This document shows, piece after piece, positions 1-64,000 of a DNA stretch of 64,000 nucleotides. The position numbers were made by a program, and so were the translations under genes. Within the stretch, counting starts at the first letter, position 1, and each line of letters starts with the position of its first letter. Where the stretch lies: the NCBI RefSeq assembly GCF_014522265.1, contig NZ_CP017024.1:2702001-2766000 (forward strand), in the 5' to 3' direction. Below the pieces are notes generated by a model that did not search any database, was not told where the DNA came from, and saw only the letters and a list, made by a program, of their open reading frames with translations. This stretch comes from Pseudomonas oryzihabitans. GTDB taxonomy: Bacteria > Pseudomonadota > Gammaproteobacteria > Pseudomonadales > Pseudomonadaceae.

Positions 1-347
1 ATCACCAGTTGCGCCGCCACCAGTTCGGCGGCGATGGTCACCGCCCAGTTGTACCAGTAGTTCCAGCCGAGGGCGAAGCCGAAGCCGTCCTCGACGAAGC
101 GACTGCCATAGATGGAGAAGGAACCCGACACCGGCTGGTAGGCGGCCATCTCGCCGAGGCTGGTCATGAGGAAGTAGACCATCAGGCCGATCAGCGCATA
201 GGCCGCCAGGGCGCCGCCCGGGCCGGCAGTGGCCACGGTGGCGCCGGAGGCGACGAACAGCCCGGTGCCGATGGAGCCGCCGATGGCGATCATGTTGAGG
301 TGGCGGGGCTTGAGCCGGCGCTGCAGACTCGGAGAGGCGGTGGACAT
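1..347 (-). CDS. LysP-type amino acid permease, N-terminal part (runs off window)
   Basis: The reverse strand from the ATG at 345-347 gives about 115 residues of an APC/AAT-family amino acid permease. The protein is cut by the window edge, so its C-terminal three quarters are not visible. After a short basic N-terminus comes the family signature IAIGGSIGTGLFVASG of the unwound first membrane helix that contacts substrate. It is followed by a GPGGALAAYALIGLMVYF helix, then GEMAAYQPVSGSF and GFALGWNYWYNW, which closely resemble lysine-specific permeases. The likely role is proton-coupled uptake of lysine or another cationic amino acid at the inner membrane. It lies on the same strand as the catabolic operon to its right but 376 bases downstream of it. 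Permease family is certain; lysine as substrate is inferred. Confidence 0.85.
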   Translation of the reverse strand, partial: MSTASPSLQRRLKPRHLNMIAIGGSIGTGLFVASGATVATAGPGGALAAYALIGLMVYFLMTSLGEMAAYQPVSGSFSIYGSRFVEDGFGFALGWNYWYNWAVTIAAELVAAQLV

Positions 348-675
348 GGGAATTCCAGCTGGCAGTTTAACGGGGGCCGGCGCTGGCTCTGGCGGCCAGT
401 CGCGGTCGTCGAATGAAGGGTGGTGTGCGGAACGCCCGCGGCCGTCGGCGCGGGCAGCGCCAAAAAAGCCGCGAAGCTTAGCAGGCCAAGGGCGCCAGGT
501 GGGATGGCGGTCGTCGGTGCGCGGCCGGGCGAGGAAGCCAGCACGGCCGTTCTGGCTACGGGAGGCGGTACAGGGCAAGCGCTAGCCGGCGTGATCAGCG
601 CAGCAGCGAACGGCGGACCGCCGCCACGTCTTCAGCCAGGATACTGAGGTCGAGCGCGGCCAGGCAGGGGAGGAC

Positions 676-701
676 GGTCCGCTGCGCTGCGGCAGCGGAC
701 C
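676..701 (-). terminator. Stem-loop after the aldehyde dehydrogenase gene
   Basis: A perfect 10-bp inverted repeat (GGTCCGCTGC / GCAGCGGACC, 6-base loop) lies just past the stop codon of the leftward dehydrogenase gene. No T-run follows on the minus strand, so it may protect the 3' end rather than terminate by itself. The rest of the 348-723 gap holds no gene-like frame. It must contain the permease promoter, but I see no convincing -10/-35 pair. Confidence 0.4.
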
Positions 702-723
702 GGGTAGCGTCTTTAGCCCGAGA

Positions 724-2214
724 TCAGGACGCGTCGATCCAGATGGTCTTGATCTCGGTGTACTGGTCGTGGGCCCACAGCGACTTGTCGCGCCCGCCGA
801 ACCCCGACTCCTTGTAGCCGCCGAAGGGGGTGGAGGCATCGCCCTCGCCGAAGCAGTTGACGGTGACGATGCCGGCACGGATGCCGCGAGCCAGCTTGAT
901 GGCATTGCGCAGGTTGCCGGTGTAGGCCGAGGCGGCCAGGCCGTAGGCGGTGTCGTTGGCCAGCTCCAGGGCTTCGTCGAGGGTATCGAAGGGGGTCACG
1001 CTCAGCACCGGGCCGAAGATCTCCTCGCGGAACAGGCGGCTGTCACGCGCCACGCCGTCGACGATGGTCGGCTCCACATAGACGCCATCGCGGGTCGCGC
1101 CACCGGTCACCACCTTGAGCTGCTGCTCGCTGGCGTGCTCCAGGTAGGAACGGACCTTGTCGAAATGCGCCTTGCTGACCATGGAACCCAGGCGGTTCTC
1201 CGGGTCCAGCGGGTCGCCCAGCTGCCAGTCCTGCAGGTGGACCTGGACGCGCTCCAGCAGGGCATCCTTGACCTCGCGATGGACGATCAGCCGCGACGAT
1301 GCCGAGCAGTTCTCGCCCATGTTCCAGAAGGCGCCATTGACCACGTGCTGGGCGACCTGGTCGAGATCCTCGACGTCGTTCATCACCACGGCGGGGTTCT
1401 TGCCGCCCAGTTCCAGGACGATGCGCTTGAGATTGGATTCGGCGGCGTACTTGAGGAACAGCCGACCGGTGTCGGTGGAGCCGGTAAAGCTGACCGCGGC
1501 GATGTCCGGATGCCGGCCGATGGGTTCGCCGGCCTCCTTGCCACTGCCGGGCACCACGTTGAACACGCCGGCCGGCACCCCGGCCTGGTGGGCCAGCTCG
1601 GCTACCCGCAGGGCACTGAGGGTGGTCTCCTTGGCCGGCTTGACCACGATGGAGCAGCCAGCGGCCAGCGAGGGACCGATCTTCCAGGCCAGCATCAGCA
1701 GCGGGAAGTTCCAGGGTAGTACCAGGCCGACCACGCCGATGGGCTCGCGTACCACCATGGCCAGGGCGCCGGCGCCGGTGGGGGCGGTGGCGTCGTAGAT
1801 CTTGTCGATCAGCTCGGCGTGCCAGCGCAGGGTGTTGATGGTCTCCGGTACGTCGATGGTCTGGCACTCGCGCACCGGCTTGCCACTGTCGAGGCTCTCC
1901 ACCACCGCCAGTTCATGGGCGTGTTCTTCCAGCAGGGCGGCGAATTTCTGCAGCACGGCCTTGCGCGCGGAAGGGTGCAGACCGCTCCAGCGACCGTCTT
2001 CGAAGGCGGTCTTGGCGGCGGCTACGGCGGCGTCCACGTCGGCGGCGCCACAGGCGGCCACCTGCGCCAGTTCAGCGCCAGTGGCGGGGTTGGTGGTGAC
2101 GAAGGTCTGGCCGCTCCGGGTGGCGACGAAGGCGCCATCGATAAAGGCCTGGGTGCGCAGCTCGACGGTGGCGGCGAGGTCGGCGTAGGCGGCTTTGCTC
2201 AGCAGATCGGTCAT
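724..2214 (-). CDS. NAD(P)-dependent aldehyde dehydrogenase, last gene of the catabolic operon
   Basis: A full-length 496-residue aldehyde dehydrogenase-superfamily protein that oxidises an aldehyde to the acid in the cytoplasm. Visible marks are the oxyanion motif VLPWNFPLLM, the nucleotide-binding VKPAKETTLSAL, the FTGSTDTGR turn, the general-base segment LELGGKNPAVV, the nucleophile region GAFWNMGENCSASSR with its catalytic Cys, and EEIFGPVLSV. It resembles the PuuC / 4-guanidinobutyraldehyde dehydrogenase branch. It starts 3 bases after the stop of the DapA-family gene, so the two are almost certainly co-translated. By context it probably oxidises the semialdehyde made by that lyase or by the FAD oxidase. 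The exact substrate cannot be read from the sequence. Confidence 0.93.
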   Translation of the reverse strand: MTDLLSKAAYADLAATVELRTQAFIDGAFVATRSGQTFVTTNPATGAELAQVAACGAADVDAAVAAAKTAFEDGRWSGLHPSARKAVLQKFAALLEEHAHELAVVESLDSGKPVRECQTIDVPETINTLRWHAELIDKIYDATAPTGAGALAMVVREPIGVVGLVLPWNFPLLMLAWKIGPSLAAGCSIVVKPAKETTLSALRVAELAHQAGVPAGVFNVVPGSGKEAGEPIGRHPDIAAVSFTGSTDTGRLFLKYAAESNLKRIVLELGGKNPAVVMNDVEDLDQVAQHVVNGAFWNMGENCSASSRLIVHREVKDALLERVQVHLQDWQLGDPLDPENRLGSMVSKAHFDKVRSYLEHASEQQLKVVTGGATRDGVYVEPTIVDGVARDSRLFREEIFGPVLSVTPFDTLDEALELANDTAYGLAASAYTGNLRNAIKLARGIRAGIVTVNCFGEGDASTPFGGYKESGFGGRDKSLWAHDQYTEIKTIWIDAS

Positions 2215-2216
2215 GG

Positions 2217-3119
2217 TCAGGCTCCCTGGACGATACGGGCGACGTTGCTCTTCAGCGCGGTGATCACCTGCGCCAGTTCGGCTTGCTCGGCTGCGGTCAT
2301 GCCTTTGAGCGGGGCACGCACGCCGCCGTTGGGCAGGCCGGCGAGTTCGCAGCCGTACTTGATCGACTGCACGAACTTGCCGCCTTCGAGGTAATCCATC
2401 AGCGGCAGCATGGCCGCCATGATCCGGCGCCCCTTGGCGAAGTCCTGCTCCAGCACGCAGGCCTGGTAGAGCGCCACGTGCTCGTGCGGCACGAAGTTGG
2501 AGCCGGCGCAGACCCAGCTGCGCGCGCCCCAGGCGAAGAATTCCAGGGCCTGGTCGTCCCAGCCGCAGGAAAGCTGCAGGTCCGGGCGCTTGACCGCGTG
2601 GCGGTGCAGACTCGCCATGTCGCCGCTGCTTTCCTTGATCGACTGGACGTTGCGGCAGCCGGCGATGGCGGCGAAGAAGTCCTCGCCCATGGCCACGTTC
2701 ATCCGCCCCGGATAGTTGTAGAGCATGATCGGCAGGTCGGCGGCGCGATCCACCGTCAGTACGTGCTCGGCGATCTCCTGCTGGGTCGGCAGGGCATAGG
2801 GCGGGGTGCCGACCAGCAGGGCATCAGCCCCGTGCTCACGGGCGGCCTGGGCGAACTGCACCGAATCCTCGGTACGGATGGCGCCGGTGCCGATCACCAG
2901 TGGCAGGCGCTGGCCCACCACGTCGCAGGCCTGGGCGATCAGCGCCAGGCGCTCCTCGCCGCTGTGGGCGTAGTACTCGCCGGTGGAACCGCCGACCACG
3001 ATGCCGTGCACCTTGGACTCGATCAGGTATTCCAGGACCTGGGCGAAACCGGCCTGGTCGATGGCGCCGTCCGCCTTGAGCGGGGTGATGGCCGGGGTAT
3101 AGATGCCGTCGAAGTTCAT
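2217..3119 (-). CDS. DapA-family (dihydrodipicolinate synthase-like) lyase/deaminase
   Basis: A 300-residue class I aldolase-like TIM barrel. The N-terminal GGSTGEYYAHSGEER loop is the family's carboxylate-binding and specificity segment. Catalytic Tyr is in LYNYPGR and the Schiff-base Lys in SIKESSGD. The open frame continues far upstream, but ATG 3117-3119 is the right start: it begins the family's N-terminus (MNFDGIYTPAITPL) and has a GGAGG ribosome site. Members act as aldolases, dehydratases or deaminases on 2-oxo acids. In hydroxyproline catabolism one member deaminates pyrroline-4-hydroxy-2-carboxylate to 2-oxoglutarate semialdehyde, just upstream of an aldehyde dehydrogenase. The gene order here, oxidase-lyase-dehydrogenase, fits that logic. 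It is unlikely to be biosynthetic DapA given its setting. Confidence 0.9.
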   Translation of the reverse strand: MNFDGIYTPAITPLKADGAIDQAGFAQVLEYLIESKVHGIVVGGSTGEYYAHSGEERLALIAQACDVVGQRLPLVIGTGAIRTEDSVQFAQAAREHGADALLVGTPPYALPTQQEIAEHVLTVDRAADLPIMLYNYPGRMNVAMGEDFFAAIAGCRNVQSIKESSGDMASLHRHAVKRPDLQLSCGWDDQALEFFAWGARSWVCAGSNFVPHEHVALYQACVLEQDFAKGRRIMAAMLPLMDYLEGGKFVQSIKYGCELAGLPNGGVRAPLKGMTAAEQAELAQVITALKSNVARIVQGA

Positions 3120-3169
3120 GGGTGGAGCCTCCAGAGGTTGCACGGATGTCAGCGGGGAGGGCGCGGCCG

Positions 3170-4486
3170 TCAGCTTTCGCAGCCGGCGCGGTACTGTCCC
3201 CACAAGAGGTTGAAATTGACGCCGGCCGAGAGGAACGGCTGCGGTGGGTTGGCATTGGGCCCGGGCGCGGCGAGCAGGAAATCGATCAGTTCGTCGCGCT
3301 CGCCGGCCAGCCAGTTGGCGAGCAGCTTGCCGGTGGCAGTACCGCGGGTGACCCCCAGGCCGTTGCAGCCCAGGGCGCCATAGACGTTGGGGGCCAGCTG
3401 GCCGAAGAAGCCGTTGTGGTTGCGGGTCATGGCCAGGGCGCCACCCCAGGTGTACTCGAAGGTCACCTTGGGCAGCATGGGAAAGCGGCGGGCGAAGGAG
3501 GCCTGGTGACGCTGCAGCACCCGCTGCAAATGCTTGGGATTGCTGCGGCCATCGGGGTTGAAGCTGAAGCTGTTGCGGATCAGCAGGCGCTGGTCGGGGG
3601 TACGCCGCACCGTGGTGCCGAAGGGATCGGCGGGGATGGCACCCCAGAAGGGCTTGCCGCCCAGCAGCGCCTGCTCGTCGGGCGTCAACCGCCGCGTGAG
3701 ACTGCCGTAGGTGAAGATCGGCAGCATGCGCCCCTGCAGGAAGCCGAAGTGCTGGCCGAAGGAATTGTTGGCCAGCACCAGTTTGCCGGCGGTGATACGG
3801 CCAGCGGCATGCCGCAGCTCGGGGCGCGGACCGTAGTCCACGTCCAGGATCGGCGTGCGCTCGAAGAGCGTGACATTGGTCGGTAGATTCTCGGCCAAAC
3901 CCTTGACCAGGGCGCTGGGCTGGATCAGCACCGCGCCAGGGGTATAGAGCGCCCGCTGATAGAAGTCCGTGCCCAGGTGCTCGGGCAGGGTCTCGCGTTC
4001 GATCATCTGGTAGGGCTGGTCGAGCTTGTCCAGGCCGCGCCGGTAAGCGTCGAGCACTGCCAGGCCGCGTTCCTCGACGGCGGCCTGATACTTGCCGCAG
4101 GCCTGCAGCTGGCAATCGATGCCGTAGCGTTCGACCTGCCGGCGCAGGTAGGCCTGGCCACTCAGGTTCAGCTTGAGCACGGTGCGGGCGATGCCGATGT
4201 CGCCGATGTAGTCCTCGGCGCCGATGTCATGGGGCAGGTCGATGGCGAAGCCGGCATTGCGCCCGGCCGGGCCCAGACCGACCTCCTGCGCCTCCACCAG
4301 GATCACCTCGTCGTCCGGGAACTTCAGCGCCAGCTGCCGCGCGGCAGCGAGACCGGTGAAACCGGCGCCGACCACCACCCAGGGCGCCTCGCTATGACCG
4401 CGATGGCTGGGCCGGGGCGTGCGCGGGGCACTGGTGTGGTACCAGCCACAGGTGTTGTCGTCGGCGGGCAGGGCTTGGACTTTCAT
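3170..4486 (-). CDS. FAD-dependent amine/imino-acid oxidase (DAO family, PuuB-like)
   Basis: A 438-residue flavoprotein of the D-amino-acid-oxidase fold. The Rossmann FAD-binding motif VVVGAGFTGLAAARQLA sits near residue 38, followed by the acidic ribose-binding end VILVEA and GPAGRNAGFAID. The C-terminal FAD motif is GALGCNGLGVTRGTATGKLLA. The layout resembles gamma-glutamylputrescine oxidase and related amine oxidases, which oxidise a C-N bond to an imine. ATG 4484-4486 is preferred; a TTG nine bases upstream is also in frame. The gene lies 50 bases before the DapA-like gene and 205 bases after the transporter binding-protein gene. It probably performs the first oxidation of the imported amine. 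Its exact substrate is unknown. Confidence 0.87.
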   Translation of the reverse strand: MKVQALPADDNTCGWYHTSAPRTPRPSHRGHSEAPWVVVGAGFTGLAAARQLALKFPDDEVILVEAQEVGLGPAGRNAGFAIDLPHDIGAEDYIGDIGIARTVLKLNLSGQAYLRRQVERYGIDCQLQACGKYQAAVEERGLAVLDAYRRGLDKLDQPYQMIERETLPEHLGTDFYQRALYTPGAVLIQPSALVKGLAENLPTNVTLFERTPILDVDYGPRPELRHAAGRITAGKLVLANNSFGQHFGFLQGRMLPIFTYGSLTRRLTPDEQALLGGKPFWGAIPADPFGTTVRRTPDQRLLIRNSFSFNPDGRSNPKHLQRVLQRHQASFARRFPMLPKVTFEYTWGGALAMTRNHNGFFGQLAPNVYGALGCNGLGVTRGTATGKLLANWLAGERDELIDFLLAAPGPNANPPQPFLSAGVNFNLLWGQYRAGCES

Positions 4487-4546
4487 GGTGCGCAACCGTC
4501 TCTGGTGAAGCGTCTGGCCTGAACGCGAGGCGCACAGGGCTTGCCC

Positions 4547-4561
4547 GCCTCCCGGGGAGGC
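4547..4561. repeat. 15-bp perfect palindrome between binding protein and oxidase genes
   Basis: GCCTCCCGGGGAGGC lies in the 205-base spacer (4487-4691) that separates the transport half of the operon from the catabolic half. It could form a short RNA hairpin that uncouples expression of the two halves, or be a protein site. No T-run follows. Nothing else gene-like is visible in the spacer. Confidence 0.3.
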
Positions 4562-4691
4562 AGGATGTCGCTTGAGGTCGTTCAGGACCGGGCCGCGGGC
4601 TCAGGCCGTTCAGGCCCGGCGGTCCGGTACGTCGTGGTGGCGCTGTGCCCGACTACTGCCCGGTCACGGCGCGCTGGCGCCGTCTAGGCGA

Positions 4692-5717
4692 TCACTTCTG
4701 GCCAGCGGCGCGGGCGTCCGCCAGCCAGCCGTCCCACTCGGCCTGGTGCGCCTTGATCCACTCGGCGGCCTGACGCTTGATGTCGTCCAGCGATTTCTCG
4801 CCGTTCTGCATCTTGAGGTTCTGGGCGCTTTCGTCGGCGGTGGCGATCTTCAGCTCCGAGAGGAACTTGACCGCGGCGGGGTTCTTCCTGGCGAAGTCCT
4901 TGTTGATCACCGCCACGACGTTGTCGATGGGAGCGCCCAGGTTCTTGCCCTCGAAGGTGGTGTTCACGTCGTTCTTGCCGTCGGGCAGCGAGGTGAAGGG
5001 CACTGGTAGCCAGACAACGTCCCGGCCTTCCACCAGCACGCTGGAGATCCACTGCGGCACCCAGGTGTAGTAGAAGATCGGCTTGCCGTCCTTGTAGCGC
5101 TGGATGGTGTCGGCCATCAGCGCGAAATAGGAGCCGCGGTTGTCGGTGACGGTGTCGTTCAGGCCATAGGCCTTGAGCTGGTGCTCGACGATCACCTCGC
5201 AGCCCCAGCCGGGGTTGCAGCCGGTAAGGTCGGCCTTGCCGTCGCCATTGCTGTCGAACAGCTTGGCGATTTCCGGCTTCTTGAAGTCCGAGATGTCCTT
5301 GATGTGGTACTGGTCGGCGGTCTTCTTGTCGATCATGAAGCCCTGCAGCACGCCTGGCATCACGTTACCGGCCTTGACCATGGTGTCGTCGCCGCCGGCC
5401 TTGTCATAGAAGGCCTGGTGCATGTGTTCCCACATGTGCACGGTGAAGTCGGCGTCGCCATAGGACAGCGCCAGGAACAGCGCCGGATAGTCGGTTTCCT
5501 TGGGGGCCTTGACGTCGTAGCCCAGCGCCTTGAGGCCGGCGATGGCGATCTCGCCGCGAAAGCGTTCTTCGGCGATGGTGGGGAAAATCGGCGTGACTTT
5601 CACCCCGGCGCCGGGGTGGTCGGCGCTAGCGGCATGGACGGCGCCGCTCAGGGCCAGACCCAGGAGGGAGGCGGCGAAGCCGGTCAGGAGCGCTTTTTTG
5701 CATGCGGAAAGATTCAT
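4692..5717 (-). CDS. ProX-type glycine betaine/proline-betaine periplasmic binding protein
   Basis: A 341-residue precursor with a Sec signal peptide (MNLSACKKALLTGFAASLLG..., cleaved after AVHA around residue 29). The mature protein has the OpuAC/ProX fold features of quaternary-amine binding proteins: an N-terminal GVKVTPIFPTIAEERF segment, Trp-rich patches that form the aromatic box for the cationic head group (MWEHMHQ, NPGWGCE, YYTWVPQW), and a C-terminal helix pair. It delivers ligand to the ProW/ProV-like genes immediately upstream in transcription. Co-operonic catabolic enzymes indicate that the ligand is a carbon/nitrogen source rather than only an osmoprotectant. Confidence 0.9.
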   Translation of the reverse strand: MNLSACKKALLTGFAASLLGLALSGAVHAASADHPGAGVKVTPIFPTIAEERFRGEIAIAGLKALGYDVKAPKETDYPALFLALSYGDADFTVHMWEHMHQAFYDKAGGDDTMVKAGNVMPGVLQGFMIDKKTADQYHIKDISDFKKPEIAKLFDSNGDGKADLTGCNPGWGCEVIVEHQLKAYGLNDTVTDNRGSYFALMADTIQRYKDGKPIFYYTWVPQWISSVLVEGRDVVWLPVPFTSLPDGKNDVNTTFEGKNLGAPIDNVVAVINKDFARKNPAAVKFLSELKIATADESAQNLKMQNGEKSLDDIKRQAAEWIKAHQAEWDGWLADARAAGQK

Positions 5718-5763
5718 GGAGCACCTGTCGTTGTGAGTTGATGTTCTGCGGTGAAAGGCAGGT

Positions 5764-6720
5764 TCAAGGCGTAACCGGCTGCGGCAGCGCTTTTTTCTTG
5801 CCGACCAGACGCACCACCAGGCCGACCGGGCCGCTGTGGTACCAGCGCTGACCGGTGGCCAGGTGGGCGCTGCGCTCGCCCATGGCCTGGGTGAAGCGAT
5901 CGAGAAAGATCGCCAGCAGCACCAGGCCGATACCGCCGACGCTGGCCAGGCCCATGTCCAGGCGACCGATGCCGCTGAGGACCATGAGGCCGAGGCCGCC
6001 GACCGAGATCATCGAGGCCACCACCACCATCGACAGCGCCAGCATCAGGGTCTGGTTGACCCCGGCCATGATGGTCGGCGCGGCCAGCGGCAGCTGGACC
6101 TTGACCAGCATCTGCCAGGGCGTGCAGCCGAAGGCACGGGCGGCTTCGATCTTGTCTTCCGGCACCTGGCGGATGCCCAGATTGGTCAGGCGCACCAGCG
6201 GTGCCAGCGAGAAGATGATGGTGACGATGACCCCCGGCACGTTGCCGATGCCGAACAGCATCACCACCGGCACCAGGTAGACGAAGGCGGGCAGCGTCTG
6301 CATGGCGTCCAGCAGCGGGCGGATGCACATTTCCAGGCGGTTGCTGCGGGCGCTGAGGATGCCCAGCGGGATGCCGATCACCGCGCAGAACACCAGGGAG
6401 GTGAGCACCAGGGCGAGGGTGACCATGGCATCGTTCCACACGCCGATCAGCCCCAGGGCGGTGAGCATGGCCAGGGTCAGAATGCCGATGCGGCGACCGC
6501 CGATCTGCCAGCCGAGCAGGGCGGCCAGCAGGATGAACACGGTCGGCGGCACCGACATCAGCGCGGCCTGGATGCCGTCCAGGACCTGGTCCACTGGCCA
6601 GCGGATGGAGCGGAACACCTCGCGGAAGTTGTGCACCAGGTAGCGCAGCGCGGCTTCCACCCAGGAGCCCACCGGAACGGTGATCGTCTTGAAGGGATCG
6701 AGAATGCTGAAATCGGACAT
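5764..6720 (-). CDS. ProW-type betaine ABC transporter permease
   Basis: A 318-residue inner-membrane permease of the BPD_transp_1 (ProW/OpuAB) family. An N-terminal amphipathic segment ([22 protein letters not shown]) precedes hydrophobic helices, and the conserved EAA coupling loop reads [20 protein letters not shown]. It forms the channel, probably as a homodimer, with the ProV-like ATPase and receives ligand from the ProX-like protein. The spacers to its neighbours are 50 and 46 bases, consistent with a single transcript. Its length is slightly below E. coli ProW (354), the difference being the shorter N-terminus. Confidence 0.92.
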
Positions 6721-6770
6721 GAGCGGGGCCTCCGGCGCGCCTGCGCGCCCTCAACAAAGGAAAACAGCGA

Positions 6771-7805
6771 TCAGTGGCCGCCGAGATAGCTCAGCAGGCG
6801 ACCCTGGGAGATGCAGCCCTGATAGGCGCCGGCGGCGTCCACGACCGGCACGGGCGCACTGGCGCGGGCCACGGTGCCGAAGATGTCCCTGATCGGCGTG
6901 TCCGCCGTGATCGGGGTTTCGCGACCGGGCCTATAGGTGATCTGCGCATCCCGCTGGGCGATGTCGCCGGCCTTGAGGATGCGGCTGGCGTCGAAGCCGT
7001 TGAAGAAGGTGCGCACGTAGTCGTTGGCCGGCTGGCACAGCAACTGGCGCGGGGTACCGATCTGCACCACCCGGCCGCCTTCCATGATGGCGATGCGATG
7101 GCCGATGCGGACCGCTTCCTCGATGTCGTGGGAGATGAAGATGATGGTGCGGTCCTGTTGCTGCTGCAGCTTGATCAGCTCGCCCTGCATCTCGTGGCGG
7201 ATCAGCGGATCGAGGGCCGAGAAGGCTTCGTCCATCAGCAGGATGGCTGGATCGTTGGCCAGCGCCCGGGCCAGGCCCACGCGCTGCTGCATGCCACCGG
7301 AGAGCTGGTGCGGATAGCAGTTTTCCTGGCCGGCCAGGCCGACCTGGCGCAGCGCGGTGACAGAGCGGCTGTTGCGCTCCTTTTCGGCGACGCCGCTGAT
7401 CTGCAGACCGAAGCCGACGTTGTCCAGCACCGTCATATGCGGCATCAGGGCGAAGGACTGGAACACCATGCCCATGTCCTTGCGGCGGACCTGCAACAGG
7501 TCCTTGTCACTGAGGCCGGTGATTTCCCGGCCGTTGAGGAAGATGGTGCCAGCGGTGGGTTCGATGAGGCGATTGAACAGCCGCACCATGGTCGACTTGC
7601 CCGAGCCGGACAGTCCCATGATCACGAAGATCTCGCCGCGCATGACCGAGAAGCTGGCGTCGAAGACCCCGATGACCTGGCCGGTCTTCTCGAACACCTC
7701 CGCCTTGGAAGCCCCCGCCCTGACCAGTGCCATGGCGGTGTCCGCCTGAGAGCCGAACACCTTGTAGATGTTGCGGACCGAGATGATTTCGTCGGAGCGT
7801 GTCAT
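6771..7805 (-). CDS. ProV-type betaine ABC transporter ATPase, first gene of the operon
   Basis: A 344-residue ABC ATPase. It opens with a ProV-like segment (IYKVFGSQADTAMALVRAGASK). Walker A is GLSGSGKST, the Q-loop MVFQSFALMPH, the signature LSGGMQQRVGLARAL, Walker B ILLMDEAFSALD, and the switch His is in FISHDIEEA. E. coli ProV (400 residues) ends in two CBS domains that sense ionic strength. Here the C-terminal part is shorter and looks like a single CBS-like unit (VPVVDAAGAYQGCIS), so osmotic gating may be weak or absent. ATG 7803-7805 is chosen because the family homology begins there; the open frame continues upstream without homology. It is the promoter-proximal gene and is divergent from the LysR gene. 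Confidence 0.92.
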   Translation of the reverse strand: MTRSDEIISVRNIYKVFGSQADTAMALVRAGASKAEVFEKTGQVIGVFDASFSVMRGEIFVIMGLSGSGKSTMVRLFNRLIEPTAGTIFLNGREITGLSDKDLLQVRRKDMGMVFQSFALMPHMTVLDNVGFGLQISGVAEKERNSRSVTALRQVGLAGQENCYPHQLSGGMQQRVGLARALANDPAILLMDEAFSALDPLIRHEMQGELIKLQQQQDRTIIFISHDIEEAVRIGHRIAIMEGGRVVQIGTPRQLLCQPANDYVRTFFNGFDASRILKAGDIAQRDAQITYRPGRETPITADTPIRDIFGTVARASAPVPVVDAAGAYQGCISQGRLLSYLGGH

Positions 7806-7959
7806 GCCATGCCTCCTTCGCGCCCAGCACAGGCAGTCACCACCGCTGTGCAGTTCTGATTGATGAGAGATGCTGGGCAGAGGAAATGGGGGTCTGTCTT
7901 CACGACGGCGGTCCCTTCTTGTTGTTCTGGTGGCCCTCGGAACGGGGCTTTTCAGCAAA

Positions 7960-7987
7960 TCTATAAGCTGACCCCGGGCAAATCCAA
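7960..7987 (-). promoter_or_regulatory. Predicted sigma-70 promoter of the proV-like operon
   Basis: On the minus strand TTGGAT (7987-7982) and TATAGA (7965-7960) are separated by 16 bases, giving a plausible -35/-10 pair. The start would be near 7953, leaving a leader of roughly 150 nt before the ATG. The full 7806-8147 gap is the divergent control region for the operon and the LysR gene. Confidence 0.5.
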
Positions 7988-8009
7988 CAACATTTCCAGC
8001 CCTGATTTG

Positions 8010-8024
8010 ATAACGTCACGTTAT
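8010..8024. promoter_or_regulatory. LysR-type operator, 15-bp perfect palindrome
   Basis: ATAACGTCACGTTAT is a perfect palindrome centred on 8017. It carries the spaced T/A dyad usual for LysR-type recognition sites. It lies between the divergent genes at about -64 from the predicted operon start, which is where LysR-family activators classically place their recognition site. The neighbouring LysR gene is the obvious candidate binder. Confidence 0.6.
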
Positions 8025-8147
8025 GATTTCGCTGAGCGCGCCAGAGGTGTCGCCGTGAAATATGCCTGGCGTCTCCAAAGGCTCCAAGGTCGCGCGGCCA
8101 TGGCCAATACTGTTTGTCCGCCCCTTTTCCGTCCGTCGAGAGTTGCG

Positions 8148-9113
8148 ATGTCCAAAGCCGTCGATCCCGATACGCTGCTGCTGAAAATGCCTTCGTTGCG
8201 CGCGGTGAAGGCCTTTGTCGCGGCGGCCAAGTACGCAAGTTTCACCCGCGCCGCCGAGGCGCTGTGCGTGTCCCAGGCGGCGATCAGTCGACAGATCCGC
8301 GAGTTGGAGGGCTATCTCGGGGCTCAGTTGTTCAGCCGGGTCGGGCGCGCGGTGGCGCTGACCCCGGCGGGCGAACTGTTCTTCGATGCGGCCCAGTTAT
8401 CCTTCGTCAACATCGCCCAGGCCGCCGAACGCATCCGCAGCAACCAGACCGCCCGGCACATGCTCACCCTGTGCTGCTCGCCGGCGTTCTCGGCACTGTG
8501 GTTGTCCCAGCACCTGCCGGATTTCTTCGCCAGCCACCCCGAGATCGAACTGAATCTGGTCACCACCCAGAATTTCCTGGCCATGGAGCCGGGGGTGCAG
8601 CCGGACGCCTTCATCACCAAGATGCCCAAGGTGCGCGACGGCTATCGCAGCACGGCGCTGTTCCACGACATCATCTATCCGGTGTGCTCTCCGCTGTATC
8701 TCGAACGCCATCCGCAGATCCGCACCCTCGAAGGGGTACGCGACGCGGCCCTGCTCAACCTCAGTCCCTACGGTCGCTCCCAGGTGGCCGAGCACGTCGA
8801 CTGGGGCGTCTGGCTGGCCTTCCAGGGCATCGATCTGGACGAGCGTCCGGCCGGGCGTCCGCCGCTGTTCAATGCCAACGACTACAACCTGATCATCGGC
8901 ATGGTGCTGACGCACCAGGGCATCAGCCTGGGCTGGAATCACCTGGTGGCGGCGCTGCTGGAACAGGGCCAGCTGGTGCGGCCGATCCAGGAGCAGGTAG
9001 TCCTGCGCAACAGCCGCCACTACCTGTCGATCCGCGAGGAAATGGAAGACAGCGAGGCGGTGCGGCGCTTCCAGCAGTGGCTGCTCGGCCGTCTCGGCCG
9101 GGCGCCCGCCTGA
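8148..9113 (+). CDS. LysR-family regulator of the divergent betaine-type operon
   Basis: A 321-residue LysR-type regulator. The N-terminal winged helix-turn-helix (LRAVKAFVAAAKYASFTRAAEALCVSQAAISRQIRELE) is typical, and the C-terminal effector domain is of type 2 periplasmic-binding fold. ATG 8148 is preferred because it begins a normal LysR N-terminus; the longer upstream frame encodes no recognisable domain and would cover the operator. Divergence from the six-gene operon and the shared palindrome argue that it activates the operon in response to the imported compound or an intermediate. The effector is unknown. It belongs to the GcvA-like branch by its ALRAV-type N-terminus, which is a weak inference. 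Confidence 0.88.
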   Translation: MSKAVDPDTLLLKMPSLRAVKAFVAAAKYASFTRAAEALCVSQAAISRQIRELEGYLGAQLFSRVGRAVALTPAGELFFDAAQLSFVNIAQAAERIRSNQTARHMLTLCCSPAFSALWLSQHLPDFFASHPEIELNLVTTQNFLAMEPGVQPDAFITKMPKVRDGYRSTALFHDIIYPVCSPLYLERHPQIRTLEGVRDAALLNLSPYGRSQVAEHVDWGVWLAFQGIDLDERPAGRPPLFNANDYNLIIGMVLTHQGISLGWNHLVAALLEQGQLVRPIQEQVVLRNSRHYLSIREEMEDSEAVRRFQQWLLGRLGRAPA

Positions 9114-9222
9114 CCTGCGGTTATCCTTTGCCCGGCGAAAAAGTCGTTGGAGCCAGCGCCCGACCCTGACTCATTGTCTGTTGCCGGCCAACCTCGGCAG
9201 CCAACAACAAGGGAGTCCGCGG

Positions 9223-9638
9223 ATGTCGCCCTACGCCTTTTGCCAAGCCCTCACCCTCGACCAGGTACCGCGCCCTAGCCGGGCCATCCTGCAGAAGAGC
9301 CTGCTGGACATCCTCGGCACCCTGGCCGTGGCGGTGTCCAATGCCACCGGTCAGACGCTCTATGGCTATGCGCGCAAGCACTATCCCGGTGGCGAATTCA
9401 TGAGCCGCCTGCCTTTCGATGGCACCCCGGTGAATCTGCTGGGCGCGGCTTGGGCGGGAGGGTTCACCGCCGACAGCCTGGACGCCCACGAGGGGCACTT
9501 CACCTCCAAGGGCCATGCCGCACCGCGGTCCCGGCACTGCTGGCGCTGGCCGATGCCCTGCACGCCCAGGGCCGCCGTATCAGCGGCCGCGACCTGCCCG
9601 AAGCCCTCTGCCTCGGCTACGAAACCGGCCCGCGCGCT
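9223..9638 (+). pseudogene. MmgE/PrpD-family fragment, frameshifted and truncated
   Basis: A proper start (AGGGAG ribosome site, ATG 9223) begins the N-terminus of an MmgE/PrpD-family protein, a group including 2-methylcitrate dehydratase. Residues such as LLDILGTLAVAVSNATGQT and DSLDAHEGHFTSKGHA are family-like. After GHA the frame shifts at about 9520, where one base is missing. The +3 frame then continues with TAVPALLALADALHAQGRR, ending near GYETGPRA. Only about 140 of the usual 450 residues remain. The sequence then runs directly into a Rieske oxygenase fragment without any intergenic DNA. This is a deletion scar and very unlikely to be functional. Confidence 0.8.
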
Positions 9639-9957
9639 GTACAGCGATCCCGAGGTCTGTCGCCAGGACCTCGAACGACTCTGGCATCGCGACTGGATCT
9701 TCGCCGGCCACACCTTCGAGATCGCCAAGCCCAGCCAGTATCTCACTCTGCAGATCGGCGACTACCCGGTGGCGGTGATGCGCCGCAAGGACGGTCAGGT
9801 GCGGGCCTTCCATAACGCCTGTCGCCGTCGCGGTGCCAAGGTCTGCGAGCGCGAGCAGGGCAAGGTTGCCAAGCGGGTCTGCCCCTATCACAGGTGGACC
9901 TACGAACCGGACGGCAGCCTGCTGTTCGCCGGCAAGGTGAACGCTGATTTCGACAGG
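9637..9957 (+). pseudogene. Rieske oxygenase (GbcA-like) N-terminal fragment
   Basis: About 105 residues match the start of Rieske non-haem iron oxygenases that demethylate glycine betaine, stachydrine and similar amines: LYSDPEVCRQDLERLWHRDWIFAGH, IGDYPVAVMRRKDGQVRAFHNAC, CPYHRWTYEPDGSLLFAG. In intact enzymes the [2Fe-2S] ligands are C-x-H and C-x-x-H. Here the first pair reads CRR, so a ligand His has become Arg (codon CGT), while CPYH is intact. The catalytic iron domain (about 300 residues) is absent; the sequence changes abruptly after NADFDRTL. There is no start codon of its own; it is joined to the MmgE fragment. It is a relic of quaternary-amine catabolism. Confidence 0.8.
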
Positions 9958-10058
9958 ACCCTGGTCGCTGGCGACATGATGGGCGGCGGTTCTCCCGCCA
10001 AGTGGGAACGCGGCTTTGGGCTAGGATGGGCCCGAGGCAAGGAGCGGGGCGGTAGGAC

Positions 10059-11072
10059 GTGATCGATTCGAGAACCTTTGGCAGCGGTATCCAGGGCAAG
10101 AACTACCTGCAGTTGCAGTCGACGCGGCCGCGGCCGGAATTTTCCCGGCTGGTCGGCTTCATCCTGCTTGATCACTTTTCCCTGCCGTCCTTCACCCAGG
10201 CGCTGGATACCCTGGTCACCGCCAACCTGCTGGCCGCCGGGACCTTCGCTACCCGGACCTACAGCCCGACCGGCGCCGAGGTGCTCAGTGACCTCGGCAT
10301 CGTCATCCGTCCGGACGGCGACTACCGCGCCGCGGAGAGCGCCCGCTTCGATCTGCTGGTGGTCTGTGGTGGCCTGCGGACGCCGCTGGAGCTGGACCCG
10401 CGGCTCAAGGCGCTGCTGCTGCGCGCGGCCAAGCAGCAGGTGACCCTCTGCGGCCTGTGGAACGGCGCCTGGCAACTGGGTCAGGCCGGGATGCTGGACG
10501 GCTATCGCTGCGCCATCCATCCCGAGCAGCGCAGCGCCTTCAGCGAACGGGTGCGCGGTTGCAAGACCTCCGCGGAAAGCCATGTGCTGGATCGCGATCG
10601 CCTCACCGCGGCCAGTCCCAGCGGCGCCTTCCATCTCTTTCTCGAATGGATCGGCGCCCAGTGCGGCAGCGCCCTGGCCGATGGCCTGGTCAACATTCTG
10701 GCCTTCGAGGAGTCGCGCTTTCGCCAGGTCAATCCGACGCTCAAGGTGCAGATGACCCCGCCATTGCGCGAGGTGGTGACCCTGATGGAGGCCAACATCG
10801 AGGAGCCCCTCACCATCGAGCAACTGTGCGACTACGCCGGCCGCTCGCGGCGCCAGGTCGAGCGGCTGTTTCGCGAGCAGCTCGATACCGCGCCCATGCG
10901 TTATTACCTGGAGCTCCGCATCACCGAGGGCCGCCGCCTGCTGCAGCATTCCACCCTGTCGGTGCTGGAGGTGGCGGTGGCCTGCGGCTTCACCTCGGTC
11001 ACCCACTTCAGCAAGAGATATTCGGCCTACTTCGGCTATCCGCCGTCCAAGGAGCGGCGGTTGAAGTACTGA
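10059..11072 (+). CDS. GbdR-like transcription regulator (GATase1-like + AraC HTH)
   Basis: A 337-residue protein with an N-terminal DJ-1/PfpI-type glutamine-amidotransferase-like domain (GFILLDHFSLPSFTQALD to about residue 200) and a C-terminal AraC double helix-turn-helix (LTIEQLCDYAGRSRRQVERLFRE, then VLEVAVACGFTSVTHFSKRYSAYFG). This arrangement is that of GbdR, CdhR and ArgR of pseudomonads, which sense glycine betaine, carnitine or arginine. At the nucleophile elbow the usual Cys is replaced (CGLWNGAW), as expected for a ligand sensor rather than an enzyme. The start used is GTG 10059; no ATG lies near it. It sits just downstream of the Rieske scar, so it may be an orphaned regulator of a lost operon or may act on the six-gene operon or elsewhere. 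Confidence 0.88.
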   Translation: MIDSRTFGSGIQGKNYLQLQSTRPRPEFSRLVGFILLDHFSLPSFTQALDTLVTANLLAAGTFATRTYSPTGAEVLSDLGIVIRPDGDYRAAESARFDLLVVCGGLRTPLELDPRLKALLLRAAKQQVTLCGLWNGAWQLGQAGMLDGYRCAIHPEQRSAFSERVRGCKTSAESHVLDRDRLTAASPSGAFHLFLEWIGAQCGSALADGLVNILAFEESRFRQVNPTLKVQMTPPLREVVTLMEANIEEPLTIEQLCDYAGRSRRQVERLFREQLDTAPMRYYLELRITEGRRLLQHSTLSVLEVAVACGFTSVTHFSKRYSAYFGYPPSKERRLKY

Positions 11073-11083
11073 GCCGCCTGGCG

Positions 11084-11105
11084 CTGCGCTTGGGGCAAAG
11101 CGCAG
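11084..11105 (+). terminator. Hairpin after the GbdR-like gene
   Basis: CTGCGCTT and AAGCGCAG form a perfect 8-bp stem with a six-base loop, 12 bases past the stop codon. No T-run follows, so it is at best a weak or Rho-assisted 3' end. Confidence 0.35.
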
Positions 11106-11241
11106 AGGGCGCGCCCCAGAGCGTTTCGTCGGCGCACAGGAACGGCTGCCTGCCGTCCCGCTCGAAGCCTTATCCCGGCGCGACACGGCTTGCCTGACGC
11201 GGCGACGGATAACCTGATGACCTACCGAGCGAGGATGTCCC

Positions 11242-11397
11242 ATGACTGACCCACGTAACGTCGCCCACGACAAGAAAGTGCAGCAGGAAAAGAAGCATCA
11301 GGGCGAGGACATCGCACCCGATGCCGAGCACGCGCCGCAACCGGGCAAGAAACCCGCGCTCAAGGACCACGACGAGCAGGCCGACGACAAAGCCTGA
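11242..11397 (+). CDS. Small hydrophilic hypothetical protein, 51 aa
   Basis: ATG 11242 follows a good GAGGA ribosome site. The 51-residue product (MTDPRNVAHDKKVQQEKK...) is almost entirely charged and polar, rich in Lys, Asp, Glu, Gln and Pro, with no hydrophobic core, signal peptide or membrane segment. It is probably intrinsically disordered. Similar short, highly charged proteins are common in Pseudomonas and are often stress-related, but I cannot assign a function. It stands alone between a hairpin and the convergent EamA gene. Confidence 0.6.
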   Translation: MTDPRNVAHDKKVQQEKKHQGEDIAPDAEHAPQPGKKPALKDHDEQADDKA

Positions 11398-11470
11398 CCC
11401 TCTGCCAGCCTCGCAGCACGCGAGGCCTCCCGGTGCTGACGACCGTCAGTATCGCACCTTCCCGCCAGAG

Positions 11471-12376
11471 TCAGCTGCCCGATGCCAGCGCCGGCTCCGG
11501 CTGCCGGGGCCGCTCCGCCGCATTCAGGCACAGCAAGCCCGCCAGGGCGAACAGCAGGCCGAGCAGCATGCCCGGCGCCAGCGGCTCGTCGAAACAGGCC
11601 CAGGCCCACAGCAGCGCCACTGGCGGACTCAGGTAGAGCGCGCCACTCACCGCCTGGGGGCTGCCCTGGCGCAGGCACAGCCAGTAGAGGCCGAAGCCGA
11701 GCAGGGTCGGGATCAACAACCAGAGCACCGCCAGGGCGAAGCCGAGGGTCAGCGGTGGGGTCAGCGGACCTTCCACCCCGGCCACCCCCAGCATGACCAG
11801 ACTGCTGGCCGCCAGCTGGATGAACAGCTGCGTCCGCAACGCCAGTCGGCTCGGCGGCACGCGACTCTGCACCAGGGTCGCCAGCGCCAGGGCCAGGGCG
11901 CTGCCCAGCGGCAGGGCGTAGGCCCAGCCGGGGGCCACGCCCAGTCCCACGCCCGCGCCGGTGGCCAGCAGGACGCCCGTCAGGCCCAGGCCCAGGCCGA
12001 GCCACTGGCGCCCGTTGGTGCGCTGGCCCGGCAGCAGGCAGCAACCCAGGGCCACCAGCAGCGGCGACAGATCCGACAGCAGCGCCGCCAGCCCGGGTGA
12101 GACGCCCAGTTCGATGGCCTTGGCGGCCGGCCCTGCCGCTCCGGCGAAGGCCAGCACGCCGATGCCCGCCTGCTGGCCGATGATCTTCAGCGGCAATCGC
12201 CGCACCTCGGCCCAGGCGAAGGGCAGCAGCAGCACGGCGGCCAGCAGCAGGCGCCAGAAGGTCACCAGCAGGGTAGGGGCCTGGTCCGCTGCGTAGCGAT
12301 AACCAACGAAACCGGCGCTCCAGCACAGCACCAGGGCGAGCTGGCGCAGCAGCGGGGAAGACAGGATGGCAGGCAT
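11471..12376 (-). CDS. EamA-family (DMT) inner-membrane transporter
   Basis: A 301-residue, very hydrophobic protein with about ten predicted membrane helices in two EamA repeats. The first begins LALVLCWSAGFVGYRYAAD and the second ends ALLWAWACFDEPLAPGMLLG, with the usual conserved Pro/Glu near helix nine. Members export amino acids, metabolites or drugs. ATG 12374-12376 is chosen; an in-frame start 54 bases upstream would put a Pro/Arg-rich tail ahead of helix one. It is divergent from a LysR gene with which it shares a palindromic site, so it is probably controlled by that regulator. Substrate unknown. Confidence 0.85.
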   Translation of the reverse strand: MPAILSSPLLRQLALVLCWSAGFVGYRYAADQAPTLLVTFWRLLLAAVLLLPFAWAEVRRLPLKIIGQQAGIGVLAFAGAAGPAAKAIELGVSPGLAALLSDLSPLLVALGCCLLPGQRTNGRQWLGLGLGLTGVLLATGAGVGLGVAPGWAYALPLGSALALALATLVQSRVPPSRLALRTQLFIQLAASSLVMLGVAGVEGPLTPPLTLGFALAVLWLLIPTLLGFGLYWLCLRQGSPQAVSGALYLSPPVALLWAWACFDEPLAPGMLLGLLFALAGLLCLNAAERPRQPEPALASGS

Positions 12377-12440
12377 GGCCGGGCTCCAGATGACGGGATG
12401 CCTTGAGCCTGGCCCAGGGTAGTAATACACTCAAACGACA

Positions 12441-12464
12441 TTATCGGTAGCGATGGTTCGATAA
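12441..12464. promoter_or_regulatory. Inverted-repeat operator between EamA and LysR genes
   Basis: TTATCG and CGATAA form a 6-bp dyad separated by 12 bases, with a second smaller dyad ATCG-GTAG-CGAT nested in its left half (12443-12454). The element lies 9 bases before the LysR ATG and about 65 bases before the EamA start, fitting an autoregulatory LysR site. Confidence 0.5.
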
Positions 12465-12473
12465 AAACGCATC

Positions 12474-13334
12474 ATGCCTGCACCTCTCGATATCGACGTC
12501 CTGCGTACCTTCCACACCATCGTGCGGCTGGGGCAGTTTCGCGCCGCCTCCTTGCAGCTCAATCGCAGTCCTTCGACGGTGAGCAGCCAGATCCGCCGAC
12601 TGGAGGAGCAGACCGGCGGCCGGCTGTTCGAGCGCGACAACCAGGCGGTGACCCTGACCCCGCTCGGGCGCCGCGTGCTGCTGGAGACCGCCGACCTGCT
12701 GCAGGCCCATGACCGCATCCTCGCCGGTCTCACCGGCCAGCCGGTGGTGGGCGAGGTGCGCCTGGGCGTGGCCGAGGACTATGCCGCCCGCCTGCTCAAG
12801 GCCGTGCTGCCGCGCTTGCAGGGCGAGCATCCCGGGATCGTCCTGCAGGTGCTGACCGGCAACAGCAGCCAGCTCCGGCGCTGGCTCGGCCAGGGACTGC
12901 TGGACCTGGCGCTGCTGGTGGGACCGCCCCGCACCGATCGGGCGGACGGCCAGAGGTTCGGCCATACCCAGCCGGTGTGGGTCGCCGGTCCCGGGCTGCA
13001 ACTGAGCCCGAACGCCAGCGTGCCCCTGGCGCTGCACGGCGAAGGCTGCAGCTATCGCGAACTGGGCATCGACCTGCTGATCCGCCAGGGCCGGCGCTGG
13101 CATGCGGTGGTGACCAGCGCCGCCTCTTCGGCATTGGAAGCGGCGGTCGAACTGGGCCAGGCCGTGGCCATCACCGACCGGGCGCGCATGACCCCGCCGA
13201 TGCGTGAACTGAAGCCGGAGGAGGGCTTTGCGCAACTGCCGGTGCACGAGCTGCGGCTGGCCTCGCCGCCCGGTGAGCGCAGCCCCGCCTGCGCCTCTCT
13301 GGCCGGGCTGATCGCCGAGGACTTTCGCCTCTAG
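12474..13334 (+). CDS. LysR-family regulator, divergent from EamA transporter
   Basis: A 286-residue LysR-type regulator, slightly short for the family. The N-terminal HTH is clear (LRTFHTIVRLGQFRAASLQLNRSPSTVSSQIRRLEEQTGGRLFER), followed by an effector domain with the conserved GEVRLGVAEDYAARLL. It likely controls the divergent EamA exporter and itself through the dyad at 12441-12464. The inducing ligand is unknown. The LysR/exporter pairing is characteristic of systems that expel excess amino acids or toxic metabolites. Confidence 0.86.
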   Translation: MPAPLDIDVLRTFHTIVRLGQFRAASLQLNRSPSTVSSQIRRLEEQTGGRLFERDNQAVTLTPLGRRVLLETADLLQAHDRILAGLTGQPVVGEVRLGVAEDYAARLLKAVLPRLQGEHPGIVLQVLTGNSSQLRRWLGQGLLDLALLVGPPRTDRADGQRFGHTQPVWVAGPGLQLSPNASVPLALHGEGCSYRELGIDLLIRQGRRWHAVVTSAASSALEAAVELGQAVAITDRARMTPPMRELKPEEGFAQLPVHELRLASPPGERSPACASLAGLIAEDFRL

Positions 13335-13565
13335 CCAGGCGGCGCGAGGTTTGACCGGGCGACCGTGCAGCCACTAAGGTGCCGACCCTGGCGCGCGACC
13401 TGCCGCCTGTCGATTCGTCGTTCCGCCTGGAACGGACACCTCCCGAGACCACTCGGACCCTCTGCGACCGCCTGAGCTGTTGCCTCCCGAGATACCCGGG
13501 ATCGGCCCCTACATCCGGCCCGCTACCGCCGCTCCTGTCCGCTTTTTCTGGAATATCCCGCTGTC

Positions 13566-14756
13566 ATGACTGCCCCACCCGCCATCCCTCGTCTCATCTA
13601 TCTGCTGGCCCTGACCATCTTCGCGCTGACCACCGCCGAATTCATGGTGGCCGGCATGATGCCGGCGCTGGCCGCCGATCTCGGCGTCTCCATCGGCCAG
13701 ATCGGCTATCTGATTTCCTGGTATGCCCTGGGCATGGCCCTGGGCGGCCCGCCGCTGACCCTGTTGCTGCTGGCCCTGCGCTTGGCGGAAAAATCGGCGC
13801 TGCTGTGGCTGCTGACGCTCTATCTGGTAGGCGCCGTGGTCGCCGCACTGGCGGCCAGCTATCCGGTGATGGCGGCGGGGCGGGTGCTCATGGGCATCGC
13901 CAGCTCCGCCAGCATCGGCCTGTGCCTGACCCTGGGCGCCAACCTGGTCACGCCGGATCGCCGCGGCCGGGCGGCCTCGCTGATCCTGTCCGGCCTCATG
14001 CTGGCGCCGGTATTCGGAGTGCCGGGCACGGTGCTGATCGAGCAACTGGCCGGCTGGCGCGCCAGCTTCTGGGCGGTCGCCCTGCTGGCGGCCTGCTGCA
14101 CCCTGCTGGTCGGCCTGTGCGTGCCGCGCACGCCGGCGCGCGTGGCCGGGCAGTTGGGCGGTGAACTGCGCACCCTGGTCAGCGCCCGGCTCTGGGCGGC
14201 CTACCTCACCAGCGGCCTGATCATCGGCGCGACCTTCGCCGGTTTCAGCTACTTCTCGCCCATCCTCATCCAGGTGACGGGCTTCGCGTCCACCACCATT
14301 CCCTGGTTGCTGATGGGGTACGGCCTCGCCAACGTGCTGGGCAATCTGCTGGTGGGCCGCCTGGCCGATCGCTACACCCTCAAGGTGCAGGGCGTCGGGC
14401 TGGCGGTGCTGGCGCTGGGCTTCGCCCTGTTCGTCAGCTGCGCCGAGAATGCCGCGGCCAGCCTCCTGGCCCTGGCGCTGATCGGCCTGACCGGAGTGGC
14501 GCTCAACCCGGCCATGGTCGCCCGGGTCATGGCCGCGGCCACCCCGGGGCCCCTGGTCAACACCCTGCATACCTCGGTGATCACCGCGGGCCTGGCAGTG
14601 GGGGCCTGGGCCGGCGGCGCGGCCATCGATGCCGGCCAGGGCCTGCGCGCGCCCCTGTGGGTTGGCCTGGGAATGGCGCTGCTGGGTGTGCTGAGCCTGG
14701 TGCCCAGCCTGGTGCAGCGGCTGACCCTGGCGCCGCCGCCCGCGAGTCGCTGCTAG
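13566..14756 (+). CDS. MFS exporter of the DHA1 (AraJ/Cmr-like) family
   Basis: A 396-residue protein with twelve predicted membrane helices. It begins with the DHA1-type helix one LLALTIFALTTAEFMVAGMMPALAADL, which carries the conserved acidic residue. The loop after helix two is degenerate (LRLAEKS in place of the usual GxxxDRxGRK), and helix five carries a motif-C-like GLMLAPVFGVPG that marks exporters. It probably exports sugars, nucleosides or drugs by proton antiport. The 230 bases upstream (13335-13565) contain no other gene. Substrate cannot be assigned from sequence. Confidence 0.87.
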   Translation: MTAPPAIPRLIYLLALTIFALTTAEFMVAGMMPALAADLGVSIGQIGYLISWYALGMALGGPPLTLLLLALRLAEKSALLWLLTLYLVGAVVAALAASYPVMAAGRVLMGIASSASIGLCLTLGANLVTPDRRGRAASLILSGLMLAPVFGVPGTVLIEQLAGWRASFWAVALLAACCTLLVGLCVPRTPARVAGQLGGELRTLVSARLWAAYLTSGLIIGATFAGFSYFSPILIQVTGFASTTIPWLLMGYGLANVLGNLLVGRLADRYTLKVQGVGLAVLALGFALFVSCAENAAASLLALALIGLTGVALNPAMVARVMAAATPGPLVNTLHTSVITAGLAVGAWAGGAAIDAGQGLRAPLWVGLGMALLGVLSLVPSLVQRLTLAPPPASRC

Positions 14757-14860
14757 CGCCTGGCAGCTGGCCGCGCCAGGCTGCCGCCGCGCTGCCAGGG
14801 GTTTTGCCCGCGAAAGGCTCTACGACGGTCCTTTCGGGAGGATCGTGCGTGCTGTCTTCG

Positions 14861-14878
14861 CTGTAGCCTGACTGTCAT
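14861..14878 (+). promoter_or_regulatory. Pho-box-like site upstream of ugpB
   Basis: CTGTAGCCTGACTGTCAT matches the PhoB recognition architecture: two 7-bp direct repeats CTGTxxx separated by four bases, the second repeat perfect. A further CTGTCTT half-site lies at 14852-14858. The position, about 85 bases before the ugpB start, fits phosphate-starvation control, as known for the ugp operon of E. coli. Confidence 0.55.
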
Positions 14879-14907
14879 CTCTGCCTGGCATGTTGCCTTT
14901 CGAACAG

Positions 14908-14929
14908 GAAGGCGCGATTTCGCGCCTTC
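14908..14929 (+). promoter_or_regulatory. Perfect 22-nt hairpin in the ugpB leader
   Basis: GAAGGCGCGA and TCGCGCCTTC form a 10-bp perfect stem with a two-base loop, between the Pho-like site and the ugpB start. There is no T-run, so it may be a leader mRNA structure or a protein site. Confidence 0.4.
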
Positions 14930-14962
14930 GATCCTCAGGCTATCGATAAGGGCGGCACAGAC

Positions 14963-16279
14963 ATGCAGGCTTCGCTTCGCGGTATGACGTTGGGATTGGT
15001 ACTCGGGCTGGTGAGTAGCGGCCCGGTGTGGGCGGCGACGCCCATTCCCTTCTGGCATTCAATGGATGCGGAGCTTGGCAAGGAGGTCGATTCCCTGGCC
15101 CAGCGCTTCAACCAGGCGCACCCGGAATTCCAGGTACAGCCGGTGTACAAGGGTGACTACGAGCAGAATCTGGCCGCTGGCATCGCGGCCTTCCGGACCG
15201 GCAAGCCGCCGGCCATTCTGCAGGTCTACGAGGTGGGCACCGCGACCATGATGGCCTCCCGGGCCATCGAGCCGGTCTACCAGGTGTTCAAGGACGCGGG
15301 CCTGAAGCTGGATGAAGCGGGCTTCGTACCCACCGTCGCCAGCTACTACAGCGACGCCAAGACCGGTCAACTGCTGTCCATGCCGTTCAACAGTTCCACC
15401 CCGGTGCTCTACTACAACAAGGCCGCCTTCAAGCAGGCCGGCCTCGATCCGGAAGCGCCGCCCAAGACCTGGAAGGACCTGGCGGAGGACAGCGCCAAGC
15501 TGCGCGCCGCCGGTCTCAAGTGCGGCTACACCAGCGGTTGGCAGAGCTGGGTGCAGCTGGAAAACTTCAGCGCCTGGAACGGCCTGCCCTTCGCCAGCCG
15601 GGACAACGGCTACCTGGGGACCGATGCCGTGCTGGACTTCAACCAGGCGCCCCAGGTCAAGCACATCGCCCTGTTGCAGGAGATGGGCAAGCGCGGTGAC
15701 TTCACCTACGTCGGCCGCAAGGACGAACCCACGGAGAAGTTCTACAACGGCGACTGCGCCATGCTGACCACCTCGTCCGGCTCGCTGGCCAACATCCGCC
15801 ACTACGCCAAGTTCGACTTCGGCGTGGCCATGATGCCCTACGACGGCGACCTCAAGGGCGCTCCCCAGAACGCCATCATCGGCGGCGCCAGCCTCTGGGT
15901 GTTCAAGGGTCAGGATGCCGCGGTGAAGCGCGGCGTGGCCGAATTCCTCGCCTTCCTGGCGCAGCCGGAGATCGCCGCCGAATGGCACCAGCAGACCGGC
16001 TACCTGCCGATCACCAAGGCGGCCTACGACCTGACCCGCGAGCAGGGCTTCTACAGCAAGAATCCGGGGGCGGACATCGCCACCCGGCAGATGCTGAACA
16101 AGCCGCCACTGGCCTTCACCAAGGGCCTGCGCCTGGGCAACATGCCGCAGATCCGCGCGGTGATCGACGAAGAGCTGGAAAGCGTCTGGACCGGCAAGCA
16201 GGCCCCGCAACAGGCGCTGGATACTGCCGTGCAGCGCGGCAACGTGCTGTTGCGCCGCTTCGAGAAATCCACCCAGTAA
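14963..16279 (+). CDS. ugpB: sn-glycerol-3-phosphate-binding periplasmic protein
   Basis: A 438-residue precursor, exactly the length of E. coli UgpB, with a Sec signal ending ...SSGPVWAA. The mature N-terminus [25 protein letters not shown], the ligand region [15 protein letters not shown], and [15 protein letters not shown] followed by GGASLWVF are diagnostic of UgpB. It binds glycerol-3-phosphate and glycerophosphodiesters and delivers them to UgpAE. It is the first of four genes in ugpBAEC order. The upstream Pho-box-like site suggests induction by phosphate limitation. The similarity to the enteric protein is high. Confidence 0.95.
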
Positions 16280-16354
16280 GCCTGGGGTCCGCCCTGGCGG
16301 CGCCTGCCGACGAGTGCCGGCGCCGCTCCTCTTTTCGCGACGATGCGTGCGCCC

Positions 16355-17242
16355 ATGTCCACATCCCGTCAGGTCTTTCCTTCCGGCTGGCTGCCCTATG
16401 CGCTGCTCGCGCCGCAGCTGGCGATCACCGCCGTGTTCTTTCTCTGGCCCGCCGGCAAGACGCTCTGGTACTCGTTGCAGAGCGTCGATCCCTTCGGCCT
16501 GTCCAGCCAGTTCGTCGGCCTCGACAACTTCCGTCAGCTGTTCCAGGACCCGCTGTATCTGGCCTCCTTCTGGACCACCCTGACCTTCAGCGCCCTGGTG
16601 ACCGGCTGCGGCCTGCTGGTGTCCCTGGTCCTCGCGGCCCTGGTCGATCTGGTGGTGCGTGGCAGCCGGATCTACCAGACCCTGCTGCTGCTGCCCTATG
16701 CGGTGGCCCCGGCCATCGCCGCGGTGTTGTGGATCTTTCTGTTCAACCCCGGTCTCGGTCTGCTCACCCTGTTGCTGGAGCGCTACGGCTATCACTGGAA
16801 CCACGCCCAGAATGCCGGTCAGGCGCTGTTCCTGGTGGTGCTCGCTTCGGTGTGGAAGCAGATCAGCTACAACTTCCTGTTCTTCTTCGCCGCGCTGCAA
16901 TCCATCCCGCGCTCGCTGCTGGAAGCTGCCGCCATCGACGGCGCCGGGCCGCTGCGCCGCTTCCTGCAGCTGTCGCTGCCGCTGATCGCGCCGGTCAGCT
17001 TCTTCCTGCTGGTGGTCAACCTGGTCTACGCCTTCTTCGACACCTTTCCGGTGATCGACGCGGCCACCGGCGGCGGGCCGGTGCAGGCCACCACCACCCT
17101 GATCTACAAGATCTATCGCGAGGGCTTCACCGGACTCGATCTCGCCGCCTCCGCCGCCCAGTCGGTGGTGCTGATGCTGCTGGTTATCGTGCTCACGGTG
17201 GTGCAATTCCGCTACGTCGAACGCCGGGTGCGCTATCAATGA
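16355..17242 (+). CDS. ugpA: sn-glycerol-3-phosphate ABC transporter permease UgpA
   Basis: A 295-residue inner-membrane permease with six predicted helices. It shares long identical stretches with E. coli UgpA as I recall it, such as [23 protein letters not shown] and the EAA loop [20 protein letters not shown] 16355 matches the E. coli start ([15 protein letters not shown]); an in-frame ATG four codons earlier is possible. Its stop overlaps the ugpE start as ATGA, implying translational coupling. It forms the channel heterodimer with UgpE. Confidence 0.95.
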
Positions 17243-18084
17243 TCGAGAATCGTCGCGGGCTGACGCTGCTGTGCCACCTGATGCTGGTACTGGGCATCGG
17301 CGTCATCCTCTTTCCGCTCTATGTGGCCTTTGTGGCCGCCACCCTCGACGACCGGGCGGTGTTCGCCACGCCCATGAGCCTGATTCCGGGGCGCCATCTC
17401 TGGGACAACCTCAGCCTGATCTGGACCCAGGGCGTGAGCAACAGCACCGCACCCTTCTGGCTGCTGCTGCTCAACAGCTTCCTGATGGCGCTGGGCATCA
17501 CCCTGGGCAAGCTGTCGGTCTCCATCCTCTCGGCCTTCGCCATCGTCTGGTTCCGCTTTCCGCTGCGCACCCTGGCTTTCTGGCTGATCTTCATCACCCT
17601 GATGCTGCCGGTGGAGGTGCGCATCTTTCCCACCGTGGACACCATCGGCCACCTGGGAATGCTGGACAGCTACGCCGGTCTGACCCTGCCGCTGATAGCC
17701 TCGGCCACCGCCACCTTCCTGTTCCGCCAGTTCTTTCTGACGCTGCCCGAGGAGTTGCTCGAAGCGGCGCGCATCGATGGCGCCTCGCCGCTGCGCTTCT
17801 TCCGCGACATCGTCCTGCCGCTGTCGCGGACCAACCTGGCGGCGCTGTTCGTCATCACCTTCATCTACGGCTGGAACCAGTACCTCTGGCCGCTGCTGAT
17901 CGTCAGCAACCCCGACCTCGGCACGGCCGTGGCGGGCATTCGCGGCATGCTCTCGCTCGGCGAGCGGGTGCCGCAATGGAACCAGGTGATGGCAGCCATG
18001 CTGCTCACCCTGATCCCGCCGGTGGCGGTGGTAATGGTCATGCAACGCGCCTTCGTGCGCGGTCTGGTGGATAGCGAAAAGTAA
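17239..18084 (+). CDS. ugpE: sn-glycerol-3-phosphate ABC transporter permease UgpE
   Basis: A 281-residue permease, the same length as E. coli UgpE. It begins [25 protein letters not shown] and ends in [13 protein letters not shown], both as in the enteric protein. The coupling loop [17 protein letters not shown] is present. The ATG lies inside the ugpA stop (ATGA overlap). A longer open frame extends upstream but runs antiphase through ugpB/ugpA and is spurious. Partner of UgpA in the membrane channel. Confidence 0.95.
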
Positions 18085-18086
18085 CC

Positions 18087-19172
18087 ATGGCAAACCTCGA
18101 ACTCAGGACCGTTTCCAAGAGCTGGAACGGCGGCAAGACCCAGGTCATCCAGCCCCTCGATCTGCAGGTGGCGGATGGCGAATTCATCGTACTGGTGGGG
18201 CCTTCGGGCTGCGGCAAGTCCACCCTGCTGCGGCTGGTGGCCGGGCTGGAGCGGGTCAGCGCCGGCAGTATCCATATCGGTGGCCGGGACGTCACCGCGC
18301 TGGAACCCAAGGCGCGCGGCATCGCCATGGTGTTCCAGAACTACGCCCTCTATCCGCACATGAGCGTGGCCGAGAATCTGGCCTGGGGTCTCAAGATCGC
18401 CGGTCTCGGCCGTGCCGAGATCGCCACCCGGGTCAAGGAGGCGGCGCGCATCCTGGAGCTCGATGGCCTGCTCGAACGGCGGCCGCGAGAGCTGTCCGGC
18501 GGCCAGCGCCAGCGGGTGGCCATGGGCCGCGCCCTGGTGCGTGATCCGGCGGTGTTCCTGTTCGACGAGCCGCTCTCCAACCTGGACGCCAAGCTGCGGG
18601 TGCAGATGCGCCTGGAATTGCAGCAGCTGCACCAGCGGCTCAATACCACCAGCCTCTATGTCACCCATGACCAGGTGGAGGCCATGACCCTGGCCCAGCG
18701 CGTGGTGGTCATGCAGGCGGGGGTGGTCGAGCAGCTCGGCACCCCGGTGGAGGTCTACGAACGTCCGGCCACGCGCTTCGTCGCCAGCTTCATCGGCAGT
18801 CCGGCGATGAATCTGCTGGACGGCCAGGTCGACGCCGCTGGCAGCCACTGCGAAGTGCCGGGCGGTCTGCGCCTGCCGCTGGGACCGGGCTATCGCCATC
18901 TGGCCGGACGCCCGGTCTGCCTGGGCATCCGGCCCGAGCACCTGCAGCCCTGCAGCGTGTCGGAGCAGGGCCTGCCCCTGGTGGTCGGCACCCTGGAAAT
19001 CCTTGGCGCCGACAACCTGGCGCATGGGCGCTGGGGCGAGCAGGCGCTGGTGGTGCGCCTGCCCCATCAGCAGCGGCCGGCGCCGGGCCACGTCCTGCAG
19101 CTACGCGCGCCGGAGGAGCACCTGCACCTGTTCGACGCCGCCTCCGGTCAGCGCCTCGATCCCCGGCGCTAG
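18087..19172 (+). CDS. ugpC: sn-glycerol-3-phosphate ABC transporter ATPase UgpC
   Basis: A 361-residue CUT1-type ATPase of the MalK/UgpC group. Walker A is [10 protein letters not shown]-loop [11 protein letters not shown], signature [17 protein letters not shown], Walker [13 protein letters not shown], and the switch region [15 protein letters not shown]-terminal TOBE/regulatory domain follows from about residue 240 ([20 protein letters not shown]). It powers the UgpBAE importer. It starts two bases after ugpE. Unlike E. coli there is no ugpQ directly after it; the next gene is sbcD, after a 90-base gap. Confidence 0.95.
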
Positions 19173-19262
19173 GCACGCCGGTCCGGTCAGGGCGCGGGGC
19201 GGTTTCCCTCAGGCGCCCTGGAGAGGATACTGCGCCCTTTGCCGCTCTGACCGCCGATACCC

Positions 19263-20561
19263 ATGGAAAACCTCCCGCTGTTCGATCTGCCCGCCGCTGC
19301 CCCCGAGGAAAAACCCAAGCCCAGACGTGTTCGAAAGTCTGCTTCCGCGAGCGGCCTGCGCCTGCTGCACACCTCCGACTGGCACCTGGGGCAGCATTTC
19401 CTCGGGCGCACCCGCGAGGCCGAGCATCGCGCCTTTCTCGCCTGGCTGGTCGACCAGGTGGCGGAGCAGGCGGTGGACGTGGTGCTGGTGGCGGGGGACA
19501 TCTTCGACACCGCCACGCCACCGAGCTATGCCCGCGAGCTGTACAACGGCTTCATCGTCGCCCTGCGCGGTACCGGCGCCAGCCTGGTGGTGCTCGGCGG
19601 CAACCATGATTCCGCCGCGGTGCTGGCGGAATCCCGCGAGTTGCTGGCCTGCCTGGACACCCGGGTGATCCCCTGCGTCAGCGAGACGCCAGCCGACCAG
19701 CTGCTGGAATTGCGCCGCCGCGACGGCGAGATCGGCGCACTGCTCTGCGGCATTCCCTTCGTGCGGCCGCGTGACGTGGTGCAGAGCCAGGCCGGACAGA
19801 GCGCCGAGGAAAAGCGCCAGGCGCTGCAACAGGCCATCCAGGGGCACTATGCCGAGTTATACGCTCTGGCCGAAGCGCGCCGCGCCGAACTGGGCGTTGC
19901 CCTGCCGATCATCGCCACCGGCCATCTGACCACCGTGGGCGCCAGCACCAGCGAGTCGGTGCGGGAGATCTACGTCGGCAGCCTCGATGCCTTTCCCACC
20001 AGCGCCTTTCCGCCGGCGGACTACATCGCCCTCGGCCATATCCATCGCCCCCAGCGGGTCGGCGGCCTGGAGCAGGTGCGCTACAGCGGCTCGCCGCTGT
20101 GCCTCAGCTTCGATGAGGAACGCGCCAAGGAAGTCCTGCTGGTGGAGTTCGGCGCGACCCTGGAGCGGGTGACGCCCGTGGCGGTGCCCTGTTTCCAGCC
20201 GCTGGCCGTGGTGCAGGGCACCCTCGACACCCTGGGCGCCGCCCTGGTCGAGGCAGCGGCCGACGGCCGCCCCGAGTGCCCGGTGTGGACCGAGGTGGTG
20301 GTGGCCGGTGACGACTACCTGGCCGATCTGCAGCCGCGCATCTCCGCGCTGGTGGCCGAGTTGCCGCTGGAGGTGCTGCGGGTCAGGCGCGCGCGCAGCG
20401 CCATCGCGCCCACCCTGCAGGGTACCCAGCGCGAAACGCTGGAAGAGCTCAGCCCGCTCGACGTCTTCAGCCAGCGCCTGGCCGGGGAGACCCTGGACGA
20501 CGACCTGCGTATCCGCCTGGAAGGCCTTTACCGCGAGGTTCTCGGCGAGTTGCCTGCCTGA
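19263..20561 (+). CDS. sbcD: Exonuclease SbcD with a 30-residue N-terminal extension
   Basis: A 432-residue Mre11-family nuclease subunit of SbcCD, which opens DNA hairpins and trims protein-blocked ends. Metal-binding motifs are clear: LLHTSDWHLGQ, LVAGDIFD, LGGNHDS, ATGHLT and LGHIHRPQ. The family normally starts at (M)RLLHTSDWHLG. Here about 31 residues precede it, beginning MENLPLFDLPAAAPEEKPKPRR. The region between has no other ATG, GTG or TTG in frame, so the extension seems genuine. It contains NLPLF, resembling a beta-clamp-binding pentapeptide. The partner sbcC is 2.5 kb away instead of adjacent. Confidence 0.95.
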   Translation: MENLPLFDLPAAAPEEKPKPRRVRKSASASGLRLLHTSDWHLGQHFLGRTREAEHRAFLAWLVDQVAEQAVDVVLVAGDIFDTATPPSYARELYNGFIVALRGTGASLVVLGGNHDSAAVLAESRELLACLDTRVIPCVSETPADQLLELRRRDGEIGALLCGIPFVRPRDVVQSQAGQSAEEKRQALQQAIQGHYAELYALAEARRAELGVALPIIATGHLTTVGASTSESVREIYVGSLDAFPTSAFPPADYIALGHIHRPQRVGGLEQVRYSGSPLCLSFDEERAKEVLLVEFGATLERVTPVAVPCFQPLAVVQGTLDTLGAALVEAAADGRPECPVWTEVVVAGDDYLADLQPRISALVAELPLEVLRVRRARSAIAPTLQGTQRETLEELSPLDVFSQRLAGETLDDDLRIRLEGLYREVLGELPA

Positions 20562-20661
20562 TCGCAGCGAAACGCGTCCATCGGACGGTATTTCTCCTCC
20601 GGAACAAGGCCCGCTGCCCCGGGGTCACCCTCTCTATGTAGCCCATACCGGAGGAGACCCC

Positions 20662-21501
20662 ATGCACGACCTGTCGCAACCCCTCGCCGCCACGCGTCAC
20701 GCACGTTCCGACAACCAAGTTCCCAATGTCCAGGGCACCGAACGCCTGGTGTCCCTGCTTGGCGGTGGTCTGCTGATCCTTGGCGGCCTGCGCCGCGGTG
20801 GCCTCACCGGCTGCGTGAAGCTGGCGCTGGGCGCCATGGCCCTCAGTCGCGGCGTCCGCCAGCGTTGCGAGTTCAAGGCCGCGCTGCAGCCATCACCTTT
20901 CGAACAGGCCCTGGCCGAGCGCTGGGGCTGGCGCAATCCCACTGCCATCCAGCGCAGCGTCACCATCGCCAAGCCGCGTGAGGAGGTGTTCGCCTACTGC
21001 ACCGACCTGCAGCACCTGCGCGCGCTGCTGCCCTTCGTCGACCGCATCGAGCTGGGCGCCGATGGCGACAGTCACTGGCATGCCTCCGGTCCCCTGGGGC
21101 GCACCCTGAGCTGGACGCTGGAGCAGAGCGAGCGCCGCGAGAACGAATTCCTGCTGTGGAGCACCGTGCCCGGCACCTTCATGGCGCACAAGGCCAGTCT
21201 GACCTTCAGCGACGCACCCCAGGGCCGCGGTACCCTGGTCCAGGCCGTACTGGCCTGCGAAGCCCCGGTCGGCCTGCTCGGTCATGCCGTCACCGAAGGG
21301 ATCAGCCGCTTCACCGGCAAGGCGGTCAATCTCGGCCTGCGCCGGCTCAAGCAGCAACTGGAAACCGGCGAGATCGCCACCCCCGAGGTCTCCCGCAGCG
21401 GTCGCCCGTTGGCGCCGCCTCATCCGCCGGTGACTCGCCCGGCCGACGAACCCCAGGCCGACATCAATGCCGGCCTGGGCACTCATGCGAGGTCCGAATA
21501 A
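20662..21501 (+). CDS. DUF2892-like membrane segment plus SRPBCC (cyclase/dehydrase) domain protein
   Basis: A 279-residue protein starting at ATG 20662 after a strong GGAGGAG site. The N-terminal part (about residues 25-70) has a hydrophobic segment, ERLVSLLGGGLLILGGLRRGG, as in DUF2892/YgaP-like proteins. From about residue 90 it has an SRPBCC fold (IQRSVTIAKPREEVFAYCTDLQHLRALLPFVDRIE), which binds hydrophobic ligands. The tail is Pro-rich and probably flexible. Its stop overlaps the next gene by one base (TAATG), so it is co-translated with the zinc dehydrogenase. Such pairs occur in stress-related operons of pseudomonads; the function is unknown. Confidence 0.8.
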   Translation: MHDLSQPLAATRHARSDNQVPNVQGTERLVSLLGGGLLILGGLRRGGLTGCVKLALGAMALSRGVRQRCEFKAALQPSPFEQALAERWGWRNPTAIQRSVTIAKPREEVFAYCTDLQHLRALLPFVDRIELGADGDSHWHASGPLGRTLSWTLEQSERRENEFLLWSTVPGTFMAHKASLTFSDAPQGRGTLVQAVLACEAPVGLLGHAVTEGISRFTGKAVNLGLRRLKQQLETGEIATPEVSRSGRPLAPPHPPVTRPADEPQADINAGLGTHARSE

Positions 21502-22676
21502 TGCGTGCCCTGACCTGGCAAGCCCCCAATCGTCTGCAGGTGGAAACCGTCCCGGACCCGGAGATCCTCAATCCGCGCGACGCCATCGTGCGCATCATCA
21601 TGTCCTCGGTGTGCGGTTCGGACCTGCACCTGCTGGGCGGCTACGTCCCGGCGATGAAGCCTGGCGACATCATCGGCCATGAATTCCTCGGCGAGATCGT
21701 CGAACTGGGCAGCAGCCTGCGTAACCAGGGCCTGGCCGTTGGCGACCGGGTGGTGACCGTCTCCATCATCGGTTGCGGTGACTGCGAGCACTGCCAGCGC
21801 GAGGATTACAACTGCTGCGACAACAGCAACCCCAAGCCCGAGATGACCGAGCTGGCCTATGGGCAGCCCTGTTCCGGCATCTTCGGCTACAGCCATGCCT
21901 TCGGCGGCTATGCCGGCAGCCACGCCACCTACGTGCGGGTGCCCTATGCCGACGTCAATCTGTTCAAGGTGCCTGACGGCGTCAGCGATGCCCAGGCGGT
22001 GTTCGTGTCCGATGCCGTGCCCACCGGCTACTACGCTGCCGACATCGCCGACATCCAGCCTGGCGATACCGTGGCGGTCTGGGGGTGTGGCGGCGTTGGC
22101 CAGATGGCCATTCGCAGCGCCTACCTGCTGGGCGCCGAGCGGGTGATCGCCATCGATCGCTTCAGCGATCGCCTGCAGCTGGCGGCCGAGAAGGCCGGCG
22201 CCATCGTCCTCGATTACGAGACCACCAACATCCATGAGGCGCTGCTGGAGCTGACCGGTGGCCGTGGCCCGGATCGCTGCATCGATTGCGTCGGCATGGA
22301 GGCCCACGGTACCCAGGTCGACTATGCCTACGACAAGACCAAGCAGCTGCTGCGCCTGCATACCGAGCGCGGATCGGCGCTGCGCCAGGCCATCCGTGCC
22401 TGTCGCAAGGGCGGTACGGTGTCGGTGATCGGCGTCTATGGCGGGGTGATCGACAAGTTTCCCATGGGCGCCATCGTCAACAAGGCCCTGACCCTGAGAT
22501 CGGGCCAGCAGCCGGGGCAGCGCTATGTGGAGCGGCTGTTCGAACACATCCAGAAGGGCGAGCTGGATCCGTCTTACCTGCTCACCCATCCGATGAGCCT
22601 GGAAGAGTCGCCCTACGGCTACGAGCTGTTCAAGTCCAAGGACAGGAACTGCATGAGGGCGGTGTTCATGCCGTGA
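21501..22676 (+). CDS. Zinc-dependent alcohol dehydrogenase (formaldehyde-dehydrogenase-like branch)
   Basis: A 391-residue medium-chain dehydrogenase. Catalytic zinc ligands are the Cys in SSVCGSDLHLL, the His in GHEFLGEIVE and a later residue. The structural-zinc lobe is Cys-rich (GCGDCEHCQREDYNCC). The NAD-binding glycine motif is WGCGGVGQMAIRSAYLLGA, followed by VIAIDRFSDRL. The insertion around residues 100-140 and the region EAHGTQVDYAYDKTKQ are typical of the subgroup often labelled glutathione-dependent formaldehyde dehydrogenase, although genuine activity in this subgroup is mostly unproven. It is coupled to the SRPBCC gene and followed by an intrinsic terminator. Confidence 0.88.
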   Translation: MRALTWQAPNRLQVETVPDPEILNPRDAIVRIIMSSVCGSDLHLLGGYVPAMKPGDIIGHEFLGEIVELGSSLRNQGLAVGDRVVTVSIIGCGDCEHCQREDYNCCDNSNPKPEMTELAYGQPCSGIFGYSHAFGGYAGSHATYVRVPYADVNLFKVPDGVSDAQAVFVSDAVPTGYYAADIADIQPGDTVAVWGCGGVGQMAIRSAYLLGAERVIAIDRFSDRLQLAAEKAGAIVLDYETTNIHEALLELTGGRGPDRCIDCVGMEAHGTQVDYAYDKTKQLLRLHTERGSALRQAIRACRKGGTVSVIGVYGGVIDKFPMGAIVNKALTLRSGQQPGQRYVERLFEHIQKGELDPSYLLTHPMSLEESPYGYELFKSKDRNCMRAVFMP

Positions 22677-22682
22677 GGGGCA

Positions 22683-22713
22683 GCCCGGCGATCCCAGGAT
22701 CGGCGGGCTCTTT
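22683..22713 (+). terminator. Intrinsic terminator after the zinc dehydrogenase
   Basis: GCCCGGCGATCC and GGATCGGCGGGC form a 12-bp stem with a single mismatch, followed by TCTTTA. It ends the two-gene SRPBCC/dehydrogenase transcript before sbcC. Confidence 0.7.
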
Positions 22714-22718
22714 ATCCG

Positions 22719-22856
22719 CTAGACCAGCCAGGTCGCCAGCGGCTGCCACAGCGCGGCGACCTTGTGGCCGCCACTGCAGCTGACCAGCGCCAGGGTGCCC
22801 ACACCGACCAGCAGGGGCATGCCGAGGAAATCGAAGGGAGAGAGGGGCGAGCGCAC
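22719..22856 (-). CDS. Possible 45-aa small membrane protein
   Basis: On the minus strand GTG 22854-22856 follows GGAGG at a good distance (7 bases). It encodes 45 residues with one hydrophobic helix (FLGMPLLVGVGTLALVSC), then GGHKVAALWQPLATWLV and a stop. The frame lies in the gap between the zinc dehydrogenase and sbcC. No homologue is recognised. The strong ribosome site and membrane-helix composition are the only support, and high GC content makes chance frames common. Confidence 0.4.
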   Translation of the reverse strand: MRSPLSPFDFLGMPLLVGVGTLALVSCSGGHKVAALWQPLATWLV

Positions 22857-23027
22857 GACGGATCCTCCGGGAAACGTGATTGCAGAGCGATACCTTGCAG
22901 TTGAGAGCGGGGGGCGAAGCAAGTTCAGCGGTGGGCACGACCTTAGGTCGAGTGGTCGGTTGGCATGGGCGAGCGGGCCCAACAATGCCAGAATTGGCGG
23001 TTCGCCGAGTCGTCCTGGAAAAGCCCG

Positions 23028-26000
23028 ATGAAGATCCTCACCCTGCGCCTGAAGAACCTCAATTCCCTCAAGGGTGAGTGGAAGATCGACTTCACCGCCG
23101 AACCCTTCGCCAGCAGTGGCCTGTTCGCCATCACCGGACCGACCGGGGCGGGCAAGACCACCCTGCTGGACGCCATCTGCCTGGCGCTCTATCACCGCAC
23201 GCCGCGCATGAGCAAGGTGGGTGGGGAGAGCAACGAACTCATGACCCGCCATACCGGCGACTGCCTCGCCGAGGTGGAATTCGCCGTGCGTGGCGAGCGC
23301 TATCGGGCCTTCTGGAGCCAGCGACGCGCCCGCGACCGCGCCGATGGCGCCCTGCAGCCACCCAAGGTGGAATTGGCCAGGCTCGACGGCAGCATCCTCG
23401 CCGAAAAGACCGGCGACAAGCTCAGACTTACCGAGGAACTCACCGGCCTCGACTTCGAGCGCTTCACCCGCTCCATGCTGCTGGCCCAAGGGGGCTTCGC
23501 CGCCTTTTTGGAAGCCAGTGCCAGCCAGCGTGCCGAACTGCTGGAAGAGCTGACTGGCACCGCCGTGTACGGGCAGATCTCCCAGCGGGTGTTCGAGCGC
23601 GCGCGGGAGGCCAAGGGCGTCCTGGACGGCCTGCGCCAGCGCGTCGCCGGGGTCGAGGTGCTGGACGCCGAACGCCGCCAGGCGCTGGCCGCCGAGGGCA
23701 GCGGCCTGGCGCAGCGCGAAGAGCGACTGGGCGCAGACCTCAAGACCTGGCAGGCCCAGCGCCAGTGGCTGTCCGCCGTGGAGCAGACGGCGGCGGACGA
23801 GCAGCAGGCCCAGGCGCGCCTGGCCACCGCGCAGCAGGCCTGGGAGGCCGCCGAGCCGCAACGTCAGCGGCTGGCGGCGGCCGAACCGGCGGCCCGGTTG
23901 CTGCCCGTCGAGCAGGCCTGGCGCGAAGCCGCGGCGCGGGAACAGCGCAGCCGGGATGAACTGGCACAGCTCGATCAGAGGATCCAGACCCTGGCCAGTC
24001 GCCGCGATGCCGCCCTGGCCCAGGCCCTGGGGGCCAGTGGCGAACAACTGCGCCAGGCCGAGGCGGAGCAGGCGCAGGCGCTGGACGAACAGCAGCATCT
24101 GGAACTGAGCCTGGCTGAGCGCAGTGGTCATGCCGAACTTGGCGAACGCCTGGGCGACTGGCGCAGCCAGCTGGCCCTGCGCGATGAACGAGCCGAGGCC
24201 CTGGCGCGCCTAACGCGGCGCCAGCAGGAGCAGACCCGGCAGCTGCAGCTGCTGGCCGAGGAACGCGAAGCCCAGCAGGAGGCGTTGACGCGGGCACGCG
24301 AGCAGGCCGCCCAGGCCCAGGCGACGGAGCAGGCCCAGCGCGAACGCTGGCAGGCCGCGCTGGACGGCCGCGACGAAAAGGCCTGGCGTGCCCTCTGGCA
24401 GGCCACGCTGGGCCGGGTCAACGAGGTGGATCAGCTGGATCAGCTGGTCGAGCGCCGGCGCCAGCTGCAGACCCAGGTGGAGCGTCTGGCCCGCAGCCAG
24501 GATGAGCGTCAGCGCCAGCATGGCGATCACCAGGTGCGCCTGGACGCCCTGCGCGGGCGCTATCGCGAGGTGGCCCAGCAGGTGCGCGAGCGCGAGAAGC
24601 TGCTCGAACAGGAAAGGGTCATCCGCAGTCTCGAGGCCCAGCGCGCCGAATTGCAGCCCGACGAACCCTGTCCGCTGTGCGGTTCCCGTGATCACCCCGC
24701 GGTGGCCGACTATGCCGCGCTGGACGTCTCCGCCACCCAGACCGCCCTGCAGGACGCCAAGACCGAACTGGAGCGCCTGACCCAGGAGGGCAAGGAGCTC
24801 AGCGAAGCCCTGGCCGCGCTCAAGGCGCAACTGGATCAGGCCACCGAACAGCAGACCGAGGCCAGTCAGCAGCTGGAGCAACTGGGCGAACTCTGGCGTC
24901 AGCGTTGCACGGCCCTGGGTGCCGATCCTGAGGTGCCTGGCGCGGTGGCCGAATTGCGCCGCCGTCAGGACCAGGAGCTGGCGCGCATCCAGCAGGTGCT
25001 CGCCACCCTGGATGGCCTGCGTCAGCAAGGCGAGGAAGGCCGCAACGAAGCCCAGCGCCTGGCGCGTCAACAGGCCGATGCCGAACAGCGCCAGGCGCTG
25101 GCCGAGGCGGCCTGGGAGCGAGCGCGCCAAAGTCTGGCGGAGGGTGCCAGGGAACAGCGGGAGGCCGAGGCGCAACAGGCCACGGCAGAGCGCCAGTTGG
25201 GCGCGGAGCTGGCGCGCTGGGGACATGAGGTGCCCAGTCGTGCCGGCGAATGGCTGACGCTGCGCGAGCAGGAGTGGCGCCGCTGGCAGGCCGATCGCCA
25301 GCGAGCGCAGGAACTGCAGCAGCACCTGAAGGACATTGCCCAGCGCCTGGCCACCCTCGTGCCGCTGGTCGAGACCTGGCGCCAGCGCGCCGGCGAGGTC
25401 GCCGCCGTCCCGGTAGCGCCGGAGGCCGCTGCGGCCGTGCTCGCGGAGGCGACCGCGACCTGGGAAGACTGCCGTGAGCAGGGTGCGGCGCTGCAGGGCA
25501 GCCACCAGGCGCTGCACGAGCGACTGGCGGGCGAGGTGCAGCTGGCCAGCGAAGCCGGCGTCCGTTGGCAGACCGCTCTGGCCGCCAGCGCCTTCGCCGA
25601 CGCCGACGCCTGGCGCGCCGCACAACTGGACGACCACGAGCACAGCGCTCTGACGCTGGAGCGCACCCGTCTCGAGACCGGTCTGACCGAGGCGCGCGCT
25701 CTGGCCGGTGCGGCGCAGGAACGCCTGAACACCCTGAACGCCGAGCCGCAGACCGAGCGCAGCGCCGCCGAGCTGGATGCCGAACTGGCCGCCGCCGGCG
25801 CCGAATTGCGCGCCCTGGGCCAGCGCCAGGGCGAGGTCAACGCCGCCCTGCGCGAAGACGAGCGCCGCCGCGATGGTCTGCAGGCCCTGCTCGGCGAGAT
25901 CGCCGCCCAGGAACGCGATCACGACCTCTGGCAGCACCTCAACGGCCTGATCGGCTCGGCCGACGGCGCCAAATTCCGCAAGTTCGCCCAGGGCCTGACC

Positions 26001-26453
26001 CTGGATCACCTGGTGCATCTCGCCAATGGTCAGCTGATGCGCCTGCACGGTCGCTATCGACTCTTCCGGCGCCAGGCCGCCGAGCTGGAATTGCAGATCC
26101 TCGACACCTGGCAGGCCGATGCCCTGCGCGACATCCGTACCCTCTCCGGTGGCGAGAGCTTTTTGGTGAGCCTGGCCCTGGCGCTGGCCCTGTCGGATCT
26201 GGTCAGCCAGCGCACCGGCATCGACTCGCTGTTTCTCGACGAAGGCTTCGGTACCCTCGATGGCGAGACCCTGGAGGTCGCCCTGAATGCCCTCGATCAG
26301 CTCAATGCCAGCGGCAAGACCATCGGCATCATCAGCCACGTGGAGGCGCTCAAGGAGCGCATCCCGGTGCAGCTCAAGGTGCGCAAGGGCGTCGGTCTGG
26401 GCCATAGCGGTCTGGAGCGGCGCTATGCCGTGGAGAAAAACGCGACCGAGTGA
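23028..26453 (+). CDS. sbcC: Exonuclease SbcC (Rad50-like ATPase of SbcCD)
   Basis: A 1141-residue SMC-like ATPase. Head motifs are Walker [14 protein letters not shown] at about residue 35, signature [20 protein letters not shown] and Walker [15 protein letters not shown] near the end. Between them are two long Gln/Arg/Glu/Ala-rich coiled-coil arms. The arms meet at a zinc hook, CPLC, at about residues 548-551. ATG 23028 begins the family N-terminus [18 protein letters not shown]; the upstream extension of the frame is not homologous. It drives the SbcD nuclease in DNA end and hairpin processing. It is separated from sbcD by two unrelated genes, and a terminator lies upstream, so it needs its own promoter within about 22714-23027. 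Confidence 0.95.
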
Positions 26454-26543
26454 GTAATTTTTCCGGCGCAGTGGTCGAAGCCCAGCGCGAAGCGAAACGA
26501 TGAAACTGTTAACGTAGACAGGTTCGCCGTTTCTGCTGGCGTT

Positions 26544-28493
<1,950 letters not shown>

Positions 28494-28592
28494 GCCGATT
28501 GCGGCGAACTGTCGCGGCGCTCCAGGGTCGATCCTTTCGTGTCGCAACGTCCGTTGCGGCTGCTGTCGTGTCGACAAGAAAAGGAGCGCTTC

Positions 28593-30236
28593 ATGAAACG
28601 CCTGCCACCTGCGCCACCCGCGCGGATGCTCGTCCTGTCCCTGTCCATCGCCTTTCTCGCCGCCTGCGCCCATGAGGGCAGCAAGCCGGAAACCCCGACC
28701 TGGAGTTGGCGCGACGCCAGCAACGCCCGCGCCGTGCCGCCGGACCAGGCCTATCCCGAGCTGTTCGCCGCCGTGCAGCAGGGCAAGCTGTTCAGCGACC
28801 AGAAGCATTTCGTCGATGCCCTGCCCAAGCGCAATCCGGCCGACATCCGCCAGGATTACCTGGCCCAGCGCGACAAGCCGGGCTTCGACCTCAAGGCCTT
28901 TGTCAGCGCCAACTTCGAAGAATCCGATCCGATCAAGGCCGCACCGCCCAAGGCGGGGGCCGACCTGCCGACCCACGTCAAGGATCTCTGGCCGGTGCTG
29001 ACCCGCCACTACGAAGAGGTGCCGGCCTACAGCAGCCTGCTGCCGCTGCCCAAGCCCTATGTGGTGCCGGGTGGACGCTTCCGCGAGGTCTACTACTGGG
29101 ATTCCTACTTCACCATGCTGGGACTGGCCAAGGACGGGCGCACCGACCTGGTCCGCGACATGGTGGACAACTTCGCCCATGAGATCGACGTCTACGGCCA
29201 CATCCCCAACGGCAATCGCAGCTACTACCTGAGTCGCTCGCAGCCGCCGTTCTTCGCCTACATGGTCGATCTGCAGGCCAGCCTGGAAGGCGACTCCGCC
29301 TATCGCCGCTACCTGCCGCAACTGCAGAAGGAATACGCCTACTGGATGGCCGGGGCCGAAGGCCTGCAACCGGGCCAGGCCAATGCCCATGTGGTCAGGC
29401 TGGCCGACGGCACCCTGCTCAATCGCTACTGGGATGCTCGCGATACCCCGCGCCAGGAGTCCTACCTGGAAGACCTGGCCACCGCCGCCCAGGCCAAGGG
29501 CCGACCGGCCGGCGAGGTCTATCGCGATCTGCGCGCCGGAGCCGAGAGTGGCTGGGACTTCTCCTCGCGCTGGCTGGGCGATGGCAAGACCCTGGCGACC
29601 ATCCGCACCACCGCCATTGCCCCGGTGGACCTGAACAGCCTGCTCTATCACCTGGAACAGACCATCGCCAAGGCCTGCGAGAAGACCGGCGAGGCCAGTT
29701 GCGTCCAGGCCTACAGCCAGAAGGCCAAGACCCGCCAACAGGCCATCGACCGCTACCTGTGGAATCCGGCCGGTTACTACACCGACTTCGACTGGCAGGC
29801 CAAGCGCCGTACCGACAAGGTTTCCGCCGCTACCCTGTTCCCGCTGTTCGTCGGTCTTGCCAGCCAGAGCAGCGCCGACCAGACCGCCGCGACCGTGGCC
29901 AACCAGCTGCTGCGTCCGGGCGGTATCGCCACCACCACGGTCAAGACCGGCCAGCAGTGGGACGAACCCAATGGCTGGGCACCGCTGCAGTGGGTGGCCG
30001 TGGACGGCCTGCGTCGCTACCAGCAGGACAAGCTGGCCGCCGACATTGGCACCCGCTTCCTGACCCAGGTGCAGAACCTCTACGCCCGCGAGCAGAAGCT
30101 GGTGGAGAAATACGACCTCACCGGCGGCCAGGGCGGCGGCGGCGGCGAGTACGAGCTGCAGGACGGCTTCGGCTGGACCAATGGCGTCACGCTCAAGCTG
30201 CTCGAACTCTACAAACCGCAACCCGGCGCGAAATAA
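28593..30236 (+). CDS. treA: Periplasmic or lipid-anchored trehalase (GH37)
   Basis: A 547-residue GH37 alpha,alpha-trehalase that splits trehalose to two glucoses outside the cytoplasm. Both family signatures are present: PGGRFREVYYWDSYF and QWDEPNGWAPLQ, plus RAGAESGWDFSSRW containing the general-acid Asp, and the Gly-rich GGQGGGGGEYELQDGFGWTNG near the end. ATG 28593 is preferred, with AAGGAG upstream. The N-terminus MKRLPPAPPARMLVLSLSIAFLAAC is a lipoprotein signal with lipobox LAAC, Cys 25, and Ala at +2, so the enzyme is probably membrane-anchored, unlike soluble E. coli TreA. It stands alone and is followed by a strong terminator. Confidence 0.95.
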   Translation: MKRLPPAPPARMLVLSLSIAFLAACAHEGSKPETPTWSWRDASNARAVPPDQAYPELFAAVQQGKLFSDQKHFVDALPKRNPADIRQDYLAQRDKPGFDLKAFVSANFEESDPIKAAPPKAGADLPTHVKDLWPVLTRHYEEVPAYSSLLPLPKPYVVPGGRFREVYYWDSYFTMLGLAKDGRTDLVRDMVDNFAHEIDVYGHIPNGNRSYYLSRSQPPFFAYMVDLQASLEGDSAYRRYLPQLQKEYAYWMAGAEGLQPGQANAHVVRLADGTLLNRYWDARDTPRQESYLEDLATAAQAKGRPAGEVYRDLRAGAESGWDFSSRWLGDGKTLATIRTTAIAPVDLNSLLYHLEQTIAKACEKTGEASCVQAYSQKAKTRQQAIDRYLWNPAGYYTDFDWQAKRRTDKVSAATLFPLFVGLASQSSADQTAATVANQLLRPGGIATTTVKTGQQWDEPNGWAPLQWVAVDGLRRYQQDKLAADIGTRFLTQVQNLYAREQKLVEKYDLTGGQGGGGGEYELQDGFGWTNGVTLKLLELYKPQPGAK

Positions 30237-30244
30237 GGCCAAAG

Positions 30245-30271
30245 AAAAGGTCCGCCACGGCGGACCTTTTT
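30245..30271. terminator. Bidirectional intrinsic terminator after trehalase
   Basis: AAAAGGTCCGCC / GGCGGACCTTTTT forms an 8-bp GC-rich stem flanked by an A-run and a T-run. It ends the trehalase transcript and can also end leftward transcription coming from the small acidic genes. Confidence 0.85.
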
Positions 30272-30290
30272 CATGGTGTGAAAGTTTTCG

Positions 30291-30323
30291 GCTTGGGCTT
30301 CGCTACGCTCAACCCAACCTACG
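30291..30323. repeat. Dispersed GGGCTT..CCCAACCTACG repeat
   Basis: A short imperfect hairpin unit (GCTTGGGCTTCGCTACGC then TCAACCCAACCTACG) of the kind scattered between genes in many gamma-proteobacteria. A related copy is at 54802-54833. Confidence 0.6.
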
Positions 30324-30335
30324 GGCCGCTCTTTC

Positions 30336-30368
30336 CCCTTTCTCTCCGGGAGAGGGCCGCGGTGAGGG
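30336..30368. repeat. Dispersed CTCTCC-GGGAGAGGGC repeat
   Basis: A short hairpin (CTCTCC/GGAGAG) followed by GGGCCGCGGTGAGGGC. A second copy with the same layout is at 61971-62005. This family is common in intergenic gaps of gamma-proteobacteria. Confidence 0.6.
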
Positions 30369-30409
30369 CAAGCCCTACGCCAGATCCATCCGAGTACTGA
30401 CTCTAGATT

Positions 30410-30514
30410 TCACAGCGGATCGACTGGCGGGGCATCGTCCTCGTCGGCCGGCAACTCCGCCGGATGCAGCCCCTCCGGATCTTCGTCCTCGGGCAACGGC
30501 AGGATGGCTTTCAT
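30410..30514 (-). CDS. 34-aa acidic small protein, coupled to its upstream neighbour
   Basis: Codon-by-codon reading of the minus strand from ATG 30512-30514 gives 34 residues: MKAILPLPEDEDPEGLHPAE, then LPADEDDAPPVDPL and a stop. It has many Asp, Glu and Pro residues and no Cys, signal or membrane segment. The ATG lies inside the stop region of the preceding acidic gene (TGATG overlap), a classic coupling arrangement that makes chance unlikely. It is third in the leftward ABC-transporter cluster. No function is recognised. The acidic, Pro-rich composition suggests a disordered protein that may bind a basic partner or metal. Confidence 0.55.
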   Translation of the reverse strand: MKAILPLPEDEDPEGLHPAELPADEDDAPPVDPL

Positions 30515-30666
30515 CAACTGTACTCCGAATTGCGCGGATTCTTCTGCGGCAGGCGTTCCTCGACCGGCTTGTCATCCGGATCTTCGCCCACGGGCTCTTC
30601 GGGATCGGGCGCAATGTCCGGATCGATGTCCAGGTCATCGGGGTTTTCCTTGATCTGATCGTTCAT
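30514..30666 (-). CDS. 50-aa acidic small protein
   Basis: ATG 30664-30666 opens a 50-residue frame, MNDQIKENPDDLDIDPDIAP followed by repeated acidic/Pro units (DPEEPVGEDPDDKPVEERLP) and a basic tail (QKNPRNSEYS). It is highly acidic and likely disordered, with no hydrophobic segment. It lies 65 bases downstream of the ABC exporter gene on the same strand and overlaps the next tiny gene by TGATG. A longer in-frame extension runs into the ABC gene in another phase and is spurious. Function unknown. Confidence 0.6.
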   Translation of the reverse strand: MNDQIKENPDDLDIDPDIAPDPEEPVGEDPDDKPVEERLPQKNPRNSEYS

Positions 30667-30731
30667 GCGGCCTCCGCGAGTGGTTGTTAAGCGTTGGGCA
30701 TAGCCCTCCACGCGAAGTTCGCCACCGGCGA

Positions 30732-32543
30732 TCAGCGATAGCCTCTGGCCTGCAGATCGAACAGCTGGGCATAGCGGCCGCCGCTCGCCAGCAGCTGCTC
30801 GTGATCCCCTCGCTCGCGGATCTCGCCGCCTTCCAGCACCAGGATCTGATCGGCATTGCGCACGCTGGAGAAACGGTGCGAGATCAGCAGGGTCATGCGC
30901 TGCTGCGCCTGGGCGCGAAAGCGCTCGAAGATCACCGCCTCGGCGGCGGCGTCCAGCGCGGCGGTGGGTTCGTCCAGCACCAGGATGTCGGCGTCTTCGC
31001 GCATATAGGCGCGTGACAGGGCAATCTTCTGCCACTGCCCGCCGGACAACTCCTGACCGCCCATGAACCAGCGTCCGAGCTGGGTCTCGTAACCCTCGCG
31101 CAGACCGGCGATGACTTCGTCGGCCAGGCCCTGTTCGGCCGCCTTGCGCCAGCGCGCCCCGTCGTTGAAGGCCGTGGTGTCGCCGACCCCCAGATTTTCG
31201 CCAGCGGTGAGCTGGTAGCGGATGAAATCCTGGAAGATGACACCAATGCGCCTGTGCAGGGCGGCCGGCTGCCACTCTTGCAGATCGCTGCCATCGAGCA
31301 GGATGCGTCCCTGGGTAGGCGCATGCAGCCGGGTCAGCAGCTTGATCAGGGTGGTCTTGCCCGAGCCGTTGGCGCCCACCAGGGCCAGGCTCTGGCCCGG
31401 CGCCAGGTGAAAGCTGATGTCCTTGAGCGTCGGTGCGGTCGCGCCCGGATAGGTGAAGCCGACCCCGTCGAATCTCAGGCCATCTCCGGGCTGGCTGCCG
31501 GCCGTGAGGCTGCCGCCCTCGGCGCTGGTCGGCTGGCCCAGGTAGTCGTAGAGATTGCTCAGGTAGAGGCTGTCTTCGTAGAGTCCGCCAAGGGCCGTCA
31601 GGCTGGCGCTGACCGCGGCCTGGCCCTGGCGGAACAGGGTGAGATAGAGGGTCATCTGGCCCAGGCTCAGACGCCCGCGCACGGTATCGAGCACCACCCA
31701 GGCATAGGCGGCATAGAAGGCGAGGGTGCCCAGCAGGCCAAAGACGAAACCCCAGCCGTCACGTCTCAGGGTCAGGCGACGGTCCTCGGCATAGAGCTTG
31801 GTGAAGGTGGTGCGATAGCGCTCCAGCAGCAGCGGCGCCAGGCCGAACAGCTTGACCTCCTTGATGTAGGCCTCGTGGGAAAGCAGTGTCTCCAGGTAGG
31901 TCTGGCGGCGCGTCTCGGGTGCACGCCGACTGAACAGGCGAAAGGCATCGCCGGAAAAGCGCGCCTCGGCCAGAAACACCGGCAGGGCACCCACCACCAG
32001 CAGCAACAGCGCCCAGGGCGAGAAATGCACCAGCAGCACGGCGAAGCTGACGAGCGAGATCAGGTTCTGCAGCAGGGTCAGGGACTTGGTCACCAACGCC
32101 AGGGGCCGGATGGACGCCTCGCGCCGGGCCCGCACCAGCTTGTCGTAGAAATCCGCGTCTTCGAATTGTGCCAGCGACAGGGTCTGGGCCTTTTCCAGGA
32201 TCAGCAGATTCACGGTCTGCCCGAGGCGTACCCGCAGTAGCGATTGCTGCACCGACAGCAGCCGCTGGGCTCCCGCCAGGGCGGCCAGCACCCCGGCTTC
32301 GGCCAGCACGAACTTCAGCACTGGCCACAGCGGCGCCTGGCCCTGCTCGGCATGCAGCCGCATGGCCGCCACCACGGCATCGACGATGCGCTGCCCGAGC
32401 CAGGCGGCCAGGGCCGGCAGCAGGCCGGCGACCAGGGTGGCCAGAACCAGGCCGATCATCAGCGCGGGAGAGGTACTCCAGACCAGGCCGGCAGCGCGGC
32501 GCATCTGCTGTTGCACGATAGCGAAGGAAGTCGAGAGGGCCAT
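30732..32543 (-). CDS. ABC exporter half-transporter (fused TMD-NBD)
   Basis: A 603-residue type IV ABC half-transporter. Six membrane helices occupy roughly residues 20-330. The nucleotide-binding domain follows with Walker A ALVGANGSGKTTLIKLL, the Q-loop VIFQDF, the signature LSGGQWQKIALSRAYMR, Walker B ADILVLDEPTAALD and the switch His in LLISHRFSSVRNAD. It would work as a homodimer exporting lipids, peptides or drugs. The motif DADFYDKLVRARREA in the cytoplasmic loop resembles exporters linked to peptide natural products and immunity. No biosynthetic genes are nearby. Two tiny acidic genes follow on the same strand. Substrate unknown. Confidence 0.88.
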   Translation of the reverse strand: MALSTSFAIVQQQMRRAAGLVWSTSPALMIGLVLATLVAGLLPALAAWLGQRIVDAVVAAMRLHAEQGQAPLWPVLKFVLAEAGVLAALAGAQRLLSVQQSLLRVRLGQTVNLLILEKAQTLSLAQFEDADFYDKLVRARREASIRPLALVTKSLTLLQNLISLVSFAVLLVHFSPWALLLLVVGALPVFLAEARFSGDAFRLFSRRAPETRRQTYLETLLSHEAYIKEVKLFGLAPLLLERYRTTFTKLYAEDRRLTLRRDGWGFVFGLLGTLAFYAAYAWVVLDTVRGRLSLGQMTLYLTLFRQGQAAVSASLTALGGLYEDSLYLSNLYDYLGQPTSAEGGSLTAGSQPGDGLRFDGVGFTYPGATAPTLKDISFHLAPGQSLALVGANGSGKTTLIKLLTRLHAPTQGRILLDGSDLQEWQPAALHRRIGVIFQDFIRYQLTAGENLGVGDTTAFNDGARWRKAAEQGLADEVIAGLREGYETQLGRWFMGGQELSGGQWQKIALSRAYMREDADILVLDEPTAALDAAAEAVIFERFRAQAQQRMTLLISHRFSSVRNADQILVLEGGEIRERGDHEQLLASGGRYAQLFDLQARGYR

Positions 32544-32676
32544 GGCGGATCTTCGGCGAGGTTCAGTATTAGTCGAGGCGGCGGTCGCCGTGTTCCCGAG
32601 GCTATGGCAAAAGGCTTACACGCCCTGGTGTCACCTGGCCATGTTGCCGCCCCGGCGGGCTGCGTAATCTACACCT

Positions 32677-32789
32677 ATCAGCGGCGCAGGATGCGCAGCC
32701 TTGAGGTCACGGATGAAGACCAGGCCAGGATGGCGCCTGACAGGACGTTGGGATGGTCGCAACAAAGAACCCGCTTCGGCGGGTTTTTT
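32677..32789 (+). ncRNA. Candidate small RNA, array copy 1
   Basis: A -10-like TAATCT (32665-32670), preceded by TTGCC-type -35 matches at a short spacing, would start an RNA near 32677. It would end at the AACCCGC-UUCG-GCGGGTT stem and T6 run finishing at 32789, about 113 nt. Inside are a short hairpin (GCGCA-GGA-TGCGC) and a single-stranded CAACAAAGAAC stretch that resembles Hfq/Crc-type A-rich sites. No Rfam family is recognised. Confidence 0.35.
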
Positions 32790-32903
32790 GTTGGGCGCAA
32801 TTTGAGGCCGGCAGGCGGACCGGGCAGGGTATGGCAAAAGGCTTACACGCACTGGTGTCACCTGGCCATGTTGCCATCTCGGCGGGCTGCGTAATCTACA
32901 CCT

Positions 32904-33016
32904 ATCAGCGGCGCAGGATGCGCAGCTCTGAGGTCACGGATGAAGACCAGGCCAGGATGGCGCCTGACAGGATGTTGGGATGGTCGCAACAAAGAACCCG
33001 CTTCGGCGGGTTTTTT
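32904..33016 (+). ncRNA. Candidate small RNA, array copy 2
   Basis: Same organisation as copy 1, shifted by 227 bases, with intact -10-like TAATCT and terminator. It carries the AGCTCTGAGG variant and one unique change (GATGTTGGG for GACGTTGGG). Confidence 0.35.
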
Positions 33017-33130
33017 GTTGGGCGCAATTTGAGGCCGGCAGGCGGACCGGGCAGGGTATGGCAAAAGGCTTACACGCCCTGGTGTCACCTGGCCATGTTG
33101 CCATCTCGGCGGGCTGCGTAATCTACACCT

Positions 33131-33243
33131 ATCAGCGGCGCAGGATGCGCAGCCTTGAGGTCACGGATGAAGACCAGGCCAGGATGGCGCCTGACAGGAC
33201 GTTGGGATGGTCGCAACAAAGAACCCGCTTCGGCGGGTTTTTT
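33131..33243 (+). ncRNA. Candidate small RNA, array copy 3
   Basis: Same organisation; the core is identical to copy 1 across the predicted RNA. The spacer after its terminator has diverged from those after copies 1 and 2 (GTGATTCAGGATCGGCGGGCG). Confidence 0.35.
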
Positions 33244-33357
33244 GTTGGGCGTGATTCAGGATCGGCGGGCGCACCGGGCAGGGGATGGCGAAACGCTTAC
33301 ACGCACTGGTGTCACCTGGCCATGTTGCCATCTCGGCGGGCTGCGTAATCTACACCT

Positions 33358-33470
33358 ATCAGCGGCGCAGGATGCGAAGCTCTGAGGTCACGGATGAAGA
33401 CCAGGCCAGGATGGCGCCTGACAGGACGTTGGGATGGTCGCAACAAAGAACCCGCTTCGGCGGGTTTTTT
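33358..33470 (+). ncRNA. Candidate small RNA, array copy 4
   Basis: Same organisation; one change (GATGCGAAGC) weakens the small internal hairpin. Its terminator, read on the minus strand, also lies directly after the diguanylate cyclase stop (33500) and may serve that gene. Confidence 0.35.
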
Positions 33471-33499
33471 GTTGGGCGCGATTCAAGGACAGCGGGCGA

Positions 33500-34894
33500 T
33501 TAAGGTCCGGGTTCCGCAGCGATGCGGTTGCGACCGGCGTTCTTGGCCGCATAGAGCGCCCGGTCGGCGCCTTCGGTGAGGGTGTAGGCATCCATCCCGG
33601 TCCTGTAGGTAGCGATACCAACGCTCAGGGTCACCGCGCGCCGTGACCAGGCATGGTTGGCGACGGCAGCCCGACAACGCTCGGCCACCAAGTGGGCCGC
33701 GGTGAGATCGGCACCCGACAGCAGGATGGCGAATTCCTCGCCGCCGTAGCGAAAGCAGGCGTCATTGTCGCGACAGCTTTGTAGCAGCAGCTGACTGACC
33801 GTCTGCAATGCGGTATCACCGGCCTGGTGGCCAAAGGCGTCGTTGTAGGTCTTGAAGTGATCGACGTCGATCAGCAGCATGGACAACGGCGTGCCCTGGT
33901 CCTCGGCGCGCCGCAGATGCTCCGCCAGGCGCAGGTCGAAGGCGCGTCTGTTGAACAGACCGGTCAGGGCATCGGTGACGCTGCGTTGCTCGGCGGCCTG
34001 CATCATGTCCAGCAGTTGGCGCTGCGAGGCCTCCAGCATGTGCTGTTGCTCGATATGCTCGGTGACGTCCACCGACAGCCCCGCCAGGGCGATGCCCTGC
34101 CGCGTGACCAGGGGAAACTTGTAGGACTGCCAGAAGAGGCGTCGACCATCCGGGGCCGTCATGCGCTCGACGAGTCGACTCGGCTTGAGTTCGTTCATCA
34201 CCTGCTCGTCGACCTGGCGGAAACGTGGCGCCGCCTCTGGCCAGATGGTGAAGTCGTCCTGGCCGAGGACCTCGTCACGGGTCAGTTCCAGCTGCTGCAG
34301 GAAGGGCTCGTTGACATAGCGGTAGCGCCAGTCGCGGTCCTTGATGTAGGCGATGAAGGGCCCGTTGTTCATGAAGGCGGAAAAGTTGATGTCCAGCTCT
34401 TCCAGCTGGCGCAGGGTCTCGCGCTGTTGCAGCAGGATGATGACCTGCCGAGCCAGCCGTTGCAGGTTGTCGACCTGAGCCGCCTCGAACCGCCGGACCC
34501 GGTCGTCCATCACGCAGAGGGTGCCGAGGGCGACCCCGTGCCGGTCGAGCAGGGGAATGCCCAGGTAGGCGCGCATCCGTTCCAGCCCGGGTGCCGCCCT
34601 CAGGTGTGAAACGCGCGGGTCCCTCTGCAGATCCTCCACCAGAAAAGGCTGGCGAGGGGTGCGGATCGCCAGGTGGCAGAGCGAGGCGTCGGCCGGTACC
34701 TCGGCCACCGTCATGCCCTGGCAGGCCTTGAACCAGAGACGCTGCCGATCGGCCAGGGTGATGAAGGCCACCGGCGCCCGGGTCAGTTGGCAGGCCAGGG
34801 CGACGATGTCCTCGTAGGCGGCTTCGACACCGCTATCGAGAATCTGCAGCTCGCTCAGGGCGTGGAGACGCTGGGCGTCATCGGGGTGAGTCAT
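33500..34894 (-). CDS. Diguanylate cyclase (GAF-PAS-GGDEF)
   Basis: A 464-residue cytoplasmic protein that makes cyclic di-GMP. Residues 1-160 form a GAF domain (LQILDSGVEAAYEDIVALAC, LGIPLLDRHGVALGTLCVMD). A PAS domain follows (NNGPFIAYIKDRDWRYRYVNEPF to DVTEHIEQQ). The C-terminal GGDEF domain begins TDALTGLFNRRAFD and has the active-site GGEEF motif. Five residues before it is an RDND allosteric I-site (RxxD), so product inhibition is likely. There are no membrane segments, so the signal is intracellular. Transcription ends toward the repeat array. Confidence 0.93.
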   Translation of the reverse strand: MTHPDDAQRLHALSELQILDSGVEAAYEDIVALACQLTRAPVAFITLADRQRLWFKACQGMTVAEVPADASLCHLAIRTPRQPFLVEDLQRDPRVSHLRAAPGLERMRAYLGIPLLDRHGVALGTLCVMDDRVRRFEAAQVDNLQRLARQVIILLQQRETLRQLEELDINFSAFMNNGPFIAYIKDRDWRYRYVNEPFLQQLELTRDEVLGQDDFTIWPEAAPRFRQVDEQVMNELKPSRLVERMTAPDGRRLFWQSYKFPLVTRQGIALAGLSVDVTEHIEQQHMLEASQRQLLDMMQAAEQRSVTDALTGLFNRRAFDLRLAEHLRRAEDQGTPLSMLLIDVDHFKTYNDAFGHQAGDTALQTVSQLLLQSCRDNDACFRYGGEEFAILLSGADLTAAHLVAERCRAAVANHAWSRRAVTLSVGIATYRTGMDAYTLTEGADRALYAAKNAGRNRIAAEPGP

Positions 34895-34921
34895 GCGGGC
34901 TCGCGAAGGCGGGGTCTCTGG

Positions 34922-37654
34922 CTAGAGCATAGTATCCAGGGCGACAGAGGAAAACTGTAGCCTTGCTGCAGTTCGCCCAGGCGCCGGTCGCTCCCGGCGC
35001 CTGGGCGTTAGCGGACTAGCGGCGGGGTTGCAGCAGCAGCGCCACCAGGGCGCTCCAGCCGGTCTGGTGGGAGGCCCGAGTCCGCGGCCGTTTTCGCCGT
35101 GGAAATACTCGTGGAACAGCACCAGGTCGCGACTGCGCGGATCGTTCTGCAGTTGTGGATAGTCGACCATGCTCGGGCGTTTGCCGTCGGCGTCCTTGAG
35201 GAACAGCCGCGTCAGGCGCTGGCTGAGGCCGTCGGCGACCTCTTCCAGATTGGCCAGGTAGCCGGAGCCGCTGGGGTATTCCACCGAGAAACTGTCGGCG
35301 TAGTAACGGTGGAACTCGTGCAGCGACTCGATGAGCATGTAGTTGATCGGCATCCACAGTGGCCCGCGCCAGTTGGAGTTGCCGCCATAGAGGCGCGAAT
35401 CCGATTCCCCCGGTTGATAGCGGGCGCTGAGCAGGTTGCCGTCGGCCTGGCGCATCTCGAAGGGTTGCTGTTCGTGGGCCTTGGACAGCGAGCGGATGCC
35501 GTATTCGGAGAGGAATTCGTTGTCATCCAGCATGCGCTTGAGCAGCAGCTTGGTACGGTGGCCGCGCAGCAGCGAGAGCAGGAATCTATTGCCCTGGCCG
35601 GGTTCGGTCCAGCGCGAGACCAATCGGGCGAGATCCGGCCGCTGGCGCAGGAAGCCGCGCAGTCGTCCGCCGAGGCCGGGGAGGCCCTCGTGCTCGCGCT
35701 GTTCCAGCACCTGCACCGCGAACAGCGGGATGAGGCCGACGATGGACCTCAGGCGCAACGGCTCGGCACTGCCATCCGCCTTGTGCAGGACGTCGTAGAA
35801 GAATTCGTCCTGTTCGTCCCAGAGGCCGTCTTCGCGATCATCGCTGTGGTTGATGGCGCCGGCGATGTGCAGGAAGTGCTCGAAGAACTTCACCCCCAGA
35901 TCGACGTACACCGGATTTTCCTTGGCCAGCTCCAGGGCGATGCGCATCAGGTCCAGCGCATAGGCGGCCATCCAGGCGGTGCCGTCGGCCTGGTCCAGGT
36001 GATAGCCCTCCGGCAGGGGGGCCGAGCGGTCGAAGAGGGCGATGTTGTCCAGGCCGAGGAAACCGCCCTGGAAGATGTTGCGACCCTCGGTGTCCTTGCG
36101 GTTGATCCACCAGGAGAAATTCAGCAGCAGCTTGTGGAAGACGCGTTCGAGAAAGACCCGGTCGCCCACCCCGGTCAGAGACTTTTCCTGCAGGTAGACG
36201 TGCCAGGTGGCCCAGGCATGCACCGGCGGATTGGCGTCCTCGAAATTCCACTCGTAGGCCGGCAGCTGGCCATTGGGATGCATGAATCTGTCCTTCACCA
36301 GCAGCAGCAGCTGCTGCTTGGCGAAACCGGGATCGATCAGGGCGTAGGCCACCGCCTGGAAGGCCAGGTCCCAGGAGGCGTACCAGGGGTACTCCCATTT
36401 GTCCGGCATGGAGACGATGTCGAAATTGAGCAGGTGGCGCCAGTGGCCGTTGCGGATGCGCTGGCGCTGCGCCGGCGGCGTCGGCTGGGCCGGATCGCCA
36501 TCGAGCCAGCGATTGACCTCGAAGTAGTAGAGCTGCTTGGACCAGAGCAGGCCGGCCAGGGCCTGGCGCTGCACCAGGCGCGCATCGGGATCGGCGATCT
36601 TTTCCTGCAGGGCGGCAAAGAAGGCATCGGCCTCGGCGATGCGCTCGGCAAAGATCGCATCGGCATCCACCGACAGCGCATTGGTCGGCGCCAGGCGCAG
36701 GTAGACCACGGTCTTGGCGCCACCCTCCAGCTCCACGGCGAAATGAGCGGCCGCCTTGCTGCCGAAGTCGCGGCGGATCGCCTCGCGGGCGCCGCGCACC
36801 ACGTAGTCGTTGATGCCGTCCTTGAAGGGGCCCTCGGCGGCTTCACCGGTCAGGCGCGGCAGGTTGGTTTCGTTGTTGCAGAACAGCCACTCGGCCTCGC
36901 GCGGGCCCCAGGCGCTGACCACCAGGTCGGGCCGGTCGAAATAGCTGGCCCGGACCTGGTCGCCTTCCAGGCTGAGCATGGAGCGCGGCGGGGTGCCGGT
37001 CCAGGCCCAGGTGTTGCGAGACCAGATCTGCGGCAGCACTCGCAGGCTGGCGCGCTCGGTCCCGCGGTTTTCCACGGTGACCCGCATGAGAATGTCGTCG
37101 GGGGTGTGCTTGGCGTATTCGACGGTGACGTCGAAATAGCGATCCTCGGCGAAGACGCCGGTATCGAGGATCTCGTATTCGCGATCCTCCAGGCCGCGTC
37201 GGGCGTTTTCCTCAGTGAGCTGGGCATAGGGAAAGGCGGCGTGGGGATACTTGTAGAGCATCTTCTGGTAGGCATGGCTCGGTACCCCGTCCAGGTAGAA
37301 GTACAGCTCCTTGACGTCCTCGCCATGGTTGCCTTCGGCGTTGGTCAGGCCGAACAGCCGTTCCTTGAGGAAGGGATCGCGCTCGTTCCACAGGGCGATG
37401 CCCAGGCACCATTGCTGAGCCTTGTCGCAGAAACCGGCGAGGCCGTCTTCGCCCCAGCGATAGGCGCGGCTGCGCGCATGGTCATGGGGGAAGTAGCGCC
37501 AGGCGTCGCCATCGGCGCTGTAGTCTTCACGGACCGTGGCCCACTGGCGCTCGCTCAGGTAGGGCCCCCACTGCCGCCAGGCGGCGGCATCGGTATCAGC
37601 CAGGCGCTGGCCTTCTCGGGTATGCAGGATGCCCGGGGCGGGATGTGCCGTCAT
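34922..37654 (-). CDS. MGH1-like glucosidase (GH63-related), C-terminal frame broken
   Basis: A very large cytoplasmic glycoside hydrolase of the MGH1-like/GH63 (alpha/alpha)6 group. Landmarks are SRAYRWGEDGLAGFCD, the DGVPSHAYQKMLYKYP segment, the catalytic-region LNFDIVSMPDKWEYPWYASWDLAFQA, and LYGGNSNWRGPLWMPINYMLIES. Near codon 857 the expected ending GLGASHQTGWSALVALLLQPRR, stopping at 35016-35018, is displaced by a missing base in a C/G run at about 35085. The continuing frame has an unrelated Pro/Arg-rich tail and stops at 34922. Most of the active-site barrel is intact, but the lost HQTGW segment is conserved, so activity is doubtful unless the shift is a sequencing error. Substrate probably an alpha-glucoside or mannosylglycerate-type compound. 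Confidence 0.85.
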   Translation of the reverse strand: MTAHPAPGILHTREGQRLADTDAAAWRQWGPYLSERQWATVREDYSADGDAWRYFPHDHARSRAYRWGEDGLAGFCDKAQQWCLGIALWNERDPFLKERLFGLTNAEGNHGEDVKELYFYLDGVPSHAYQKMLYKYPHAAFPYAQLTEENARRGLEDREYEILDTGVFAEDRYFDVTVEYAKHTPDDILMRVTVENRGTERASLRVLPQIWSRNTWAWTGTPPRSMLSLEGDQVRASYFDRPDLVVSAWGPREAEWLFCNNETNLPRLTGEAAEGPFKDGINDYVVRGAREAIRRDFGSKAAAHFAVELEGGAKTVVYLRLAPTNALSVDADAIFAERIAEADAFFAALQEKIADPDARLVQRQALAGLLWSKQLYYFEVNRWLDGDPAQPTPPAQRQRIRNGHWRHLLNFDIVSMPDKWEYPWYASWDLAFQAVAYALIDPGFAKQQLLLLVKDRFMHPNGQLPAYEWNFEDANPPVHAWATWHVYLQEKSLTGVGDRVFLERVFHKLLLNFSWWINRKDTEGRNIFQGGFLGLDNIALFDRSAPLPEGYHLDQADGTAWMAAYALDLMRIALELAKENPVYVDLGVKFFEHFLHIAGAINHSDDREDGLWDEQDEFFYDVLHKADGSAEPLRLRSIVGLIPLFAVQVLEQREHEGLPGLGGRLRGFLRQRPDLARLVSRWTEPGQGNRFLLSLLRGHRTKLLLKRMLDDNEFLSEYGIRSLSKAHEQQPFEMRQADGNLLSARYQPGESDSRLYGGNSNWRGPLWMPINYMLIESLHEFHRYYADSFSVEYPSGSGYLANLEEVADGLSQRLTRLFLKDADGKRPSMVDYPQLQNDPRSRDLVLFHEYFHGENGRGLGPPTRPAGAPWWRCCCNPAASPLTPRRRERPAPGRTAARLQFSSVALDTML

Positions 37655-37841
37655 CGTGTCTCCAGATTCAGGTAACGGTTAAGGCTCGAGGATAGATCAC
37701 CATTGTGGCGTGCAACGACCTGCCTTGGCGTATCGCTGCAGTTTTTAGTGCCTGTCTGACCGGAAAAAATTCACGCCGTTGCGGTTTTCGTCACAGGGCC
37801 TGAGCGGGCGCAAGGGCTCTATCCCGGGCAAGCGGCGGACG

Positions 37842-37873
37842 AAAAAAAGCCCCACGCCGGGTCGGGGTGGGGC
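37842..37873 (-). terminator. Strong intrinsic terminator of mqo
   Basis: On the minus strand a GCCCCAC/GTGGGGC stem is followed by seven T residues, about 50 bases past the mqo stop. Confidence 0.85.
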
Positions 37874-37925
37874 CTTCTGGTCATCGCGAAGCGCCCGCCG
37901 CTCGCGCAGCGGGCCTGGCAGCGAT

Positions 37926-39563
37926 CTACAGCGCCATGTCGTTGGCGGCCTTTTCGGCGCGCGGGGCGCTGGCGGTGGCCTTGGCGTTCTCGGTGCCGGT
38001 GGCGACCGGCGGGGTGGCCAGTTGCAGGACTTCGGCGGTGTAGTTCCACTCCTGCTGCACGCGCGCCGGGTCGCTGTTCAGCTTGGTGCCGTAGCTGGGC
38101 ACGATCTGGTGCAGCTTGGCTTGCCACTCCGGGGTCGCGACCTTGTCCTTGAACACCTTCTCCAGCACGCTCAGCATGATGGGCGCGGCGGTCGAGGCAC
38201 CCGGGGAGGCGCCCAGCAGGCCGGCGATGCTGCCGTCCTTGGCCGCGACGATCTCGGTGCCCAGCTTCAGCACGCCACCCTTGTCTGCGTCGCGCTTGAT
38301 GATCTGCACGCGCTGACCGGCCTGCCACAGGCGCCAGTCTTCCTTCTTGGCGTTGGGGAAGTACTCGCGCAGGGCGGCCATGCGGTCGTCATCCGACAGC
38401 ATCAGCTGACCGGCGAGGTATTCCACCAGCGGGTACTCGGCCACGCCCACGCGGACCATCGGCCAGGCGTTGTGGGTGTTGGTGCTGGTAAGCAGGTCCA
38501 GGTAGGAACCCTGCTTGAGGAACTTGGTGGAGAAGGTGGCGAAGGGCCCGAACAGGATCACGCGCTTGCCGTCGAGCATGCGGGTGTCCAGGTGCGGTAC
38601 CGACATCGGCGGTGCGCCCACCGACGCCTTGCCGTAGGCCTTGGCCAGGTGCTGCTGGGCGATCTCGGGGTTGTCGGTGACCAGGAAGGAACCACCCACC
38701 GGGAAGCCGGCGTAGTCGTTGGCTTCGGGGATGCCCGACTTCTGCAGCAGGTGCAGGGCACCGCCGCCGGCGCCGATGAAGACGAACTTGGCGTCGGTTT
38801 CGGTCTTCTTGCCGTCCTTGAGGTTCTTGTACTCCACGCGCCAGCTGCCGTCGGCATTGCGGGTGATGTTCTCGACTTCGCTGGACAGGTTCAGCTTGAA
38901 GTTCGGCTTGGACTGCAGGTTGGCGGCGAACTGGCGGGTGATCTCACCGAAGTTGACGTCGGTGCCCAGCGGACTCCAGGTGGCGGCGATCTTCTGCTTG
39001 GGATCGCGACCTTCCATCATCAGCGGAACCCACTGTTTGATCTGCGCGGGATCTTCGGAGAACTGCATGCCGGAGAACAGCGGGCTGGCCTTGAGCGCCT
39101 CGTAGCGCTTCTTCAGGAAGGCGATGTTCTCGTCACCCCAGACGAAGCTCATGTGCGGGGTGCTGTTGATGAAGCTCTTCGGGTCCTTGAGGACACCGTT
39201 CTTGACCTGCCAGGACCAGAATTGACGGGAGATCTGGAAGGCTTCGTTGATCTCGATGGCCTTGGCGATGGTGACCTTGCCGTCCTTGTCTTCCGGGGTG
39301 TAGTTCAGCTCGGCCAGGGCGGAGTGGCCGGTACCGGCATTGTTCCAGCCGTTGGAGCTCTCGTCGGCGACCTGGTCCAGGCGCTCGACCATTTCCATGG
39401 TCCAGTTCGGCTCCAGCTCGTTCAGCCAGATGCCCAGGGTGGAGCTCATGATGCCGCCGCCGATCAGCAGGACGTCGACCTTCTTGGTGTCTTCGGCCTG
39501 TGCGGTGCCCAGGGCGGAGGCGATGGCGACGCCGAGCAGCGCGCCAGTCATTTTCTTCAGCAT
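37926..39563 (-). CDS. mqo: Malate:quinone oxidoreductase with Sec-type signal peptide
   Basis: A 545-residue FAD enzyme oxidising malate to oxaloacetate and passing electrons to quinone. The FAD motif is [19 protein letters not shown] at about residue 30. The family segments [42 protein letters not shown] and [12 protein letters not shown] are present, and [21 protein letters not shown] is the second nucleotide-binding region. ATG 39561-39563 is chosen; it starts [25 protein letters not shown], a typical Sec signal also seen in one of the two Pseudomonas Mqo paralogues. The longer upstream frame has no homology. A palindrome upstream (39880-39897) may control it, and a T-rich terminator follows. 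Confidence 0.95.
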
Positions 39564-39879
39564 GTGATCTCTCGTTCGATAGAAGCTGGGTCTGCTTATC
39601 GAGTTTCGGTGCGGTGCGGCACCATGGCACATGGGGGGATGTGCAGTGGGCAAGGCAGAATGCAGCCGGAAACACGCAAGGGCAGGTTCTTTTCCCTCCA
39701 CCGCCCCTCTCTCATGAGTCACCGGAGGAGTCGGAGCAAAAACGCAAGACGCGGCCTTGGCAGCGGCTGACCGGAGACAGAGGTCTCGGGCGCGGCTGCG
39801 TGCGCGTGGCGTAATTGTTGCCGGACATTTTAAAGGGAAGGGTTAGGGCTGCCTAGCCCGTAATTCATTGGCTTTGCCT

Positions 39880-39897
39880 ATTAGCCTTTAGTCTAAT
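39880..39897. promoter_or_regulatory. Near-perfect 18-bp palindrome upstream of mqo
   Basis: ATTAGCCT-TT-AGTCTAAT matches on 7 of 8 positions per arm and lies in the AT-richest part of the 480-base gap between mqo and rlmF. It is a likely regulator site. Elsewhere in the gap there is no gene-like frame. Confidence 0.5.
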
Positions 39898-39930
39898 CCT
39901 TTGTGACGACAGTCAAAGTCCCGCCAGCTG

Positions 39931-40008
39931 CCGCTCCGGGCGAACCGGAGCGGTCTGGACGGCTTTCCGCGAGCAGCCGGCGGCACCGACGAAAGCGGCC
40001 GGAAAGCC
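39931..40008 (-). terminator. Two GC-rich stem-loops after rlmF
   Basis: CCGCTCCGG-GCGAA-CCGGAGCGG (39931-39953) and a longer GGCTTTCCG...CGGAAAGCC structure (39961-40008) stand between the rlmF stop and the mqo promoter. Neither has a T-run on the minus strand. They probably stabilise or end the rlmF transcript. Confidence 0.4.
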
Positions 40009-40043
40009 GCCGGAGGGTCGTCGTTCAAGTGTGGAGAGGTCGA

Positions 40044-40970
40044 TCAGGCGAAGCGCCAGGCGAGGAAGCGACTCTGCTTCTGGCCCTGGGCCATGGCCAC
40101 CACGCGACTTTCACTGACCTGTTCGCGGCGCAGTGCCGCCTGCAACGGCGGCAGATTGTTGACCTTGGACACCAGACAGGTGAACCAGCCGACCTGACCG
40201 GCAAAGGCGCGACTCTCGCGGATCATCCGCTCGACAAAGACGGCCTCGCCCCCGGGGCACCAGAGTTCAGCCGCCTGGCCGCCGAAATTGAGCAGGGGTA
40301 CCTGCTTGCCGGTGGTCTTGCCCAGGTTCTTCCACTTGCGCCGGCTGCCGCGCACGGCATCGTCGGGGCTGGCATGGAAGGGCGGATTGCACAGGGTGGC
40401 GGCGTAGCGCTCACCGGGTTGCAGGATACCGGCGAATATGGCCTGGGGATCCGGCTGGCGGCGCAACTCGATGGCGGCGGCGCAATCCGCATTGGCCGCC
40501 AGGGTGCGGCCGAAGGCAGCCAGCGCCGCCGGGGCGATGTCGCTGCCAACGAAATGCCAGCCGTACTCCTTGAAGCCGATCAGCGGATAGACGCCATTGG
40601 CGCCCGTACCCACGTCCAGCAAGCGCGTCGTCGCACCCCGGGGAATCCGGCCGCCATTGCCCTCGGCCAGCAGGTCGGCCAGGTGGTGCAGGTAATCCGC
40701 CCGGCCGGGAATCGGTGGGCAGAGGAAATCGGCGGGGATGTCCCAATCGCGCACGCCATGGTGCAGCGCCAGTAACGCGCGGTTGAGCGCGCGGACGGCC
40801 TGGGGATCGGTGAAGTCGATGGACAGATTGCCCCGCGGCGTCGGCGCCACGAACGGCCTGAGCGCCGGGCTCGTGCGCATCAGCGCTGGAAAGTCGTAGC
40901 TGCCCTGGTGGCGATTGCGTGGATGCAGGGGCGCAGGGCGGCCAGGAAGGGGGCGGCGGGGCGAGGTCAT
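40044..40970 (-). CDS. rlmF: 23S rRNA (adenine-1618-N6)-methyltransferase
   Basis: A 308-residue SAM-dependent methyltransferase matching RlmF/YbiN. The N-terminus ends in [16 protein letters not shown], a family hallmark. SAM-binding motif I is [19 protein letters not shown], motif II is HFVGSDI, and the N6-adenine catalytic motif is CNPPFHAS. The region [10 protein letters not shown] and the [17 protein letters not shown] segment are also conserved in RlmF. It modifies A1618 of 23S rRNA during ribosome assembly. It stands alone, with two 3' hairpins downstream and the MITE to its right. Confidence 0.93.
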
Positions 40971-41021
40971 GAAGGCAGGCAGGGTGGAAAAGGGGCGGCG
41001 AGCCTAGCACAGCCACCCTTT

Positions 41022-41165
41022 TAGAGCCTGTTTTAAGTCTCGTGAGCCAGGTACAAACAAGGCGAAAATGCCTGAGGAAGCGGAGTTTACAGTCGGTAAA
41101 TGAGCATTCCGAAGGCATTTTCAACGCCGTTTGCTCGACGCGCAGCAGACTTTAAACAGGCTATA
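41022..41165. mobile_element. MITE-like 144-bp full-length imperfect palindrome
   Basis: The left end TAGAGCCTGTTTTAAGTCT is mirrored by AGACTTTAAACAGGCTATA at the right, with inner matched blocks (AAAC, GAAAATGCCT, GGAA-GC, TTTA) at equal spacing, so the whole element can fold into one hairpin. There is no coding capacity. Ends beginning GAGCCTGTT and flanking TA are reminiscent of IS5-superfamily (IS427-group) elements, suggesting a non-autonomous derivative. It lies five bases beyond the stop of the aldo/keto reductase gene and about 50 bases upstream of rlmF. Confidence 0.8.
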
Positions 41166-41169
41166 CGGC

Positions 41170-42141
41170 TCACGCGGGCGTCGGGGCGTCTTCCGGCAGC
41201 ACGCCGATCTCGCGCAGGTTGCGCCAGAAGGCGGCAGGGATGAGCGCCCGTAGCAGTTCGGCGTTCTGCCAGGCCCGCTCCGGTGTGCTGCTGCCGGGAA
41301 TGGTGGCGGCCACCGTGGGATGGGCCAGGCAGAACTGCAGGGCCGCGGCGCGGATGTCCACCCCGTGATCCTGGCAGACGCCCTCGATCAACTCGACCTT
41401 GCGGCGCAGTGCCGGCTCGGCTTCGGCGTAGTCGTAGTGCTTGCCACCGGCGAGCAGGCCGGAATTGTAGGGCCCGCCCACCACGATGCCCACGCCGCGG
41501 CGTTCGCATTCGGGAAAGAGCGTGTCCAGGGCTTCGCGATGATCCAGCAGGGAATAGCGACCGGCCAGCAGGAAGGCATCGGGATCGCTCTGCTCCAGCG
41601 CCAGGCGGCAGGGTTCCACCAGGTTGACGCCCAGGCCCCAGCCCAGGATCAGCCCTTCCTCGCGCATCTCGGTGAGGGCCTTGGCCGCACCCTGCATGGC
41701 CTGGGCGAAGTAGTCGCGCCAGGCCGGGCCATGCTGGTCCTCGGACAGATCGTGGATCCAGACCAGATCGAGGCGGTCGGTCTTGAGGCGTTCCAGACTG
41801 GCCTCGATGGAGCGGCGGGCGCCGTCGGCGGAATAGTCGAGCACCCGCTTGAAGGGCAGTTCGTTGACGAACGGCGGCGCATTTTCCGGCCGGTCGGCCG
41901 GTTCCAGCAGGCGGCCGACCTTGCTGCAGAGGACGAAGTCGTCGCGCGGCTTGTCGGCCAGCACCTCGGCAAAACGTCGCTCCGACAGCCCGGCGCCATA
42001 GTGGGGCGAGGTGTCATAGAGGCGGATGCCGGCGTCCCAGGCGGCTTCGAGCGTCGCCCGGGCGTCGGCGTCGCCTACCTCGCGGAACATGTTGCCCAGC
42101 GGGGCGCCGCCAAAGCCGAGGGAGGGGATGTCGATACGCAT
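41170..42141 (-). CDS. Aldo/keto reductase (D-threo-aldose / L-fucose dehydrogenase-like)
   Basis: A 323-residue (alpha/beta)8 NAD(P)-dependent oxidoreductase. It begins with the sheet IPSLGFGGAPLGNMFREV, then AGIRLYDTSPHYGAGLSERR (catalytic Asp and Tyr), VLCSKVGRLLEP (Lys), and RLDLVWIHDLSED where His completes the tetrad. The C-terminal cofactor region is VAATIPGSSTPERAWQN. The SKVGRLL and PPFVNELPFKRVLDYSADG elements are those of D-threo-aldose 1-dehydrogenase and pyridoxal 4-dehydrogenase relatives. It oxidises or reduces a sugar-like aldehyde in the cytoplasm. The MITE lies immediately 3' of its stop codon. Confidence 0.88.
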   Translation of the reverse strand: MRIDIPSLGFGGAPLGNMFREVGDADARATLEAAWDAGIRLYDTSPHYGAGLSERRFAEVLADKPRDDFVLCSKVGRLLEPADRPENAPPFVNELPFKRVLDYSADGARRSIEASLERLKTDRLDLVWIHDLSEDQHGPAWRDYFAQAMQGAAKALTEMREEGLILGWGLGVNLVEPCRLALEQSDPDAFLLAGRYSLLDHREALDTLFPECERRGVGIVVGGPYNSGLLAGGKHYDYAEAEPALRRKVELIEGVCQDHGVDIRAAALQFCLAHPTVAATIPGSSTPERAWQNAELLRALIPAAFWRNLREIGVLPEDAPTPA

Positions 42142-42202
42142 GGGAAGTCTCCAGGGTGGTGCGTGTCTGCATCCCGACCGATGTCCCCAGACTCCTGTTC
42201 CC

Positions 42203-42907
42203 CTAGTCCGCCGGACGTAGCAGGGCCACCTCGGCGCAGGTGAGCGGACGATAGGCACCCTCGGCCAGGGCGGAATCCAGCGCCAGCTCGCCGATGCGGT
42301 CGCGATGCAGGGCGATGACCTCGATGCCGAAGCGGCCGAACATGCGCTTGACCTGGTGATAGCGGCCTTCGACCAGGGTCAGGAAAGCGCTGTGGTCGTC
42401 CAGCAACTCCAGCTGCGCCGGTTGGGTGGTGAGGTCCTCATAGGCGAAGTAGAGCCCTTCGGCGAAGGCGGCCACCAGCTGCGGCGGGATGACCTCGGCG
42501 GTGGTGACCCGGTAGCGCTTGGTCTGCCTGTGACGCGGATGACTGAGGCCGCGTGACCACTGGCCATCGTTGGTGAGCAGCAGCAGGCCGGTGGTGTTGA
42601 AGTCCAGCCGTCCGGCCAGGTGCAGATCGGCGCGCTGGTCCGGGGCGAGGCAGTCCAGCACCGTGGCATGGCGGGCGTCGACGGTGGCGCTCACGCAGCC
42701 GCGCGGCTTGTGCAGCATCAGGTAGCGACCGCCGGGGCCGTCCTGCAGCAGGCGCTCGTCGGCCTCGATGCGGTCGAAGGCGAACACCTCCTGCTCGGCC
42801 CGCAGGGTGGTGGTGCCGTTGACCCTTACCCGGCCCTCGGCGAGCAGGCGCCGCCCTAGTTGCCGGCCCAGCTCGGGTCGGTTGCCCAGCCAGCGGTCCA
42901 GGCGCAT
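42203..42907 (-). CDS. RsuA-family 16S rRNA pseudouridine synthase
   Basis: A 234-residue pseudouridine synthase. An S4-like N-terminal domain (MRLDRWLGNRPELGRQLGRRLLAEGRVRVNG) is followed by the catalytic core with YLMLHKPRGCVSAT and the active-site motif HLAGRLDFNTTGLLLLTNDG, in which the Asp attacks uridine; KRYRV and EGRYHQVKRMFGRFG follow. It most resembles RsuA/YjbC-type enzymes that modify 16S or 23S rRNA; the exact site is not certain. Its start overlaps the stop of the small cysteine-rich gene (ATGA), so both are co-translated. Confidence 0.9.
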   Translation of the reverse strand: MRLDRWLGNRPELGRQLGRRLLAEGRVRVNGTTTLRAEQEVFAFDRIEADERLLQDGPGGRYLMLHKPRGCVSATVDARHATVLDCLAPDQRADLHLAGRLDFNTTGLLLLTNDGQWSRGLSHPRHRQTKRYRVTTAEVIPPQLVAAFAEGLYFAYEDLTTQPAQLELLDDHSAFLTLVEGRYHQVKRMFGRFGIEVIALHRDRIGELALDSALAEGAYRPLTCAEVALLRPAD

Positions 42908-43122
42908 CAGCGAGGTTCGCTCGCGACGCCTGCCGCGCAGGCCGGACAGAGGCAGCGGCGATCGCGCTCTTGCGCGGGCAGGCGGTCCAGGACGGCGGGA
43001 TCGATCGGCGTCTGCAGGCACCAGCAGTCGCGGATCTCGCCCCCGGCCGCCAGGAAGCAGCTGTTGGCCTGGCCGCACAGCGGGCAGCGGGTGGGATCGA
43101 AGGGGATGGGCGATGCGGCCAT
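42907..43122 (-). CDS. Cysteine-rich CWC-family protein
   Basis: A 71-residue protein with a compact set of cysteines (RCPLCGQANSCFLAAGG, RDCWCLQTPI, RRCLCPACAAG) forming the family's Cys-rich CWC motif, probably a zinc-binding knuckle pair. ATG 43120-43122 is used; longer upstream frames are not homologous. It precedes and overlaps the pseudouridine-synthase gene, an arrangement also seen elsewhere in Pseudomonas, so a role with RNA modification is possible but unproven. Confidence 0.8.
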   Translation of the reverse strand: MAASPIPFDPTRCPLCGQANSCFLAAGGEIRDCWCLQTPIDPAVLDRLPAQERDRRCLCPACAAGVASEPR

Positions 43123-43265
43123 GGTGATCTCGTCGGGCGAAGCGGGCGGCAGAGTACCGGGAATTGCGACCTGGGTAACGTCCGCTACGCTGGGGGTCTG
43201 CGTACTGTCGCAACCAGGGTGCAAGCTGCATCCTAGCTCCGATCGTCGGACCACCCGAGGAACCC

Positions 43266-44387
43266 ATGACAATAACTGCTCTGCGCACCCTGATCCGTAC
43301 CCTCATTCCCGGCACCCTGCTGGTCAGCCAACTGGCCCTGGCCACCGAAGCCGATGTCGGCCAGACCCTGGCCCGCCAGGCCGGCATTCCCTGGCCGGCG
43401 GTGATCGCCCATCGCGGCGCCTCCTTCGACGCCCCCGAATCCACCGCGCCGGCCTACCTGGTGGCGCGGGAACTGGGCGCCGACTACCTGGAGCTCGACC
43501 TGCAGCGCACCAGGGACGGCCAGCTCATCGCCCTGCACGACGACACCCTGGAACGTACCACCGATGTCGCCAAGCGCTTCCCCGACCGCGCCAAGGCCCC
43601 GGTCAGCCAGTTCACCCTGGCCGAACTCAAGTCGCTGGACGCCGGCAGCTGGTTCAACCAGGCCCATCCCGACCGCGCCCGGCCAAAGTTCGCCGGACTC
43701 AGGATCCTTACCCTCGACGAGGTCATCGACATCGCCGAAGGCGGTCGCAACAAGCCGGGTCTCTACATCGAAACCAAGCAACCCAAGCTGTTTCCGGGTA
43801 TCGAGCGCGACCTCAAGGCCAAGCTGACCCAGCGCGGCTGGCTCGGCAAGCCCAAGCCGGGTGCCACCGGCGTCGCCGCCATGCCCGGGCGGGTGATCCT
43901 GCAGACCTTCGAGAAGAGCAGCCTGGAGCTGTTGCAGAAGGAGATGCCGAAGACGCCGAAGATCCTGCTGCTGTGGCTGGGCGACGACTACATCCCGGCC
44001 AAGCCCGGGCCGAGCTACGCCGAGTCGGGCGAGGCCAGCAAGGCGGCCTACTACGCCAAGCAGCAGGTGCGCTCCGAAGGCGATTTCACCGCCTGGATCG
44101 AGTGGGCCAAGGCCCATGGCGCCATCGGCATCGGCCCCTCGGCGGCCCTGGAGGAGGGTGGCGACCAGAGCTATGCGGACCTGGTGAAGCCCTGGATGAA
44201 CGACGTCGCCCACGAGCGGGGTCTGCTGGTGCATGCCTATACGGTGGACTCGGCGGTGGACTACGCGCGTCTCGCGCCCCGTGGCGTGGATGGCTTCTTC
44301 AGCAATCGCGCCGCCGAATTGCTGAAGTTCTATGAGCGTCCGGCCAAGCAGGCACCCGGTGCCCTGCTCAAGCAGCTGGGTTATTGA
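43266..44387 (+). CDS. glpQ: Periplasmic glycerophosphodiester phosphodiesterase
   Basis: A 373-residue GDPD-family TIM barrel with a signal peptide (MTITALRTLIRTLIPGTLLV..., cleaved near ALAT). Catalytic residues are in VIAHRGASFDAPESTAPAY (His, Arg, Glu) and LELDLQRTRDGQLIALHDDTLERTT (Glu, Asp, second His), with YIETKQPKLFPG later. It hydrolyses deacylated phospholipid diesters to glycerol-3-phosphate and an alcohol in the periplasm. The product is the substrate of the UgpBAEC importer in this window, about 24 kb away. No clear Pho box is seen upstream. Confidence 0.92.
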   Translation: MTITALRTLIRTLIPGTLLVSQLALATEADVGQTLARQAGIPWPAVIAHRGASFDAPESTAPAYLVARELGADYLELDLQRTRDGQLIALHDDTLERTTDVAKRFPDRAKAPVSQFTLAELKSLDAGSWFNQAHPDRARPKFAGLRILTLDEVIDIAEGGRNKPGLYIETKQPKLFPGIERDLKAKLTQRGWLGKPKPGATGVAAMPGRVILQTFEKSSLELLQKEMPKTPKILLLWLGDDYIPAKPGPSYAESGEASKAAYYAKQQVRSEGDFTAWIEWAKAHGAIGIGPSAALEEGGDQSYADLVKPWMNDVAHERGLLVHAYTVDSAVDYARLAPRGVDGFFSNRAAELLKFYERPAKQAPGALLKQLGY

Positions 44388-44438
44388 GTCCAGGCGGGGA
44401 GGCCTGCCGGTCTCCCCGTCGCCAACGGAGGCCTCCTC

Positions 44439-44891
44439 ATGTCCCGCCATGCCTTCAACGGTGCCAAGCTGGCGCTGCTCTGCGCTGAGCAGATCCTGGT
44501 CTATCAGCGCGATGACAAGCCCGACATCCCCTGGCCGGCCCTCTGGGACCTGCCCGGCGGTGGTCGCGAAGACGGCGAGACGCCCGAGCGCTGCGCCCTG
44601 CGCGAGCTGGAAGAAGAATTCGGCCTGGTGCTGGACGAGGCGCGGCTGACCTGGGGGCGTTGCTATCCGCCGCGCCAACCCGGCTATCTGCCCAGCTGGC
44701 TGTTCGCCGGGCAGTTGCATTCCGCCGAACTCGCCGCCATCCGCTTTGGCGACGAAGGCCAGCACTGGCAGCTGATGAGCATCGCCGACTTCCTTGCCCA
44801 TCCCCAAGGGGTGCCCCATCTGCAGGCGCGGCTGCAGGACTACCTGGGCGAGCGGGCGGAGAACGGACCGGCGTCTCTTAATCCCGGCTGA
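44439..44891 (+). CDS. NUDIX hydrolase
   Basis: A 150-residue NUDIX-fold pyrophosphohydrolase. The Nudix box is clear: GGGREDGETPERCALRELEEEFGL, fitting GX5EX7REUXEEXGU with a small variation (EEE). It begins 51 bases after glpQ on the same strand, with an AACGGAGG ribosome site. It probably hydrolyses a nucleoside diphosphate derivative in the cytoplasm; the substrate cannot be told from the sequence. Confidence 0.88.
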   Translation: MSRHAFNGAKLALLCAEQILVYQRDDKPDIPWPALWDLPGGGREDGETPERCALRELEEEFGLVLDEARLTWGRCYPPRQPGYLPSWLFAGQLHSAELAAIRFGDEGQHWQLMSIADFLAHPQGVPHLQARLQDYLGERAENGPASLNPG

Positions 44892-44976
44892 ATGAATGCG
44901 CGATAACCGGGCGCGGCGCCTGGCCAGGGCTTAAGCTTTGTCCAGGCCCATCCGGGCCGTTCTGGAGATATCCCCC

Positions 44977-45276
44977 ATGCGCCATTTCCTCTTGGCGTCG
45001 CTCTGTGCCCTGACCTTCACCGGCTGCACCGTCTACGACACGTCCCCGCGCTATTACAGCCGTCCGGCCCCTCCTGCGGCGGTCTTCTACGGCACGCCAG
45101 CCTATCCGCCGCCCGCGGTCATCGTGCGGCCCTATGGCTATGGCTACTACTATCGACCGGCACCGCCACCACCGCCTCACTGGGGTCCGGGTCCCGGCTG
45201 GGGACCGCCGGGCTGGGGGCCGCGTCCGGGTTATGGTCCGCCCGGCTGGGGCCCGCGCTACGGTCCGCGCTGGTAG
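44977..45276 (+). CDS. Small Pro/Gly/Tyr-rich putative lipoprotein
   Basis: A 99-residue protein with a lipoprotein signal (MRHFLLASLCALTFTGC; lipobox FTGC). After the Cys it is low-complexity: Tyr/Pro/Ala runs (YYSRPAPPAAVFYGTPAYPPP) and then repeated GWGPPGWGPRPGYGPPGWGP units. It has no recognised enzymatic domain and is probably extended in the periplasm or at the outer membrane. Several Pseudomonas genomes encode similar proteins of unknown role. ATG 44977 follows a GGAG-type site. Confidence 0.75.
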   Translation: MRHFLLASLCALTFTGCTVYDTSPRYYSRPAPPAAVFYGTPAYPPPAVIVRPYGYGYYYRPAPPPPPHWGPGPGWGPPGWGPRPGYGPPGWGPRYGPRW

Positions 45277-45343
45277 CGGGTTTGACAGGGGCAGCCGGCT
45301 TTTCTAGGGTGCTGCCCTTGTCTTGACCAGGAAGCCTCGAATC

Positions 45344-46037
45344 GTGGACGACGATCGCATCAAGCTCGACCCTCAATGGAAAGCCGCGCTGCGCGACGAA
45401 TTCGAGCAGCCCTACATGCGTCAGCTGAGCGAATTCCTCAGGCGCGAGAAGGCGGCGGGCAAGGTCATCCATCCGCCCGGGCCGTTGATCTTCAATGCCC
45501 TCAATACCACCCCTCTGGATCAGGTCAGGGTGGTCATCCTCGGCCAGGACCCCTATCACGGTCCGGGTCAGGCCCATGGGCTGAGCTTCTCGGTGCAGCC
45601 TGGGGGTACCGGCGCCGCCGTCGCTGCAGAATATCTTCAAGGAACTCAAGCGCGACCTGAACCTGCCCATTCCCAACCACGGCTATCTGCAGCACTGGGC
45701 CGAGCAGGGCGTGCTGTTGCTCAATACCTCGCTGACCGTGGAACAGGCCAACGCCGGTTCCCACGCCAAGGCCGGTTGGCAGAGATTCACCGATCGCATC
45801 ATCGAGGTGGTCAGCGCCGAGCGGGAGAACCTGGTGTTCCTGCTCTGGGGCAGCCATGCCCAGAGCAAGCAGACGCTCATCGATCCCCAGAAGCACCTGA
45901 TCCTCAAGTCGGCGCATCCCTCGCCGCTGTCGGCCCACCGCGGTTTCATCGGCAACGGCCACTTCGGCCGCACCAACGAATTCCTGCGCAACGCCGGCCT
46001 CACCCCTATCGACTGGGCGCTGCCACCGCTGGCGTAG
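45344..46037 (+). pseudogene. ung: Uracil-DNA glycosylase, frameshifted in a G5 run
   Basis: Two overlapping frames together encode a complete family-1 uracil-DNA glycosylase of about 230 residues. The first frame (start GTG 45344 after AGGAAG) gives [17 protein letters not shown] to the active-site motif [21 protein letters not shown]. The second frame carries [15 protein letters not shown], the [10 protein letters not shown] strand, VVFLLWG-like [10 protein letters not shown], and the [11 protein letters not shown] loop. They join if one G is removed from GGGGG at 45602-45606. As written, the protein stops being homologous after about 88 residues. Either ung is inactivated here, which would raise C-to-T mutation, or the extra G is a sequencing error. 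Confidence 0.9.
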
Positions 46038-46066
46038 GAGGGCGCAGCCGGCCACGACCCTCGCGG

Positions 46067-47011
46067 TCAGGTCGCCCCTGCCGCGACTGTCCGAGACGGG
46101 CGCCGGTGGCACTGCAGGCACCAGCTCGTCCCGAGCATGAGCAGGAGGGTCGCCAGGGATTCCAGGCGAGTAGGCCAGCGCCCGCTCCAGAGAAAGCCAT
46201 AGGTCAGCGAGGCCAGGGTCTCGATGACGATGGCCTGACCACTCAGGGTCAGGGGTAGCCGGCGGCTGGCCTGATTCCAGCAGGCGCCGCCGATGACCGA
46301 GGCAAGCAGCGCCACGCCGGCAGCCACCAGCAGCGGCTGCAGCCAGTCCGCCGGTGCCCGCAACGCCAGCTCTTCTCCCAGCAACCAGGGTGCGACCAGC
46401 AGTGCCTGGGCACCGGTCATCCCGCCCAGCAGCAGGCTCCAATCGTGGGCGCCGATCGGCGTCCTGGTCAGAAAGCGCGTGTTGACCACCGCGAACCAGC
46501 TCCAGGCCAGCAGGGCGCCACAGGCGCACAGCAGGCCCAGGGCAGGCCGCTCGCCAACCGCGGTGGTGGTCAGCGTCTCGTAGCTGATCAGGACCACGCC
46601 GAGCAGCGCGCAGCAGAGCGATGGCCAGAGGCGACCGAATCCCACAGCGCCCGCGTCGCGCTGCCCGGCCAGGGCCGCCAGCAGCGGGATGAGGCCGACG
46701 ATCAGGGTGGTCGCCGCGATACCGGCCTGCTTCACGCCCACGCCGACCAGGGTGTAGTAGCCCAGGTTGCCGATCAGGCTGAGCCAGAACAGGCGCGTGC
46801 CGTCGGCCCAGGTCAGCTGCCTGCGCCGTCGGCGCCAGCAGAGCAGCAACAGCCCGAGTGACACCAGTCCGTAGCAGAGAAAGCGCAGCACGGCGAATTG
46901 GGCGCCGCTCAGGTCAGGGACCAGCGCCGGGGCCAGAAAGATCACGCCCCAGCACAGGCCTGCCGCCAGCCCGTAGCCGATACCCACTGCCGACAGTTCT
47001 CGTTCCTGCAT
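46067..47011 (-). CDS. EamA-family transporter, second copy in the window
   Basis: A 314-residue polytopic protein with about ten helices in two EamA repeats ([36 protein letters not shown]-like second half). The loop between helices two and three is strongly basic (CWRRRRRQ), as expected for a cytoplasmic loop. It is a probable metabolite exporter of unknown substrate. The AraC gene lies 102 bases upstream on the same strand, with direct repeats in between, so it is probably the regulator's target. It is convergent with ung. Confidence 0.83.
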
Positions 47012-47088
47012 CGCGCCGTCTCCACCGATTCGACACCAGTGTGGTGACGGCGACCTGGACCGGTCTTGCGCGAGACTGCGGGGTTTTT

Positions 47089-47113
47089 TACCTGGACTGC
47101 GTACCTGGACTGC
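47089..47113. promoter_or_regulatory. Direct repeat between AraC gene and EamA gene
   Basis: TACCTGGACTGC occurs twice in a row with one base between, just after the AraC stop codon and about 80 bases before the EamA start. A partial GACCTGGAC copy is at 47052. Tandem direct repeats are the usual form of AraC-family binding sites. Confidence 0.5.
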
Positions 47114-47839
47114 CTACCCCGGCAGTCGCTGACCGCGCCGCCAGGCGGCCGGGCTGATGCCCTGGCGGCGGGTCATGGCGCGGGTCAGGGCGGCCTGGTC
47201 GGAAAAGCCGACGCGCAGGGCGATGTCGGCGATGGGCAGGCAGCTGTCGGCGAGCCAGCGCTGCGCCTGGCGCAACCGCAGGTCGGTGAGCCAGGCCTGG
47301 GGCGTCTGGGCGAAACGCTGGTGGAACAGCAGGTGCAGCCGAGTCAGCCCCAGGCCCGCCAGGCGGGCCATGGCCGCATTGTTCCAGTCCCCCGCGGGCT
47401 GAGCCTCCACCTGGACCAGCAGGCGGTCGAAGGCCGCGCTGGCGGTCGCGGCGGTGAGCGAGGCGAGCAGCAGACGGGTGAGTTCGGGCGCGTGTTGGTC
47501 GAGGGTGTCAGGCGAGGTCAGCTCGGCGAAGGCGATCAGCTGGCGGGTCGCAGGCGGAATCGCCAGGCCCGGCTGCCGTAACGCGCGATCCAGGAGCGGA
47601 GCAGGCAACCAGTCGGCCGCGCAGTCGATCACCAGAAAGCGGCTGCCTGGCTCGGATTGCTGGGCATAACCGCAATCGGGCGCCACCAGGGCCGCGAGAC
47701 CGGTATGCAACCGCGTCCCGCTACGCCCGGCGAGCTCCAGCTCCATGCCGCCCTGGATGGGCAGCACCAGCTGCGCGAAGGCATGGGCATGGGGCTGGTG
47801 TTCGCCCTGATAGCGCTTGATGGCGAGACGGGGAGTCAA
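47114..47839 (-). CDS. AraC-family transcription regulator
   Basis: A 241-residue protein with an N-terminal cupin sensor domain (HQPHAHAFAQLVLPIQGGMELEL) and a C-terminal AraC domain. The second helix-turn-helix and signature are clear (RLRQAQRWLADSCLPIADIALRVGFSDQAALTRAMTRRQGISPAAWR). It probably regulates the EamA gene downstream, with which it appears co-directional. The ligand is unknown. AraC plus EamA is a recurrent pair in pseudomonads. Confidence 0.87.
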   Translation of the reverse strand: MTPRLAIKRYQGEHQPHAHAFAQLVLPIQGGMELELAGRSGTRLHTGLAALVAPDCGYAQQSEPGSRFLVIDCAADWLPAPLLDRALRQPGLAIPPATRQLIAFAELTSPDTLDQHAPELTRLLLASLTAATASAAFDRLLVQVEAQPAGDWNNAAMARLAGLGLTRLHLLFHQRFAQTPQAWLTDLRLRQAQRWLADSCLPIADIALRVGFSDQAALTRAMTRRQGISPAAWRRGQRLPG

Positions 47840-47910
47840 GGCGCACCTCGGTGGCGAAGCGGGGGGTCGAGAGCCTTGATCCTAGCATGCCGCCCCGGGC
47901 CCTACGGACC

Positions 47911-48393
47911 TCAACGCACCGGCTGCAGCGGTAACTCCACTTCGCCACCATTGCTCAGGTCCACGGCCACCGGCTCCTGGGTCAGATACAGCGGGCGACC
48001 GCCGAGCAGGATGCGCCCGCTGAGCAGATAGCGCTCGCCGCTCTTGACCTTGGCCGGGGCGTAGTCAAGGCGGAAGGGCACCTGGCCGGGCTGCTTGACG
48101 AACAGGGTGCGCTGGGCCAGGCGACCGGCAGGGGTGTCGCCGGCACTGGCGCTGTAGAGGCTGACGGTAAGCTTGGCGGTGGGCGGCACCGGCTCGTTGG
48201 CGGTAAAGGTGGCCTGGCCGCTGAGGCTGGTCATGCTCGGCTGGGCCGGCACGCTAGGCGTGGTGGTCTGCGGCTGCTCGGTGGGCGGCAGCGGCTGGCC
48301 AGCGGGCGGCGGTGGCGTCGCGGGACCGGGGCGCAGCCCGCTACAGGCGCTGAGCAGCAGCGAGGTGGCGAGCAGGGTGGCGATTCTTTTCAT
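47911..48393 (-). CDS. YbaY/YscW-like lipoprotein
   Basis: A 160-residue lipoprotein: MKRIATLLATSLLLSACSG is the signal with lipobox LSAC. A Pro-rich linker follows, then a beta-sandwich domain (MTSLSGQATFTANEPVPPTAKLTVSLYSAS, FRLDYAPAKVKSGERYLLSGRIL) that matches the YbaY/YscW family. Members are outer-membrane lipoproteins of uncertain role; YscW pilots a secretin. It lies 48 bases downstream of plsB, on the same strand. Confidence 0.82.
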   Translation of the reverse strand: MKRIATLLATSLLLSACSGLRPGPATPPPPAGQPLPPTEQPQTTTPSVPAQPSMTSLSGQATFTANEPVPPTAKLTVSLYSASAGDTPAGRLAQRTLFVKQPGQVPFRLDYAPAKVKSGERYLLSGRILLGGRPLYLTQEPVAVDLSNGGEVELPLQPVR

Positions 48394-48441
48394 GGGTAGA
48401 TCCTGGACTGAAATCGACTGCTGTGACCCATGGACGCCGGC

Positions 48442-50952
48442 TTAGTTGCCGGCGACCGCAGGGGATTCGGGATCCGGCAGGTCGGGCGCATCGGGTCGGT
48501 CCAGCGCCACCTGACGAATCGACAGGCGGATCTCCGCCGGCAGCACCCGCTTGCCGGCGCCTTCGGCCAGTTCGCCGAGCAATTCGTGATGGCCCAGGGT
48601 GCCGTCGTCGGCCTTGCGCAGCACACCCTCGGCCAGTAGCGTCTGGATGAAGTGGCGAAACAGCGACTTGTCGAAGAATTCCGGCGCATTGAGGCCATGC
48701 AGCACCGAAAGCCGCTGGGCCATCACGGTGCAGAGTTCTTCCAGTTGCGGCGCGGTCAGGCTGTTCTGGCCGTGGTTGAGGATCAGCGCGGTGGTCATGT
48801 AGTAGCGCTGCAGGGTCTGCAGGATGGCCCGCGCCAGCAGGGTGAGGCGGACGAATTGCCGCGAGCTGGGCGCTGCACGCACGAAGACGTCGTCCTCGAT
48901 GCGCAGCAGGCCGCGCTCCACCATGGCCTCCAGCCAGCCGTCCAGCACCAGCGGCAGCTCCTCGCGCTCCCAGTGGATGAACAGCTCGGCCTGCAGATAG
49001 GGATAGAGCGCCAGGGCGAATCTGTGGATCAGCTCGCGGGTCATGCGCCCGGTGTTCTGGAAGAAACTGGCGATCAGCGCCGGGATGGCGAAGAGGTGCA
49101 GGACATTGTTGCGGTAGTAGGTCATCAGCACCGCGTTCTGCTCGTCCAGGTAGAGGATGCGTCCCAGAGCGTCCTGCTGCTCGGAGAGGAAACCCAGGGC
49201 GCGCACCTCTTCGATGATCGCCTGGCCGTCGCCCTCGGGCAGGGTGACGCTGGTGGAGTAGGGCACCCGCTTCAGCAGATCCAGATAGAGGTCGATGGCG
49301 CGTACCAGGGCGCCTTCGTCGAGCGCCTGGCGGTTGGTCGAGAGCAGCGCCAGGGCCACCAGGTTGACCGGGGTGACGGCCGCCGCGGCATTGATGCGGC
49401 GGACCACCCGCTCGCCCAGTTCGTGGGTGACCGAATTGAACCAGGCGGGCTTCAGGTCTTCGTCGAGGGGTTCGTCGCGCCAGCCCGGACGGCGGGCATC
49501 GAGGAAGCCTTGCAGCGGGATGGGCTCGCCGAAGTTGACCCAGACCCGACCGAAGCGCTGGCGCAGGGCGCCAAAGACCTTGACCAGGTCGAAGATGGAT
49601 TCCTTCTTCTTAGACGCGCCGCGCAACTCGCCCAGGTAGGTGCGGCCCTCGAAGACCTTCTCGTAGCCGATGTACACCGGTACGAAGACGATAGGGCGCC
49701 GCGAATCGCGGAGGAAGCTGCGCAGGGTCATGGCCAGCATGCCGGTGCGTGGCTGCAGGGTCCGTCCGGTGCGCGAGCGACCGCCCTCGACGAAGTATTC
49801 GGTGGAGAAGCCGCGGCTGAACAGGCTGTGCAGGTATTCGTTGAACACCGCCGCATAGAGGGCGTTGCCCTTGAAGCTGCGCCTCATGAAGAAGGCCCCG
49901 CCACGGCGCAGGATGTTGCCCACCACCGGCATGTCCAGGTTGATGCCGGCGGCGATGTGCGGCGGGGTCAGGCCGTTCTGGAACAGCAGGTAGGACAGCA
50001 GCAGGTAGTCGATGTGGCTGCGGTGGCAGGGGACGTAGACCACGGTATGACCGGGCGCCATCTCCTGGATCCGCTCGATGTGGCTGACCGTGACGCCGTC
50101 ATAGATGCTGTTCCAGAACCAGCGCAGGCCGACGTCCAGGCAGCGCACCACCGGATAGGAGAAGTCCGAGGCGATCTCGCGCGCATAGTGCGCCGCCTCG
50201 TCTTCGATGCGCCCGGGGGTAGCCTTGCGCTGGGCAATCTCGTGGGCGATGGTCGCCCGTACCTGGGGCGCGCGGAGCAGGCCGCGCAACAGGGTACGGC
50301 GGTGCGACAGGTCCGGGCCGATCACCGCCTGGCGCACGTTGCGGAAGTGGATGCGCAGCTGCCGCATCACCAGGCGCTCCAGGCGTTGCGGATCGGGACG
50401 CTGGCTGGCCAGTTCGCCCAGCGACAGCGGCTTGGAGAATTGCACCCGGGTCAGCCGGCCCAGCACCAGGATGCGCGCCAGCTTGCGCAGCCGTCCGGTC
50501 ACCACCCAGTTGTCCGCCCAGAGCAGTTTCCAGGGACTGGTCTCGCGATCCGGCGACTGGCCCCAGAAGACGCTGACCGGTACCAGCTGGACGTCTTCCA
50601 GCTGCTGCTCGGTCACCGCGGCCACCACCCGGCGCAGGGTAGGGGGTACCGAGCGCCGGGCGGGGCGCCCGCGCCAGTTCGCCTTGCCGGTGGCGTTGAA
50701 GTAGGCCAGTGGCTCTGTCTTGCTACCCAGCACCAGCGGGCGTAGCGGTCGCGGCAGGCCGGCCTTGCGGCATTCCCGGTCGAGCACCGCCAGATCGCTC
50801 AACGAGGCCTCGGGGAGGACATAGAGCACCGGCCTGGCGGGATCGATGCGGCTGAGCAGGCTGGCCGCCTGGGTGGTCTCGGAGCGGACCCAGAGATAGA
50901 GCAGGCGCTTGAGCAGCGAGAAGGCCAGCAGGCGCAGCGGCGAACGGGTCAT
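48442..50952 (-). CDS. plsB: Glycerol-3-phosphate 1-O-acyltransferase
   Basis: An 836-residue inner-membrane enzyme that starts phospholipid synthesis by acylating glycerol-3-phosphate. The acyltransferase motifs are in order: [16 protein letters not shown] (HX4D active site), [32 protein letters not shown] (phosphate binding) and [16 protein letters not shown]. The length and N-terminal [11 protein letters not shown] segment match PlsB (about 810-835 residues in gamma-proteobacteria). A hairpin (CGCCGGC..GCCGGCG) straddles its stop codon. In the window it complements Ugp and GlpQ, which supply its substrate. Confidence 0.95.
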
Positions 50953-51141
50953 GGAGGGCTACCGGAGTGACGGGGCGGCAGTGTGCCGGATGGCCTGGCG
51001 GGCGTAAAACCGCCCGTGTTGTTCTCTCTTCGACCCGGCAGTCGGCGGCTTGTCCCCGTTGTCGAAAAAATGCCGCTCAGATCGTCGAAAACCCGGCGTT
51101 GGCGCGGCTTTCAGCCATGCTGGCACTTTGCGTAAAGAACG

Positions 51142-51170
51142 TTGCTTTTGCCGGGAAAGCTATGCTTTAT
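51142..51170 (+). promoter_or_regulatory. Predicted promoter of the cold-shock gene
   Basis: TTGCTT (51142-51147) and a TTTATAA-type -10 (about 51166-51171) are 17-18 bases apart. The start would be near 51177, giving a leader of about 150 nt before the ATG, typical of cold-shock genes. The gap 50953-51323 otherwise holds the plsB promoter region. Confidence 0.5.
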
Positions 51171-51174
51171 AAGG

Positions 51175-51196
51175 CATCGGCAGGTTCTTGCCGATG
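51175..51196 (+). promoter_or_regulatory. Leader hairpin at the 5' end of the cold-shock mRNA
   Basis: CATCGGCA-GGTTCT-TGCCGATG is a perfect 8-bp stem at the very start of the predicted transcript. Cold-shock leaders use temperature-sensitive structure, so a stability or thermosensing role is plausible. Confidence 0.4.
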
Positions 51197-51323
51197 GTCG
51201 GAATCGGGCTGCCAGCCTGGCGACCGGTCCGGCGAGCGATCTGTACCGATACAACAAAGCAACCCGAGCGCCCAGCTTGTGGCGAGCGGGGATAGGAAAT
51301 CCAGAAAGCTTCGGAGAGATGTG

Positions 51324-51536
51324 ATGGGTGAGCAACGCGAAACCGGGACCGTCAAGTGGTTCAATGACGCCAAGGGATATGGATTCATTCAACGCGAAGG
51401 CGGTGCCGACGTGTTCGTTCACTACCGCGCCATCCGCGGTGAAGGTCATCGTTCCCTGAACGAAGGCCAGCAGGTGGAGTTTTCGGTGATCGAGGGCCAG
51501 AAGGGTCTCCAGGCCGAAGACGTCGCCCAGGTCTAG
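51324..51536 (+). CDS. Cold-shock domain protein, CspA family
   Basis: A 70-residue single cold-shock domain. RNP1 is KGYGFIQ and RNP2 is DVFVHY, on an OB-fold that binds single-stranded RNA/DNA. The sequence [15 protein letters not shown] and [22 protein letters not shown] match the CspA/CapB type. ATG 51324 is supported by GGAGAG seven bases upstream; a GTG just before it is less likely. It acts as an RNA chaperone in the cytoplasm. It has a long leader and its own terminator. Confidence 0.95.
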
Positions 51537-51543
51537 ATCCGTT

Positions 51544-51570
51544 GCGCGAGGAGCGCAAGGCTCCTCGCGC
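51544..51570. terminator. Terminator shared by the cold-shock gene and the convergent gene
   Basis: GCGCGAGGAGC-GCAAG-GCTCCTCGCGC is a perfect 11-bp stem between convergent stops. The T-run is weak on the plus strand (CTTCAGTT). Confidence 0.7.
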
Positions 51571-51577
51571 CTTCAGT

Positions 51578-51961
51578 TCACTCGGTGCGCCAGACGATCT
51601 CTTCGACGCCCGCGTCCGTCACCTTCAGCCAGCGATCGGCGGCTTCTTCCTCTTCTTCCTCGCTCCAGCCGCTCGGGGCGCAGCGCACCTGTACCTGGAG
51701 GGCTGCATAGGCATCGCGGGCGCAGGCCAGGTCATCCACCCAGGGCGACACATCGCTTTCCAGCAGCAGGCTGTGCCACTTGCCGACTGCCTTCGGCAGC
51801 CAGGTCACCGGAATCGACTCGCCGCCATAGCGCAGGGTGCATTTGAAGGTCTGTCCGTGCGCCTGCCAGACGCAGGGCATGGCGAACACCTGTTCGAGCC
51901 AGGCCGAGATGGCGTCCTGATCGACGTCCTTGAGGTAGATTTCGATATCGGGCTGGCGCAT
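51578..51961 (-). CDS. Conserved hypothetical protein, 127 aa
   Basis: ATG 51959-51961 starts MRQPDIEIYLKDVDQDAISAWLEQVF. The protein has a mixed alpha/beta composition and several Trp residues (WLEQVF, CVWQAHG, WVDDLACARDA), then a run of Glu (SGWSEEEEEEAADRW) and ends VEEIVWRTE. There is no signal peptide or membrane helix. I do not recognise a characterised domain; very similar proteins are common in Pseudomonas next to rlmA. It begins five bases after the rlmA stop and is probably in the same transcript with dapE. Confidence 0.7.
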   Translation of the reverse strand: MRQPDIEIYLKDVDQDAISAWLEQVFAMPCVWQAHGQTFKCTLRYGGESIPVTWLPKAVGKWHSLLLESDVSPWVDDLACARDAYAALQVQVRCAPSGWSEEEEEEAADRWLKVTDAGVEEIVWRTE

Positions 51962-51966
51962 GGGGC

Positions 51967-52779
51967 TTAGGCTCCGGATTTGATGATCCAATCGTAACGT
52001 ACTGCCACCCGCACCTCGAAGGGCTCGGCCAGGACCCGCTCGCGGCGCTCGGCGTTGACGCGCCAGCCGTGGGGCGTCATGGCCAGCAGGTCTTCGCGGG
52101 TCTGGCGCTCGGCCAGTGGCAGCACGAATTCGAGCCCCTCGCTGTGAGCCAGTTCCAGGTCCGGCGGCAGATCCTGGAGGTGCTTGTCTTCGGCATAGTC
52201 GCGCACCTCGTCATAGAGCCGCTGGCGCAGCTCCAGCAGGTGGGCGCTGGCCGGCCCCAGGCGCAGGATGCCGCCGCCGGGTGTCAGCACGCGCCGGGCT
52301 TCGCTCCAGTCGATGGGGCTGAAGACGCTGGCCAGCAGCTGGCAACTGGCGTCCGGCAGCGGCAGGCGCGCCATGCTCGCCACCAGCCAGGTCAGCGCCG
52401 GGGTACGCCGGCAGGCGCGGCGCACCGCCTCGCGGGAGATGTCCAGGGCATAGCCGTCGGCGGCGGGCAGGGCCTGGGCCAGGCGCGCGGTATAGAAGCC
52501 TTCACCGCAGCCCACGTCGATCCAGCGCCGGGGCGCGCGTTCGGCGGCCAGGTGCGCCAGGCGCTCGGCCAGGGGCGCATAGTGGCCGGCATCGAGAAAG
52601 CGTCGGCGTGCCTCGACCATGGCGGCGTTGTCGCCCGGGTCCAGGCTCTTCTTGTGTTGCACCGGCAAGAGATTCAGATAGCCCTGGCGGGCGCGGTCGA
52701 AGCGATGGCCTGCGGCGCAACCGACGCCACCCTCGAGTTCGCCCAGCGGGGCCTGGCAGAGCGGACAGGTCAGCTTCAT
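51967..52779 (-). CDS. rlmA: 23S rRNA guanine-N1-methyltransferase, RlmA type
   Basis: A 270-residue SAM methyltransferase. The N-terminal zinc finger is CPLCQAPL...[21 protein letters not shown], diagnostic of RlmA/RrmA. SAM motif I is [17 protein letters not shown], then [13 protein letters not shown] and LASVFSPI. It modifies a guanine in 23S rRNA hairpin 35 (G745 in E. coli). Its start overlaps the dapE stop (ATGA), so it is translationally coupled to dapE. Confidence 0.9.
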
Positions 52780-53918
52780 GCCAGCAACCGTACCAGGGTG
52801 CCGTAGTACACCTCGGTCAGCAGATCCAGGTCGCTGGCCAGGACGTGCTCGTCCACCTGGTGAATGGTGGCGTTGACCGGACCCAGTTCCACCACCTGGG
52901 CGCCCAGGGTGGCGATGAAGCGACCATCCGAGGTGCCGCCGCTGGTGGAGGCTTCGGGGCGATAGCCGGTGACCGCTTCCACGCTGGCCGAGACGGCGTC
53001 GAGCAGGTCGCCCGGCTCGGTGAGGAAGGGCAGGCCGGACAGTGACCAGTCGATGTGCCAGTCCAGGCCGTGGCGATCAAGGATGGCCTCTACGCGGGCC
53101 TGCAGGCCTTCCACCGTGGATTCGGTGGAGAAACGGAAGTTGAACAGCGCCTGCAGTTCGCCCGGCACCACGTTGCCGGCGCCAGTGCCGGAATTGAGGT
53201 TGGAAATCTGGAAGCTGGTGGGCGGGAAGAAGGTGTTGCCCGCATCCCACTGCTCGGCGGCCAGATCCGCCAGGGCCTGGGCCACCAGGTGGATGGGGTT
53301 GCGTGCGAGGTGCGGATAGGCCACATGACCCTGCTTGCCGCGCACGGTCAGGCGGCCGTTGAGCGAGCCACGGCGTCCGTTCTTGACCACGTCCCCCAGC
53401 AGGCGGGTGCTGGAGGGTTCGCCGACGATGCACCAGTCCAGGCGCTCGCCACGCGCGCGCAGGCGCTCCACCACGGCGCGGGTGCCGTGCAGGGCCGGGC
53501 CTTCCTCGTCGCTGGTGATGAGGAAGGCGATGGCGCCATGGTGATCGGGATGGTCGGCAACGAAGCGCTCCACGGCGATGATCATGCTCGCCAGGCTGCC
53601 CTTCATGTCGGCGGCGCCCCGACCGCGCAGCATGCCGTCGGCATCCACATGGGCATTGAAGGGGGCCTGCTGCCACGCCTCCAGCGGGCCGGTGGGCACC
53701 ACGTCGGTGTGACCGGCGAAGCACAGCACCGGACCCTCGCCGCCACGGCGCGCCCAGAAGTTGTCCACCTCTTCGATGCGCAGGGGTTCGAGGGCGAAGC
53801 CCAGGCGCTCCAGGCGCTGCATCATCAGGGCCTGGCAGCCTTCGTCCAGCGGCGTGACCGAAGCCCGGCCGATCAGGTCGCAGGCGAGTTCCAGGGTGGG
53901 GGTGAGGGCGGTGGTCAT
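52776..53918 (-). CDS. dapE: Succinyl-diaminopimelate desuccinylase
   Basis: A 380-residue M20 metallopeptidase-fold amidohydrolase of lysine/diaminopimelate synthesis. Metal ligands appear in [12 protein letters not shown] (His), [10 protein letters not shown] (bridging Asp), the [12 protein letters not shown] catalytic Glu pair, GEPSS and the last His in NATIHQVDE. The dimerisation domain runs from about residue 180 to 290. The start used is ATG 53916-53918; the upstream in-frame ATG has no support. It is the first gene of a leftward operon dapE-rlmA-hypothetical. Confidence 0.95.
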
Positions 53919-54003
53919 GGCGGGTCCCGGGAGGCGGCTAGGGTTCAAGGGGGAGCGGTATGGTAAAGGAAAACCTATACTGTGGCTTTTGTGGAAAGCC
54001 TTC

Positions 54004-54789
54004 ATGACGTTCGATGAACAACGCTTCGGCGGGATCGCCCGGCTCTATGGGCAGGAGGCCGTCGAGCGCCTGGCCGCCAGCCACGTCGCCGTGGTCGGCA
54101 TCGGTGGGGTGGGTTCCTGGGCCGCCGAGGCCCTGGCGCGCAGCGGCGTCGGTCGTATCAGCCTGTTCGATCTGGACGACGTCTGCGTCAGCAACACCAA
54201 TCGCCAGGTGCATGCGCTGGAAGGGCAGGTGGGGCGGCCCAAGGTCACGGTGATGGCCGAGCGCATCCAGGCCATCAACCCGGCCTGCGCGGTCAAGGCG
54301 GTGGCGGACTTCGTCACCCGCGAGACCATGGCCGACTACATCACCGAAGAACTCGACTTGGTGCTGGACTGCATCGACAGCGTGGCCTCCAAGGCGGCGC
54401 TGATCGCCTGGTGCAAGAGACGCAAGATCGCCATCGTCACCACCGGCGGCGCCGGCGGTCAGATCGATCCCACCCAGATCCAGGTGGTCGACCTCAATCG
54501 CACCTACAACGACCCCCTGGCCTCGCGGGTGCGCTCGCTGCTGCGCCGCGACTACGGCTTCTCGCGCAATCCCAGCCGCCACTACAGCGTGCCCTGCGTC
54601 TTTTCCACCGAGCAGCTGCGCTATCCCAAGCCGGACGGCAGCGTCTGCCAGCAGAAGAGTTTCGTCGGCGAAGGCGTCCGCCTGGACTGCGCCGGCGGCT
54701 TCGGCGCGGTGATGATGGTCACTGCCACCTTCGGCATGGTCGCCGCGGCTCGCGCCGTGGACAAGTTGATCCAGAAGCCCAGGGGGTAG
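54004..54789 (+). CDS. tcdA: tRNA threonylcarbamoyladenosine dehydratase
   Basis: A 261-residue E1-like enzyme that dehydrates t6A to cyclic t6A in tRNA. The ATP-binding loop is [23 protein letters not shown], followed by [19 protein letters not shown]. The C-terminal region has [29 protein letters not shown] with the Cys important in TcdA/CsdL. ATG 54004 matches the family start [16 protein letters not shown]. It is divergent from dapE. A repeat and an IS110 remnant follow. Confidence 0.93.
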
Positions 54790-54801
54790 GGCTTTTCGTC
54801 G

Positions 54802-54833
54802 GTTGGGTGGAACTCGGCGAAGCCCAACCTACG
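54802..54833. repeat. Dispersed GGTTGGG...CCCAACCTACG repeat
   Basis: An imperfect hairpin unit related to the one at 30291-30323, placed between tcdA and the IS110 remnant. IS110-family elements often insert in or beside such repeats. Confidence 0.6.
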
Positions 54834-54862
54834 TTCAGCTGTGTAGATACCGTCTTCGCCCC

Positions 54863-55830
54863 TCAGTGTGCAATCGCTAAAGCAGGGTCGAAAGGCTTGC
54901 CCGATTTGAGCACGCCATAGGCGATGGTCAGCAGCTTGCGCATGGCGGCGCAGACGGTTTGTTTACCTTTCTTCCCTCTGGTTTTCAGACGCTCGGCTTG
55001 CGCCTTGATAGCCGGGTTGTAGGTCAGCGCCACGACGGCGGGTAGGTATAGCGCACTTCGTAAGCGGACCGATCCCATGCGCGAGATGCCGGTATGGCCG
55101 CGGTAAAGACCTGATTCCTATAGGCGTGGGTTCAAACCGGCAAAGGCGGTCACGGCGCGGGCATCAGCGAAGCGACCGATATCGCCGAGCTCCGCCAGGA
55201 TCAGGGCGGCGGTCTTGTCGGCGATGCCGTCTATGCTCACCAGCAGATCACGTTTGCCGCTCAGGTCCGGGTCATCGTCGATATGCCGTTTGATCTGTTC
55301 GAGCGTCCAGGCGATCTGCTCATCGAGCCGCTGCACGACCGCTCGAATCGAGTCCTGGACCTTTTCCGGGCTGACCTCGAGCCGATTGAGCTCCATCTGC
55401 CGTAGCGATTGGAGATCCTCCAGGCGCCGGGTCAGCGCGCGAAGCGTGCGGATGGACACAGGCTCGGGTGCCAGGCCCGCAGGCTGTCTTCATGCCGCTG
55501 GCCATAGGTGGCGATCAGCTTGGCGTCGAGTTTGTCCGTCTTGCTGCGCTGCAACTGGCTTTGCGCATAGCGAGCGATCTGTGCCGGATTGAGCACGGCG
55601 ATTCGGTAGCCCAGCGCATGGAAATGCTCGGCGAGCGCTTCGTGATAGGTGCCCGTGGCCTCCATCACGATCCAAGCGCCTGGCTCGGCATGCTGTTGCA
55701 GCCAGTCGGCAAAGACCGCGAAGCCTGACGGATCGTTGCTCAGCCTGCCCTTGGTCCGGTGCTTGCCATTGGATTGCAGGACCGCCAGATCGAAGCTGCG
55801 CTTGGCGATATCAACACCGATTACGGCCAT
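54863..55830 (-). pseudogene. IS110-family transposase, broken by a frameshift and a nonsense codon
   Basis: Three consecutive minus-strand frames rebuild one IS110 transposase of about 320 residues. Frame one (from ATG 55828-55830) carries the DEDD domain (VIGVDIAKRSFDLAVLQ, WIVMEATGTYHEALAEHF, TDKLDAKLIATYG). A single-base loss near 55466 shifts to the second frame (LTRRLEDLQSLRQME, then DLLVSIDGIADKTAALILAELGDIGRF and AGLNPRL), which ends in a TAG (55118-55120) where a Gln codon is expected. The last part (RLRSALYLPAVVALTYNPAIK to KPFDPALAIAH) contains the C-terminal Tnp_IS110 Ser region. It is inactive as written. Element ends were not located precisely. Confidence 0.85.
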
Positions 55831-56056
55831 GATGTCTCCTCCTTCAGATGCGACACGATCACGTCATCCCGTCCAACCTTGTGCAATACGAGCTCTGGAG
55901 GCTCTAGATACCGTTCGGACTCGGGGATGGGTGTGGAGGAGGCAGCCTATCTACGTTGCAAGCTCAAAGGCTTAAGGGTGGACACGGCCTGCCATCCTCC
56001 CCCGATGATCAGTCGGGGACTATGCCCCCTGAGGAGGCTGTCGTCGAGATACAAGG

Positions 56057-56133
56057 GTGGACAACGGCGCAGCCTTGTCCACGCGGGAGGGTGCCGGAGG
56101 TTGCCGGTGGAAAACGCTGGCGCGGTTTTCCAC
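56057..56133. repeat. Two adjacent hairpin repeats between IS110 remnant and mltF
   Basis: GTGGACAA...TTGTCCAC (56057-56082) and GTGGAAAAC...GTTTTCCAC (56107-56133) are two related hairpin units of a dispersed pseudomonad type. The 55831-56160 gap also contains the outer non-coding end of the IS110 element; no gene is seen. Confidence 0.6.
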
Positions 56134-56160
56134 GCTACGAGGGTTCGAGCGCGGCGGCCC

Positions 56161-57651
<1,491 letters not shown>

Positions 57652-57894
57652 TCAAAACGGCACTGGCGCCTTGCTGACGCGCCTCATCGGTCGGCCCCTC
57701 CGGGCACTCGTTATGGTCGGGACGCTCCGCGCCACCGGTCCGGCCAAAGGCTCTATCCTGAGCCCAATGGGGAGCCGCGTCCATGGGGCGCGGCAGGCCG
57801 TAACGGCGGGCAGTATACGCGAGAAGTGGCACAGCGCCCATTTTATACATACAAGAGTGGTGGTAAGGCTGCATGAACCCTCGTCGCCGGAAGG

Positions 57895-57922
57895 TGTCCC
57901 CGGCGCGCCTTTAGGCTAGAAT
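57895..57922 (+). promoter_or_regulatory. Possible purL promoter
   Basis: A TAGAAT -10 (57917-57922) with a weak TGTCCC -35 sixteen bases upstream would start transcription around 57929. No other feature is clear in the 57646-57961 gap apart from AT-rich TTTTATACATAC near 57841, which may serve mltF. Confidence 0.35.
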
Positions 57923-57961
57923 GCACGGCCCCAAAGTGACTTGGCCCCGAGGCTGTCCCCG

Positions 57962-60900
57962 ATGCTGATCCTGCGCGGCGCTCCCGCTCTTTCTTCGTTC
58001 CGTCACGGCAAACTTCTCGACCAGCTGACTCGCCTGGTTCCCGGTGTCTCCGGGCTCTATGCCGAGTTCGTTCATTTCGCCGAAGTCGCCGGCACCCTGA
58101 GCGCGGAGGAAGAGGGCATCCTCGGCCGACTGCTGCAATACGGCCCCAGCGTCCCCCAGCAGGAACCCAGCGGCGCGCTGTTCCTCATCGTGCCCCGCCT
58201 GGGCACCATCTCGCCCTGGTCGAGCAAGGCCACCGACATCGCCCACAACTGTGGCCTGGCGCAGATCGAGCGCCTGGAGCGCGGCGTGGCCTACTATGTC
58301 GCCGGCGAACTGGACGCCGCTGCCCACGCGCAGCTGGCCGCCGCCCTGCATGACCGCATGACCCAGCGCGTGCTGCCGACCCTGGACGCCGCCGCCGACA
58401 TCTTCAGCCATGCCACGCCCAGGCCGCTCACCGCGGTGGACGTGCTCGGCGGTGGTCACGCTGCCCTGGAGCAGGCCAATCTCGAGCTGGGCCTGGCCCT
58501 GGCCGATGACGAGATCGACTACCTGGTCAAGAGCTTCACCGCCCTGGGGCGCAATCCCCATGACATCGAACTCATGATGTTCGCCCAGGCCAACTCCGAG
58601 CACTGCCGGCACAAGATCTTCAATGCCAGCTGGGACCTCGACGGCGAGAGCCAGGAGAAGTCGCTGTTCGGCATGATCAAGAACACCTTTGAGCTGAACC
58701 GCGCCGGCGTGCTGTCCGCCTACAAGGACAACGCCGCGGTCATGGAAGGCTTCACCGCCGGGCGCTTCTACCCCGACGCCGAGTCCCGCGAGTACGGCGC
58801 GCACAGCCAGCCCGTGCACATCCTGATGAAGGTGGAGACCCACAACCACCCGACCGCCATCGCCCCCTTCCCCGGCGCCTCCACCGGTTCCGGCGGCGAG
58901 ATCCGCGACGAAGGTGCCACCGGTCGCGGCTCCAAGCCCAAGGCGGGCCTGACCGGCTTCACCGTCTCCAACCTGAACATCCCCGGTTTCGCGCAGCCCT
59001 GGGAACAGCCCTACGGCAAGCCCGAGCGCATCGTCACCCCGCTGGACATCATGATCGAAGGCCCGCTGGGTGGCGCCGCCTTCAACAACGAATTCGGTCG
59101 CCCGGCCCTGGCCGGCTACTTCCGCACCTTCGAGCAGCAGGTCGAGACCCCCCGCGGTCCCGAGGTGCGCGGCTATCACAAGCCGATCATGCTCGCCGGC
59201 GGCCTGGGCAACATCCGCGCCGACCACGTGCAGAAGGGCGACATCTCGGTGGGCGGCAAGCTCATCGTGCTGGGCGGTCCGGCCATGCTGATCGGCCTGG
59301 GCGGCGGCGCGGCCTCGTCCATGTCCACCGGCGCCAGCTCCGCCGACCTGGATTTCGCCTCGGTGCAGCGCGAGAACCCGGAAATGGAGCGCCGCTGCCA
59401 GGAGGTCATCGACCGCTGCTGGCAGCTGGGTGAAAACAACCCCATCACCTTCATCCATGACGTGGGTGCGGGCGGCCTGTCCAATGCCTTCCCCGAGCTG
59501 GTCAACGATGCCGGTCGCGGTGGTCGTTTCGAATTGCGCAACGTGCCCAATGACGAGCCGGGCATGAGTCCGCTGGAGATCTGGTGCAACGAGTCCCAGG
59601 AGCGCTACGTGCTCTCCGTGGACGCCGAGAACTTCGAGACCTTCAAGGCCATCTGCGAACGCGAGCGTTGCCCCTTCGCCGTGGTCGGCGAAGCCACCGA
59701 GGAGCGCCAACTGACCGTGGCCGACAGCCACTTCGGCAACAACGCCGTGGACATGCCGCTGGACGTCCTGCTCGGCAAGCCGCCGCGCATGCACCGCAGC
59801 GCCACCCGGGAAGCCGAACTGGGCGACGCCTTCGACGGCGCCGGCCTGGACCTGACCGAGTCGGTGGAGCGCGTCCTGCGCCACCCGGCCGTGGCCAGCA
59901 AGAGCTTCCTGATCACCATCGGCGACCGCACCATCACCGGCCTGGTCGCCCGCGACCAGATGGTCGGCCCCTGGCAGGTGCCGGTGGCCGACTGCGCCGT
60001 GACCGCCACCAGCTTCGACGTCCACACCGGCGAAGCCATGGCCATGGGCGAGCGCACCCCGCTGGCGCTGCTCGACGCGCCTGCTTCCGGCCGCATGGCC
60101 ATCGGCGAGACCATCACCAACCTGGCCGCCGCGCGCATCGAGAAGCTCGGCGACATCAAGCTGTCCGCCAACTGGATGGCCGCTGCTGGCCACCCCGGCG
60201 AAGACGCGCGTCTCTATGAAACCGTCAGGGCGGTGGGCATGGAGCTGTGCCCGCAGCTGGGCATCACCATCCCGGTCGGCAAGGACTCCATGTCCATGAA
60301 GACCCGCTGGCAGGACGGTGGCGAAGACAAGAGCGTCACCGCGCCGCTGTCGCTGGTGATCACCGGCTTCGCCCCGGTGCAGGACATCCGTCGCACCCTG
60401 ACCCCCCAGCTGCGCCTGGACAAGGGCCAGACCGACCTGATCCTCATCGATCTGGGTCGCGGCCAGAATCGCCTGGGCGGCTCCATCCTCGCCCAGACCC
60501 ACGGCAAGCTCGGCCAGCAGGCCCCCGACGTCGACCAGGCCGAAGACCTCAAGGCCTTCTTCGCGGTGATCCAGGGTCTCAATCAGGACGGCCTGCTGCT
60601 GGCCTACCACGACCGTTCCGACGGTGGCCTCATCACCACGGTGGTGGAAATGGCCTTCGCCGGTCACTGCGGCCTGGCCCTGCGCCTGGACGCCTTGGCC
60701 GCTGACCGTGACGAGCTGACCCGCGCGCTGTTCGCCGAAGAACTGGGTGCCGTCATCCAGGTGCCCCAGGACTTCACCCACGAGGTGCTGGCCCAGTTCA
60801 GCGCGGCCGGTCTGGAAGACTGCGTGGCGGTGATCGGCAACCCGGTCAACGGCTACGAGATCAACATCCACTACCACGACGAGCACCTCTACCGGGCCGA

Positions 60901-61861
60901 GCGGCGCATGCTGCAGCGCGTCTGGAGCGAGACCAGCTTCCAGATCCAGCGCCTGCGCGACAACGCCGAGTGCGCCCAGCAGGAATTCGATGCCCTGCTG
61001 GAAGAGGATCATCCGGGTCTGTCGGCCAAGCTGGCCTACGACCCCAACGAAGACATCTGCGCCCCCTACATCAAGAAGGGCGTGCGGCCGCAGGTCGCCA
61101 TCCTGCGCGAGCAGGGCGTCAACGGTCAGGTGGAGATGGGCGCGGCCTTCGATCGCGCCGGTTTCGCCGCCATCGACGTGCACATGAGCGACATCCTTTC
61201 CGGTCGCATCGACCTGGCGGACTTCAAGGGCGTGGTCGCCTGTGGCGGCTTCTCCTATGGCGACGTCCTCGGCGCCGGCGGTGGCTGGGCCAAGTCCATC
61301 CTGTTCAATGCCCGTGCCCGTGACGGCTTCCAGCAGTTCTTCGAGCGCACCGACACCTTCACCCTGGGCGTGTGCAATGGCTGCCAGATGGTCGCCAACT
61401 TGCGCGAGCTGGTGCCTGGCAGCGAATTCTGGCCGCGCTTCGTGCGCAACCGCTCCGAGCAGTTCGAGGCGCGGGTGGCCATGGTCCAGGTGCAGGATTC
61501 GCCCTCGCTGTTCCTCGCCGGCATGGCCGGGTCGCGGCTGCCCATCGCCATCGCCCACGGCGAAGGCTTCGCCGAGTATCCGGACCAGCAGGCGCTGGTC
61601 GCCGCTGACGTCTCCGGCACCGTGGCGCTGCGCTATGTCGATGGCCACAGCAAGGTCACCGAGACCTATCCGGCCAACCCCAACGGCTCGCCGCTGGGCA
61701 TCACTGGGCTGTCCAGCCAGGACGGTCGCGTCCTGCTGATGATGCCGCACCCCGAGCGCTGCTTCCGGGCCGTGCAGAACTCCTGGATTCCCGCCGACTG
61801 GCAGGGCGAGGACGGCGGCTGGATGCGCCTGTTCCGCAATGCGCGGATCTGGGTGGACTGA
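57962..61861 (+). CDS. purL: Phosphoribosylformylglycinamidine synthase (FGAM synthase)
   Basis: A 1299-residue large-type PurL catalysing the ATP- and glutamine-dependent fourth step of purine synthesis. The N-terminal domain begins [22 protein letters not shown]. The central AIRS-like domains carry [47 protein letters not shown] and [18 protein letters not shown]-type [18 protein letters not shown]. The C-terminal class I glutaminase has [18 protein letters not shown], the nucleophile in [12 protein letters not shown] and the HPE of [11 protein letters not shown] 57962 matches the family start; a TTG seven codons upstream is less likely. A very long antisense frame is a composition shadow. 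Confidence 0.97.
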
Positions 61862-61875
61862 GGGTTCGGCGTCTG

Positions 61876-61912
61876 GCCAGGCTTGCTCGACCTGCGGTCG
61901 GGTGAGCCTGGC
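61876..61912 (+). terminator. Hairpin after purL
   Basis: GCCAGGCTTGCTCGACC and GGTCGGGTGAGCCTGGC form a long stem with a CTGC-type loop, 14 bases beyond the purL stop. It lacks a T-run. Confidence 0.5.
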
Positions 61913-61970
61913 TCATAGGCTCTCTTCCAAACCGACGGCGAGCCACCCGGCATCCGCCGCTGCGCTCTTA

Positions 61971-62005
61971 CCCCCTCTCCCTCAGGGAGAGGGCTGGGGT
62001 GAGGG
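61971..62005. repeat. Dispersed CTCTCC-GGGAGAGGGC repeat, second copy
   Basis: CCCTCTCCCTCAGGGAGAGGGC followed by TGGGGTGAGGG repeats the arrangement at 30336-30368. Confidence 0.65.
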
Positions 62006-62028
62006 CCACCCAGCCGGAGAGCGCCACC

Positions 62029-62342
62029 ATGCTCAAACTCTGCTTCTATGTCCCGACTCCCACCTGGAAGCCGTCAAGCAGGCGATCTTCGCCGTGGGCG
62101 CTGGCCGCATCGGCCTGTACGACAGCTGCTGCTGGCAGGTCCAGGGCCTCGGCCAGTTCCGTCCACTGCCAGGCAGCCAGCCGCACCTGGGCGAGCAGGG
62201 CAGTCTCGAACGGGTGGAGGAATGGCGTGTGGAGCTGGTGCTGGCCGACGAACAGATCGCCCGCCAGGCCGTGGCGGCGCTCAAGGCGGCGCATCCCTAT
62301 GAGACGCCGGCCTATGACGTGGTGCAGGTGCTGGATTTCTAG
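62029..62342 (+). pseudogene. NIF3/YqfO-like protein, frameshifted after codon 8
   Basis: ATG 62029 starts MLKLCFYVP, then one base is missing in the CCCG run at about 62053-62056. Restoring it gives a 104-residue protein: DSHLEAVKQAIFAVGAGRIG, YDSCCWQVQGLGQFRPL, GSLERVEEWRVELVLADEQI, ending HPYETPAYDVVQVLDF. This is the NIF3 C-terminal-type (YqfO-like) domain found as a separate protein in Pseudomonas, of trimeric CutA-like fold. The reading length (314 bases) is exactly one short of a whole codon number. The shift may be real or a sequencing error. Confidence 0.85.
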
Positions 62343-62345
62343 CCG

Positions 62346-62642
62346 TCAGGGATAACCCAGAACCGTCCTGATCCGCGGCAATTCACGCTCGACCCAGCGC
62401 GGATCCACCGCGCCCCAGTCGCGGATCTCGTAGCCACCGGCGTTATTGCGCGCGCCTTCGCCCTGCACGAACTGACAGTCGATATCCAGATCGGCCAGCG
62501 CCAGCAGGGTGTCCTGGGCCGTGCGCCTTGGCATCCCGGTAGCGGCCATCAACGCCGGCACGCTGGTGGCGGTGCCGCTGGACACCAGCCAGGCCACATA
62601 GAGCCGGCGATAGAAGCTGGTCTTGGTCTTGCTCACGTCCAT
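62346..62642 (-). CDS. Small winged-helix DNA-binding-type protein
   Basis: A 98-residue protein starting at ATG 62640-62642 (MDVSKTKTSFYRRLYVAWLV). It contains a helix-turn-helix-like core (TATSVPALMAATGMPRRTAQDTLLALADLDIDCQF) resembling winged-helix DUF proteins of pseudomonads, followed by a C-terminal GGYEIRDWGAVDPRWVERELPRIRTVLG segment. It could be a small transcription factor or an RNA-binding protein. It lies just downstream of valS, after a terminator, and is convergent with the NIF3-like gene. Confidence 0.75.
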   Translation of the reverse strand: MDVSKTKTSFYRRLYVAWLVSSGTATSVPALMAATGMPRRTAQDTLLALADLDIDCQFVQGEGARNNAGGYEIRDWGAVDPRWVERELPRIRTVLGYP

Positions 62643-62660
62643 GAAAATCTTCCGGTCAAG

Positions 62661-62686
62661 AAAAAGCCCACCGCGAGGGTGGGCTT
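62661..62686 (-). terminator. Intrinsic terminator of valS
   Basis: On the minus strand GCCCACC-CTCGC-GGTGGGC is followed by TTTTTCTT. It lies 8 bases past the valS stop and just before the winged-helix gene. Confidence 0.85.
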
Positions 62687-62694
62687 CAGGGGCA

Positions 62695-64000
62695 TCAGAG
62701 GGTGGCGATGCGCTGCCGCTGTTCCACCAGCTTGGCCAGGGCCTGTTCGGCTTCGGCCAGTTTGGCGCGCTCCTTCTCCAGCACCTCGGCCGGGGCCTTG
62801 GCGACGAAGCCTTCATTGGCCAGCTTGCCGCCGACGCGCTTGACCTCGCCCTCCAGGCGGCCGATCTCCTTGTCCAGGCGCGTAAGTTCCGCGTCCTTGT
62901 CGATCAGGCCGGCCATGGGCACCAGCACTTCCATCTCGCCCACCAGGGTGGTGGCGGACATCGGCGCTTCCTCGCCGGCGGCCAGGACGCGGACCGATTC
63001 CAGCTTGGCCAGCTTGTTCAGCAGCGGCTCGAAGTCGGCCAGGCGGCGCTGGTCCTCGGCACTGGCATTGGCGACGATGATGTCGATGCGCTTGGCCATG
63101 GAGATCTTCATCTCGCCACGGATCTGCCGTACGCCCAGCATCAGCGCCTTGACCCACTCGATGTCGCCTTCGGCGGCGGCATCGATGCGCGCCTCGTTGG
63201 CCACCGGCCAGGGTTGCAGCATCAGGGTCTCGCCCTGGACACCGGCCGGCGCCTTGAGGCGCTGCCAGATTTCCTCAGTGATGAAGGGCATGAAGGGATG
63301 CGCCAGGCGCAGCACCACTTCCAGTACCCGCGCCAGGGTGCGACGGGTGCCGCGCTGACGCTCGATGGAGGCGTTCTCGTCCCACAGCACCGGCTTGACC
63401 AGTTCCAGGTACCAGGCGCAGTACTCGTCCCAGACGAATTCGTAGAGCGCCTGGGTGGCCAGGTCGAAACGGAAGGCGTCGAGCTGACGGGTCACCTCGG
63501 CCTCGGTGCGTTGCAGCTGGGAGATGATCCAGCGATCCACCGAGGACAGCTCGACCGGTTCGTCGTTGACGCCGGTATCCTGGCCCTCGACGTTCTCCAT
63601 GACGAAGTTCGCCGCGTTCCACAGCTTGTTGCAGAAGTTGCGGTAGCCCTCGACGCGACCCATGTCGAACTTGACGTCGCGGCCGGTGGTGGCCAGGGAG
63701 CAGAAGGTGAATCTCAGGGCATCGGTGCCGTAGCTGGCGATGCCGTCCGGGAATTCGGCGCGGGTCTGCTTGGCGATCTTCTCGGCCAGCTTGGGCTGCA
63801 TCAGGCCGCTGGTGCGCTTCTCCAGCAGGGTGTCCAGGTCGATGCCGTCGACGATGTCCAGCGGGTCGAGCACGTTGCCTTTGGACTTGGACATCTTCTG
63901 GCCCTGGCCATCGCGCACCAGGCCATGGACGTAGACGGTCTTGAACGGGATCTGCCCGGTCAGGTGGGTGGACAGCATGATCATCCGGGCGACCCAGAAG
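62695..64000 (-). CDS. valS: Valyl-tRNA synthetase, C-terminal part (runs off window)
   Basis: About 435 residues of ValS, class I synthetase; the N-terminal part lies beyond the window edge. The visible N-terminal end reads [30 protein letters not shown] and then the [14 protein letters not shown] catalytic loop. The anticodon-binding domain follows ([14 protein letters not shown] to [15 protein letters not shown]), and the C-terminal coiled-coil arm that contacts tRNA is [30 protein letters not shown] and further. It charges tRNA-Val. A strong terminator follows. Confidence 0.97.

What the first reader, a model, noticed from the sequence alone, without database searches (positions are those of the whole stretch)
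32603..33482. Four tandem 227-bp units, each with its own terminator: possible multi-copy small-RNA locus
Four head-to-tail copies with an exact 227-base period lie in an intergenic gap. Each has a -10-like TAATCT, an about 113-nt core that is nearly invariant, an A-rich CAACAAAGAAC stretch and a UUCG-loop intrinsic terminator with six Ts. The spacer between copies 3 and 4 has diverged more than the cores, as expected if the transcribed part is constrained. I recognise no known RNA family. If expressed, this would be a dosage-amplified sRNA cluster in the manner of tandem prrF or qrr genes.
Basis: partly seen in the sequence, partly recalled or inferred. Interest (0 to 1): 0.75.

Follow-up and report, generated by a model that had tools for sequence, protein, structure and literature searches.

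The report
Four tandem copies of RsmX RNA
The repeat is a row of four copies of a known Pseudomonas regulatory RNA, RsmX, which very likely soaks up the repressor protein RsmA; it is a long and changeable version of a known arrangement, not a new kind of RNA.

Summary
In detail: four head-to-tail units with an exact 227-bp period lie between an ABC transporter gene and a diguanylate-cyclase gene. 'No known family' is wrong: all four cores match Rfam rsmX (RF02144), 63.4-68.6 bits against a cut-off of 56. Each unit holds CTTACA, the intact half of a GacA-type upstream site, exactly 44 nt before TAATCT, then a 113-nt RNA with five GGA motifs and a terminator. In the 5.05-Mb genome, CTTACA-N(43-45)-TAATCT occurs five times: these four and rsmY; the reversed control occurs 0 times. 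The genome also has rsmZ, a GacA-type gene and two CsrA-family genes. Best reading: a dosage-amplified RsmX cluster, driven by GacA, that titrates RsmA. In eight genomes (this one included) with the site on one contig, copy number is 1-5; in some, copies within a genome resemble each other most. Tandem rsmX pairs are published (PMC7911923). I saw no array of four or more outside this genus in 398 family genomes, within the limits. Expression was not tested. New member of a known kind.

The parts
32603..32620 (+). GacA-type upstream site of copy 1 (TATGGCAAAAGGCTTACA; right half intact, left half degenerate)
32665..32670 (+). -10 element TAATCT, copy 1, 44 nt after CTTACA
32677..32789 (+). rsmX copy 1 RNA (start inferred; to end of T-run)
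   Evidence: RF02144 at 32674-32789, 66.2 bits
32768..32785 (+). terminator hairpin core, copy 1
32830..32847 (+). GacA-type upstream site of copy 2
32892..32897 (+). -10 element, copy 2
32904..33016 (+). rsmX copy 2 RNA
   Evidence: 32901-33016, 68.6 bits
32995..33012 (+). terminator hairpin core, copy 2
33057..33074 (+). GacA-type upstream site of copy 3
33119..33124 (+). -10 element, copy 3
33131..33243 (+). rsmX copy 3 RNA (identical to copy 1)
   Evidence: 33128-33243, 66.2 bits
33222..33239 (+). terminator hairpin core, copy 3
33284..33301 (+). upstream site of copy 4 (GATGGCGAAACGCTTACA; further changes in the left part)
33346..33351 (+). -10 element, copy 4
33358..33470 (+). rsmX copy 4 RNA (one pair of the first GGA hairpin broken)
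   Evidence: 33354-33470, 63.4 bits
33449..33466 (+). terminator hairpin core, copy 4
30732..32543 (-). flanking gene: ABC transporter, divergent from the array
   Evidence: found in 13 of 13 genus genomes
33500..34894 (-). flanking gene: GAF-PAS-GGDEF diguanylate cyclase, convergent with the array

Best explanation
The locus is a tandem array of four rsmX genes. Phosphorylated GacA (inferred) acts at the CTTACA-containing site of each unit and switches on a promoter that has TAATCT at -10. Each unit makes its own RsmX RNA of about 113 nt that ends at its own terminator. The five GGA motifs per RNA bind RsmA-type proteins and pull them off target mRNAs (inferred from the family). Four near-identical units raise the RsmX dose. 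Shown by computation: Rfam membership, unit anatomy, the UAS/-10 spacing shared with rsmY and found nowhere else in the genome, conserved hairpins, presence of GacA-type and CsrA-family genes. Inferred: start sites, expression, GacA control, RsmA binding, and dosage as the reason for amplification.
For: RF02144 matches over all 114 model positions in 4 of 4 units. CTTACA-N44-TA(A/C)TCT in 25 of 25 units that could be read (24 with TAATCT, one, G010, with TACTCT; the 26th unit is cut by a contig end) and, with TAATCT, in the genome's own rsmY. That rsmY has a perfect TGTAAG-N6-CTTACA site, the form printed for rsmY of P. fluorescens SS101 (PMC4353343, passages). Genome-wide CTTACA-N(43-45)-TAATCT occurs only 5 times, reversed control 0. 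Five GGA in 26 of 26 units. Mean difference between genomes is 0.052 in the upstream site, 0.014 at -10, 0.062 in the RNA body and 0.004 in the terminator, but 0.582 after the terminator. On 25 RNAs 99.4% of cells of the consensus structure pair, against 36-50% when partners are slid. GacA-type gene over its cut-off (305.7 of 280 bits), two CsrA matches over cut-off, one rsmZ over cut-off.
Against: The left half of the upstream site is degenerate: 4, 4, 4 and 5 mismatches of 12, and 346 of 6000 background 130-nt pieces reach 4 or fewer, so the palindrome alone is not significant. The four copies share ancestry, and rsmX and rsmY are in one Rfam clan, so the shared spacing is not five independent events. 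The own rsmZ shows no clear site (best 5 mismatches). The sigma-70 scan finds 0 promoters. Pairs with changes on both sides number 2, which 321 of 500 shuffles reach, although cells so changed and the covariation score exceed all 500. Only one strict ANGGA per RNA. No transcript data.
Confidence: 0.93

Rival explanations
1. The array is a neutral tandem duplication: one rsmX unit works and the others are passengers.
For: Copies 1 and 3 have identical RNA and copies 1 and 2 an identical spacer, as recent duplication would give; copy number differs from genome to genome and G010 has one; copy 4 has a weakened site and a broken pair.
Against: In G007 and G009 copy 1 groups with copy 1 and copy 2 with copy 2 (support 83/55 and 88/84), so these two units seem to have outlived a species split; 26 of 26 units keep five GGA and 25 of 25 readable units the 44-nt spacing, while spacers drift.
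Confidence: 0.2
2. The repeat encodes a small protein: open frames of 122 aa span unit junctions.
For: Two 122-aa ORFs at 32753 and 32980; in G002 the frame from the same start runs 122 and 115 codons with similar sequence.
Against: In other genomes the frame from that start runs 16-59 codons in G008 (5 units), 63-84 in G012 (3), 43-76 in G009 (2), 46 in G007 (1), and in G006 (59-123) the sequence after about 13 codons is different; in this window copies 3 and 4 give 15 and 70 codons. The frame crosses a terminator.
Confidence: 0.01
3. The units bind a DNA protein as an array (for example clustered GacA) and transcription is secondary.
For: Regularly spaced, conserved upstream sites.
Against: RNA body and terminator are as conserved as the sites and fold, and scattered single copies with their own sites exist in three genus members.
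Confidence: 0.03

Closest known systems
rsmX (Rfam RF02144) of Pseudomonas
   Same: Sequence-structure match above cut-off, about 110 nt, repeated GGA, GacA-type upstream site, terminator hairpin with T-run.
   Different: Four units in one array; left half of the upstream site is degenerate.
Tandem rsmX genes of P. brassicacearum NFM421, P. fluorescens F113, P. stutzeri and P. syringae (PMC7911923; passages, Table 1 and section 25 seen)
   Same: Neighbouring rsmX genes; P. brassicacearum rsmX-2 has its own upstream site and start and was shown to be transcribed and GacA-dependent, with upstream-site changes offered there as the reason for weaker expression.
   Different: Those listed are pairs 75-87% identical; here four units with RNA 97-100% identical, in a clade with up to five.
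RsmZ1-7 of Azotobacter vinelandii (PMC4824345 and PMC7366521, passages)
   Same: Multiplication of a GacA-controlled RsmA-titrating RNA.
   Different: rsmZ type; the passages I saw do not say whether the genes are in tandem.
LhrC1-5 of Listeria monocytogenes (PMC4132741, passages)
   Same: Near-identical 111-114-nt sRNAs, with an lhrC1-4 locus, under one two-component system.
   Different: LhrC binds mRNA directly through CU-rich sites; a different RNA.
rsmY (RF00195) of the same genome
   Same: CTTACA-N44-TAATCT layout and GGA motifs.
   Different: Single copy with a perfect palindromic site; the array units score only 31.9-40.9 bits on the rsmY model, below 57.

Membership tests
rsmX (RF02144) | Covariance-model score at or above gathering cut-off (56 bits) | tested here: met
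   66.2, 68.6, 66.2, 63.4 bits over model positions 1-114
rsmX (RF02144) | Several GGA motifs, some in hairpin loops | tested here: met
   Five GGA per RNA in 26 of 26 units; GGA in the loops of the two conserved internal hairpins
rsmX (RF02144) | Rho-independent terminator at the 3' end | tested here: met
   Conserved seven-pair stem, TTCG loop in the window copies, six T
GacA-controlled Rsm sRNA genes | Palindromic upstream site TGTAAG-N6-CTTACA | tested here: inconclusive
   Right half intact in 4 of 4, left half degenerate (4-5 of 12 mismatches, not rare by itself), but at the same 44-nt distance from TAATCT as in the own rsmY
GacA-controlled Rsm sRNA genes | Transcription depends on GacA | not testable with these tools
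   A GacA-type gene is present; no expression data
RsmA-titrating sRNAs | RNA binds RsmA/CsrA protein | not testable with these tools
   Two CsrA-family genes are present
rsmY (RF00195) | Score at or above 57 bits | tested here: not met
   31.9-40.9 bits for the four units
Other Rfam families, such as those of base-pairing multi-copy sRNAs (prrF, qrr) | Match at the family's gathering score | tested here: not met
   The only matches in the window at gathering scores are the four rsmX (where related families overlap only the best is listed)

The most novel reading that the evidence does not exclude
The array is an adjustable dosage dial for the Gac-Rsm switch: weak upstream sites are compensated by unit number, which grows and shrinks by unequal recombination while gene conversion keeps the units alike, so lineages of this clade reset the RsmA titration threshold by gaining or losing whole rsmX units.
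Probability: 0.22. Interest if true: 0.55.

Novelty: new member of a known kind. Interest (0 to 1): 0.33.

Why it matters
RsmX copy number is known to vary in Pseudomonas, but what the number does is not settled. A clade with 1-5 near-identical units at one site, beside three genus members with eight to ten scattered matches, is a natural series for testing whether sRNA gene dosage tunes the Gac-Rsm switch.

Tried and rejected
Protein-coding reading of the 122-aa junction ORFs: rejected, the frame is not kept in most units of the relatives (it is kept in two units of G002). The two weak RF02144 hits elsewhere in the genome: one is rsmY, 53.9 bits on RF00195, just under its cut-off of 57; the other (L006) has most internal pairs non-standard and aligns well mainly at the terminator, so it is probably chance. 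Assembly artefact: rejected, since arrays recur in other genomes, among them the one-contig G006 and G007. Array shared by descent with G240 (another genus, three units, spacing 227/228): the stretch between CTTACA and -10 differs, and no match to the ABC or GGDEF protein was found in the stretches fetched around it; probably independent, not proven. Sigma-70 scan found nothing. Moll et al. 2010, the five-rsmX paper, is not held; what I say of it comes from PMC7911923 and PMC4132741. PMC12752356, listed for 'oryzihabitans' plus 'rsm', was checked: in the passages shown 'rsm' is in a cited Xanthomonas title.

Rows dropped: G011's single whole unit lacks its upstream part (contig end) and was left out of the tree and distance counts (25 of 26 units used). 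G005 has no rsmX over cut-off, but its contig begins 80 bases before the ABC gene, where the array should be, so I treat it as not assessable. The alignment used 25 chosen sequences of the 43 collected (39 distinct).

Full report
Observation. The window holds four head-to-tail units with start-to-start spacing 227, 227, 227, between a divergent ABC transporter gene (30732-32543, minus) and a convergent GAF-PAS-GGDEF gene (33500-34894, minus). The RNA part differs by 0-3 of 115 positions between copies. The 38 nt after the terminator are identical in copies 1 and 2 and differ by 9 in copy 3; copy 4 differs by 13-14, but its last 11 positions lie in the GGDEF gene.

Identity. Rfam at its curated thresholds gives four matches in the 64-kb window, all RF02144 rsmX and all in these units: 66.2, 68.6, 66.2 and 63.4 bits against 56, each over model positions 1-114. 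In the whole genome (one contig, 5,047,357 bases) six places match at E <= 0.001 and only these four pass the cut-off. The genome also has rsmY (53.9 bits, just under 57), one rsmZ (74.8 bits over 44), a GacA-type regulator (305.7 over 280) and two CsrA-family matches over cut-off, one in a 67-aa open frame and one in a 73-aa ORF.

Anatomy of a unit (copy 1). TATGGCAAAAGGCTTACA at 32603-32620; 44 nt; TAATCT at 32665-32670; RNA 32677-32789 with GGA at 32689, 32711, 32728, 32743 and 32751; terminator hairpin 32768-32785 and six T. The start site is inferred from the -10 element and the start of the Rfam model. The own rsmY has the perfect site TGTAAGCTTTGGCTTACA and the same 44-nt distance to TAATCT. 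CTTACA-N(43-45)-TAATCT occurs 5 times in the genome, at rsmY and the four units; the reversed control occurs 0 times. In the window the wider N(40-50) pattern gives 4 matches against a mean of 0.00 in 100 shuffles. Against this: the left half of the site is degenerate, and 4 mismatches of 12 is not rare (346 of 6000 background pieces at 4 or fewer); the own rsmZ shows no clear site (5 mismatches). Copies in the divergent genus members bridge the gap: of 14 examined, 4 have one mismatch, for example TGTAGGCAAAGGCTTACA, and the rest 3 or 4.

Conservation and structure. Over 25 units from eight genomes, mean difference between genomes is 0.052 in the upstream site, 0.170 in a box at 32632-32648, 0.436 in the gap before -10, 0.014 at -10, 0.062 in the RNA body, 0.162 in the A-rich 5 nt, 0.004 in the terminator and 0.582 after it. 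On 25 aligned RNAs the consensus has two GGA-loop hairpins and the terminator; 99.4% of cells pair, against 36-50% when partners are slid. Two pairs show changes on both sides (GC to AU in hairpin 1, AU to CG in the terminator stem); the number of such pairs is not above shuffles (321 of 500 reach it), while cells so changed and the score are (0 of 500). Single-sequence folds, terminator included, have z-scores of -3.2 to -4.0.

Relatives. RF02144 was searched in the 13 held genus genomes. The ABC gene is present in 13 of 13. Beside it the array has 4 units here, 3 in G002, 5 in G006, 2 in G007, 5 in G008, 2 in G009, 1 in G010 and 3 in G012. Two drafts break at this place: G011 (one unit at a contig start, a partial one at the end of the contig with the ABC gene) and G005 (none seen). 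Short-read drafts could also collapse units, so draft counts may be too low; G000, G006 and G007 are single contigs. G002 has the contig length of NZ_CP102428.1, P. oryzihabitans YY7, and G011 that of NZ_JAVHTY010000007.1, Pseudomonas sp. 102515, which places the window in the genus group of P. oryzihabitans. The other three genomes (G001, G003, G004; ABC 70-72% identical) have 10, 8 and 10 RF02144 matches spread over contigs, of which 4, 6 and 6 pass the cut-off; some of these places score higher as rsmY; none is on the contig of the ABC gene. From recall these might be the P. luteola lineage; I did not test that.

Evolution. In the tree of 25 units the five G006 copies form one clade and the five G008 copies another; three of four G000 copies group together, the fourth (G000_1) lying in an unresolved fork with the three G002 copies. 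Against homogenisation, G007 and G009 copies group by position, and G012_1 groups with G010_1 rather than with G012_2 and G012_3. Support is modest: 4 of 22 inner branches are starred. In G008 every copy's best match outside the genome (0.904-0.923) is below the lowest identity inside (0.934); in G006 the outside best (0.913-0.944) at most equals the inside minimum (0.944); in G000, G002 and G012 the ranges overlap; in G007 and G009 the outside best is higher (0.899-0.959 against 0.874 and 0.864). This fits duplication or gene conversion within some genomes, with older units in others.

Family. In 398 genomes drawn from the family, 300 have a match at E <= 0.001 and 199 one over cut-off; outside this genus the most matches per genome was 5 (stricter filters, at most 9 candidates scored per genome). 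I picked by eye the 56 genomes outside the genus with three or more matches there and rescanned them: read by eye, the longest same-strand run with spacing under 700 nt was three units, in G240; the others had at most two. Genomes with fewer matches were not rescanned. So arrays of four or five were seen only in this genus, within those limits.

Literature. Tandem rsmX pairs, with transcription and GacA dependence shown for one, are in PMC7911923 (passages, Table 1 and section 25 seen), which also cites up to five rsmX in P. syringae from Moll et al. 2010 (not held). PMC7366521 (passages) gives one to seven Csr/Rsm RNAs per species.

Mechanism. Most likely GacA activates each unit and the RNAs titrate RsmA-type proteins; four units multiply the dose. 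Membership in rsmX is shown by computation; expression, GacA control, protein binding and the benefit of dosage are inferred. Interest is limited because family, mechanism and tandem arrangement are known; array length, copy-number range and partial homogenisation are the new part.

Noticed in passing
G001, G003, G004 (loci L054-L058, L062-L064): Three genus members carry 10, 8 and 10 RF02144 matches (4, 6 and 6 over cut-off, some scoring higher as rsmY) scattered rather than in tandem, with four in 26-28 kb in G001 and G004 and three in 8.5 kb in G003; they had more matches (8-9) than any other of the 398 family genomes.
   Followed up: partly
L065 (G240:C1:1399639-1400202): A genome of another genus of the family has three tandem rsmX units with nearly the same period (227/228) and a different stretch between upstream site and -10.
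   Followed up: partly
L060 (G000:C1:1183114-1183350, minus): The genome's rsmY scores just under the Rfam cut-off; its TAATCT lies about 50 nt upstream of the Rfam match, and the stretch between holds a further GGA hairpin, so the Rfam match may miss the 5' end.
   Followed up: partly
window 32768-33466: The four terminator hairpins also read as terminators on the minus strand; the last could serve the convergent GGDEF gene.
   Followed up: no
G005:C12 and G011:C2/C7: Two draft assemblies break at this array, so rsmX copy numbers from drafts of this group are unreliable.
   Followed up: yes
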